Assembly: GCA_902517175.1 (NCBI GenBank)
Contig: CABYBM010000004.1
Span: forward strand, 1 to 51,430
From: an uncultured Pelagibacteraceae bacterium
Lineage (GTDB): Bacteria > Pseudomonadota > Alphaproteobacteria > Pelagibacterales > Pelagibacteraceae
DNA: 51,430 bases
Direction: 5' to 3'
A model generated the notes under the pieces. The model ran no database searches, was not told where the DNA came from, and was given only the letters and a program-made list of their open reading frames with translations. The translations under genes were made by a program, and so were the position numbers. Positions 1-51,430 of the stretch are shown here, one piece after another. Numbering within the stretch: the first letter of the stretch is position 1; each line of letters begins with the position of its first letter.

Positions 1-507
1 GAGGGGAAATCAGATTGGCTTCCAGAAATATATCAAATAGGTATTAGAAACCCTCAAGGTTTAACCTTGTCGCCTTATGATGGAAAAATTTATATAAGTA
101 ATCACGGCGCTAAAGGAGGTGACTGGTTTGGTGAGGCAAAAAAAGGTGAAAACTATGGATGGAAAATTTTAGGCTGGGGTGGAACAAATTATTCAGGAAG
201 CAAAATTGGACCAAAATGGAAGCCTGGCTTTACAAAAGCTATCAAATATTGGGTTCCTTCAATTGCAACTAGCGCCATCACAATTTACAAAGGTTCAGAA
301 TTTAATGAATGGAATGGTCTTGCTTTAGTAACTTCTTTAAAAGATAAATCACTAAGAGCAATTGATTTTTCTGATCTATCTAATGTCAAAGAAAATGTGG
401 TCTTTAAAAACGAGATTGGAAGACTAAGAGACATTCAAGTACATCCTAAAAACGGTAAAATTTATTTTTTAGCTAGTGATAACTTGTGGTTAATGGAAAA
501 AAATTAA
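1..507 (+). CDS. PQQ-dependent sugar dehydrogenase family (glucose/sorbosone dehydrogenase-like), C-terminal part; 5' end outside window
   Basis: Frame open from base 1 (EGKSDWLPEIYQIGIRNPQGLTLSPYDGKIYISNHG...); beta-propeller motif 'GIRNPQGL' and 'NHGAKGGD'; stop TAA at 505-507. Confidence 0.75.
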   Translation, partial: EGKSDWLPEIYQIGIRNPQGLTLSPYDGKIYISNHGAKGGDWFGEAKKGENYGWKILGWGGTNYSGSKIGPKWKPGFTKAIKYWVPSIATSAITIYKGSEFNEWNGLALVTSLKDKSLRAIDFSDLSNVKENVVFKNEIGRLRDIQVHPKNGKIYFLASDNLWLMEKN

Positions 508-1295
508 AGAATTGTTATTCTGTGCATAATTCTATTACCTTTAAAAGGTGTTGCTTGATGCAACATGGATCTGTTATCCCAAATAGCTAATTGATTTTTT
601 TTCCATTCTAGTGAATATTGAAATTTTTTTTTAATTTGATGTTCTGATAGTTTTTTTTTTAAATTAATTGAATTTTTTAATTTTGGCTGAAATCCAACTA
701 GATGGCCTGGACTGGAATAAATTGCATAATTTGAACTTATTTTTCTTATAATTTTATGAGTGGATTTTAATTCTTTTATTTTCTTACCTTTCTCTTTAAC
801 TCTCTCTTTTGTAGTAATTGAAATAGGTCCTTCTGAGGAATAAACTCCTTTTAAACTTGATAACTTTAGTTTCATAGATTTAGTTAAATCTTTAAAAGCA
901 TAATACTGCGAACAAAATTCGGTATTTGCTTTTCCTTTTTTTGGAACTAATTTTGACAGCAACATAGTAAATCTTGGTGGTTTTTTTGTATAAATAGAGT
1001 CTGTATGAAACTGTTCCCCAAAACTTGGTCCTTTATCCGTTATCTTTCTTTGAACTACAGTTATTTGAGGATATTTTTTGTTTAACCCTTTTAATCTAGG
1101 ATAGTTTGCAAGTTTTCCAAATTTTTTAGCAAATTCTATATAGAGCTTGGAGGAAAGATTTTGTCTTCTAAAAAAAATCATCCCATATTTATTTAAAGCA
1201 TTGACAATAGTTTTGAAATTTTCCTCTGAAAGTTTTTGAAGATCAGTATCGATCTCGGCCCCAATATTATTTTTATTAGGAATAATTCTTAACAT
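504..1295 (-). CDS. TauD/TfdA-family Fe(II)/2-oxoglutarate dioxygenase
   Basis: 263 aa ORF; HxD motif 'FHTDSIY' and C-terminal 'WDNRSMLHQATPF...R' motif. Confidence 0.85.
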   Translation of the reverse strand: MLRIIPNKNNIGAEIDTDLQKLSEENFKTIVNALNKYGMIFFRRQNLSSKLYIEFAKKFGKLANYPRLKGLNKKYPQITVVQRKITDKGPSFGEQFHTDSIYTKKPPRFTMLLSKLVPKKGKANTEFCSQYYAFKDLTKSMKLKLSSLKGVYSSEGPISITTKERVKEKGKKIKELKSTHKIIRKISSNYAIYSSPGHLVGFQPKLKNSINLKKKLSEHQIKKKFQYSLEWKKNQLAIWDNRSMLHQATPFKGNRIMHRITIL

Positions 1296-1296
1296 C

Positions 1297-1563
1297 TTAA
1301 GTGTTTAGTAATTTACTTTTTGCTTTCTCAAACTCTTCTTGAGTAAGCACTCCACTTTCACGCAAACTATTTAATTTTTCTAATTCGTCACTTAGTGAAC
1401 TATTATCATTTGATATGGTTGTTTTGGTTTCCTCTTCTACTTCCTCTTTTTCAGCTCTGTTAGCCTCTTTAGCATTAAATCCATTCATAATTGCCATTCC
1501 ACCTAAATATAGAACGTAAGCCATGATGGGAATTACTAACCCAAAAAAAATTATTTTTTCCAT
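1297..1563 (-). CDS. Small membrane protein with C-terminal SHOCT-like domain
   Basis: N-terminal TM helix; C-term 'LEKLNSLRESGVLTQEEFEKAKSKLL'. Confidence 0.65.
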   Translation of the reverse strand: MEKIIFFGLVIPIMAYVLYLGGMAIMNGFNAKEANRAEKEEVEEETKTTISNDNSSLSDELEKLNSLRESGVLTQEEFEKAKSKLLNT

Positions 1564-1769
1564 AAATTAATCTTCATCTTCCTCTCTCCATTTTTTTCAT
1601 ACAATAAGTAAGCTGCATAGATTACTGAAAAAGTACCTACTATCATTCCATAATCAAACCCTGTTTGCTGATCGTAAAGGTACCAACCAAGTTGAGTGGC
1701 TCCAATTGTCGGAAAAGTTAGTAAAAGAAAAATTATGGCAATCCTATATGGATACTTTGGTTTTTTCAT
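1551..1769 (-). CDS. Hypothetical small membrane protein
   Basis: 72 aa ORF with two hydrophobic segments, overlapping the next CDS start. Confidence 0.5.
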   Translation of the reverse strand: MKKPKYPYRIAIIFLLLTFPTIGATQLGWYLYDQQTGFDYGMIVGTFSVIYAAYLLYEKNGERKMKINLWKK

Positions 1770-1806
1770 ATCTTAGAGTAACAGAATAAATTGTGAGATT
1801 TAATCG

Positions 1807-2652
1807 CTAAATTTGCGATCTTTTGAAACACTCTATTGTATTTTTCAATAAACAAGCGATTGTCATTGGGCCTACACCACCAGGAACTGGTGTTAATGCT
1901 TTTGCATTTTTAGAAACTTCATCAAAATCCACATCCCCTACAATACCCTTATCAGTTTTATTAATACCAACATCAATAACAATAGTATCTTTTTTTACCC
2001 AGTCACCTTTGACAAGTTCTGGGATTCCAACTGCAGCTACTATTATATCTGCGTCTAAACATTCTGCTTTCAGGTCTTTAGTTTTCGAGTGAGTTATGGT
2101 CACGGTGCAATTTTCTTTTAAAAGAAGTTGCGTCATTGGCTTTCCATTTAAATTTGATCTTCCAACTATTACTGCTTTTTTTCCATTTAAATTAGGTTCA
2201 ACTTTTTTGATTAATAAATAGCAACCTAAAGGAGTACATGGCACTGAACTTTCATATCCAGAGGAAAGATTTCCTACATTCATTGGATGAAAACCATCAA
2301 CATCTTTAGACGGTAAAATAGTTTCAATAACTTTTTGTTTATCAATATGTTTTGGGAGTGGTAGCTGAACTAGAATTCCAGAAACTGTTTTGTCTTTATT
2401 TAATTCTTCAATTTTTTCTAATACTGTTTTTTCCTCAACTGAGTCTGGATACTTTATAACTTCAGATTTTAAGCCAACCTCATTGGCTGATTTTTCTTTA
2501 TTACGTACATAAATTTGGCTTGGAGTTAAATCTCCTATCAGGATAACTGTTAAACCTGGCACTTTATTATATTTAGCTTTTAATCCTGTGACTTCATGCT
2601 TAAGCTCTTCTCTTAACTCTGCAGCAGCTTTCTTTCCGTCTATTAAAATCAT
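1807..2652 (-). CDS. folD: Bifunctional methylenetetrahydrofolate dehydrogenase / methenyltetrahydrofolate cyclohydrolase
   Basis: 281 aa; 'VQLPLPKH', 'KDVDGFHPMNVG', 'VIVGRSNLNGKPM', 'TPVPGGVGPMTIACLL'. Confidence 0.97.
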   Translation of the reverse strand: MILIDGKKAAAELREELKHEVTGLKAKYNKVPGLTVILIGDLTPSQIYVRNKEKSANEVGLKSEVIKYPDSVEEKTVLEKIEELNKDKTVSGILVQLPLPKHIDKQKVIETILPSKDVDGFHPMNVGNLSSGYESSVPCTPLGCYLLIKKVEPNLNGKKAVIVGRSNLNGKPMTQLLLKENCTVTITHSKTKDLKAECLDADIIVAAVGIPELVKGDWVKKDTIVIDVGINKTDKGIVGDVDFDEVSKNAKALTPVPGGVGPMTIACLLKNTIECFKRSQI

Positions 2653-2662
2653 TTTTATCTTT

Positions 2663-2953
2663 CTAAAAAATAATTGGCGCGATGTAGAGCTTCATACACA
2701 TTTCAATAAACCAAATCAATAGCAGAAGAATTATAGGCGAGATGTCCAAAGAACCTAGATTAGGTATAAAACGTCTGATTTTGTTTAATATTGGATCTGT
2801 AAGCTTATAGCTTAATTCTAAAATAGAATAAACAAATCTGTTTTGGGTATTTAAAACGTTAAAAGCAATTAACCAGCTAACAATAACGTTAGCAATTACA
2901 ACGTAGGAATAAAGTTTTAAAATTTGTAAAACTAAATAAAAAATTGCTATCAT
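2663..2953 (-). CDS. YggT family membrane protein
   Basis: 96 aa, hydrophobic; 'ILNKIRRFIPNLGSLDISPIILLLLIW'. Confidence 0.85.
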   Translation of the reverse strand: MIAIFYLVLQILKLYSYVVIANVIVSWLIAFNVLNTQNRFVYSILELSYKLTDPILNKIRRFIPNLGSLDISPIILLLLIWFIEMCMKLYIAPIIF

Positions 2954-4035
2954 TTTTTTTCAACATAAATTGACTGACTTGGGAAAGCAAAAGAAGCACC
3001 ATTTTTCTCAACTATCTGTTTAATTTCAATTGCTAATCTTTCCTTCACTTCAAGAGAATTACTCCAACTATTAGAGTTTGTGAAACATCTAACTAGTAAA
3101 TCAATAGAACTGTCTGAAAATTTTTCTATTCTTACAGCAACACCTGTTGCTTGGTTAAAGTCTTCACTTTTATTAATATATTCTTCTATTTCGTCTCTTA
3201 CTTTTTTTAATTGATCAATGGTAGAGTCATACTGAAGAGTTATAATCCACCTCACTCTCCAATTTGAAGTTTCGCTAACATTTATCACTGCATTTTCTGC
3301 AAACTGAAAGTTGGGAATAATTGCTAGTGACTTATCAAACTTTCTAATCGTCGTGGACCTAAAACCAATTTTTTCAACTATCCCTTCAATAATTCCTTCA
3401 ACTGCAATCCAATCTCCAATTTTAAATCTTTTTTCAACCAATACTAAAATTCCTGAAATTAGATTTTTAAATAAATCTTGTGCACCTAAAGCTACCGCAA
3501 CACCAAACAAACCAAGTCCTGCAATAATTGGACCAATTTTAATTCCCCATAACTCAAGAACAGCAGCTAATCCAAGTATAAAAATTAATACTTTTAATGA
3601 TTTAATTATCCATCCAATAAGTTCTCTTGTTAGGAGCTTATCTAGTCCACTTAATATATAAGATACTGGTTCAATTATTTGATGAATTACCCAAAATATT
3701 AAAATTGTTATTAAAGTTCTGTTAATAGTATCTACAACGTCTCTACCTTCAGCAGAAAAAGTCATATAATAACTTGCAATAAAAAAACCTAAAACAATTG
3801 GTAAAAACCTTGCGGGGCCTTCTAAAGATCGAACAAAAGTATCGTCCAGTTTATTTGTAGTTCGCTTTGATATAATTTCTAATTTTTTAATAACTAATTT
3901 ACTGATCAGACCTCTAAAAACCAGAAAAACTAAAAATATGCCAATACCAATTAAAATTTGAAAAATATCAACTCCTAGAATTCCCTTATTCCAAACTGAC
4001 AAAAATATTTTAGAAAAATTATTTATTATATCCAT
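2950..4035 (-). CDS. MscS family mechanosensitive ion channel
   Basis: 361 aa; 'GLGLFGVAVALGAQDLFKNLISGILVLVEKRFKIGDWI' signature. Confidence 0.92.
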   Translation of the reverse strand: MDIINNFSKIFLSVWNKGILGVDIFQILIGIGIFLVFLVFRGLISKLVIKKLEIISKRTTNKLDDTFVRSLEGPARFLPIVLGFFIASYYMTFSAEGRDVVDTINRTLITILIFWVIHQIIEPVSYILSGLDKLLTRELIGWIIKSLKVLIFILGLAAVLELWGIKIGPIIAGLGLFGVAVALGAQDLFKNLISGILVLVEKRFKIGDWIAVEGIIEGIVEKIGFRSTTIRKFDKSLAIIPNFQFAENAVINVSETSNWRVRWIITLQYDSTIDQLKKVRDEIEEYINKSEDFNQATGVAVRIEKFSDSSIDLLVRCFTNSNSWSNSLEVKERLAIEIKQIVEKNGASFAFPSQSIYVEKK

Positions 4036-4037
4036 GG

Positions 4038-4736
4038 CTAAATTTTATATAACAAAAACTCCTCTTCTCCAGGATTAAAAAGAAATATCTTTTTCCATTT
4101 AATTTCATTCAGTATTGTTGAGGTTTTTTCACCCATACACATTAAATTCGTATCCATCCATTGACTTTCTAATTGATGAATTTTGATAAAATTTAAAAAG
4201 CTTGATCCACTATTTTGGGAGTAAACATAGACCATGTTAGGCATGTTTTGTTTTAATTCTTTAACAAAATCTTCATTAAAATTTATATTGTGATTAACTC
4301 TATAATTTATAATCCTCTTAATACTATAACCTTCATTTATTAACTGTTGGTCAAGATCTACCGATATAGTTTCTCCACTTACATAAAGTAACTTACCACT
4401 CGACGCATCATAATTTTGCAAGATTAATTCTTTTAAGTTTGAAACATTTCCTTCTGCTGCAATTGTATTTTGGAAACCAAAACTTCTTGCTTTTTTTTCA
4501 GTTGTCTCACCAACACAAAAACATTTGATTGTCTTATTAATTTCATCATGGTTTAGAAATTTTACAGCATTAGCACTAGTGAAAATAATTCCGTTAAAAT
4601 CTTGAAAATTAATTTTATCATGAATTATCTCCTCAACACTTATTAAAGGAAGATGAGAAACTTGATGACCTAAAGATTTAAATTTAACAATCATTTCAGA
4701 ACAATCTTCTAATGGTCTTGTTAATAAAATATGCAT
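4038..4736 (-). CDS. hemD: Uroporphyrinogen-III synthase
   Basis: 'ILLTRPLEDC', 'GIIFTSANAVKFL', 'CVGETTEKKARSFGF'; directly downstream of hemC. Confidence 0.88.
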   Translation of the reverse strand: MHILLTRPLEDCSEMIVKFKSLGHQVSHLPLISVEEIIHDKINFQDFNGIIFTSANAVKFLNHDEINKTIKCFCVGETTEKKARSFGFQNTIAAEGNVSNLKELILQNYDASSGKLLYVSGETISVDLDQQLINEGYSIKRIINYRVNHNINFNEDFVKELKQNMPNMVYVYSQNSGSSFLNFIKIHQLESQWMDTNLMCMGEKTSTILNEIKWKKIFLFNPGEEEFLLYKI

Positions 4737-4737
4737 A

Positions 4738-5655
4738 CTATCTTTTATAGGAATTGTTAGATTTTGTTTTTAAAATTTGACCTAGTTCTCTACCAATTTG
4801 ACTGAAATCTTTTGTTTTGCCAGTTTTTTTTTCATAAAATCTTTTAGTGCCGTCTAAAGAAAATAGTTCTGCTTCAACGATAATTTTGTCATCTTTTATT
4901 ATGGAGTGAGCTCCGACTGCAGTTTCGCAATCTCCCTCCAAAACTTTTAAAATATTTCTCTCAACATGTGCTCTCATAAATGTTTCATTGTGATTTATTT
5001 TTTTTAAAACTGAGATTATTTCCTCATCACCCTCTCTGCATTGAAGGGCAATTATACCTTGTCCAGCACTTGGAATCACTTGTTCTGCAGAAAAAATTTC
5101 TGAAATTTCATCATCAAAATTTAAAAATTTAATTCCTGCATAAGACAAAATTATTGCATCATATATTCCATCCTTTAATTTTTTAATTCGTGTATCAACA
5201 TTTCCCCTAATAAGTTTACATTCAAGATCTGATCTAATTTTTTTAATTTGATATTCTCTTCTAAAAGATGAAGTTCCAATTATAGAATTTTTTTTTAATT
5301 CGCTTAATTTTTTTTTATTCATTGTGATGAGAATTTCTCTTGGATCATTTCTTTCTAAAAATGAGTCTGTTTTAAGACCTTTTGTTTCAAGGGCTGGCAT
5401 GTCTTTGAGTGCGTGAACTGCAACATCAATATTTTTATCTTGAAGCTCTTTTTCAATATTACTTGAAAATAATCCCTTACCTCCAACTTCCGACAATCTT
5501 ACATCCTGAAACTCATCCCCTTTTGTAGTAATTTTTTTTATAACTACATCCTCGTTACTAAAATCAGTGGTTTTGACTATTTTATCTTTAGCTTTTTCAG
5601 CATAAAGCATAGCCAGCTTACTCCCCCTAGATCCAATGATAATTTTTCTATTCAT
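4738..5655 (-). CDS. hemC: Hydroxymethylbilane synthase (porphobilinogen deaminase)
   Basis: 'IIGSRGSKLAMLYAE', 'VAVHALKDMP', 'RREYQIKKIRSDLECKLIRGNVDTRIKKL', 'EGDCETAVGAHS'. Confidence 0.97.
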   Translation of the reverse strand: MNRKIIIGSRGSKLAMLYAEKAKDKIVKTTDFSNEDVVIKKITTKGDEFQDVRLSEVGGKGLFSSNIEKELQDKNIDVAVHALKDMPALETKGLKTDSFLERNDPREILITMNKKKLSELKKNSIIGTSSFRREYQIKKIRSDLECKLIRGNVDTRIKKLKDGIYDAIILSYAGIKFLNFDDEISEIFSAEQVIPSAGQGIIALQCREGDEEIISVLKKINHNETFMRAHVERNILKVLEGDCETAVGAHSIIKDDKIIVEAELFSLDGTKRFYEKKTGKTKDFSQIGRELGQILKTKSNNSYKR

Positions 5656-5711
5656 AAATATATTTATTTCTTACTTGTATTGAGATTGTACAATTATTAA
5701 AAACTATTTGA

Positions 5712-6785
5712 ATGAGCAAAAAACCCTTAATTCTCGGAATAGAAACGAGCTGTGATGAGACAGCTGCATCAATTATAACTGAAAATGAGCAGGGAAACCC
5801 CGTAGTTTTATCAAATATTATTTCAAGCCAAGTTGAAGTTCATAAAGAATTTGGAGGAGTGGTTCCAGAATTAGCAGCACGATCCCATATTGAAAAAATT
5901 GATTGGATTGTTCAAAAAGCTATTGACGATAGTGGAAAAAAAATTGATGAAATTGATGCTGTAGCTTCAACTGCAGGGCCTGGGTTAATTGTATGTCTAT
6001 CAGTAGGTTTAAGTTTTGGAAAAGCTTTTGCCGCTTCTATAGATAAACCTTTTATAGCGGTTAATCATCTAGAAGGTCACGCCTTAAGTCCTAAATTAAA
6101 TTCAAATTTAAATTATCCCTACCTGCTTTTATTGATATCAGGTGGGCACTCACAATTTTTAAATGTTCAAGGTTTAGGAAGATATAAAAGATTAGGAACA
6201 ACAATTGATGATGCTCTCGGAGAGGCATTTGATAAAACTGCAAAGCTTTTAGGAATAGAATTTCCAGGTGGTCCACAAATTGAGATTTTGGCAAAAAAAG
6301 GTGATCCTAATAAATATGATTTACCAAAACCTATTTTTAATAAAGGTGGTTGTAACTTATCTTTTGCAGGACTTAAAACTGCAGTACTAAGAATAGCAAA
6401 AAATATTAAAACTGATCAAGAAAAATTTGATCTTGCTGCATCATTTCAAAGAACAATTGAAGAAATTTTATATAAGAAAACTAAAATTGCTTTTACAGAT
6501 TTCGAAAAGCAGAATAACTCAAATAAAAAAAGTTTTGTAGTTGCTGGAGGAGTGGCAGCTAATAAAAATATTAGAAATATGCTAATCAGTTTATGTGAAG
6601 AACAAAATTACCAAAGCATTTTTCCACCAATAGAACTTTGTGGAGATAATGCTGCAATGATAGCTATGGTTGGTCTAGAAAAATTTAAATTAAAACAGTA
6701 TAGTGAATTGGATCATCCTGCAAAACCTAGATGGCCGTTGGATGAAGATGCTGCTTTTTTAAAAGGAGCTGGCGTTCAATTATAA
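5712..6785 (+). CDS. tsaD: tRNA N6-adenosine threonylcarbamoyltransferase TsaD
   Basis: 'LGIETSCDETAASI', 'VNHLEGHALSP', 'LLISGGHSQ', 'VVAGGVAANKNIR'. Confidence 0.97.
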   Translation: MSKKPLILGIETSCDETAASIITENEQGNPVVLSNIISSQVEVHKEFGGVVPELAARSHIEKIDWIVQKAIDDSGKKIDEIDAVASTAGPGLIVCLSVGLSFGKAFAASIDKPFIAVNHLEGHALSPKLNSNLNYPYLLLLISGGHSQFLNVQGLGRYKRLGTTIDDALGEAFDKTAKLLGIEFPGGPQIEILAKKGDPNKYDLPKPIFNKGGCNLSFAGLKTAVLRIAKNIKTDQEKFDLAASFQRTIEEILYKKTKIAFTDFEKQNNSNKKSFVVAGGVAANKNIRNMLISLCEEQNYQSIFPPIELCGDNAAMIAMVGLEKFKLKQYSELDHPAKPRWPLDEDAAFLKGAGVQL

Positions 6786-7198
6786 TGCAGTATTGGTTAA
6801 TGAAATCTGAACCAGATGTATGGTCTATTGATCAACAAATAAAGTCAGGTGCAAAAGGGGCTCCGTGGGATGGTGTAAGAAATTACCAGGCTGCAAAAAA
6901 TTTAAAGACTATGAAAAAGGGTGATCTTTGTTTTTTTTATCACTCAAATATAGGTAAAGAAATTGTGGGTATTGTAGAGGTCATTAAAGAGCACTACATA
7001 GACAAAACTGATAAAAGTGGGCGCTTTGTTGCTGTCACAGTTAAGTTTAAAAAGAAATTAGCAAAACCAGTTACCTTGGAAGACATAAAAAAACATGAGG
7101 AATTAGGCGATTTAGCGTTGATTAAACAGAGCAGACTATCTGTAATGCCAATTGATTATAAAAGCTGGAAAATCATAAATAACATGAGTAGAATTTAA
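6785..7198 (+). CDS. EVE domain-containing protein
   Basis: '[16 protein letters not shown]...[30 protein letters not shown]'. Confidence 0.92.
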
Positions 7199-7214
7199 AA
7201 TTAAAAATTTTTAC

Positions 7215-9287
7215 ATGCCTAAAAAAAAGAAAAAAAAGTCTAAAGTAAAAAAAAAATCATCTAAAAAAGTAAAAAAAAAAACTAAAGTAAAAAAGGTTTC
7301 AAAAAAAAAGAAAAATAAAAAGAAAAGTAAAAAAGAAAATGATTCTTCTCCCCCTGAAATAGTCATTAAAACTAAACCAGAGTGGGTAAAAGCAAGTTTG
7401 GCAAATAAAAGTAAATACCAACAAAAATACTCTCAATCTATCAAAAGTAATGATGATTTTTGGAGGAAAGAGGGAAAAAGAATTACTTGGATAAAACCTT
7501 ATAAAAAAATCAAAGATGTTAAATACAGTACAAAAGAAGTAAAAATTAAATGGTATCAAGATGGAACTTTAAATGCTTCTGCAAACTGTATCGATAGACA
7601 TTTAAAAGACAAAAAAGATAAAACTGCAATTATTTGGGTTGGCGATGATCCAAAAGATAGTCAAAAAATAACTTACAAGCAATTATACCAAAAAGTTTCA
7701 AAGGCTGCGAATGGTTTAAAAAAACTTGGAATTAAAAAAGGTGATCGAGTTACAATTTATTTAACCATGATCCCAGAGCTTGCAATTTTAATGCTAGCAT
7801 GTGTTAGAATTGGTGCGGTTCATTCAATAATATTTGGTGGTTTTTCTGCAGAGTCAATTTCGGGAAGAGTAAATGATTGTGAATCTGAATATATAATCAC
7901 AGCTGACGAAGGTGTTAGAGGTGGAAAAAATATTCCATTAAAGTATACAACTGACGAGGCTTTAACAAGTTGTCCAAATGTAAAAAAATGTATTGTTGTT
8001 AAACGAACCGGAAATTATATCAACTGGAATGAAGAAAGAGATGTTTGGTATCATGATCTAATAAAAGATGTTCCTAATCATTGTGAGCCTGAAGAAATGA
8101 ATGCTGAAGATCCATTATTTATTTTATATACATCAGGTTCAACTGGTAAACCAAAAGGAGTTCTTCATACAACTGGTGGGTATATGGTTTATGCATCAAT
8201 GACTCATCAATATATTTTTAATTATAAACCAAAAGATATTTATTGGTGCACTGCTGATATAGGATGGGTAACTGGACATAGTTATATTATTTATGGACCT
8301 CTTGCTAATGGTGCAACAACAATAATGTTTGAGGGAATTCCTAACTATCCTGACACTTCAAGATGGTGGCAAATTGTTGATAAATATAAAGTTAATATTT
8401 TCTACACCGCTCCCACAGCAATTAGAGCTTTGATGCGTGAAGGTGATAAGCCAGTTAAAAAAACCTCTAGAAAATCTTTAAAATTACTTGGCACTGTTGG
8501 CGAACCAATCAATCCTGAAGCTTGGATGTGGTATTACAAAACAGTTGGAAACTCTAAGAGCCCGATTGTAGATACTTGGTGGCAAACTGAAACAGGGGGA
8601 ATACTTATAGCTCCACAAACTGGTGCCATTGCATTAAAACCTGGTTCAGCTACAAAACCGTTTTATGGAATAAAGCCTGTCATTGTTGATAAGAATGGTC
8701 AGGAGATAAAAGGTGCTGGTGAAGGAAGACTTTGTATTGCTCAATCATGGCCAGGTCAAATGAGAACTGTTTATGGAGACCATCAAAGATTTATCGACAC
8801 ATATTTTTCTCAGTTCAATGGAAAATATTTTACAGGTGATGGATGTAGAAGAGATAAAGATGGATATTACTGGATCACAGGAAGAGTTGATGATGTAATT
8901 ATTGTATCAGGACATAATTTGGGTACGGCTGAAATTGAAAGTGCATTTGTTGCTCATCCAAAAGTTGCTGAAGCAGCTGTAGTTGGTTATCCACACGATA
9001 TTAAAGGAAATGGTTTGTATTGTTATGTTACTTTAAATGCAGGAGAAACTGAAACTGGAGATCTTGAAAGAGATTTAAAACTTTGGGTCAGAAAACAGAT
9101 TGGACCACTTGCAACTCCTGACTTTATACATTTTACCCCAGGTCTTCCAAAAACTAGATCAGGTAAAATAATGAGAAGAATTTTAAGAAAGATCGCTGCA
9201 AACGAACACGAACAGTTAGGTGATACCACTACTTTGGCTGATCCAAGCGTTGTGGATAGCTTAGTTGATAATAGGAAAAATATTTAA
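7215..9287 (+). CDS. acs: Acetyl-CoA synthetase with lysine-rich N-terminal extension
   Basis: 690 aa; '[25 protein letters not shown]', 'WWQTETGG', '[15 protein letters not shown]'; N-term [14 protein letters not shown]... Confidence 0.95.
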
Positions 9288-9907
9288 AACTGAACTAAGT
9301 TCTGAAATTCTTGTTTAATCACATCCCACTTTAATATCATAGAATTTAAGACAATTTTACGATCTAAAGTTTTTAACTCTTCAGCAATTGGTGCCCATTT
9401 ATACAAAGAAAGTGCACTTGGATTAAATGGAAGGTCTGTATAATAAGTATTCCAATTAGTATTTTGAAATCTGATGTCAAAATCTATTCTAGCTTGGTCA
9501 ACAATATCTAATGGCATTTTATTAGAAATTTCATCATCTAAAATTTTATTAAAAATCTCTTTTGCCATATCGGTGTCTTGAAAATTAAAATTCACTCTCA
9601 AATAAGAGAAAGTAAAAAGTGATAAATCTTGAAGTGCAACGGAATAAATATTCCATTTAGCAAGATTAACTGAACCCATGAATTTATCATTTTCAAAATG
9701 AAGAACATATCGTGTTCCCATTCGAGTTTTTAAATAATTGTATAAAGTTACTTGCGTAACCCACGCAGATTTAGTTTGGATAAAGGTTTCAAGTTCATCT
9801 AAATTCTTAATTTTTTTTTTAGGAATGAATGCTTTAAACATTGCAAACAAATATGTCTTAAAATCCGTAGTTGTTAAATCTTTCCAAGTTAACTTGTATT
9901 TTGACAT
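9284..9907 (-). CDS. Conserved hypothetical protein
   Basis: ORF of the track extends to 9928; start more likely at 9907 ([11 protein letters not shown]...). No recognisable family motif. Confidence 0.65.
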
Positions 9908-10041
9908 AATTTGCCCCGTATGTGGCATTTATACCTTAAAAAAGTCAGTAAATAAGTACCTATTATGGTTAAATTTAGGTCTTTTCAAAAGCCTCATAAT
10001 GGTTATGGTTTTGCCAGTTATAACTAAATAGAGAGGTAAAT

Positions 10042-10302
10042 ATGTCAAATCAAGAAAAACATTGGGAGAAATCCAGAGGTTTGCTGATGATTACGTTAGC
10101 AATCTGGTTTGTATTCTCAATTGGCATCTTCCTTTTTGGAGCTGAAATGAACGAGGTCACAGGACCTTTCGGTTATCCGTGGACATATTGGTTTACATGT
10201 CAGGGATCTCTTGGAGCATTCGTAATCCTTATTTTCTGGTTTGCGAATAGACAAGAAAAGATCGACGAAGAGTTCGGCTTTAGCGAAAGAGAGGATGAAT
10301 AA
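10042..10302 (+). CDS. DUF4212-type small subunit of a sodium/solute symporter
   Basis: 86 aa; two TM segments; SD-like 'gagagg' upstream; immediately precedes the large symporter subunit. Confidence 0.85.
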   Translation: MSNQEKHWEKSRGLLMITLAIWFVFSIGIFLFGAEMNEVTGPFGYPWTYWFTCQGSLGAFVILIFWFANRQEKIDEEFGFSEREDE

Positions 10303-12113
10303 TGAAAAGTACTAATTTCATTGATAACTTGCCTAAAGTTTATGGAATCTATACCGGAGGGTTTATAGGTTTTATAATTTTAATGGCAATTGCAGAACAG
10401 ATGGGTATGACTGCGAAGGCGATCGGTATTGCTTTTGTGGCATTTACTGTATTCATCTATGCATTAATCGGTTGGCTATCACGAACAGCTCAAGCGGATG
10501 CATATTACGTAGCTGGAAGACAAGTACCAACAGTATTCAACGGAATGGCCACGGCAGCAGACTGGATGTCTGGTGCTTCATTCGTTGCAATGGCTGGAGG
10601 TATTTACTTTAAAGGTTACGGTTATATGGCTCTACTTGTAGGTTGGACTGGTGGTTACGTGTTAGTTGCATCTTTATTAGCACCGTACTTAAGAAAATTT
10701 GGCTGTTACACAGTTCCAGATTTTATAGGTACAAGATACGGTGGTAATTTAGCTAGGTTTAGTGCGGTAGTGGTTTTAACCGTTGCTTCGTTTACTTATG
10801 TAACAGCACAAATTAACGCTACAGGTACTATTGCATCTGTTGCACTTGATATCCCGTTCCAATACGCAGTTTATATTGGACTAATAAGTATCTTATTATG
10901 TTCAATGTTAGGTGGTATGAGAGGGGTAACTTGGACACAGGTTGCACAATATATTGTACTAATTATAGCATACTTACTTCCAGTATTCTGGATCAGTAAC
11001 AAAATAGGTGCGGGTTTCTTCCCTCACTTTATGTTAGCTGATGAAGTAGCTAGAATTGGAGAGTTAGAATCACAGTTTGGGTTTGTTAAAAATTCAGCTG
11101 CTGATCTAGCAACAGTACCTAAAGGGTTAGCAGGAATAACTAAAGCTCACTCTGCAGTTAACGCAACGCCTTGGGCATTTATTTCATTAGCATTGGCGAT
11201 GATGATGGGAACAGCATCATTACCTCACGTGATGATGAGATACTTTACGACACCAAGTGTAAAAGCAGCTAGAAAATCAGTAGGTTGGTCACTATTCTTT
11301 ATCTTCCTACTTTATTCTTCTGCTCCAATGTTAGCTACACTATCTAAATTATCTTTATTGGATCCAAATTTATCTACGGGTATTATTGGTAAATCAATAA
11401 CAGATGTTCAAGCGATAGATTGGTATCAAAACTGGAATGCAGCAAACCTAATGTTTGTCAGCGACTTTAACGGAAATGGAACTGTTGAATTAAACGAGTT
11501 CTTCATGGGTGGTAAAGCCGTTGTATTAGCAACACCAGAGATAGCTGGATTACCTTACGTAATCTCAGGTCTGGTTGCCGCTGGAGGTATGGCAGCTGCC
11601 ATGTCAACAGCTGATGGTTTGATCTTAGCAATTGCAAACGCTATATCACATGATGTTTACTATAAGATCATTGATCCAAAAGCGGAAACTGCAAAACGAC
11701 TAGTTGTTGCAAGGGTATTACTTGTAGTAATTGGTTTTGCTGGAGCAACGATTGCAGCAATGGAGATCCAAGGTATCTTAGGTTCGGTTATCTGGGCATT
11801 TGACTTTGCGATGTCAGGATTGTTCTTCCCACTTGTACTTGGTGTATGGTGGAAGAGAGCTAACAGACAAGGTGCTATTGCTGGTATGTTAGGAGGTCTA
11901 GCTGCTGGTACTTGGTACTTAGTTTGGGTACGAACTGGTGGAAGTGGATTCCTAGGAATTACTCAATTAACATTTGGTATCTTCGGATCAGCTGTTAGTT
12001 TGGTTGCAATGGTGGTTGTGAGTTTAATGACTCAAGAGCCAGATAAAGCAACTCAAAAAATGGTTGATGAAGTACGTGTACCAAGTGGTAAAACAATTCT
12101 TGGAAAACAGTAA
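10302..12113 (+). CDS. Sodium:solute symporter family protein (acetate/ActP-like, VC_2705-type)
   Basis: 603 aa multi-TM; 'ADAYYVAGRQVPTVFNGMATAADWMSGASF', 'ATPEIAGLPYVISGLVAAGGMAAAMSTADGLILAIANAISHD'. Confidence 0.92.
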   Translation: MKSTNFIDNLPKVYGIYTGGFIGFIILMAIAEQMGMTAKAIGIAFVAFTVFIYALIGWLSRTAQADAYYVAGRQVPTVFNGMATAADWMSGASFVAMAGGIYFKGYGYMALLVGWTGGYVLVASLLAPYLRKFGCYTVPDFIGTRYGGNLARFSAVVVLTVASFTYVTAQINATGTIASVALDIPFQYAVYIGLISILLCSMLGGMRGVTWTQVAQYIVLIIAYLLPVFWISNKIGAGFFPHFMLADEVARIGELESQFGFVKNSAADLATVPKGLAGITKAHSAVNATPWAFISLALAMMMGTASLPHVMMRYFTTPSVKAARKSVGWSLFFIFLLYSSAPMLATLSKLSLLDPNLSTGIIGKSITDVQAIDWYQNWNAANLMFVSDFNGNGTVELNEFFMGGKAVVLATPEIAGLPYVISGLVAAGGMAAAMSTADGLILAIANAISHDVYYKIIDPKAETAKRLVVARVLLVVIGFAGATIAAMEIQGILGSVIWAFDFAMSGLFFPLVLGVWWKRANRQGAIAGMLGGLAAGTWYLVWVRTGGSGFLGITQLTFGIFGSAVSLVAMVVVSLMTQEPDKATQKMVDEVRVPSGKTILGKQ

Positions 12114-12124
12114 ATAAACTTTAT

Positions 12125-12159
12125 AAGGGGCGATTAATTTCGCCCCTTTTCTTTTTTTT
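12125..12159 (+). terminator. Rho-independent terminator of symporter operon
   Basis: aaGGGGCGattaattTCGCCCCtt hairpin followed by T-rich tract. Confidence 0.88.
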
Positions 12160-12181
12160 CATTTTCAAATATAAATCTTAA

Positions 12182-12538
12182 ATGTCAGCGAACTTTCATC
12201 CGTTCATATATGTTATTGATTATTTTTTTGGGATAATCATGTGGACATTAATCGGTCGAGTTGCAATGAACATTTTTCAAAGAGAAGACTCTCAATTTTT
12301 TTTTATGAGAGTATTTGTTAAATATACAAATCCTTTAATCAGATTATTTAAACCAATTACCCCATCATTTATTATTGGGCCTTTGGTACCCTTATATGTG
12401 GCTTGGTTTTTTTATATGATTAGATTTTATTTAATGCCTTGGATCTTGGGCTATTCTGTTATGGGTATGCTGTCATTTCCTCTTGAAAGTGAAATATCGA
12501 GACAAATTTATCAATTTTTTGATTCAATTAAATTTTAA
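12182..12538 (+). CDS. Hypothetical membrane protein
   Basis: 118 aa with hydrophobic helices and 'YTNPLIRLFKPITPSFI'; weak YggT-like resemblance only. Confidence 0.6.
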   Translation: MSANFHPFIYVIDYFFGIIMWTLIGRVAMNIFQREDSQFFFMRVFVKYTNPLIRLFKPITPSFIIGPLVPLYVAWFFYMIRFYLMPWILGYSVMGMLSFPLESEISRQIYQFFDSIKF

Positions 12539-12566
12539 AAATTGATACTAGTAATTCTAGTTATCA

Positions 12567-13226
12567 ATGAAAAATATACAAATTTCACCCTCTATTTTAT
12601 CTGCCGATTTTAGTCAATTAGGTGCTGAAATTAAAAGATTAGAAGAAGGTGGTGCAGACATGATCCATGTGGATGTCATGGATGGTCATTTTGTTCCAAA
12701 TTTAACTATTGGTCCCCCTGTTATTAAAGCTCTAAGAAAACATTGCTCTTTAAAGTTTGATGTACACTTGATGATTTCACCGGTGCATAAATATATAGAG
12801 GCATATGCAAATGCTGGAGCAGATATCATTACAATTCACCCAGAAGCTACAGAAAACTTATTAGATTCAATAAAAACGATAAAAAATTTTAAAAAAAAGG
12901 TTGGGGTTTCTCTTAATCCAGAGTCAAAAATTGAACTAATTACTGAATTTTTAGATCAAATAGATTTAGTTTTAATCATGAGTGTTAATCCAGGTTTTGG
13001 GGGTCAAAAATTTATGCCAGAGGTTCTAGATAAAATTAAACAACTTAAAAAAATTCAACAAGAAAAAAGTTTAAACTTTGATATTGAGATAGATGGTGGA
13101 ATAAATTTTGAAAATTGTAAAATTGCTATTGATGCTGGAGCAAATATACTTGTTTCGGGCACAACCGTATTCAAAAGTAATGATGGAGATATAAAAAAGA
13201 ATATTGATTTATTAAAACTAAAATAA
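12567..13226 (+). CDS. rpe: Ribulose-phosphate 3-epimerase
   Basis: 'ISPSILSADFSQLGAEIKRLEEGGADMIHVDVMDGHFVPNLTIGP', 'MSVNPGFGGQKFMP', 'DGGIN'. Confidence 0.97.
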   Translation: MKNIQISPSILSADFSQLGAEIKRLEEGGADMIHVDVMDGHFVPNLTIGPPVIKALRKHCSLKFDVHLMISPVHKYIEAYANAGADIITIHPEATENLLDSIKTIKNFKKKVGVSLNPESKIELITEFLDQIDLVLIMSVNPGFGGQKFMPEVLDKIKQLKKIQQEKSLNFDIEIDGGINFENCKIAIDAGANILVSGTTVFKSNDGDIKKNIDLLKLK

Positions 13227-13230
13227 GTTA

Positions 13231-14856
13231 ATGATTAATGTAAATTCCTTAGGTTTTTTAAGCCAGTTTTGCTTTGGTTTAAAAGATAATTTTAAAAAAA
13301 TTTATCAAAATTCTAATTTTTACGAAAAAAAAATTTCAAAAACTTTCAAAAATAATTTTCAGTATAAGCCAAGCCCTTACCTTCTCTCTTCAATTATAAA
13401 ATATCAAAATAAAAAATACCGAATTGAAGATTTTGCTGTTGATTCTATATGGCAAAACAAAATGAGCACAAAAGATTATGAAAAATTAAATAATTTTTTT
13501 TGGTTTTTTAGTCTGGATTTAAAATCTTCGAAAGAAACTACTCAATCAGTCATTAAAAATTGGGTAAAAAAGAATAGCAAATACAACAAAGATAGTTGGG
13601 AATTTGATATAACCTCAAAAAGAATAATTGCGTGGCTATCAAATCACCAACTCACCTATCAAGATAGCAACAAAGAATATCGTTTAATGTTTGATCATAT
13701 GATACAAAAACAAACTAACCATTTATTAAGTGAAATAAAATCCTCGAATGAATTTGAAAATAAATTAATTGGGTGTTCTGCAATAATTTTAACTGGTTTA
13801 GCTTATAAAAATGAAAAAAACTATCTTGAAAATGGATTAAGTATTTTAAAAAATATAATTAAATCCTCAATTGATAATCAGGGCTTTACAAAATCAAGAA
13901 ATATTAATCAATTAGTCTTTTACCTTAAATACTTCATCATCATAAGAGAGTGGTACAAAGAGTCTCAAAATATCATTCCAGAATATATAGATCAAACAAT
14001 ATTTTATTTAGGCTCAAGTTATTCATTTATATGGAAAAATATTGGTTCTGATGTTTTCTTTAACGGTAATTATCATTCGACCAATAATGATTTTGATCAG
14101 TATTTAAAGAGATTTGGTTATACTTTTAAAAATGATGAGAATGAGCTTGGTGGATATGCCATTTTGAAAAATAAAAAAATGGTTTTAGCGATGGATGTTG
14201 GTTCTAGTCCAAGCAAAGACTTTTCTAAAGATTATCAATACGGTGCTCTTTCCTTTGAAATATTTTCAAATCAGAAAAAATTGATAACCAATTCAGGATA
14301 TTTTTCAGATAAAAAAAACAAATTAAATAAACTCTGTAGAAGTACCGCTCTTCATAGTACTTTGGTTGTAGAGGATTTTTCTTCCTGCTCTTCCATAAGA
14401 GTTAAAAATAATATTCTGATTAATAAAGGACTAAAAGTAACAAAAAAGAACATTGTGTTTAAAAAAAATTACTGGAAAATAACAGGATCACATGATGGAT
14501 ATTTTAAAAAGTTTGGTGTAATTCATGAAAGAGAGGTTGAGTTTCATCCAGAACAAAACAAGTTTATTGGGAATGATAAAATATTAAGAAAAAACCTCAA
14601 TAAGAAGATAAAGTTTGATATTAGATTTCATCTAGATCCAAATGTAAAAGTGATGAAAACTCAAGACAATAAATCTATACTTATAGAACTAGAAGACGAA
14701 GGTTGGAAATTCAGTTGTCATAATTTGGATATAAACATTGATAATAGCCTATATTTCGGTAATAAAAATTCATACAAAGATAATCAAAATATTTTTATTT
14801 CTGGAATGAATAAAGAAAATAAGCAAATTATTAAATGGGAAATAATTAAGTTATAA
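13231..14856 (+). CDS. Heparinase II/III family protein
   Basis: 541 aa; 'FFNGNYHSTNNDFDQYLKRFGYTF', 'HSTLVVEDFSS', 'GSHDGYFKKFGVIHEREVEF'; located between rpe and purH as in many alphaproteobacteria. Confidence 0.85.
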   Translation: MINVNSLGFLSQFCFGLKDNFKKIYQNSNFYEKKISKTFKNNFQYKPSPYLLSSIIKYQNKKYRIEDFAVDSIWQNKMSTKDYEKLNNFFWFFSLDLKSSKETTQSVIKNWVKKNSKYNKDSWEFDITSKRIIAWLSNHQLTYQDSNKEYRLMFDHMIQKQTNHLLSEIKSSNEFENKLIGCSAIILTGLAYKNEKNYLENGLSILKNIIKSSIDNQGFTKSRNINQLVFYLKYFIIIREWYKESQNIIPEYIDQTIFYLGSSYSFIWKNIGSDVFFNGNYHSTNNDFDQYLKRFGYTFKNDENELGGYAILKNKKMVLAMDVGSSPSKDFSKDYQYGALSFEIFSNQKKLITNSGYFSDKKNKLNKLCRSTALHSTLVVEDFSSCSSIRVKNNILINKGLKVTKKNIVFKKNYWKITGSHDGYFKKFGVIHEREVEFHPEQNKFIGNDKILRKNLNKKIKFDIRFHLDPNVKVMKTQDNKSILIELEDEGWKFSCHNLDINIDNSLYFGNKNSYKDNQNIFISGMNKENKQIIKWEIIKL

Positions 14857-16391
14857 TGAAAAAAATAAAAACAGCTTTAATTTCTGTGTCAGATAAAAAA
14901 AATCTAAAACCTCTTTTAAAGGTACTAAAAAAAAATAAAATAAAAATTATTAGTTCTGGTGGTACCTCTAGAGAAATTAAAAAATTAAAATTCAATTGTA
15001 TTGAAGTTTCAAAATTTACTAATTCACCAGAAATTTTAGATGGAAGAGTTAAAACACTTCACCCTAAAATACATGCTGGAATTTTAAACAAAAGAAATAA
15101 TAAGTTGCACTTAAAAGATTTAAAAATTAATAATTTTGAAAATATAGATTTAGTTGTCATTAATTTCTATCCATTTGAAAATACTTTAAGAAAAACCACT
15201 AATCACAGCAAAATAATTGAAAATATTGATGTGGGTGGGCCAACGATGGTAAGGTCAGCAGCCAAAAATTACAAGGATGTAACAGTAATTACTTCATCAG
15301 ATCAATACAATGAATTAATAAATCAATTAAATAAATATAAAGGATCTACATCTCTGAATTTTAGGGAAAGACTATCAAGAGTTGCTTTTACTGAAACAGC
15401 TTACTATGACTCCGTAATTTCGGATTATTTTAACAAAATTACTCATACAAATTTTCCAAAAAAAAAAGTTTTTCATGGAAATTTAATTGAGAAACTAAGG
15501 TATGGTGAAAATCCTCACCAAGAAAGTGGGATCTATTCAAAAAATTCAAAAATGGATATCAAACAAATCCATGGAAAACAACTTAGCTATAATAATTATA
15601 ATGATATTTTTGCAGCACTAACAATTTCAAAATCATTACCAAAAAATACTGGAACAGTAATTGTTAAACATGCAAATCCCTGCGGTGTATCGATTAAAAA
15701 AAACCATCTTGAAAGCTACAAAGCTGCATTTGCATGTGACCCGGTTAGCGCATTTGGAGGAATAGTTTCATGTAATTTTAAAATAAGCAAAGCTTTAGCA
15801 ATTGAATTAAATAAACTATTTCTTGAAGTAATTATTGCTAATAATTTTGACCGTAATGCTTTAGAAATATTAAAAAAAAAGAAAAATTTAAGATTAATAG
15901 ATGCTTCAGGTTACTCAATAAATAATATTTTTAAACATGTATCAGCTAATAATGAAATATTAATTCAATCAGAAGATTTTAAAAAATTCACTACAAATGA
16001 TTTTAAAATTGTTTCAAAACGGAAACCAAGTACAGAAGAAATGAGAAATTTAATTTTTGCATTTAATGTATGTCGATATGTTAAATCAAATGCAATAGTT
16101 CTTGCTGCAAAAGGAACAACCGCTGGTATTGGATCTGGACAACCAAGTCGTCTAGATAGTTGTAAAATGGCGATTGACAAAATGAAGAAATTTTCAAATA
16201 TAAATGAAAATTTAGTAGCAGCCTCGGATGCATTTTTTCCATTTGTTGACGGTATAGAGCAATTGGTACAATCTGGAATTCAGGCGGTGATCCAACCATC
16301 AGGATCAATAAGAGATAAAGAGATAATTAGATTTGCAAACCAAACAGATACAGTTTTAGTTTTTTCAAACACCAGACACTTTAGACATTAG
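14856..16391 (+). CDS. purH: Bifunctional AICAR formyltransferase / IMP cyclohydrolase
   Basis: 'ALISVSDKKNLKPLLK', 'DGRVKTLHPKIHAGIL', 'VKHANPCGVSI', 'DPVSAFGGIVS'. Confidence 0.97.
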   Translation: MKKIKTALISVSDKKNLKPLLKVLKKNKIKIISSGGTSREIKKLKFNCIEVSKFTNSPEILDGRVKTLHPKIHAGILNKRNNKLHLKDLKINNFENIDLVVINFYPFENTLRKTTNHSKIIENIDVGGPTMVRSAAKNYKDVTVITSSDQYNELINQLNKYKGSTSLNFRERLSRVAFTETAYYDSVISDYFNKITHTNFPKKKVFHGNLIEKLRYGENPHQESGIYSKNSKMDIKQIHGKQLSYNNYNDIFAALTISKSLPKNTGTVIVKHANPCGVSIKKNHLESYKAAFACDPVSAFGGIVSCNFKISKALAIELNKLFLEVIIANNFDRNALEILKKKKNLRLIDASGYSINNIFKHVSANNEILIQSEDFKKFTTNDFKIVSKRKPSTEEMRNLIFAFNVCRYVKSNAIVLAAKGTTAGIGSGQPSRLDSCKMAIDKMKKFSNINENLVAASDAFFPFVDGIEQLVQSGIQAVIQPSGSIRDKEIIRFANQTDTVLVFSNTRHFRH

Positions 16392-16725
16392 TTATTTTAT
16401 CTATTTTTGCTGCTAAGATAAAATCATTCTCAGAAAGTCCTTTTATTGCATGAGTAGTAACTCTTACTTCGGCGTAGCCCCAACCAAATAAAATGTCAGG
16501 ATGATGACCTTCTTCTTCAGAAATTTTTCCAACTTCATTTACAAATACTTGACTTTTTAAAAAATTTTTAAACTTGAATTTTTTGGATAAGAAAAATATT
16601 TCTTCTTCACCTTTTGTAATATCCCATCCATCTACTTTCTTTTGGTATTTATGAATTTCAGATATATCAAACGGTAAAACTCCGCCCTCGCATGGCATAC
16701 ATTTTTTTTCTGTTAAATCACTCAT
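16381..16725 (-). CDS. phhB: Pterin-4a-carbinolamine dehydratase
   Basis: 'NEVGKISEEEGHHPDILFGWGYAEVRVTTHAIKGLSENDFILAAKID'. Confidence 0.9.
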   Translation of the reverse strand: MSDLTEKKCMPCEGGVLPFDISEIHKYQKKVDGWDITKGEEEIFFLSKKFKFKNFLKSQVFVNEVGKISEEEGHHPDILFGWGYAEVRVTTHAIKGLSENDFILAAKIDKITNV

Positions 16726-17632
16726 TACAAAGGAAGTCCTCTAAGGTTTTTGATGAATTTTTAATAAGATAAAAATTTCCAATAGTTTGATGCCTTTTTT
16801 GTAAATTATTTATTTTACTCAAAATATTATCTAAATTTTTTTTATTATTATTTGTGTCATATATAGAATAATTATATCTTATTAGAAAATTTTTTAAATA
16901 TTCAATATTGTCCTCTTTTCCAAAAATATATTTTGAAAACTCTATTATTATTAACGGTGAATAATTCTTAACAAGCTCTAATGAGCCTTGTATTGCACTC
17001 ATTTCGTTTCCCTCGATATCTAGTTTAATGATAATTTTATAGTTTTCTAAATCATGATTTTTGACAAGGGTATCAATCTTGACTGTACTGATAATGCTTA
17101 CTTCTCGAGATTTGTAATTTTGATGCGTTATGGAACTTTCCCAATCTTTTTCGCTTTCATTAAAAGTAATTGTTTTATTGTCACTGTCAGATACTGCCTT
17201 ATTTAAAGAAAGTATATTAGTAAATTTATTTAAATCTAAGTTTTTATTAAACTCCACAAGAGTATTTTTTGATGCTTCAACTGAAATAATTTTATTTTCC
17301 TCGGAAAGAGAAGCTACATAAAATGAGTAAAAACCATAATTAGATCCGCAATCCAAAAAAAAAATCTTATTTTTTTTACTTAATTTGTTAATTGTATTTA
17401 ACTCGTGATAATCACCAAATTCACATTTTTTAAGTAAAAAATAAGAAGTTTTATTTTTATTTATGCTTCCGTAAATTCTAAAATTATTGATATTCAAAAT
17501 TATATCGTTAATTAAAAAACTTCTTACAACTCTAAATAAGAAGTAATAAAATAAATTATTTTTTAAAGTACTTATATTTTTATTGTTTAAGTATTTTTGA
17601 AAAATAGAAGTTATAAATTTTGATTTAATCAC
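16718..17632 (-). CDS. FkbM family methyltransferase
   Basis: 'FFLDCGSNYGFYSFYVASLSEENKIISVEAS', 'VKIDTLV', 'IIIKLDIEGNEMSAIQGS'. Confidence 0.88.
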   Translation of the reverse strand: MIKSKFITSIFQKYLNNKNISTLKNNLFYYFLFRVVRSFLINDIILNINNFRIYGSINKNKTSYFLLKKCEFGDYHELNTINKLSKKNKIFFLDCGSNYGFYSFYVASLSEENKIISVEASKNTLVEFNKNLDLNKFTNILSLNKAVSDSDNKTITFNESEKDWESSITHQNYKSREVSIISTVKIDTLVKNHDLENYKIIIKLDIEGNEMSAIQGSLELVKNYSPLIIIEFSKYIFGKEDNIEYLKNFLIRYNYSIYDTNNNKKNLDNILSKINNLQKRHQTIGNFYLIKNSSKTLEDFLCNE

Positions 17633-17639
17633 TTTAAAA

Positions 17640-17714
17640 TGGAGCGGGCAAAGGGGGTCGAACCCTCGACCTTCTCGTTGGCAACGAGACGCTCTACCAC
17701 TGAGCTATGCCCGC
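17640..17714 (-). tRNA. tRNA-Gly (GCC), CCA encoded
   Basis: Cloverleaf on minus strand: GCGGGCA TA GCTC-AGTGGTA-GAGC G TCTCG-TTGCCAA-CGAGA ... GAGGG-TTCGACC-CCCTT TGCCCGC T CCA. Confidence 0.97.
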
Positions 17715-17795
17715 ATAAATTGTTGATATAGTTAAACGTTTTTTTTAATTCAATCAATACAAAATAACAATAGATGTGTTATAATTATATAAAAA

Positions 17796-18440
17796 ATGAA
17801 TAAAGAAGATCTCCCAAATCATATACCAATATTTCCGTTGAGTAATTTTATTATTTTTCCTAAAGCTACTGTACCATTGAATATTTTTGAACCTCGTTAC
17901 ATTGATATGATTAATGACAGTATGAAATCAAATAAGATGATTGGCATGATACAGCCAAAAACTTCAGCGGATAAAAGTAATATTCCTGAACTTCACGAAA
18001 TTGGGTGTTTAGGAAAAATAACAAGTTTTAGAGAAACTGAAGATGGTCGCTATCTAATTGAATTAAAAGGAATCATAAGATTTAAATATATTGCGGAGTT
18101 AAATACTGAGAAGAGGTATAGAGTTCTCAATGTAGATTATGAAAACTTTTACCAAGATTTCAAAAGTGAAAAAGAAAATTTAAAATTTTCTGACCTAGAG
18201 TTAATTTTTAAAGATTTAAAATCATTGTTCGAAAAAAGAGGTTTTATAATTAACTGGAAAGCTTTAGAAAAACAAAGCCTTGATGAAACAATAAATGCCT
18301 TGGCTATGGCATCTCCTTTTTCATTAGAAGAGAAACAAATATTATTAGAGTCAAAGAACTTAGATACTAGAAAAAATAAAATAGCTGAAATTTTAAGCAC
18401 ATACACATATGATGTTTACGATAATACAACAATTCAGTAG
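17796..18440 (+). CDS. LON peptidase substrate-binding (N-terminal) domain protein
   Basis: 'IPIFPLSNFIIFPKATVPLNIFEPRYIDMINDSMKSNKMIGMIQP'; lacks AAA/protease domains. Confidence 0.93.
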   Translation: MNKEDLPNHIPIFPLSNFIIFPKATVPLNIFEPRYIDMINDSMKSNKMIGMIQPKTSADKSNIPELHEIGCLGKITSFRETEDGRYLIELKGIIRFKYIAELNTEKRYRVLNVDYENFYQDFKSEKENLKFSDLELIFKDLKSLFEKRGFIINWKALEKQSLDETINALAMASPFSLEEKQILLESKNLDTRKNKIAEILSTYTYDVYDNTTIQ

Positions 18441-18441
18441 A

Positions 18442-19518
18442 TTAAATAAAAATTCCTTCATCAGCAATTCTTGTGAATAATTTATTTACAGACGAATTTT
18501 TACCTAAAAGATTAACAGATCTACTTAAAAGGTTAGTATTTATTTTTCTTTCAAAATTAAAAAATTCGTGAATAAGATTAATACCATTAGAAAATATTAA
18601 GTTTCTATGTTTTATTTTTTTTTCAAACTCGTAATTTACTGAGCTGTCTATTGGTAAGCCTAAACTATGTTTGTTTAGTATTATTTCTAAAAGTAATTTA
18701 ATATCACGGATAGTCATATTAAAACCTTGTCCAGCAAGAGGATGAATTCTATGTATTAAATCACCAAAAGCTAAAATATGTTGGTGATAATAAGATCTTA
18801 AACTTATAGATTTTAACTCAAAAGAATTTATTTTTTCAATTTTTTGAATTTTATATTTGTAGTTATATTGTTCAATTAGGTTTCTCACATTCTTGAATTT
18901 ATTATTCTTAAGATGATGAAAGGAATATACAACTGATGTTTTTTTTTCAGAAACGGGTAAAAAAGCCAAAGGGCCCATTTTAGTAAAAATTTGAACTGCA
19001 ATATCATTATGTTTTTTTTCATGGCAAATAGTGGTGGTGTAGGCAGTACTATTATATTCTTTTGAAATTTTCCTACTAAAGTATTTTTTTGTTAGTGGAT
19101 TAGTCAAGTCGGTATTAATGACAAGGCTATAATTATCTAAAAAATTTAAATCTTTTGAAAATTTAATTTTTTTAAAATATTTGCTTTTAGACAGATTTTT
19201 CTCTAAGAGATTATAAAGACTTTGATTTCTAATTATGGAAAAAAGTTGTGTACTATTATTCTCAAAGTTGATTAATTTTTCTTTTCTTAAATTATCTGAG
19301 AAAATTTCTATCTTTTTTAATTTCCAAGCTATCTTGTCTATATTAATTATTGAATTATTGAAAAACTCAATATTACTTTTAGAAATACCGATTGTTCTGG
19401 ACTGATCGTATAAATTTGTTTTATTTTGTTGAATAATATCTACGTATATATTTTGATTTACCAAAGCTTTTGCTAAAGTTAAACTTGTTAAGCCAGCACC
19501 TAATATACAAAGTCTCAT
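18442..19518 (-). CDS. FAD-dependent monooxygenase, UbiH/UbiF/COQ6-like
   Basis: Start placed at 19518 (MRLCILGAGLTSLTLAKAL, dinucleotide fold); 'FGDLIHRIHPLAGQGFNMTIRDIKLLLEII' signature. Confidence 0.88.
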   Translation of the reverse strand: MRLCILGAGLTSLTLAKALVNQNIYVDIIQQNKTNLYDQSRTIGISKSNIEFFNNSIINIDKIAWKLKKIEIFSDNLRKEKLINFENNSTQLFSIIRNQSLYNLLEKNLSKSKYFKKIKFSKDLNFLDNYSLVINTDLTNPLTKKYFSRKISKEYNSTAYTTTICHEKKHNDIAVQIFTKMGPLAFLPVSEKKTSVVYSFHHLKNNKFKNVRNLIEQYNYKYKIQKIEKINSFELKSISLRSYYHQHILAFGDLIHRIHPLAGQGFNMTIRDIKLLLEIILNKHSLGLPIDSSVNYEFEKKIKHRNLIFSNGINLIHEFFNFERKINTNLLSRSVNLLGKNSSVNKLFTRIADEGIFI

Positions 19519-19548
19519 ATTATTTTTAATTTTAACAACAAAAATTAG

Positions 19549-21663
19549 ATGATACAAAGTGATTTAATTGATTCATATATGGACATTAAAAAAACAGCTA
19601 ATTCATTACTTAATTTTGCTATAAAACGATTGGCAGAAATTCTTGGAATAATTATTTTCATAGCAGGTTTATTATTACTTGCTGCTCTTGTTACTTACTC
19701 ACCAGAGGATCCTAACTTTATATTTCCCAAAAACACAGACATTAAAAATTTACTTGGTTATCAGGGTAGTTTTATTTCAGATTTATTCTTACAATCTGTT
19801 GGCTTGGTTTCTTATTTAATATCTTTTACCTTTATTTTAACTGGTATAAACATAGTTAGGATTAAAGAATTTTTCCTATTAGTTGAAAATATTTTTTTTA
19901 CAACAATTTATTGTATATTTGGTACTTTCTTTTTAAGCTATTTTTACACTAATGCTTTTACACTTTATATAAATGGAAATGGTGGTTTTGTTGGAAATTA
20001 TTTTAATCAAACATTTTTAAATTCGTTAGTTCAAATTCATGAAACAATTTCATTTTATATTTTAATTTTTTTAACATTTTGCTTATTTTTAATTAGTATC
20101 AATTTTAATCTACTGAGATTTTATAATACTATTTTAAAGATTTATAATTTTTTATCTAAAAAAAAGGAAAAAAACTATACTGATAAAAGTGAAATTATAA
20201 GTGAATATATTCCTCAGGATGAAATAAAAAATCTTATTCAGGAAGATCTTCCTTTTATAAAAGCTGAAAGTAAAAATAACGAAAAATTAAAATTTAAACT
20301 TCCAAGTTTTGATTTATTAAAAGTTCCAACTAAGAAAGAAAGAGAAAACTCTGATCAGAGTGAGTCGAATAAATCAGAATTTTTAGAAAAAATTCTTTTG
20401 GATTTTGGTGTGAATGGAAATATAAAAAAAGTAAGTCACGGTCCAGTTGTAACTCTTAATGAGTTTGAGCCAGCAGCGGGTGTAAAAGTTTCTAAAATTA
20501 TAAATTTATCAGATGATATAGCTCGTAATACAAGTTCAGAGTCTGCTAGAATTGCAACAATACCAGGAAGTAACACTATTGGAATAGAACTACCCAACAT
20601 TGCAAGAGAAAATGTTTATCTAAGTGAAATACTAAACAGCACAGATTTTAAAAAAAGAGAGATAAAATTGCCAATTGCCCTTGGCAAAAATATATCCGGT
20701 AAACCTATTGTTGGGGATTTATTTTCCATGCCACACTTGCTCATTGCTGGAACAACTGGGTCTGGAAAATCAGTTTGCATCAATACAATTATTTTATCTC
20801 TTCTTTATCGACACACGCCTGATAAATGTAAATTCATTTTAATTGACCCAAAAATGCTTGAACTTTCTACTTATGAAGGGATACCACATTTACTATGTCC
20901 CGTGATAACTGAAGCAAAAAAAGCAGCTTCTGTGCTTGGATGGGTGGTTAAGGAAATGGAGAGTAGATACAGGCTAATGACCAAAGAGGGTGTAAGAAAT
21001 ATAGATGGTTATAATGCAAAACATAAACTACCTATGCCATATATAGTTGTAGTGGTAGATGAAATGTCTGACTTGATGTTGGTAGCAGGTAAAGAAATTG
21101 AGAATTATATTCAAAAACTATCTCAAATGGCAAGGGCAGCTGGTATTCATATTATAATGGCAACGCAGAGACCAAGCGTTGATGTGATTACAGGAACTAT
21201 TAAAGCAAATTTTCCAACCAGAATATCTTTTCAGGTAACCTCGAAAATAGATAGTCGAACAATCCTGGGAGAACAAGGAGCAGAACAGTTGTTAGGCAAG
21301 GGAGATATGCTTTACATGTCCTCTGCTAATCGAATAGTCAGAATTCATGCACCATTTGTTTCAGATAATGAGATAGAAAAAATTAATAATTTTTTAAGAT
21401 CACAAGCAGAACCTGATTACGTAGATGAAATATTAAATTTTGCAGATGAAAAAGAAATAGGAAATAATACTAATCAGAGTGATAAAGATGAGCTCTACCA
21501 GCAAGCTTTGGAAATAATTAGGTCAGAAGGTAAAGCCTCTACCTCTTTTTTACAAAGAAAACTTCAAATAGGTTACAACAGAGCTGCAAGAATAATTGAT
21601 ACGATGGAAGCGGATGGCATAGTGAGTAAAGCTAATCATGTGGGTAAAAGAGAAGTTCTTTAA
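19549..21663 (+). CDS. ftsK: DNA translocase FtsK
   Basis: 704 aa; N-terminal TM region, Walker A 'IAGTTGSGKSVCINT', 'VVVVDEMSDLM', C-terminal gamma winged-helix 'STSFLQRKLQIGYNRAARIIDTMEADGIV'. Confidence 0.97.
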   Translation: MIQSDLIDSYMDIKKTANSLLNFAIKRLAEILGIIIFIAGLLLLAALVTYSPEDPNFIFPKNTDIKNLLGYQGSFISDLFLQSVGLVSYLISFTFILTGINIVRIKEFFLLVENIFFTTIYCIFGTFFLSYFYTNAFTLYINGNGGFVGNYFNQTFLNSLVQIHETISFYILIFLTFCLFLISINFNLLRFYNTILKIYNFLSKKKEKNYTDKSEIISEYIPQDEIKNLIQEDLPFIKAESKNNEKLKFKLPSFDLLKVPTKKERENSDQSESNKSEFLEKILLDFGVNGNIKKVSHGPVVTLNEFEPAAGVKVSKIINLSDDIARNTSSESARIATIPGSNTIGIELPNIARENVYLSEILNSTDFKKREIKLPIALGKNISGKPIVGDLFSMPHLLIAGTTGSGKSVCINTIILSLLYRHTPDKCKFILIDPKMLELSTYEGIPHLLCPVITEAKKAASVLGWVVKEMESRYRLMTKEGVRNIDGYNAKHKLPMPYIVVVVDEMSDLMLVAGKEIENYIQKLSQMARAAGIHIIMATQRPSVDVITGTIKANFPTRISFQVTSKIDSRTILGEQGAEQLLGKGDMLYMSSANRIVRIHAPFVSDNEIEKINNFLRSQAEPDYVDEILNFADEKEIGNNTNQSDKDELYQQALEIIRSEGKASTSFLQRKLQIGYNRAARIIDTMEADGIVSKANHVGKREVL

Positions 21664-22211
21664 TGTTAAGGTATTTTATTACCATCTTTTTTTTAGTTTT
21701 AATTACTAATAGTAACGCAAGTAATAAAGAAAAAATAATTCAAAATTTAAATAGTACGAAAAATTTAGATTTTAATTTTGAACAAAATATTAATGGAAAA
21801 ATTGAAAATGGAAATTGTACAATTGAATATCCAAAAAAAATATTTTGTGAATATGCTAAAAGTAATAATAAAATTTTAGTATCAAATGGTAAGTCGTTAG
21901 TTATTAAAACTATATCAAGTTACTACCGATATCCATTAAAGAAAACACCCCTCAACTTTATTTTAGATAAAGATTTCTTAATTGGTAAAATTAATGTTTT
22001 AGAAGAGAGAATTGTCGATAAATCCTTTATCAATTATACAATCAAGGAGAATGATATTGAAATTAATATTTTTTTTAATAAAGAAACTTATGATTTGATT
22101 GGATGGCAAAATATAGATGTTTATCAAAATTTTAATATTACGTTTCTATCGTCAATACGAAAAAATAGAATAATATCAAAAAATATTTTTAAACTTCCAA
22201 TACAAAATTAA
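21663..22211 (+). CDS. lolA: Outer-membrane lipoprotein carrier LolA-like
   Basis: Signal peptide; 'LDFNFEQNINGKIENGNCTIEYPKKIFCEY' ; follows ftsK. Confidence 0.82.
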   Translation: MLRYFITIFFLVLITNSNASNKEKIIQNLNSTKNLDFNFEQNINGKIENGNCTIEYPKKIFCEYAKSNNKILVSNGKSLVIKTISSYYRYPLKKTPLNFILDKDFLIGKINVLEERIVDKSFINYTIKENDIEINIFFNKETYDLIGWQNIDVYQNFNITFLSSIRKNRIISKNIFKLPIQN

Positions 22212-22711
22212 ATATTTATAATTTCAGTTTTAAAAATTTTCATACCTCTCGTCTTATAATTATTCAAAGCATTCTTGTGATCTAGTGTACACGTATGAAC
22301 CCAAGTACGATTTATTTTATTTTTGAAAGATTCTTTAATAGCTTCTGTTAAAAGATATGATCCAAGTTTTTTATTATGGTACTCCTCTAAAACTCCTAAA
22401 TAAGCTATTTCAACTTCTTTTTTATCTTGATGATAAATTAATTCAAAGAAACCGACTAAATCCTCTTTATGTTTTAAAACAAATGTTTTAACATTTTTAC
22501 TTGAAACATAATCTATCCATTTTTCCTCATTCCAAGTTAATCTATCCACCCACTTATGTTTGTTACCAATGTTTTTATAAAAAAATTTATTTAACTGAAA
22601 GTTAGCTGGGTCTAACAAATTTAAAGAGTAGTCGTCAGAAGGCTTAGATCCTTGATTTAGATCCTCAAGAGAATTGATTTCTAAATAATTTCTTTTTACT
22701 TCTTGTGTCAC
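22208..22711 (-). CDS. GNAT family N-acetyltransferase
   Basis: 'EVEIAYLGVLEEYHNKKLGSYLLTEAIKESF...VHTCTLDHKNALNNYKTRGMKIFKTE'. Confidence 0.9.
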   Translation of the reverse strand: MTQEVKRNYLEINSLEDLNQGSKPSDDYSLNLLDPANFQLNKFFYKNIGNKHKWVDRLTWNEEKWIDYVSSKNVKTFVLKHKEDLVGFFELIYHQDKKEVEIAYLGVLEEYHNKKLGSYLLTEAIKESFKNKINRTWVHTCTLDHKNALNNYKTRGMKIFKTEIINI

Positions 22712-23079
22712 TCAACCATTTTTCCAACCCTTTCACCTCCAAAAAGATGAAAGTGTAGGTGGGGAACCTCTTGACCACCATGTTCATTTATATTGGCTAA
22801 AGCTCTATAGCCTTTGCCTATATCTGTTGAAATACCAAGTTTTTTTGCAACAATGTTTATACCTTTCAGCAAACCTACCATCTCATCAGGTGAAGCATTT
22901 AAACTAAAATCATCTAAATCAATATATTTCCCTTTTGGAATTACTAAGGCATGAATTTTTTTTTGTGGATTAATATCATAAAAGGATAAAATAAATTCAT
23001 CCTCATAAATTTTATTACAAGGTATCTCTCCTCTTAATATTTTTGCAAAAATATTATTATCGTCGTAAGTCATTACCAA
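22708..23079 (-). CDS. HIT (histidine triad) family protein
   Basis: 'NIFAKILRGEIPCNKIYEDE', 'GGQEVPHLHFHLFGGE'. Confidence 0.95.
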   Translation of the reverse strand: MVMTYDDNNIFAKILRGEIPCNKIYEDEFILSFYDINPQKKIHALVIPKGKYIDLDDFSLNASPDEMVGLLKGINIVAKKLGISTDIGKGYRALANINEHGGQEVPHLHFHLFGGERVGKMVE

Positions 23080-23098
23080 TTTTTAAATTAATTATATC

Positions 23099-23272
23099 TT
23101 ATTTTTTATTTTTTATTGTAAACCCATGCGCCTCTAATTGTCTAATTAAATTTCTTAACATCTCATCCCTTGAAGTTTTTTGATCACCTATTTTTTCAAA
23201 GAATATTGGCTCTAAGCCCTTATCCTTTTTTGATTTAAAATAGTTTTTGATTGATTGTATAGTTATTTTCAT
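23099..23272 (-). CDS. Small ORF (57 aa), unknown; MKITIQSIKNYFKSKKDKGLEPIFFEKIGDQKTSRDEMLRNLIRQLEAHGFTIKNKK
   Basis: Manually translated (not in supplied track); strong AAAGGAGG SD-like sequence at 23276-23283 (minus), only 3 nt from ATG. Confidence 0.55.
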   Translation of the reverse strand: MKITIQSIKNYFKSKKDKGLEPIFFEKIGDQKTSRDEMLRNLIRQLEAHGFTIKNKK

Positions 23273-23359
23273 ATGCCTCCTTTAGCGTTGTGTTTAAAGT
23301 CCCAGCAAGTAAAGTTTTTTTAAATCAGGACTAATTTACTCTACGATATATTAATTTTA

Positions 23360-23695
23360 TTATTTATCAATTTTTTTGAATTCATTATCATAAATTTCTT
23401 TTCCTGCGCTAAAAAAGGGATTGTATGTAACAACAAACACCTTGTTGCTTGAAAAAAACTCTCTCAAAAAGAAAATAACAGTCGGAACTGCATATAATAT
23501 TATTTCTTCAGAGCTTAAATCCATCATATAATTTTTGTAAAACGAGTATTCAAATACGCTTCGAGTTAAAGCTTCTAAACCAAAAAATATAATATTAAGA
23601 GCAAAATAAACTAAGCCAAAGAAAATTAAAAATACAAAATGAAAAATTACAATATTTCTAACTAAAATAAAAAGTTTATGTAAAAAAATCTTCAC
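23360..23695 (-). CDS. Hypothetical membrane protein
   Basis: 111 aa with at least two hydrophobic helices; fills the gap between hisE and the small ORF. Confidence 0.55.
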   Translation of the reverse strand: MKIFLHKLFILVRNIVIFHFVFLIFFGLVYFALNIIFFGLEALTRSVFEYSFYKNYMMDLSSEEIILYAVPTVIFFLREFFSSNKVFVVTYNPFFSAGKEIYDNEFKKIDK

Positions 23696-23700
23696 TTTTT

Positions 23701-23973
23701 TTATTTTCTTCTACTATTTAATTCTTCCATTACATCTTCAATTTTAATTCCACTTTTTTCTAGATACACAATTAAATGATAAAGAACATCTGCAGCTTCA
23801 TGAATTTTATTTGTATCTTGTTCTACAGCTTCAATTAACTCATTGATCTCCTCTAATACCTTTTCTTTTGCTAAAGATTTATCCTCTAAAAGCTTATTGG
23901 TGTATGAACCTTCAACAAGATTACTTTTTCTTTCTCTTGCAAGAATTATGAGATCTTCTAAAATTTTTAACAT
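23701..23973 (-). CDS. hisE: Phosphoribosyl-ATP pyrophosphatase
   Basis: Start placed at 23973 (MLKILEDLIILARERKS), just after hisF stop; 'KVLEEINELIEAVEQDTNKIHEAADVLYHLIVYL'. Confidence 0.92.
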   Translation of the reverse strand: MLKILEDLIILARERKSNLVEGSYTNKLLEDKSLAKEKVLEEINELIEAVEQDTNKIHEAADVLYHLIVYLEKSGIKIEDVMEELNSRRK

Positions 23974-23974
23974 T

Positions 23975-24727
23975 TCAAATCCTAACAGGTATATCTTTTG
24001 AAGCCAAATATTGCTTAGCTTCATTGACAGAGTAAGTACCATAGTGAAATATAGATGCAGCTAAAACTGCACTTGCACCTGATTTTATTCCATCTACCAG
24101 ATGATCTAAAGTTCCAACTCCACCAGATGCAATCACTGGAATATTTACACTGGATGATATTTTTTGCATGAGCTCGGTATCATATCCTGACTGAGTTCCA
24201 TCTTTATCCATAGAAGTAACTAATAACTCCCCAGCCCCACAATTTTCCATTTTAGAGGCAAATTCTAAAACATCTACTCCAGTCGGATTTCTTCCTCCGT
24301 GAGTAAAAATTTCCCATCCTTTATCATTTCTCTTTGCATCAATTGCAACAACAATACATTGTGAACCAAACTTCCTTGAACTGTCTTCAACCACTTTTGC
24401 ATTTTGAACTGCAGCGGTATTAATTGATACTTTATCTGCTCCACAGTTAAGAAGTTTATTAATATCCTCAACACTTCTTACACCACCACCAACAGTTAAT
24501 GGTACAAAACATTTTTTAGAAGTTTTATCTACAACATCATAAATTGTTTCTCTATTTTCATTTGAGGCAGTAATATCCAAAAAGCAAATTTCATCTGCAC
24601 CACCATCAGAATAAATTTTAGCTTGCTCGACTGGATCTCCTGCATCTTTTAAATCTACAAAATTAATACCCTTTACTACACGACCGTTTTTAACATCCAA
24701 ACAGGGTATTATTCTATTTTTAAGCAT
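23975..24727 (-). CDS. hisF: Imidazole glycerol phosphate synthase subunit HisF
   Basis: '[19 protein letters not shown]', '[14 protein letters not shown]', '[13 protein letters not shown]'. Confidence 0.97.
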
Positions 24728-25445
24728 CTATTTCCTTGGATAGTTCATCTAAATTAATATCACCATCGTAGATGGCTTTGCCAACTATAATTCCTTCAAT
24801 ATTTTTATTATTTAATTCTTTAGCTTTTTTAATATCATGAATCGAAGATACACCGCCAGATATTACAACTGGACAATTAGAAGTGTCAGCAACTTTAGAA
24901 GTTTCCTCAAAATTTGGGCCTTGTTTCATACCATCCTGATTAATATCTGTATAAATTAATCTACTGGCACCAAAGTCATTTACCTCTTTTAAAAAATCTA
25001 AAGTTAATTGATTAGAGTTTTCTCTCCAGCCAGACACAGATAAATATCCATCTTTAGCATCTAAACCTAAAGCAATTTGATTTTGAAATTTTTCACAAGC
25101 TTCTTTTAAAAAATTTTTATCTTTAATAGCTGCACTTCCTAAAATTACTTTTTCAACACCAGCATCAGTGTATTTATGAATACTATCAATGTTTCTAACA
25201 CCACCCCCTACTTCAATTTTTAAATTAGATTTTTTAACAATTTCTTGGATAATATCTAAATTCACTATCTCACCAGTTAATGCCCCATCTAAATCTACTA
25301 TATGCAAATTTTTAAATCCATGATCTTTGTATTTTTCAGCTTGTTCAACTGGAGACATTTTGTATTCCGTTTTATTCTCAAAATCACCTTTAATTAGCCG
25401 AACACACTTTTTATCTTTAATATCTATAGCTGGGAATATTTTCAT
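24720..25445 (-). CDS. hisA: Phosphoribosylformimino-5-aminoimidazole carboxamide ribotide isomerase
   Basis: '[19 protein letters not shown]', '[10 protein letters not shown]', '[12 protein letters not shown]'. Confidence 0.96.
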
Positions 25446-25448
25446 TTT

Positions 25449-25586
25449 TTAATTTTTAATACTTGTTTCAGTGGTAACTTTCATTTTTATATTTTGTTCT
25501 TTTTTATTTTTTTTTATATTCTTAGGCACATTTACATTCTCACAGGCATATAATAAAAATAATACAGCACATAAAAAATATTTCAT
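25449..25586 (-). CDS. Putative small lipoprotein (45 aa) MKYFLCAVLFLLYACENVNVPKNIKKNKKEQNIKMKVTTETSIKN
   Basis: Manually translated; lipobox-like 'LLYAC'; exactly fills hisH-hisA gap (start codon abuts hisH stop). Confidence 0.55.
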   Translation of the reverse strand: MKYFLCAVLFLLYACENVNVPKNIKKNKKEQNIKMKVTTETSIKN

Positions 25587-26213
25587 TTACAAATTAATAA
25601 AATTATCAATTATTTTTAGTCCAATTTTATCACTCTTCTCTGGGTGAAACTGGGTTCCAAATATATTTTCTTTTTCAACAGAGCAAACAATATTTGATGA
25701 GTAGTCTGTAGTTGCCGACACTACACTCTTATCTTTTGGAACAAGTTCATAACTGTGCACAAAATACATGTGTGAATTATTTTCTATACCTTTGAAAATT
25801 TTACTTTCCTTAACAATATTTAATTGGTTCCAACCAATATGAGGAAGTTTATACTTTCCATTTTGATTATCGATTTTGGATACCTTGCCTGCTATCCAAC
25901 CTAGACCCTTGGTTTCTATTTCCTCATAACCTACATCAGCAAACATCTGTAACCCAACACAAATTCCAAGAAGTGGCTTTTTGTCTTTAATCGCAAACTC
26001 GTCTAAGGTGTCAACCAGACCACTGATATTATTTAGTGCATCAACACAACTTTTAAACGAACCTTGTCCTGGCAAAACTACTTTATCGCTTGATTTTATC
26101 TTATTTAAATCTGCAGTTACCTCTATATTTACCTTTTCTTTGGCAACCTCCTTAAAAGAATTTATTACTGAGCTTATATTGCCCGAATTATAATCAACGA
26201 TAGTGACATTCAT
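25587..26213 (-). CDS. hisH: Imidazole glycerol phosphate synthase glutaminase subunit HisH
   Basis: 'VLPGQGSFKSCVDAL', 'LLGICVGLQMF', 'GTQFHPEKS'. Confidence 0.96.
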   Translation of the reverse strand: MNVTIVDYNSGNISSVINSFKEVAKEKVNIEVTADLNKIKSSDKVVLPGQGSFKSCVDALNNISGLVDTLDEFAIKDKKPLLGICVGLQMFADVGYEEIETKGLGWIAGKVSKIDNQNGKYKLPHIGWNQLNIVKESKIFKGIENNSHMYFVHSYELVPKDKSVVSATTDYSSNIVCSVEKENIFGTQFHPEKSDKIGLKIIDNFINL

Positions 26214-26218
26214 TAAAT

Positions 26219-26809
26219 CTATAATGAGCCTTTAGTCGATGGAATACTTTTTTTATTTCTAGGATCCATCTCTAAAGCATCTCTTAAAGATCTTGCTAAA
26301 CCTTTATAACAAGACTCAATAATGTGGTGACTATTGTCCCCATAAATATTTTCAACATGCAAAGTAATGCCTGCAGATTGTGAAAAAGCTTGAAACCATT
26401 CTTTGAATAATTCAGTATCCATTTCTCCAAGTTTCTCAACTTTCAATTTAACTTTCCAAATCAGATAAGGTCTGTTTGAAACATCAATTGCTACTCTGGT
26501 TAAAGTTTCATCCATAGGAATAACTCTATGAGCATAACGTTTAATCCCAACAAATTTTTTTGCAGCTTTTTTCAAAGCCTCACCAATTGCAATACCAGTA
26601 TCTTCAGTAGTGTGGTGAAGATCAATATGTGTATCTCCTTTGGCTTTTACTTTTAAATCGATAAGTGAGTGTTTTGATAATTGCTCTAGCATATGATCTA
26701 AAAAACCAATTCCAGTGTCAATTTTGTATTGACCTTTGCCATCAATGTTTACTTCAACACTAATGCTGGTTTCTTTTGTTTTACGAGATACTTTTCCTTT
26801 TCTAGCCAT
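26219..26809 (-). CDS. hisB: Imidazoleglycerol-phosphate dehydratase
   Basis: Start placed at 26809 ([16 protein letters not shown]); '[19 protein letters not shown]', '[14 protein letters not shown]'. Confidence 0.95.
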
Positions 26810-26897
26810 ATATTTTAGAGGTATACATACATAATCATAGTATATCAACGTTAGTATGAGTACTTGAAGTATCAAAAATAGTTACCATTTATTGTTT

Positions 26898-27413
26898 ATG
26901 ACAACAATTGTACTGGTTAGAAAAAACAATGAAGTAGTAGTTGCTGGTGATGGACAAGTTAGTATGGGAAATACTGTTGTTAAAAGCACTGCTTCGAAAG
27001 TAAGAAAAATTGAAAAAAGAGATGTTGTTGCTGGATTTGCAGGATCAACTGCTGACGCCTTAACTTTGTTTGAAAGATTAGAAGGTAAACTTGAAAAGCA
27101 TGCGGGAAATTTATCAAGAGCAGCTGTTGAATTAGCAAAGGATTGGCGAACAGATAAATATTTAAGAAGGCTGGAAGCTTTAATGGCTGTTGGAGACAAA
27201 AGCAATAGTTATATAATTTCAGGAACAGGAGATGTCTTAGAGCCTGAGGGTGATGTAATTGGAATTGGTTCAGGTGGAAATTATGCCTTAGCTGCAGGAA
27301 AAGTTTTAATGGAAGGTGAAATGTCTGCAGAAGAAGTTGCTAAAAAAGCAATCAAAGTCGCTGCTGATATATGTGTATTTACAAACAATAATGTTAAAGT
27401 TGAAAAAATATAA
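26898..27413 (+). CDS. hslV: ATP-dependent protease subunit HslV
   Basis: '[38 protein letters not shown]', '[18 protein letters not shown]'. Confidence 0.97.
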
Positions 27414-28786
27414 TGGATAAATCAAACGTGACACCTCTTGTTCCAAAAGATAAAAAATTAAAAGAGGAAGCCTCTTTAGTAAGCTCTCTCTCTCCAAGAG
27501 AAATAGTTTCTGAACTAGACAGATTTGTAGTTGGACAAAACAAAGCAAAAAAAGCAGTTGCTGTTGCTTTAAGAAATAGATGGCGAAGACAAGCACTTAA
27601 AGGTGAAATGAAAAACGAAGTTTTACCAAAGAATATCTTAATGATCGGACCAACAGGAGTTGGTAAAACAGAAATATCAAGAAGACTTTCGAAATTAGCT
27701 GAAGCCCCTTTTGTAAAAGTTGAAGCTACTAGATTTACAGAAGTCGGTTATGTAGGTAGAGATGTAGAACAGATAGTTAGAGATTTAATTGAAATTGCAA
27801 TTGCAATGGAGAAAGTAAAAAAAAGAAAAGAAGTCTTTGCTCAAGCTCAAAAAGCAGCAGAGGAAAAAGTGCTAGACGCTTTGGTTGGTAAAAAAGCCAG
27901 TTTAGCAACTAGAGAAAGTTTTAGAAAAAGACTTAGAAACGGTGATCTAGATGACAATGAAATAGAAATCGCTGTAAGTGATACTGGTTCTGGTGGAGCT
28001 TCATTTGAAATACCAGGTATGCCTGGAGCTAATGTTGGAATGATTAATATTGGTGAAATGATTGGTAAATCAATGGGAACTAAAGAAAAGAAAAAGAAAA
28101 TGAGTGTAAAAGAATCTCATGAAATTTTAATTAATGACGAGTCTGATAAATTAATTGAACAAGATAAAATTGTAAAAGCTGCAAAATTATCAACTGAAAA
28201 TAATGGAATTGTTTTCTTGGATGAAATAGATAAAATTTCAGCAAGGACTGATAGAGTTGGTGGCGATGTATCCAGAGAAGGTGTCCAAAGAGATTTATTA
28301 CCCTTGATTGAAGGAACAACAGTAAATACTAAACATGGTCCTATAAAAACTGATCATATTTTATTTATCGCATCTGGTGCATTTCAATTAGCTAAGCCGT
28401 CTGATCTTCTACCCGAACTTCAAGGAAGATTGCCAATTAGAGTTGAATTAGAAGCCTTAACAAGTGAAGATTTTAAAAGAATTTTAAGAGAGCCTGATTT
28501 TAGTTTAATCAAACAATATGTAGCTTTACTTAAAACTGAGAATGTAGATCTAGAGTTTTCAGATGATGGTATTGATACTATTGCAAGCATTGCCTCAGAA
28601 GTAAACTCAACAGTAGAAAATATTGGAGCAAGAAGATTACACACCATTATTGAAAAGATCTTGGATGAAATAAGTTTTACAGCAACAGATCGTGCGGGTG
28701 AAAAAATTATTATTAATAAAGAATATATTAATAAAAACCTAGATAATTTAGTTAAAGATACTGATCTTTCAAAATTTATTTTATAG
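27413..28786 (+). CDS. hslU: HslU ATPase subunit
   Basis: '[34 protein letters not shown]', '[14 protein letters not shown]', '[10 protein letters not shown]'. Confidence 0.98.
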
Positions 28787-28787
28787 T

Positions 28788-29198
28788 CTAATTTTTTTTT
28801 AAAAAAATATAAAACGCACCACTACCGCCATCCTCAATGCTCGCATCTTTTATCTCACTTATGATATCCATTAAACCTCTATTGTTTTCTATAAACTCGG
28901 GAACTGAGTATTTCAATATACTTAAATTTTTGGATACATAGGGATCTTTTTCATTTTGTGAATGAAGTCCCTTACCTGTGACAACAATTAACTTATTTAT
29001 TTTTTCTTTAAAAGATTGATATATAAATTCCTCTATTGTCTTATTTGCTTCTTCAAGGGTATAACCATGGAGGTCAATTGATTTTACTTTTAAAAACTTT
29101 TTTTTTAAGGATTTAAAATCTTTATTAGGCAGTCTTTCGTCGCTAGATAAAAAATTTTCCCAATCTGTTTTATCCTTTTCTGAAATATCGTTACTCAA
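28788..29198 (-). CDS. Smr domain protein
   Basis: 'SIDLHGYTLEEANKTIEEFIYQSFKEKINKLIVVTGKGLHS', 'GGSGAFYIFLKK'. Confidence 0.93.
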   Translation of the reverse strand: MSNDISEKDKTDWENFLSSDERLPNKDFKSLKKKFLKVKSIDLHGYTLEEANKTIEEFIYQSFKEKINKLIVVTGKGLHSQNEKDPYVSKNLSILKYSVPEFIENNRGLMDIISEIKDASIEDGGSGAFYIFLKKN

Positions 29199-29795
29199 TT
29201 AGGTTAAGGTATTTACTAGCTGCCAGTTAGGATTCACAGAAGTAGTATCTCTTGAGAAAACCCATGTATCATAAATTTTTTTAATTTTTTCTGGGTCTCC
29301 TGATACAATTTTTTTTTCTTTGTCCCTAATGCAAGTTATAACTTCTGCAATAAAATCAACAGTAACATTTAATATATTTCCAATTTTTTTATGTTCTTTA
29401 ATTTCTGCTGAATTTATGCCTATAAAAGTAATATCTGCAAAATGACCTCTTGAACTTCTCTCTTTAAGAGCCTCATTGAATTGAGAATATATCTGCCCAT
29501 TTAATAGTGGTCGGCTTGTTGTAATTTTATTATCATTATCACTAAAATCAGTAATTATAGTTTCATAAGCTATTTTGGCACCTTTCAAAAATTCTTCTTG
29601 GGATGCAGTATCGAAAATATCATTTGGCTTAACAGTTTGTTCAACTTTAATATTTTTTAAAACTTCTTTAAACTGAGCAGGTGTTTTGCCATCAAAACCT
29701 GTCCTTTTACCAAGTATTCCTCTCAATCTCAGAAAAATAAAACCAGCAATCATGGCTAACAATATAATGTCGATGTATTCGAAACTGTAATTCAT
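29199..29795 (-). CDS. Tim44/TimA-like domain protein
   Basis: N-terminal TM; 'ILLAMIAGFIFLRLRGILGKRTG', C-terminal 'DTWVFSRDTTSVNPNWQLVNT'. Confidence 0.9.
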   Translation of the reverse strand: MNYSFEYIDIILLAMIAGFIFLRLRGILGKRTGFDGKTPAQFKEVLKNIKVEQTVKPNDIFDTASQEEFLKGAKIAYETIITDFSDNDNKITTSRPLLNGQIYSQFNEALKERSSRGHFADITFIGINSAEIKEHKKIGNILNVTVDFIAEVITCIRDKEKKIVSGDPEKIKKIYDTWVFSRDTTSVNPNWQLVNTLT

Positions 29796-29853
29796 AGATA
29801 GATAGTAATTACTCTATTGATTAATTTCAACCAGCAATTTAGATTGAGGACAA

Positions 29854-30273
29854 ATGAACCCAATATTATTATCAATATTATTAATACCAGTTGTCGAAAT
29901 CTATCTTTTAATAAAGATTGGTTCTCAAATAGGTGCGATTATTACAATTTTTCTAATATTCATGACTGCAATAATTGGCATTTATTATGCAAAATACGAG
30001 GGCCTCAATACACTTAAATCTGGGTTTACACAGTTAAGTAAAAATGAAACTCCAGCATATGAGGTTATTTCTGGAGCAGCTATTGCTTTCGCAGCTTTAC
30101 TTTTGATAATTCCTGGATTTGTAACAGACACTGTTGGATTTTTATTAATATTTCCTTTAAGCAGAAAAATGATATTCAATAAATTTTCTAAAAAGTTTAA
30201 AAACAGTAAAGATAAAAAATTCATCGACGGAGAATTTGAAGATATAGAAGATGATAATGACAGAAAAATATAA
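29854..30273 (+). CDS. fxsA: FxsA family protein
   Basis: 'LLIPVVEIYLLIKIGSQIGAIITIFLIFMTAIIG', 'AALLLIIPGFVTDTVGFLLIFP'. Confidence 0.9.
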   Translation: MNPILLSILLIPVVEIYLLIKIGSQIGAIITIFLIFMTAIIGIYYAKYEGLNTLKSGFTQLSKNETPAYEVISGAAIAFAALLLIIPGFVTDTVGFLLIFPLSRKMIFNKFSKKFKNSKDKKFIDGEFEDIEDDNDRKI

Positions 30274-30679
30274 AATATTAGCTAAATATATAAAAGACCT
30301 CTCTAGCGAGACGCCAGATACTGAAACTTATGTATTTGTAAAAGATAGAATTTCAAAATACCAACTTAGTATAGAGATAAACTCAAAAGCGTTAAAAAAT
30401 AGTATGATTGAAATTGATACAAGATTTAAATTTCAGGACGGGGAAAAAAGCAAAAAGAAATCACATTTTGAGATTTTATACTCAACAATAATTAAAGTTA
30501 ACGAGGATATTAAAGACAAGGAAGAATTAGAAAAAATTGTTTTATGTGATGTTCAAAATGAAATTTATCCTGAATTAAAAAAATCTTTTTTAGATTTGTT
30601 GCACAATTCTGGTTATCCTAATGTAAAATTTGAAAAGCAGGTTGATTTTGAAGCCCTTTACAAACAAAAATTTAATTAA
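30257..30679 (+). CDS. secB: Protein-export chaperone SecB
   Basis: Likely start at 30257 (MTEKYKILAKYIKDLSSETPDTETYVF); short basic SecB with 'YPELKKSFLDLLHNSGYPNVKFEKQVDFEALYKQ'. Confidence 0.88.
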   Translation: MTEKYKILAKYIKDLSSETPDTETYVFVKDRISKYQLSIEINSKALKNSMIEIDTRFKFQDGEKSKKKSHFEILYSTIIKVNEDIKDKEELEKIVLCDVQNEIYPELKKSFLDLLHNSGYPNVKFEKQVDFEALYKQKFN

Positions 30680-31338
30680 AAAAAATTTTTTTTCAAATTC
30701 TGTTTCAAATAGTTTTTATGATTTTTTAATTCTTCTGGTGAAGGTGTAATTATCTTTTTAAAATAAGGAGTAATTGAATTTTGAATTATTGATTGTTCTT
30801 TATTTTCGGTTTGGAAATCAAGTGTTGGTTCCCTCTGGTCTATTAAGTTTATATAAACCTTTGCTAGTAAATCACAATCAATTAACGCTGTATGTTGTGT
30901 TCTTTTTGAATTATCTATTCTAAATCTCTTACACAAAGCATCTAGACTAGCTGGAGAACCTGGGAATTTATCTCTTGCTAAAACTAGTGTATCAACAATT
31001 TCATTATCAATTATGTTTTTTCCCAAGAGCTTAAGTTCATTATTTAGATGAGCAAGGTCAAATTCTGCATTATGAATTACAAGTCTTTTATCGTTTATAA
31101 ATTCTAAAAATTCATCTCCGATTTCATTAAATTTTTTTTGTGTGGACAAAAAATCATCTGAATATCCATGAACTTTGAAAGCTTTTTCTGATACTTTTCT
31201 CTCGGGGTTTAAATAACAATGAAATTTATTTTTTGTAGGAATAAAATTTTCTAATTCTATGCAGCCAATTTCAACAACTCTGTGTCCTTCTTGGACAGAA
31301 ATACCTGTTGTTTCTGTATCAAGGATTATTTCTTTCAT
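30676..31338 (-). CDS. dnaQ: DNA polymerase III epsilon subunit
   Basis: 'EIILDTETTGISVQEGHRVVEIGCIEL', 'VIHNAEFDLAHLN', 'RTQHTALIDCDLLAKVYI'. Confidence 0.95.
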   Translation of the reverse strand: MKEIILDTETTGISVQEGHRVVEIGCIELENFIPTKNKFHCYLNPERKVSEKAFKVHGYSDDFLSTQKKFNEIGDEFLEFINDKRLVIHNAEFDLAHLNNELKLLGKNIIDNEIVDTLVLARDKFPGSPASLDALCKRFRIDNSKRTQHTALIDCDLLAKVYINLIDQREPTLDFQTENKEQSIIQNSITPYFKKIITPSPEELKNHKNYLKQNLKKNFF

Positions 31339-31906
31339 GATTAATTATTTTTAAAATATTTGTTATTCCATCTTTAACAGATTTCTTGTTAAATTTGTTT
31401 ATAATTATGAATTTAGATTTTTTTTTTTTGTAAACAAGTGGGAGTTGAATCTTTTTAAATTTTTTTAATATTTTCATATTAAAATTTTTTCTCTTATTTA
31501 AATTTATTAGTATGTCAGATTTTTTTGACTGAACGTATACTAAAATATCTTTTTTCTTAACTATTTTATTTTCTAGTAACAACGGTATATCCAAAACAAT
31601 AAATTTTTTATTTTTATTTTTTTTTTGAAATAATTTCATCTTATTTCTTATTTCTTTATGAACTACAGTAATTATTTTTTTTAAATTTGAATTATTTGCA
31701 AGAATTGCTTTTGAAAGCTTCATTTTATTTATTGGAAATTCATAAATATATTCTGGAAGCAATTTATTTAATTTTTGGTAAATTTTTTTATTTTTTTGGT
31801 ACAATTTTGAAACCTCGTAATCCGCATTAAAAACTGGATAACCAAAATTTTTAGCAACATAACTTTTGCCAGATCCTATATCTCCCAAAATCCCAATTCG
31901 TATCAT
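31319..31906 (-). CDS. coaE: Dephospho-CoA kinase
   Basis: 'RIGILGDIGSGKSYVAKNFGYPVFNADYEVSKLY', 'IVLDIPLLLE'. Confidence 0.93.
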   Translation of the reverse strand: MIRIGILGDIGSGKSYVAKNFGYPVFNADYEVSKLYQKNKKIYQKLNKLLPEYIYEFPINKMKLSKAILANNSNLKKIITVVHKEIRNKMKLFQKKNKNKKFIVLDIPLLLENKIVKKKDILVYVQSKKSDILINLNKRKNFNMKILKKFKKIQLPLVYKKKKSKFIIINKFNKKSVKDGITNILKIINHERNNP

Positions 31907-32697
31907 TAATCTAGAAGTTTCATTGATTTACTGTTTATTATAGGCTCTATATCGTGCCACAACTTAAACGCTGAAAATGCCTGATATATGAACATTAATT
32001 TACCGTTTTCAAATATATTGCCTAACTTTTTACCTGTGTTTAAAAAATTTGTTTCACTTGGGTTATAGATCACATCATAAAATAACTTATTTTTTCCAAC
32101 TTTAGAAAAGTCTAAATTTATTTTATCATCTTTGCTCAATCCTAAACTTGTTGCGTTTATAATTACATCAAAATTTGGAATATTACCCCAGTCAACAATA
32201 TGAACATTATTAAAAATATTCTTTATTTTTTCGGCTTTGCTTTTTGTTCTATTGCTTACAAAAATTTCGGAAGACCCCATCCTAAACGAAGCATAAATTA
32301 TTGAAGGAACTACACCACCTGCACCTAAAATAAATATTTTTTTATTATTAAAATCAAAATTTATTTTTTTTATTGCTGCTTCAAAACCTTCAATATCAGT
32401 ATTGTGCCCAATTACTTTTTTATTTTTTAGGTATATTGTATTTACTGACTGCGTTTTTTTTGCTTCATCACTTAGTGCGTCTAAATAGGGTATAATTACA
32501 TTTTTAAATGGTACGGTAACATTTACTCCATTTATATTCTCTTGCTTAATTTCTAAAATTAAACTTTCCAATTCATTGTTGTCTATTTTTTTTTTTTCAT
32601 AAACTGCATTGATATGATTTTGTTTAATCCAGTAATTATGTAAGTCAGGTGATAACGAATGTTTTATTGGATTTCCAATTACTAAATATTTTTTCAT
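31906..32697 (-). CDS. aroE: Shikimate dehydrogenase
   Basis: 'VIGNPIKHSLSPDLHNYWI', 'GVNVTVPFK', 'GHNTDIEGFEAAI', 'ILGAGGVVPSII'. Confidence 0.96.
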   Translation of the reverse strand: MKKYLVIGNPIKHSLSPDLHNYWIKQNHINAVYEKKKIDNNELESLILEIKQENINGVNVTVPFKNVIIPYLDALSDEAKKTQSVNTIYLKNKKVIGHNTDIEGFEAAIKKINFDFNNKKIFILGAGGVVPSIIYASFRMGSSEIFVSNRTKSKAEKIKNIFNNVHIVDWGNIPNFDVIINATSLGLSKDDKINLDFSKVGKNKLFYDVIYNPSETNFLNTGKKLGNIFENGKLMFIYQAFSAFKLWHDIEPIINSKSMKLLD

Positions 32698-33281
32698 TTA
32701 ATTTCTTCTAGGTACTCTTTGATTTTTTGAATAGGAAGACCCATTATAGTGTCTTTGTTCCCATTTATCTCTGAAAATAACTTTCTACCCTCGCCTTCTA
32801 TTTGATAAACGTTATAAGCATATAATGCGACGTCAGAGATCTTCGCTAAGTAATCTTCTAACTCTTTTTCAGTAAAATTTTTCATTTTAAGTTTGGCCCT
32901 ATCAGTATAATTCCAAGTCATCGATCCATTTTTTGAAATACAAACGGAGCTAATTAGGTGGTGTTCTTTTCCATTAAGCTTTTTTAATATCAATAGTGCC
33001 TCTTTTCTATCTTGTGGTTTAGAAATTAATTCACCCTCCAAATCGATTACGCTGTCTGCACCCAATACAAATTGCTCATGAACTTTTGAACTGACTTTAT
33101 TAGCTTTAAGTTCGGCCAAATTCTTCGAAATAATTTCAGGTGAAGCTTTTTCACTTAAAAGGCTTTGCTTTACCATGTCTTCATCAACATTGGACGGCTT
33201 TACATCACAAGATATATTATTTCTTTCTAAAATATCTTTTCTAACTTTGCTTTTTGATGCTAAAATTATATTATTTAACAT
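32694..33281 (-). CDS. maf: Maf family nucleotide pyrophosphatase
   Basis: 'NIILASKSKVRKDILER', 'VLGADSVIDLEGELISKPQDRKEALLILKKLNGKEHHLISS'. Confidence 0.94.
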   Translation of the reverse strand: MLNNIILASKSKVRKDILERNNISCDVKPSNVDEDMVKQSLLSEKASPEIISKNLAELKANKVSSKVHEQFVLGADSVIDLEGELISKPQDRKEALLILKKLNGKEHHLISSVCISKNGSMTWNYTDRAKLKMKNFTEKELEDYLAKISDVALYAYNVYQIEGEGRKLFSEINGNKDTIMGLPIQKIKEYLEEIK

Positions 33282-34098
33282 TATTAGAATATATTTCGTG
33301 TATTTTAATAATGGATGCAGCGGTTTCCTCCACTGATTTTCTAGTTACATCAATAACCGGCCACTTATACTTTTGAAAAGTTTTTTTTGCCTTTAAAACC
33401 TCGTCTTTAATATCATCAAGGTTAGTGTATTTTGTTGCATCGCTTTCTTTAAGTGAGTTCATTCTATTTTTTCTTAAATCAGCCAATCTTTCAGGTTCTG
33501 TGCTTAAACCGACGACACAGGTAAATTGTGGATCTTTTTTTAATTTCTCAGGTAAAGAATTTTCGTTAACCAAAGGAATGTTGGATGTTTTGAAACCTTT
33601 ATTTGCGAGATAAATAGAAGTTGGTGTTTTACTTGTTCTGCTTACTCCTACCAAGATAATATCTGATTTATCAATCTCATTTAATAAATTTCCATCATCG
33701 TGGTTCATTGTAAATTGAATTGCCTCTATCCTATCATAATATTCTTCATTTAAAATATGTTGTCCACTAGGTTCGTGTGAGGCTTTTTGATTAAGAATTT
33801 TTGAAAAATTCAGAATAAGGTTTCCCAAAACGCCGAAACATGGAATTTTTTTATCATTGCTAGTGTTAGCTAAGTATTTAGCAAGGTTGTTATCAACAAT
33901 TGTGTAAAGTATAATTGAATTATTAACTGTTTGCGCATCCTCCAAAATTTTCAAAATTTGGTTTTCTGTTCTAGTAAAAGAATAAGAATGAATTTTATAA
34001 TCAATATTTTTGAATTGTGCTTTTAATGCTAAAAAAATTCTCTCCAAGGTTTCGCCGGTAGAATCCGAGATTAAATATATTTGATATGTATTAATCAT
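33271..34098 (-). CDS. ppsR: Pyruvate, phosphate dikinase / PEP synthase regulatory protein (DUF299)
   Basis: 'IYLISDSTGETLERI', 'DIILVGVSRTSKTPTSIYLANKGFKTSNIPLV', 'VIDVTRKSVEETAASII'. Confidence 0.94.
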   Translation of the reverse strand: MINTYQIYLISDSTGETLERIFLALKAQFKNIDYKIHSYSFTRTENQILKILEDAQTVNNSIILYTIVDNNLAKYLANTSNDKKIPCFGVLGNLILNFSKILNQKASHEPSGQHILNEEYYDRIEAIQFTMNHDDGNLLNEIDKSDIILVGVSRTSKTPTSIYLANKGFKTSNIPLVNENSLPEKLKKDPQFTCVVGLSTEPERLADLRKNRMNSLKESDATKYTNLDDIKDEVLKAKKTFQKYKWPVIDVTRKSVEETAASIIKIHEIYSNNVK

Positions 34099-34370
34099 GG
34101 GTAAATTGTTAATAAATTTGTATTATTTTAATAAAATTACTCAATTTAATTTTTGTCTGTTTAGCCTTGTAAAATAAGGGTTTTATTAACATTAATAATA
34201 AATTCAATCTAACTATACATGAATGTTAATAAAGATCAAAAAATGCACATTTTTGAGAGTTTTATTTAATTATAGATGTGGTTAAAACGTTAATATAATG
34301 TTTAAAACAAACAATCTTCATAATCCACAGGACATAATACTAATACTATAATTATATATATAACCTTAAT
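34099..34370. other. oriC: Predicted chromosomal replication origin (oriC) between ppsR and hemE
   Basis: Largest non-coding interval in window, very AT-rich, at a strand switch; degenerate DnaA-box-like 9-mers (TAATCCACA 34321-34329; TTAACCACA on minus 34277-34285; weaker AAATGCACA 34241-34249); matches the Caulobacter/Rickettsia origin locus next to hemE. Confidence 0.65.
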
Positions 34371-35372
34371 ATGACACCATTACATGAAGTAATAATAAAT
34401 AAAAAAACAACAATAAATCCTATTTGGATAATGAGACAAGCTGGAAGATATTTGCCAGAATTTAGAGAAATAAGAAAGAAAAACCCAAACTTCATAGAAT
34501 TGTGTTTAAATGAAAAATTATCTTCAGAAATAACTCTTCAGCCTATTAAAAGATTTAATTTAGATGCTGCAATAATTTTTTCAGATATTTTAATGTTACC
34601 ATATGGGCTTAATCAAAAAGTTGAATTTAAAAAAAATTTTGGCCCCATCTTAGAACCACTTCAATTAGATCGGGTTTTAAAAACAAATGAAGAAAACTTT
34701 GTTAATAAAATTAACCCTATTTATAAAGCGATAAATCATGTGAGTAAAAATAGACTTGTTGAGGACAAAAATACAATCGGTTTTGTGGGAGCACCTTGGA
34801 CATTACTTGTTTATATGATTAATCTACATTCTCCAAAAAAAGGTTTGAAAGAAGATTTTTTTAAAGATAATTATTTAATAAAAAATATTTTACAAATTAT
34901 TGATAAGTTTTTAAAAATTCACCTAAAAAATCAAATTCAAAATGGTGCGAATGTAATCCAGATATTTGATAGTTGGGCCGGTCTACTAGAAGAAAAAGAT
35001 TATCAAAATTATATATATGACCCGTCGATTAGTTTAGTAAATTATGTGAAGTCTTTTAACGTTCCTGTCATTTGTTTTCCAAGGGAAATTAAAAATTATC
35101 AAAAGTTTTGCGAAATAGTAAAACCAGACGCTGTTAATATTGATTATAACGTGGACCCTTTGACTATAAGTAAGACAATAAAAATTCCAGTTCAAGGCGG
35201 TTTAGATCCCAAAATTTTGTTAACTGATAAAGAAATTTTAGAAAAAGAAACAATAAAATATTTAGATATTTTCAAAGATCATCCATATATATTTAATCTT
35301 GGGCATGGTATTCTCCCAGAAACCAAACCTGAAATGCTCGAACATTTAGTTAAGGTTGTAAAAAATTATTAA
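34371..35372 (+). CDS. hemE: Uroporphyrinogen decarboxylase
   Basis: 'PIWIMRQAGRYLPEFREIRK', 'FSDILMLPYGL', 'VGAPWTLLVYMI', 'NLGHGILPETKPE'. Confidence 0.97.
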   Translation: MTPLHEVIINKKTTINPIWIMRQAGRYLPEFREIRKKNPNFIELCLNEKLSSEITLQPIKRFNLDAAIIFSDILMLPYGLNQKVEFKKNFGPILEPLQLDRVLKTNEENFVNKINPIYKAINHVSKNRLVEDKNTIGFVGAPWTLLVYMINLHSPKKGLKEDFFKDNYLIKNILQIIDKFLKIHLKNQIQNGANVIQIFDSWAGLLEEKDYQNYIYDPSISLVNYVKSFNVPVICFPREIKNYQKFCEIVKPDAVNIDYNVDPLTISKTIKIPVQGGLDPKILLTDKEILEKETIKYLDIFKDHPYIFNLGHGILPETKPEMLEHLVKVVKNY

Positions 35373-36371
35373 ATGACAAATGAAAATAACCATCCTACGG
35401 TAAAATTTGGCAAAACAGGTGTGCTTATTATAAATCTTGGTACACCCGATTCCACAAACTGGCTTGATATCAGAAAATATTTAAAAGAATTTTTATCAGA
35501 TAAAAGAGTAATTGAAGTAAATCCTATACTTTGGCAAATAATTTTAAATCTATTCATTTTAACATTTAGGCCCTCCAAGACAGCTAAGGCCTATAAAGAA
35601 ATATGGATGAAAGAAGAAAATATATCACCTTTATTATATTATACTCAAAAACAGTCACAAAAACTTGCTGAGTCTATTTCAAGTGAAAATTTAATCTTAG
35701 ATTTTGCCATGAGATATGGGAACCCAAGTATCAAAAGTAAAATATACAAACTTAAAGAACAAGGTTGTGAAAATTTAGTAATACTTCCTCTTTATCCTCA
35801 ATACGCGGCGGCTACTACCGCAACTGTTTGTGATGAAGTATATAGAACTTTGATGAACATGAGATGGCAGCCTTCATTAAAGATAATACCTCATTACGAA
35901 TCTGAACCACTCTATATTGATGCACTTGTAAACTCTATAAATAAAAAAATTAATGAATTAAAATGGAAGCCAGATTTAATAATTGCTTCATATCACGGGA
36001 TACCAAAAAAATATTTTGATAAAGGAGACCCTTATCATTGTTATTGCCACAAGACGACAAGACTTATGACTGAAAAATTTAAATCTATTGAAATTAAAAC
36101 AACTTTTCAATCAAGATTTGGGCCACAAGCATGGCTTCAGCCTTATACAGACAAAACTCTAGAAAGTCTTCCTAATGAAGGAAAAAAAAATATTTTAACT
36201 ATATGTCCTGGCTTCTCCTCAGATTGTGTTGAAACACTTGAGGAAATTTTAATTCAAGGAAAAGAAAGCTTTATAAATGCTGGAGGTGAAAACTTTGATA
36301 TGATCCCATGTCTGAACGATAATGATGATCATATAGAGCTATTTAAAAATTTAATATTAAAATCTATTTAA
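35373..36371 (+). CDS. hemH: Ferrochelatase
   Basis: 'GVLIINLGTPDSTNWLDIRKYLKEFLSDKRVIE', 'LPLYPQYAAATTATVCDEV', 'SYHGIPKKYFDKGDPYHCYCHKTTRL'. Confidence 0.97.
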   Translation: MTNENNHPTVKFGKTGVLIINLGTPDSTNWLDIRKYLKEFLSDKRVIEVNPILWQIILNLFILTFRPSKTAKAYKEIWMKEENISPLLYYTQKQSQKLAESISSENLILDFAMRYGNPSIKSKIYKLKEQGCENLVILPLYPQYAAATTATVCDEVYRTLMNMRWQPSLKIIPHYESEPLYIDALVNSINKKINELKWKPDLIIASYHGIPKKYFDKGDPYHCYCHKTTRLMTEKFKSIEIKTTFQSRFGPQAWLQPYTDKTLESLPNEGKKNILTICPGFSSDCVETLEEILIQGKESFINAGGENFDMIPCLNDNDDHIELFKNLILKSI

Positions 36372-36380
36372 TAAATAGAA

Positions 36381-36905
36381 ATGAAATCTTTAATAATTTA
36401 TTCAAGTACAGATGGACAAACTAAAAGAATATGTGAAAAAATTTTGGATCATTTAAAAAATAAAATTTCATTTGATTTAGTATCGGTTGATAAGGCTTTA
36501 GACTTAAATTTTGAAAATTATGAAAGAATTGTTATTGGAGCCAGTATAAGATATGGAAAATATAATTCTAAAATTTTTAAATTAATTAATAAAAATTTAA
36601 ATATATTAGAAAACAAACAAAGCAGTTTTTTTTCCGTTAATGTTGTTGCCAGAAAACAAGAAAAAAACACACCGGGGACAAACCCTTATATAAAAAAATT
36701 TTATCTTAGCTCAAGATGGAAACCAAAAAAAATCGAGGTTTTTGCAGGCAAAGTAGATTATCCAAATTATAATTTTATCAATAAAATTATTATAAAATTT
36801 ATAATGTATGTTACAAAAGGACCAACAGATACTAGTCAGTCATACGAATTTACAGATTGGGACAAAGTTAAACAATTTGCCTTTCAAATTGCAAATTTCA
36901 AATAA
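36381..36905 (+). CDS. hemG: Menaquinone-type (flavodoxin-fold) protoporphyrinogen oxidase HemG
   Basis: 'LIIYSSTDGQTKRICEKI', 'RIVIGASIRYGKYNSKIFKLI', 'SVNVVARKQEKNTPGTNPYIKKF', 'GPTDTSQSYEFTDWDKV', close to E. coli HemG as remembered. Confidence 0.92.
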   Translation: MKSLIIYSSTDGQTKRICEKILDHLKNKISFDLVSVDKALDLNFENYERIVIGASIRYGKYNSKIFKLINKNLNILENKQSSFFSVNVVARKQEKNTPGTNPYIKKFYLSSRWKPKKIEVFAGKVDYPNYNFINKIIIKFIMYVTKGPTDTSQSYEFTDWDKVKQFAFQIANFK

Positions 36906-37004
36906 TTAAGTGTTTTTTTGAAAAAATCATAAAATCTAGGGTTGAAATTTAACTTATAACATATATATCTATTCTATCGATAAGTCCTTATCAAAATTTA
37001 AATC

Positions 37005-38273
37005 ATGAACATTCAAGAATTAAAACTAAAATCATCAGAACAGCTTATTGCTCAAGCTGAGGAACTTGGTATTGAAAACGCAAGCACGTTAAGAAAACAG
37101 GAAATTCTTTTTGCTATTCTTAAAAAAGTTGCTGAGAAAGAAGAAATTACAGGAGTAGGGGTTTTACAATTATTACAAGATGGATTTGGTTTTTTAAGAG
37201 CAATGGAATCAAACTATTTACCTGGTCCAGACGATATATATGTTAGCCCAAGCCAGATAAGAAAGTTTGGATTAAGAACAGGTGATACTGTTGAAGGTCC
37301 TGTTAGAGCACCTAAAGAAGGTGAAAGATATTTTGCATTACTTCAAGTTAGTAAAATTAATTTTGAAGAGCCAGAAAAAGCAAGGCACAAAATTGCATTT
37401 GATAATCTTACACCGCTTTATCCTGACAAGCAGTTGGTGATGGAAGTTGAAACCACAAAAGTTGAAAAGAAACCAGATTTAACACCACGACTAATTGATC
37501 TAGTTAGCCCGATTGGTAAAGGTCAGAGATCAATAATAATTTCACCTCCAAAAGCTGGAAAGACAATGATTTTACAAAGTATAGCCAATTCGATCGCAAA
37601 AAATTATCCAGAATGTTATCTAATTGTATTGTTGATCGATGAGCGTCCAGAAGAAGTAACAGACATGCAAAGAACTGTTAAAGGAGAAGTGATAAGCTCA
37701 ACTTTTGATGAACCTGCCCAAAGGCACGTTGCCGTTGCAGAGATGGTTATTGAAAAAGCAAAAAGATTAACAGAACATAAAAAAGATGTTGTTATTTTAC
37801 TAGACTCTATAACTAGATTGGGAAGAGCTTATAATGCTGTCATACCGAGTTCAGGTAAAGTTTTAACAGGAGGTGTTGATGCAAATGCGCTTCAAAGACC
37901 AAAAAGATTTTTTGGTGCAGCTAGAAATATTGAAGAAGGTGGTTCTTTAACAATTATATCAACTGCATTAATTGATACAGGTAGCAGGATGGACGAAGTA
38001 ATTTTTGAGGAATTTAAAGGAACTGGTAATAGTGAGACTGTGCTAGATAGAAAAATAGCTGATAAAAGAATTTACCCAGCAATAGATATCACTAAGTCCG
38101 GAACAAGAAGAGAAGAATTATTATTTGATAAAAACGATCTTCAAAAAATGAATGTTTTAAGAAGAATTATTGCTCCAATGGGAACAATGGATGCAATTGA
38201 GTTTATAAATTCAAAATTAAAAGATACAAAAAATAATTCAGAGTTTTTTAACTCCATGAATAAACCTGCCTAA
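37005..38273 (+). CDS. rho: Transcription termination factor Rho
   Basis: '[33 protein letters not shown]', '[21 protein letters not shown]', '[15 protein letters not shown]'. Confidence 0.98.
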
Positions 38274-38294
38274 CAAATTAGATCTAATTAAAGT

Positions 38295-38324
38295 TTTACA
38301 GTGACATAAATTTGAAGTTATAAT
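38295..38324 (+). promoter_or_regulatory. Putative sigma-70 type promoter for mnmE (TTTACA - 18 bp - TATAAT)
   Basis: -35-like TTTACA 38295-38300, -10 TATAAT 38319-38324, 6 nt before ATG. Confidence 0.45.
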
Positions 38325-38330
38325 CTTCAA

Positions 38331-39662
38331 ATGACAATTTATGCTTTATCAAGTGGACCAGGAATTTCAGGTATAGCCGTTATAAGAATTTCAGGCAAAG
38401 ATACCTCCAGGGCTATAGAACTAATGACTGGTAAGGGTGTACCAAAGCCAAGAGTGGCAACACTCAGAAAAATCAATAAAATCAACACTTCTGAACTGAT
38501 AGATGAGGGCATAATATTATGGTTTCCTAGCCCTGAGAGCTACACAGGTGAGGATATGGCCGAAATACAGATACATGGAAGCAAAGCTGTAATAGATGCC
38601 TTGCATACCAACATTGCAAGTATTGAAAATTGTAGATTAGCTGAACCGGGGGAATTTACTAAGCTCGCCTTTCAAAATGGAAAAATAAATTTGCTTAAAG
38701 CGGAGAGTATAGCTGATTTAATCTCATCTGAAACAGAAATTCAAAGACAACAAGCAATCAAAATAATGAATGGTAAATCAGCAGATCAATTTAATGCTTT
38801 AAGAAAAAAACTTTTAAAAATTCTATCTCATGTAGAAGCTAAAATAGATTTCCCAGACGAAGATTTACCAAAAGATATTTTAAATGAAATTAAAAAAAGT
38901 TCAGATGAGGTTTTAAAAAACTTAGAAAGAATTTTGAATGACCAAAAAGTTGGAGAAAGAATTAGAGAAGGATTTAAAATTGCAATTCTTGGCCCAACAA
39001 ATGCAGGTAAGTCTAGCTTACTAAATCATTTATCCAAAAGAGATGTTGCAATAGTTTCTGAAATTGCAGGAACTACAAGGGATGTAATTGAAACACATTT
39101 AAATATTGACGGTTACCCAGTTATAGTTTCCGATACTGCTGGTATAAGAGAGTCTAAAGATGAAATTGAAAAAAAAGGTATTAAATTATCTCTTAATACA
39201 GCCGAGGAAGCAGATCTCAAGTTAGTAGTTGTAGATGCTAAAAACCTTGATTTTACTGACGTTTTGAGAAGGTTATTAGATAAAAATGCCATTTTAGTGA
39301 TTAATAAATCAGATCTTTTAAAAAAAGATATTGATCCAGAAATTAAAAAAATAGATCACGTTTTAATTTCAATTAAAGACAATCTAAATATCGATGATTT
39401 AATTTTGAAAATAAAAAATAATTTAAAAAATAAATTTATTACAACTGATGATATTTTAATAACTAGAGAGCGTCACAGACAACACCTTCAACAATGTTTA
39501 GATCATTTAAAAAACTTTAATCAAAAAAACGAAATTGCAGATTTTGATAAAGCTGCAGAGGATCTAAGATTAGCCACACGACATCTTGGAATGATTGTTG
39601 GAAAAGTTGATGTTGAGGAGATATTAGGCAGTATTTTCAACGATTTTTGCATAGGCAAATAA
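38331..39662 (+). CDS. mnmE: tRNA modification GTPase MnmE
   Basis: 'TIYALSSGPGISGIAVIRISG', 'GPTNAGKSSLLN', 'AGTTRDVIE', C-terminal 'FNDFCIGK'. Confidence 0.97.
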   Translation: MTIYALSSGPGISGIAVIRISGKDTSRAIELMTGKGVPKPRVATLRKINKINTSELIDEGIILWFPSPESYTGEDMAEIQIHGSKAVIDALHTNIASIENCRLAEPGEFTKLAFQNGKINLLKAESIADLISSETEIQRQQAIKIMNGKSADQFNALRKKLLKILSHVEAKIDFPDEDLPKDILNEIKKSSDEVLKNLERILNDQKVGERIREGFKIAILGPTNAGKSSLLNHLSKRDVAIVSEIAGTTRDVIETHLNIDGYPVIVSDTAGIRESKDEIEKKGIKLSLNTAEEADLKLVVVDAKNLDFTDVLRRLLDKNAILVINKSDLLKKDIDPEIKKIDHVLISIKDNLNIDDLILKIKNNLKNKFITTDDILITRERHRQHLQQCLDHLKNFNQKNEIADFDKAAEDLRLATRHLGMIVGKVDVEEILGSIFNDFCIGK

Positions 39663-39779
39663 TAAGCAATTTACCAAGGTTTTTAGGCTTTTTTTCCTGG
39701 AAATCGTTGATATTCAATACTTATTCGTCAATAATAATAGGTATCTTGTAAATAAATCAATCAGCTATAAGTTTAGCTC

Positions 39780-41651
39780 ATGAAAAATGATTTATCTTTT
39801 GATGTAGTAGTAATCGGTGGTGGACATGCAGGTTGTGAAGCTGCAACAGCCTCTGCACGCTTAGGATTAAACACTGCTTTATTTACCCACAAAATTGAAA
39901 CAATTGGTGAGATGTCGTGCAATCCAGCTATTGGTGGATTGGGAAAAGGTCATTTAGTAAGAGAGATAGATGCTCTTGATGGTGTTATGGGAGAGATTGC
40001 TGATAAGTCAGGAATTCAATTTAGGTTGCTAAACAGAAGTAGAGGTCCTGCTGTTCGTGGACCAAGAACACAGTCAGACAGATCATTGTATCGAAAATAT
40101 ATGCAAGAAAAACTTGCAAACTATTGTAATTTAAACATTTTTTCTGATCCTGTTATTAAGTTTATTTTTAATAAAAATACCATAAATGGTTTTGAAACTA
40201 ATAAAGGTAAAAAAGTTACATGTAGTAAGTTAATATTGACAACAGGCACTTTTTTAAATGGTTTGATACATATAGGTGATGAAAAAACACCGGCAGGAAG
40301 ATATGATGAAAAACCTTCTACAGGTTTAAGTGAACAACTACAAAAATATGAATTCAAAATTGGAAGATTAAAAACAGGAACTCCTCCTCGATTAGATTCA
40401 AGAACTATCAATTATAGAAATTTAGAAGAGCAGTTTGCAGATGACGATCCTTATTTTTTTTCTTTTCTAACTAAAGAAATTATAAACAAACAAGTATCAT
40501 GTCGGATGACATACACTAATCACAAGGTACATAAGATAATAGAAAAAAATCTGACTAAAAGCGCAATGTACTCTGGAAACATAAAAGGAGTCGGACCTAG
40601 ATATTGTCCTTCCATAGAGGATAAGATTGTAAAATTCTCTGCCAAAGGACGACACCAGATATTTTTAGAGCCTGAAGGGTTAAACGACCATACAATTTAT
40701 CCAAATGGTATCTCTACTTCCCTTCCGAGTGAAGTTCAGCAAGAAATATGTAATAATATCAATGGTTTAGAGAATGTAAAAATAATTAGACCAGGATACG
40801 CTATTGAATATGACTATATAGATCCTAGGGAGCTTTTCCTTACCCTTGAAACTAAAAAGATTAATAATCTTTATTTAGCTGGCCAAATTAATGGAACCAC
40901 TGGATATGAAGAGGCCGCTGCTCAAGGTCTTGTTGCAGGAATAAATGCAGCATTATCTATTAAGAGAAAAGAACCTTTTATACTAGATAGATCTGATGCG
41001 TATATAGGAGTTATGATAGATGATTTGGTAACTAAAGGTGTTGCTGAACCATATAGAATGTTCACTTCTCGAGCAGAATACAGATTGAGCTTGAGAGCCG
41101 ATAATGCTGATCAAAGATTAACTAATAAAGGTATTGAAATTGGATTAATCGGAGATCAAAGAAAGAAGATATATTTAGATAAATCAGAAAAACTAAAGAA
41201 TATTTCAAACAAAATGCTCAAATCTCTTATTTCACCAAATAAAGCAGAAACTTATGGAATAAAGATAGCTAAAGACGGTATTCTTAGGTGTTCAAATGAA
41301 ATTTTAACGCAAAAAGGTGTTGATATGCATAAAATAAGGGAAATTTGGAGTGATATACCTTTTTACAGTAGTGAAATTGACGAACAGATCGAGATAAATG
41401 CTCATTACAGAGGCTACTTAAAAAAACAAAAAGCTGATATTCTTGCCTTTAAAAGGGATGAAAATCTCATAATACCAGATAAAATTGATTATGATAAGCT
41501 TTCAGGACTATCAAATGAGGTAAAGGCAAAATTTAACGAAATTAAGCCTAAAACTATGGGTCAGGCCTTAAGAATTGATGGAATTACTCCTGCGGCTGTA
41601 TATATTTTGTTGTCACATGTAAAAAGAAAGTCTATTAAGCATATAGCTTAA
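39780..41651 (+). CDS. mnmG: tRNA uridine-5-carboxymethylaminomethyl modification enzyme MnmG
   Basis: '[22 protein letters not shown]', '[24 protein letters not shown]', '[18 protein letters not shown]'. Confidence 0.98.
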
Positions 41652-42304
41652 TGGATCAAGAAATTATAAATTCTTACTCAAAACTTTCAGGGCTAAATGT
41701 TTCACGTGAAACATTTTCTGACTTTGAAAGCTATATATCAATGATCTTAGAAAAAAATCAAAAAATCAACTTAATTAGCAATAAAATAAATGAAAAAAAT
41801 GACATAATTGAGCGTCATATTGTTGATTCCGCTCAAATTATTGATATTGTTGACTTTAATAGCAATACAACTACAGATATAGGATCAGGGAGTGGCATGC
41901 CCGGTATAATCATAGCAATTTTACTTAAAAGCTTAAAAATGGATATAAAGGTCAAGCTTTATGAAAAAAGTTACCATAAAAGCCATTTTCTTAAAGAAGT
42001 CTCTACAAAATTAAATCTAAAAACAGAAATAATACAAAAAAATATTTTTGAAGAAAAAAAAATAGAAACAGGAACAATAATGTCTAGAGCATTTAAACCA
42101 ATGCCCGTAGTTTTAGATTTAGTGAATAAAAATTTTTCAAGTTTTTCAAATATAATTTTTTTTATGGGCAAGAGTGGAAGGGAAATTTTTCAAAATACTT
42201 TAAAGGATTGGGATTTAGATTATTCTGAAAAAAAAAGTCTAACTAGCAGAGAGTCTTTTTTAGTAAATGTAAAAAAAATTAAAAAAAAATTAAAAAAAAA
42301 CTAA
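41651..42304 (+). CDS. rsmG: 16S rRNA (guanine-N7) methyltransferase RsmG
   Basis: 'LNVSRETFSDFESY', 'KINLIS', 'RHIVDSAQI', 'DIGSGSGMPGIIIAI'. Confidence 0.95.
   Translation: MDQEIINSYSKLSGLNVSRETFSDFESYISMILEKNQKINLISNKINEKNDIIERHIVDSAQIIDIVDFNSNTTTDIGSGSGMPGIIIAILLKSLKMDIKVKLYEKSYHKSHFLKEVSTKLNLKTEIIQKNIFEEKKIETGTIMSRAFKPMPVVLDLVNKNFSSFSNIIFFMGKSGREIFQNTLKDWDLDYSEKKSLTSRESFLVNVKKIKKKLKKN
41698..41713. promoter_or_regulatory. parS: parS centromere site
   Basis: Perfect 16-bp palindrome TGTTTCACGTGAAACA, identical to the canonical ParB-binding consensus; inside rsmG, upstream of parAB. Confidence 0.96.
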
Positions 42305-43099
42305 ATGCAAATTATTTCAGTCATAAATCAAAAGGGTGGGGTTGGTAAAACAACTTCTGCAATTAACTTAGCAGCAGGCTTATCGCAACAGAACAAGAAA
42401 ATTCTAGTTTTAGACTTAGACCCACAGGGAAATGCAACCACAGGCCTTGGATTATCCAACATAGAAAATTCTTCAGAGACAATTTACGGTGTTCTTAATG
42501 GAACTAAAGAAATAAGTGATGTGATTAAAAGAACGAAGTTTGAAAATCTTGATATAATAACCTCTAACGTAGATTTATCTGGTATTGAGGTGGAGACGGC
42601 TGATGATAATAACAGAGCTTTCTTGTTAAAAGTAAAATTAACCTCGTATTTAAACAATTCTAGAGGTATATACGATTATATATTGATAGATTGTCCACCA
42701 TCTCTAAGCCTACTGACTGTAATGGCGCTGGTAAGCTCAAACTCACTTTTAGTCCCGCTTCAAACAGAATTTTTTGCTTTAGAGGGCTTAACACAGTTAA
42801 TGAAAACAATTGAGAGAATAAAGGTAAGTCTTAACCCTGAGTTGAGCATTAGAGGAATACTATTAACAATGTATGACAAACGAAATAAGCTTTCCTCTCA
42901 AGTTGAGAAAGAGGCTAGAGATTATTTTAATGAAAAAGTTTATTCAACAGTAATTCCTAGGAACGTTAGATTGTCGGAGGCACCTTCACACGGTATGCCA
43001 GTTCTAATATATGACAAGACCTGTCCAGGTAGTAAAGCATATTTTAGTTTTACAGATGAATTCTTAAATCAAGAGACAACAATGGGGAGCGCTGCTTAA
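42305..43099 (+). CDS. parA: Chromosome partitioning ATPase ParA (Soj)
   Basis: 'IISVINQKGGVGKTTSAINLAAGLS', 'LDLDPQGNATTGLG', 'DYILIDCPPSLSLLTVMAL'. Confidence 0.97.
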   Translation: MQIISVINQKGGVGKTTSAINLAAGLSQQNKKILVLDLDPQGNATTGLGLSNIENSSETIYGVLNGTKEISDVIKRTKFENLDIITSNVDLSGIEVETADDNNRAFLLKVKLTSYLNNSRGIYDYILIDCPPSLSLLTVMALVSSNSLLVPLQTEFFALEGLTQLMKTIERIKVSLNPELSIRGILLTMYDKRNKLSSQVEKEARDYFNEKVYSTVIPRNVRLSEAPSHGMPVLIYDKTCPGSKAYFSFTDEFLNQETTMGSAA

Positions 43100-43947
43100 T
43101 GGACTCTAATAAAATAAAAAAAGGACTAGGAAGAGGTTTGTCATCTCTTATTGGTGAAACTAAAATTGAAAGTCAAAAAAACAGACTATCAGTTAGTGTC
43201 CTTATACCTAATAAGTATCAACCTAGAAAAATATTTAATGAGGAAAATTTAAACGAACTTTCTAATTCAATTAGAGAAAGAGGAATTTTACAACCAATCA
43301 TAGTTCGAAAATCTAATGATGAACAATCTAAATTTGAAATAATCGCAGGAGAGAGAAGATGGCTTGCGGCTCAAAAGGCAGGTTTGCATGATGTGCCAGT
43401 GGTGATCACTGAAGCAGATGATTTAAAATCATTGGAATTCGCAATAGTCGAAAATGTTCAAAGACATGATTTAAATCCACTAGAGGAAGCACAGGGATAT
43501 AAAAAACTTATAGACGAATTTTCATATGATCAAGAAAAAGTCTCTAAATTTATTGGTAAAAGTCGCAGTTATATTGCTAACGCACTTAGACTTTTGTCTC
43601 TTCCAGATGATGTGGTTAAATTAATAGAAAAGCAAAAATTATCAGCTGGTCATGCAAAAATTTTAGTTGGATTAGAAAATGCTAGTTTTGTAGCTAGTAA
43701 GATAATTGAAAATAAACTTTCAGTAAGACAAGCTGAAAATTTTGTAAAATTATTTAAAAGAAAAAAACAAAAACACAGTAATACAAAGGATGCAAATATA
43801 ATGCATTTAGAAATGTCAATTGTGAATAAAGTTGGTCTTAATGTAGAAATTAAAAATAAAAAGAATAATAAAGGTCAAATTTCATTTGAATATAAAGATT
43901 TAGATCAATTAAATAAAATCATTGATATAATTAAATCTAATTACTAG
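43099..43947 (+). CDS. parB: Chromosome partitioning protein ParB (Spo0J)
   Basis: 'KGLGRGLSSLIGE', 'IPNKYQPRKIFNEENLNELSNSIRERGILQPIIVR', 'IIAGERRWLAAQKAGL', 'ENVQRHDLNPLEEAQGY'. Confidence 0.97.
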   Translation: MDSNKIKKGLGRGLSSLIGETKIESQKNRLSVSVLIPNKYQPRKIFNEENLNELSNSIRERGILQPIIVRKSNDEQSKFEIIAGERRWLAAQKAGLHDVPVVITEADDLKSLEFAIVENVQRHDLNPLEEAQGYKKLIDEFSYDQEKVSKFIGKSRSYIANALRLLSLPDDVVKLIEKQKLSAGHAKILVGLENASFVASKIIENKLSVRQAENFVKLFKRKKQKHSNTKDANIMHLEMSIVNKVGLNVEIKNKKNNKGQISFEYKDLDQLNKIIDIIKSNY

Positions 43948-44926
43948 TATTAGCTGTTGTTTGATCTAATATAAAATCTCTTATTAGATCAATAGGATTA
44001 CTCAAATTTTTTTTAATCTGTAATTCAATCTCGCTTAATTTGTAAATTAATTTTTTTATATTTTTAGGCTTCCATTTAATTATTTGATTTTTTGTAATAT
44101 CTTTATCTTTCCAGAAAACTGGAGGTTTAGCACTGGATATTGTAAGATCGATATTACGATTTTTTTCAAATTCCTCTGAAAGTTTTAATAATTTTTTTGA
44201 TTTATTTAAAAAGGTTCTAACTATTAAAATACTATCTTCATTACCAAAGGTGTTTTCATTTAAAATATTCACTATCTTCTTTTTATTTTTAGCCAGACAA
44301 TTATCAATTAGAGAAGATATACTTTGATTTTCAATTAAATTTGACAGTTTTGATATAACATCTAGTGTAACTTTATTGCCAGTCATTGCAAATAGTTCAA
44401 TTTTTTCTAGTTCACTTAACAATGTCGCTCTATCTCCATTACATTTGTTTATTAAAACATTAATACTCGATAAGGAAATAAGAATTTTTTTATTTTTTAA
44501 ATAACTGTAAGCAAATTTGATAAGCGTTTGTTCATTATCAGGATAAAAGGCTACACAGATATATTTTTTTTCTTTTTCGAATAGCCCTCTAAGTTTAGAT
44601 TTTTTTTCTAAATTTTCTGAACATATAATAATTTTATCATCAATTTTTTTATTTTTTAATTGATCTAAAATTTTGACTATTTTATCAGTTGCTCTTTTAA
44701 TGATGATAAATTTCTCATTTTCAAATAGTGATTTATTTAAAATATTCTCGATAAATTCATTTTGTGTATCTAATATTTCTTTTTCATCATAATTAATAGG
44801 TTTTACTTTATCTTTCGATAATTGTTCAATAGCGTCATTTTTTAAAGCTTCGTTCTTCCCATAAAAAAGAATTAAATTATTTTCATCAAGATTTATTTTA
44901 TTTATTTCAAAAAATTTTATATTCAC
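43937..44926 (-). CDS. holA: DNA polymerase III delta subunit
   Basis: 329 aa; 'LFYGKNEALKNDAIEQLSKD', 'LINKCNGDRATLLSELEKIELFA'; position after lptE. Confidence 0.88.
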   Translation of the reverse strand: MNIKFFEINKINLDENNLILFYGKNEALKNDAIEQLSKDKVKPINYDEKEILDTQNEFIENILNKSLFENEKFIIIKRATDKIVKILDQLKNKKIDDKIIICSENLEKKSKLRGLFEKEKKYICVAFYPDNEQTLIKFAYSYLKNKKILISLSSINVLINKCNGDRATLLSELEKIELFAMTGNKVTLDVISKLSNLIENQSISSLIDNCLAKNKKKIVNILNENTFGNEDSILIVRTFLNKSKKLLKLSEEFEKNRNIDLTISSAKPPVFWKDKDITKNQIIKWKPKNIKKLIYKLSEIELQIKKNLSNPIDLIRDFILDQTTANTSN

Positions 44927-45378
44927 TCAAAATTTACAAGGTAGGAGGTTATTTTATCTAACATTAAACTAGAAAAATTTTTCTTTATTTGCTTTTCATA
45001 TTTTTTTTCTTCGAACTTATCATTAAAATTTTCCATGTTAAATGTTTCATTTAAGTAAACATTTTGTATTTTTTTATCAATTTCGAATTGTAAATCTAAA
45101 TCTGCATTTAATTTATATTTAGTAATTTTACCAGTTGCGTCCTTTAATATCGGACTTTTAGAATATTTTGTATTTATTTTTATTTGAAATTTTCTTATAT
45201 TATCTTTTCCAATATATTGATTTAAATTTCTTTCAATTGAATAATTTATATCTTTGTCTCCTTTCATTTCTAATGACAAAATTTCAAAATTAATATTTTT
45301 ATTTTGAGTATATATTGGTGTGTAACCACAACCAGATAATACAATTATTGTAAGGAAAATTAAAAAAACTTTTTTCAT
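44923..45378 (-). CDS. lptE: LPS assembly lipoprotein LptE-like
   Basis: Lipobox 'TIIVLSGCGYTPIY'; between leuS and holA. Confidence 0.85.
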   Translation of the reverse strand: MKKVFLIFLTIIVLSGCGYTPIYTQNKNINFEILSLEMKGDKDINYSIERNLNQYIGKDNIRKFQIKINTKYSKSPILKDATGKITKYKLNADLDLQFEIDKKIQNVYLNETFNMENFNDKFEEKKYEKQIKKNFSSLMLDKITSYLVNFE

Positions 45379-45380
45379 TT

Positions 45381-47918
45381 TTATATTATAATATTGATCA
45401 GTTTATTTGGTATGAATATTTTTTTTTTAATTCGATTGCCATCTATATATTTAAAAATATTTTTATCTTTCTTGATTATTTCGATTATTTTATCCTCATT
45501 AATATTAATTTCAGTTTCTAGTATCCCTCTTTTTTTGCCATTAATTTGAACAACTATTTTAGAAAAATCTTCTATTAAATATTTTTCATCAAAACTTGGC
45601 CATTTTAGATCAATTTTTAAGTTTAATAATTTAATACATTCATTTGATAGATGTGGGATGATGGGCATTATTACTATTAAAATTTTATGATAATTGTTCA
45701 ACAGAGTTTGTTTTTTGTAATTATTTTTTATTACTTTAAATAAAAAAGAATATAGTTCATGAATGTGAGCAATAATAACATTATAATTAAAATTATTAAG
45801 GGCATCTGTTACTTTTTTTATAAACCGATTAGTAAATTTAGTAAGTTCATTATTGTCATCCTCAGCATGGTCCTTTTTAATTTCATCATGTATACTTAAA
45901 TTCAAGGACCATAATTTTTGAATAAATTTATGTGCTGAAATAATCCCTTCCTCAGACCACTGAACATCTTTTTCTGGAGGACTATCAGATAAAATGAATA
46001 GTCTTACTGCGTCTGCGCCATAAGTATCAATAATTTTTTGTGGATCTATTGTGTTTTTTTTTGATTTAGACATAGATTCGGAAGGACCAACTTTAATTTT
46101 AATATCAGGATCACTTTTAAGAATTTTTCTCCCATTAATTACTTCAACTTCATCAGGACTTATCCAATTATTATTTTCATCTTTATAAGTTTCATGGCAA
46201 ACCATTCCTTGTGTAAATAATCCTTTAAATGGTTCAGATATATTAAAATTATTATTTTGAAAACTAAGTGCTTTTACAAAAAACCTTGAGTATAATAAAT
46301 GAAGTATTGCGTGTTCTACCCCACCAATATATTGATCTACTGGCATCCAGTAATTTATATCCTCAGCTTTAAATCCATAATCATTATTTTTGGGAGAGCA
46401 AAACCTTAAAAAATACCAAGAGGAGTCCACAAAAGTATCCAAAGTATCTGTTTCTCTTGTGTAATTTTTACCCTTAATATTAATATTCTTCCAATTTTTT
46501 GCCTTATCTAAAGGATTTCCCGTTGGCTCTAATTTATCGATTTTTGGTAATTCTACAGGTAGCATTTCTTTTGGGATTGGATTTGGCTTCCAATTTTCGT
46601 CGTACACTATTGGAATGGGACAGCCCCAATATCTTTGTCTTGAAATGCCCCAATCTTTTAATCTAAAATTAATTTTTTTATTGCCTATCTTTTCTTTTTC
46701 AAGATGTTCAATTGTTTTAACTATAGATTCATCTGGACATTTCAAATTATTTAAAAAAGACGAATTAGCCATATACCCAGATCCAGTATAAGCCTTGTCT
46801 GTGACTTTTACTGCTTCTCCATTAGGTTCACTTGAAATAACAGAAATAACTTTTAGTTCATATTTATTTGCGAAGTCCAAATCTCTTTGATCATGAGCAG
46901 GACAGCCAAATACAGCTCCCAATCCATAATCCATTAAAACAAAATTGGCAAAATAAACAGGAACCTTTTCACTATCATTGACTGGGTTTATTGCTAACAG
47001 ATCTGTTTTAAACCCAATTTTTTCTGCATTTGCAATTGCCTCTTCAGTTGTACCTGTTGTAGAACACTCTTTTTTAAATTCTAGAAATTTTTTATCTTTT
47101 TCGTAAAATTTTGAAATGGGATGGTCAACAGAAATTGCTAAAAAAGACATACCAAATAATGTATCTGGCCGAGTCGTAAAACATTCAATTTCATTAACTT
47201 TTTCAGAATTTTCAATTTTAAATTTAACCTCACAACCAAGTGATTTTCCAATCCAATTTCTTTGCATAACCTTTACTTTATTAGGCCATTCATTCAGGTT
47301 ATCTAATTCTTCAAGTAATTCATTCGCAAAATTAGTAATATTGAAAAACCATTGATTTAATTTACGCCTTTCAACTAATGCACCAGATCGCCAGCCCTTG
47401 CCGTCTATTACTTGTTCATTTGCTAAAACAGTTTCATCAACTGGATCCCAGTTTACATATTGTTCTTTTCTATAAACTAATTTTTTTTTATAAAGTTCTA
47501 AAAAAAATTCTTGTTGGTGTTTGTAATATTCAGAAGAACATGTCGATATTTCTCTGTCCCAATCAATTGATAAACCGAGTAATTTCAACTGGTTTTTCAT
47601 CACAGATATATTTGATTCAGTCCAAGTTTTAGGATCAAGGTTATTTTGTCGTGCAGCATTTTCTGCTGGCATTCCAAAAGAATCCCAACCCATTGGATGC
47701 AATACATTATATCCCTCTAAAATTTTGTATCTGGCTAGTACATCACCTATTGTATAATTTCTGACATGACCCATATGAATTTTTCCAGATGGATATGGAA
47801 ACATTTCTAAACAATAAAATTTTTTTTTGTTTTTATCTTTTTTTGTTTTAAAAGTTTGATTATTAATCCAGTATGATTGCCAATACTTTTCAACTTCTTT
47901 AAAATTATATCTGTTCAC
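45381..47918 (-). CDS. leuS: Leucyl-tRNA synthetase
   Basis: 845 aa; '[28 protein letters not shown]', '[16 protein letters not shown]'. Confidence 0.98.
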
Positions 47919-47933
47919 AAATAATTAAATTAT

Positions 47934-48491
47934 TTAATTAGTTTTTTTTGAAGGGTCAGTTAAAATATAAGGTTTAAAGTTTTTATCTTTATTTTGTTTT
48001 TCATAAATTGCTGCCCTTTTTAAAATTTTTCTTGCAAGTTCTTTACTTAAGTTTCCTTTTCTTTCAGAAACTGAGCAGTTAAAATTTGTGTCACATTTTC
48101 TATAATAAATTTTTATAGCAAGAGAATTTGATGCAACTTCATTTGATAAAAAGCGAATTGTAACTTTAATTGCTTCATTAGAATTGTTATCTGCATACCA
48201 GTCAGTAATTATAATTCCTCCACTATAGTTTGCTGATGTAAGTGGCATAAAATCAATTATGTCTAAAGAAGCTCTCCAAAGTTCATTTGAACTTGCAAAA
48301 TCAAAAGTTCCACCTTGTTGTTGGCCTAATGTATCTAATCTAAAGCCTCTTCCTTCTTCTAAATTTTTCTTAATTCTCTTTTCAGGTTCAGGTGGGAATT
48401 TTTTTGCGTCTGCTCCAGGCATTTTTCCACCGCAAGAATTCAATGTTAATAACAATATTGATATAAAACCTATATTTTTAAAAAAACTCAT
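47934..48491 (-). CDS. DUF3576 family lipoprotein
   Basis: Lipobox 'LTLNSCGG'; 'NELWRASLDIIDFMPLTSANYSGGIIITDWY'; neighbours leuS-lptE. Confidence 0.88.
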   Translation of the reverse strand: MSFFKNIGFISILLLTLNSCGGKMPGADAKKFPPEPEKRIKKNLEEGRGFRLDTLGQQQGGTFDFASSNELWRASLDIIDFMPLTSANYSGGIIITDWYADNNSNEAIKVTIRFLSNEVASNSLAIKIYYRKCDTNFNCSVSERKGNLSKELARKILKRAAIYEKQNKDKNFKPYILTDPSKKTN

Positions 48492-48724
48492 AACATAAAG
48501 ATAATTAAATTTATTTTAATTTAAAAACTAAACATTCTATACATCAAATTAAAAAAATAGCTAAAATTTGGTGAATTACCTAGCTTTTTAAACTGTTGCA
48601 TATATACAACACTATAAGATTTTATTGAGATTTATTGATACATAAGAGAATTGTAAGCCTTTAATCTGATAAATAAGCAATGTTTATTATTAATAATTAA
48701 CATTAAATTAAAGGAGTAATTAAT

Positions 48725-49666
48725 ATGAACAAATTACAAAAAATAGGTGTGTCAGCATTAGCTGGTTCTCTTATGGCTGTTTCAGCAAACGCCTTAGAGA
48801 TGTCAGTATCTGGTAGCGCCGCTGTAACGTTCGCTGACTACGGTGGCGATGTTACTAACAACGCCTTTTCAGCTGCAGATGGTTTAACTTTCTCAGCTTC
48901 AGGTGAAACTGATGGTGGTCTAACTATAACTTCATCTATCGTGTTAGATAATGGTGTTAACGATGACCAGTCATTATCAATAGGTACAGCTGACATGGGA
49001 ACAGTTACTTTCCATGCTTTAGATGGATCTTCAGCTTTAGGTGCTGTTGATGATGTTATGCCTACTGCTTATGAAGAGCCATGGTTTGGTGTTACTACAC
49101 CTACTAAAGTAGATGGTAAATCAGGAGCAGGTATGTGGCAGTATACTTCAGCATCAATGGGTGGAGCAACTATAACTGCAACTTATCTACCTTCACTTGC
49201 AGCTGTAGCTAACTCACAAACATCGATAGCTGTTGCATTTAGCCCAGAGGCGGTTGATGGTTTAACTGTTGGTTATGCTCAACAAGAAGATGATTCTACA
49301 GCAGGTGCTGCTAATCAAGTTGATGATACAACTATGTACGTTAAGTATGTATATGGATCAATAACTGCAGGTATCCAAGATTCAGAAGGTGACAGTAATA
49401 CTGACTCAGCTGATATTGAATCTTTAGGTATTGGTGTTTCATACGCTGTATCAGATGAAATGTCTGTTTCATATGGTCAACACACTGTTGAGTTTCCAAA
49501 TGATTCAACTAAAACTGACCAAGAGTCAAGTGCTGTTTCAGCATCATACACTTCAGGTGGTATGACTCTTAGTGCAGTAGTAGGTTCAGTAGATAACCTA
49601 AATGGTTCTACTACTGCTGCTAACGATAAAGATACTTACGAGTTTTCTTTATCATTTGCATTCTAA
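48725..49666 (+). CDS. Gram-negative porin (outer-membrane beta-barrel)
   Basis: Signal peptide 'MNKLQKIGVSALAGSLMAVSANAL'; alternating beta-strand pattern; C-terminal aromatic 'YEFSLSFAF'; SD aaaggag upstream. Confidence 0.9.
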   Translation: MNKLQKIGVSALAGSLMAVSANALEMSVSGSAAVTFADYGGDVTNNAFSAADGLTFSASGETDGGLTITSSIVLDNGVNDDQSLSIGTADMGTVTFHALDGSSALGAVDDVMPTAYEEPWFGVTTPTKVDGKSGAGMWQYTSASMGGATITATYLPSLAAVANSQTSIAVAFSPEAVDGLTVGYAQQEDDSTAGAANQVDDTTMYVKYVYGSITAGIQDSEGDSNTDSADIESLGIGVSYAVSDEMSVSYGQHTVEFPNDSTKTDQESSAVSASYTSGGMTLSAVVGSVDNLNGSTTAANDKDTYEFSLSFAF

Positions 49667-49686
49667 TTTAATTTAGATTTAATTTT

Positions 49687-49717
49687 TAAAAGGGCCCCTT
49701 TTTGGGGCCTTTTTTTT
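49687..49717 (+). terminator. Rho-independent terminator after porin
   Basis: aaaagGGCCCCtttttGGGGCCttttttt. Confidence 0.88.
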
Positions 49718-50246
49718 ATTCAAAAAAAGATATGCCAGCGAATGCAAAACAGTTTGCAAGCTTCAGTTTTTTAACATTTTTCTTAGAAATACCACCCAAA
49801 GCTACAGTTTTATTCTTTGATTGTTTATTAAGCAGTTTAAATTTATTAATACCCAAAAAGTTTTGATTTTTTTTAAATAACGATGACAAAAATATTTTTT
49901 TAACTTTTTGTCTTTGTTTTAATTTAATTTCCTTAAAATTGTGAGCTGATCCAATAATGTTAAAATTTTTCTTAAATGAATAGGATAGGTGACTTATACT
50001 CTTGTTAAATGATGGCAGGTAGGCTCCATCTAAATTTAATTTAATTGCTAATTTTACATTATTTGACAGATAAAATTTAATGGACTTTTTTTTACAATAT
50101 TTTTTTATTTTCAAAATTAACATCTCATCTACTCTTTTAGACGTATAGTTTCTAAAAATAATAGTTGTTTGTTTATCTTGTTTATCAATTATGTTTGTAT
50201 CAAATTTATTAATAAAGTAATATTTATTGATCATTACAAAATGCAT
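49716..50246 (-). CDS. Divergent thiamine-phosphate synthase-like protein (ThiE/TenI family)
   Basis: TIM-barrel-like traces: 'LNLDGAYLPS', 'NIIGSAHNFKEI', 'VALGGISKKNVKKL...CFAFAGISFF'; start 50246 or 50234. Confidence 0.65.
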   Translation of the reverse strand: MHFVMINKYYFINKFDTNIIDKQDKQTTIIFRNYTSKRVDEMLILKIKKYCKKKSIKFYLSNNVKLAIKLNLDGAYLPSFNKSISHLSYSFKKNFNIIGSAHNFKEIKLKQRQKVKKIFLSSLFKKNQNFLGINKFKLLNKQSKNKTVALGGISKKNVKKLKLANCFAFAGISFFE

Positions 50247-50900
50247 AGTACAATTCTAAATTTAATTAATATTGAAAAAAACATACAATCCAATTTAAGC
50301 GATTTAAAGATTAATAATCAAATAAAAATTATTGCAGTATCGAAAACATTTGGTGCAGAAAAAATTTTACCATTGATTCAACATGGTCATACCGATTTTG
50401 GAGAAAATAAAGTTCAGGAAGCAGTTGATAAGTGGACAGAATTAAAAAAGGTAAATTCAAATGTGAAATTACATATGATAGGAAAACTTCAAACTAATAA
50501 AGTTAAATACGCAGTAAAATTGTTTGATTACATTCACTCAGTCGATAATGAAAAATTAGCAAAAAAAATTTCTGAGGAAGATAAAAAAATAAATAAAAAA
50601 ACTAAAATATTTATTCAAGTAAATATAGGAGAGGAGGACCAGAAATCTGGAGTAAGCAAAACTGAAACCAATAAATTAGTATCATATTGTAAAGACATAA
50701 AATTAGATGTTAGTGGATTGATGTGCATTCCTCCAGTAAGTAAAGACTCAACTTTTTATTTTGAAGAGATGAAAAAACTAAATAAAGATTTTGGTTTTTC
50801 AGAATTAAGTATGGGCATGTCCTCAGATTATCTGAAAGCTATAAAAAATTCAGCTACCTACGTTAGAATTGGCTCAAGTATTTTTGGTCAAAGAGACTAA
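50241..50900 (+). CDS. yggS: YggS family pyridoxal phosphate homeostasis protein
   Basis: Start placed at 50241; 'IIAVSKTFGAEKILPLIQHGHTDFGENKVQEAVDKW', 'HMIGKLQTNK', 'MGMSSDYLKAIKNSATYVRIGSSIFG'. Confidence 0.95.
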   Translation: MHSTILNLINIEKNIQSNLSDLKINNQIKIIAVSKTFGAEKILPLIQHGHTDFGENKVQEAVDKWTELKKVNSNVKLHMIGKLQTNKVKYAVKLFDYIHSVDNEKLAKKISEEDKKINKKTKIFIQVNIGEEDQKSGVSKTETNKLVSYCKDIKLDVSGLMCIPPVSKDSTFYFEEMKKLNKDFGFSELSMGMSSDYLKAIKNSATYVRIGSSIFGQRD

Positions 50901-51415
50901 ATTATTTTTATTTTTGTATTTTTATTAATCAACTTTAACATTATTAAAAAATCTTTTTTTTTTAAGGCCACACATCCCTCGGTAGGTTTATAGTTATTTG
51001 TTAAATGGATAAATATACAACTGCCAAGACCAATTTTTGGATTTTTAAAATTATATTTTATTGGGATTAATAAATTATATTTATGGTCTTTTCTTAAAAG
51101 TTTTTCATGCTTAATATGTTCACTCACTGTGATCAATTTATTGTATTTTTTTGGAAATCTTATATCATCACACCATCCCTTATTCTTAGTTATTTCAATG
51201 CATTTAAGAGATGTATTAGGCTTTTTTAATCTATCTTTTCTGTAATAAAGGTGCTGAATTTTAAAGTTTCCTTTAGGAGTTTTGTGATCTCCTTCGCTCT
51301 TTGATCTTGTAGTACCTGCCTTTCCAATACAACATTTAAAATAAAAATCATCAACTCGAAGAGTATGTTTATTTTTTAAAAAAATTGTCATATCTTTATA
51401 TTTGTGAGTAATCAA
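50897..51415 (-). CDS. L,D-transpeptidase (YkuD) family protein
   Basis: 'KCCIGKAGTTRSKSEGDHKTPKGNFKI', 'GSCIFIHLTNNYKPTEGCVALKKKDFLIML'. Confidence 0.87.
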   Translation of the reverse strand: MITHKYKDMTIFLKNKHTLRVDDFYFKCCIGKAGTTRSKSEGDHKTPKGNFKIQHLYYRKDRLKKPNTSLKCIEITKNKGWCDDIRFPKKYNKLITVSEHIKHEKLLRKDHKYNLLIPIKYNFKNPKIGLGSCIFIHLTNNYKPTEGCVALKKKDFLIMLKLINKNTKIKII

Positions 51416-51430
51416 AATTTAATAATATAC

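Follow-up and report, generated by a model that had tools for sequence, protein, structure and literature searches.

The intergenic region between ppsR and hemE as the very probable chromosomal replication origin of a SAR11 bacterium

In Caulobacter crescentus the chromosomal replication origin, Cori, has parS and the parAB genes nearby. This origin, which has been mapped experimentally, and the predicted origin of Rickettsia prowazekii are both flanked by hemE and by a gene of COG1806, the group (COG1806/DUF299) to which ppsR belongs (PMC1914354). Origins next to hemE, there with COG1253 on the other side, have also been predicted for Wolbachia and Ehrlichia (PMC1914354). These resemble the SAR11 locus described here in being hemE-anchored, AT-rich and part of a small alphaproteobacterial genome; they differ from it in having lost the COG1806 neighbour, which SAR11 retains, and in belonging to genomes which retain CtrA. 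In Escherichia coli oriC, neighbouring low-affinity DnaA sites which act cooperatively are 2 bp apart. For the basal unwinding system (BUS), described for Bacillus subtilis oriC together with predicted homologues, the criteria are a DnaA box with 0–2 mismatches, a spacer of 0–16 bp and at least three NAN trios (PMC8287927).

SAR11 bacteria are among the most abundant cell groups in the ocean. A literature search for their origin found no paper describing it, and computed SAR11 entries are likely to exist in origin databases. The origin is commonly assumed to lie at dnaA: GRiD puts dnaA-bearing fragments at the origin, according to PMC7852909, and in a SAR11 genome paper dnaA is the starting point of the alignments (PMC12421898). 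The interest of the SAR11 origin lies mainly in the abundance of these cells, in the missing CtrA layer and in this assumption.

The window, by which the whole analysed stretch of 51,430 nucleotides is meant, is contig C4 of an assembly of an uncultured Pelagibacteraceae bacterium (817 kb in 52 contigs, 63% complete), in which dnaA is found on a different contig. A first-pass annotation had described the segment between the divergent genes ppsR (minus strand) and hemE (plus strand) as the largest intergenic gap, 272 bp long and AT-rich, and had taken it for oriC. Re-measurement, a check of the open reading frames and Pfam confirmed this description. The AT content is 80.5% as compared to 70.7% across the window, and rises to 89% near the hemE end, as would suit an unwinding element. 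A search of the gap for tRNAs and Rfam families yielded none. Pfam backs the identities of ppsR (Kinase-PPPase), maf, coaE and a dnaQ-like RNase_T exonuclease, and, on the other side of the gap, those of hemE (URO-D), hemH, rho, gidB, parA and parB. A stretch of 302 bp at 49867–50168, flagged as a larger gap by the open reading frame scan, was rejected, being spanned by a reading frame of 176 amino acids (49716–50246, minus strand). The longest genuine gap after that between ppsR and hemE measures 233 bp (48492–48724) and sits upstream of a porin-like secreted reading frame of 313 amino acids (48725–49666, plus strand). The features of the locus are as follows.

33271–34098, minus strand: ppsR (COG1806/DUF299 protein), left flank (Pfam)
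34099–34370, no strand: intergenic region ppsR/hemE, almost certainly oriC; flanks kept in relatives
34107–34115, minus strand: weak DnaA-like box TTATTAACA at the ppsR end, a possible binding site; matching site in 25 of 30 genus loci
34183–34191, plus strand: weak DnaA-like box TTATTAACA, likewise a possible binding site; conserved in 26 of 30 genus loci
34277–34285, minus strand: array box 1, TTAACCACA; mean mismatch to TTATNNACA over 30 loci 0.87
34288–34296, minus strand: array box 2, ATATTAACG, 11 bp from box 1; mean mismatch to TTATNNACA over 30 loci 1.03
34299–34307, minus strand: array box 3, TTTTAAACA, 11 bp from box 2; mean mismatch to TTATNNACA over 30 loci 0.73
34311–34319, plus strand: position at which the unwinding module has its upstream partner box in relatives, here degenerate (ACAATCTTC), from the alignment
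34321–34329, plus strand: putative principal DnaA box, reading TAATCCACA here and TTATTCACA in the genus consensus, with CACA in 30 of 30
34330–34333, plus strand: spacer GGAC between box and trios, 4 bp, equal to the expected average of 4 bp (PMC8287927)
34334–34348, plus strand: five DnaA-trios, top strand ATA ATA CTA ATA CTA, lower strand 3'-TAT TAT GAT TAT GAT-5'
34349–34370, no strand: AT-rich stretch after the trios, judged from its sequence the probable unwinding region, ending at the hemE start codon
34371–35372, plus strand: hemE (uroporphyrinogen decarboxylase), right flank (Pfam)
41698–41713, no strand: parS TGTTTCACGTGAAACA, a perfect palindrome (exact 16-mer) inside gidB, just upstream of parA-parB
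42305–43947, plus strand: parA and parB, the partners of parS (Pfam)

A search for hemE over the family found the order ppsR (minus), gap, hemE (plus) in all 30 loci of the genus, with gaps of 261–284 bp and 80–88% AT. Most loci in other genera of the family keep this order as well. In other alphaproteobacterial families hemE faces ppsR in 27 of 28 ppsR loci, the gap there being 336–899 bp long, which agrees with the published location (PMC1914354) and with the statement of the first-pass annotation that the Caulobacter and Rickettsia origins lie beside hemE. The position between hemE and the COG1806 gene, the arrangement of these flanks, the AT-rich gap and the presence of several weak DnaA boxes are shared with Caulobacter Cori and the predicted Rickettsia origin, and the nearby parS/parAB is shared with Caulobacter. 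The SAR11 gap differs from these two in being shorter.

As the assembly is fragmentary and only 63% complete, the strand skew was computed on stretches of eight single-contig relatives. The raw cumulative GC skew gave a broad minimum around the gap, lying 28 kb to the left of it in one of two relatives and 32 kb to the right in the other. Since local gene orientation dominates the raw skew, the skew of third codon positions with strand correction was adopted, genes being classed as leading or lagging at every trial change point. Pooled over the eight genomes, the corrected change point between leading and lagging strand was placed 1 kb from the gap, at −1 kb. Log-likelihoods overstate certainty here, since neither codons nor orthologues are independent of one another, and a block bootstrap was therefore run; it gave a median of −1 kb with a 95% range of −17 to +42 kb. 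One of the eight genomes (G043) held no information after strand correction, and another (G040) taken alone peaked at −55 kb, its value at the gap being 2.4 units below that peak.

These values bear directly on the possibility that replication starts at dnaA and that the gap is merely a conserved divergent promoter. The gene lies about 62 kb from the gap on the hemE side, a distance which is constant in seven complete genomes of the genus, and the raw skew plateau stretches as far as dnaA; both facts would suit an origin there. The corrected change point excludes it: the position of dnaA was about 77 log-likelihood units worse than the pooled best change point, and none of 200 bootstrap replicates fell at 50 kb or beyond. 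Moreover, TTATNMACA is absent from the 400 bp upstream of dnaA, where one-mismatch boxes number one at most, and parS is found near the gap and not near dnaA. An origin at dnaA is thus extremely unlikely. A skew minimum elsewhere, for instance by dnaA, had been named beforehand as the observation that would speak against an origin in the gap; what was obtained is a raw plateau around the gap and a corrected change point beside it.

The single perfect parS palindrome lies 7.4 kb from the gap, close to parAB, as in origin-proximal ParABS segregation loci. In all nine complete relatives which have the exact site it is single-copy and located at most 20 kb from the gap, 7–10 kb away in the own genus and 17–20 kb away on the opposite side in three other genera. 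In G005, G009, G022 and G040 the site is found 17–20 kb off on the ppsR side, as compared to the hemE side in the own genus, so that a switch of the parAB block from one replichore to the other appears to have taken place between genera.

One-mismatch DnaA 9-mers occur 31 times in the whole window, and the two boxes in the gap are therefore weak evidence by number alone. They gain significance because they are conserved in register among relatives. The first-pass annotation had named two one-mismatch boxes, at 34321–34329 and on the minus strand at 34277–34285, and both proved to be present and to keep their positions in the 30 genus members. A third, weaker box which it placed at 34241–34249 has the sequence AAATGCACA as claimed and is not conserved in the genus alignment, so that a lack of conserved boxes, named as a further point against the origin, applies to this third box only. 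Its description of the boxes as degenerate has to be qualified: the genus consensus at 34321, TTATTCACA, is among the standard variants of the DnaA box, and all of 12 genomes have an intact RDHTT, the recognition motif of DnaA. In the loci L043–L070 the origin-proximal box drifts between genera from TTATTCACA to TATTAACA or ACTAACA with RDHTT unchanged. The count of TTATNMACA in the gap was the highest or tied highest among intergenic regions in nine of nine sets. Together with the conserved registers, this marks the gap as holding a DnaA box cluster which its relatives share.

The box at 34277 turned out to be the first unit of an array of three DnaA-like boxes on the minus strand, which start at 34277, 34288 and 34299 with an exact period of 11 bp and are conserved upstream of the unwinding module. 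Most other registers in the 30 genus loci have mean mismatches of 3–6 to TTATNNACA. This array, the unwinding module and the perfect parS had been absent from the first-pass annotation. Like the arrays of E. coli oriC, the array consists of 9-mer boxes of the same orientation separated by 2 bp; unlike E. coli oriC, it has only three boxes, and neither a flanking R1/R2/R4 frame nor a conserved IHF site was found around it.

Beside hemE the 30 aligned genus gaps share a near-invariant block of box, GGAC spacer, triplets with a middle T and AT-rich DNA, the T on the top strand corresponding to an A on the lower strand. With one mismatch, a 4-bp spacer and five trios, the module of the window lies within the BUS limits given above. 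The box, the short GC-containing spacer averaging 4 bp, the repeated trios with a central A on the bound strand and the AT-rich DNA that follows are common to the B. subtilis BUS and its predicted homologues (PMC8287927, PMC6669920). The SAR11 module differs in being located at hemE and not at dnaA-dnaN, in mixing 3'-GAT-5' with 3'-TAT-5' trios and in having broken trios in some relatives. The partner position at 34311–34319 reads TAATCACC in most of the genus and TTAACCACA in another genus. The module of box, 4-bp spacer and five trios reached p = 0.005 in a shuffle test in the window, and its string occurs nowhere else in the own assembly. Loci were compared by anchored alignment; a degenerate family-wide DNA pattern was discarded since it was over-specified and missed the window itself. 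Trios persist across genera of the family, often as CTAATACTAATAC. A strict BUS search in other alphaproteobacteria gave, for some of them, possible trio strings (CTACTA) close to hemE.

Any divergent intergenic region holds two promoters, and the conserved region directly abuts the hemE start codon, so that the conserved elements might serve ppsR and hemE as divergent promoters or as regulatory sites, with no part in replication. The genus g9 (loci L067–L070, genomes G031, G060, G022 and G009) speaks against this. There hemE is absent from the locus and rho stands opposite ppsR, and the trio-bearing stretch still adjoins ppsR; a promoter of hemE would not be expected to remain once hemE has left. 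As the conserved motif also fits the box, spacer and trio rules, and as skew and parS point to the gap, a purely regulatory role is very improbable. Synteny, the corrected skew, the proximity of parS, the conserved unwinding module and the g9 locus all support the initial proposal, and the gap at 34099–34370 is almost certainly the chromosomal replication origin.

The way in which this origin would open is less certain. The strict shuffle test of the module was passed by 14 of the 30 genus gaps, in a few of them via a site elsewhere in the gap, and other gaps have one or two interrupted trios. The origin could lie in the gap with the trio-like repeat as a by-product of an AT-rich DUE, and opening, as in E. 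coli, would then depend mainly on the array with its 11-bp period. The interruption of trios in more than half of the genus, the low number of gaps passing the strict test and the better conservation of the array would all be in line with this. On the other hand, of the first four triplets three have a middle T at a frequency of 0.90–1.00 in the genus, the spacer does not vary, several genera share the string CTAATACTAATAC, and a conserved IHF consensus site as in E. coli is lacking. Opening by the array is therefore rather unlikely, and opening of the gap by the box-spacer-trio route is probable, as judged from the sequence pattern.

By the box-spacer-trio route, DnaA-ATP would bind the box at 34321–34329, assisted by the three weaker minus-strand boxes acting as a cooperative array with 11-bp spacing (34277–34307) and by the outlying weak boxes. 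The DnaA filament would then grow over the 4-bp spacer, reach the lower-strand trios (34334–34348) and stretch this strand, so that the AT-rich DNA up to hemE melts. Helicase would be loaded at the melted DNA in both directions, and ParB on parS 7.4 kb away would organise and segregate the new origins.

Concerning the control of initiation, an orthologue of CtrA was sought in 11 complete Pelagibacteraceae genomes and was not found; the best SAR11 matches, all response regulators, did not exceed 35% identity. The query was a sequence which we take to be Caulobacter CtrA, and it was validated by proteins of 52–85% identity in eight of ten other alphaproteobacteria. CtrA sites of the form TTAA-N7-TTAA occur in the gaps at chance frequency (exact sites 0.37 observed and 0.23 expected, one-mismatch sites 2.93 and 2.92). 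GANTC is absent from 29 of the 30 genus gaps, and SAR11 is listed, in a sentence garbled in the source, as an exception to CcrM conservation (PMC3973325). The IHF consensus was found in only five of the 30 genus gaps, at differing places, and not in the window, so that no conserved site is present. In the missing CtrA gene, the lack of enrichment of CtrA sites, the missing GANTC and the missing IHF consensus the SAR11 locus departs from Caulobacter Cori and the Rickettsia origin. Pelagibacter has been reported to be without dif/Xer (PMC2731167), and dif was consequently dropped as a terminus marker.

By its address the origin is of the hemE/COG1806 type and is not a CtrA-controlled Cori, and the CtrA brake would be missing at the SAR11 origin. 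On balance we favour the view that this is a stripped-down origin: the ancestral address would have been kept, CtrA, its sites, GANTC and a recognisable IHF site would have gone, and a compact DnaA-only device would be left in which three boxes spaced by 11 bp feed one box-spacer-trio module, the box consensus having shifted between genera from TTATTCACA to TATTAACA with the DnaA recognition motif unchanged.

Anchoring the origin at dnaA would misplace it by about 62 kb in this case, and a defined element of 272 bp would allow coverage-based calculations of in situ growth rates to use the correct position. The SAR11 origin would also offer a natural, CtrA-free test of the minimal needs of an alphaproteobacterial origin.
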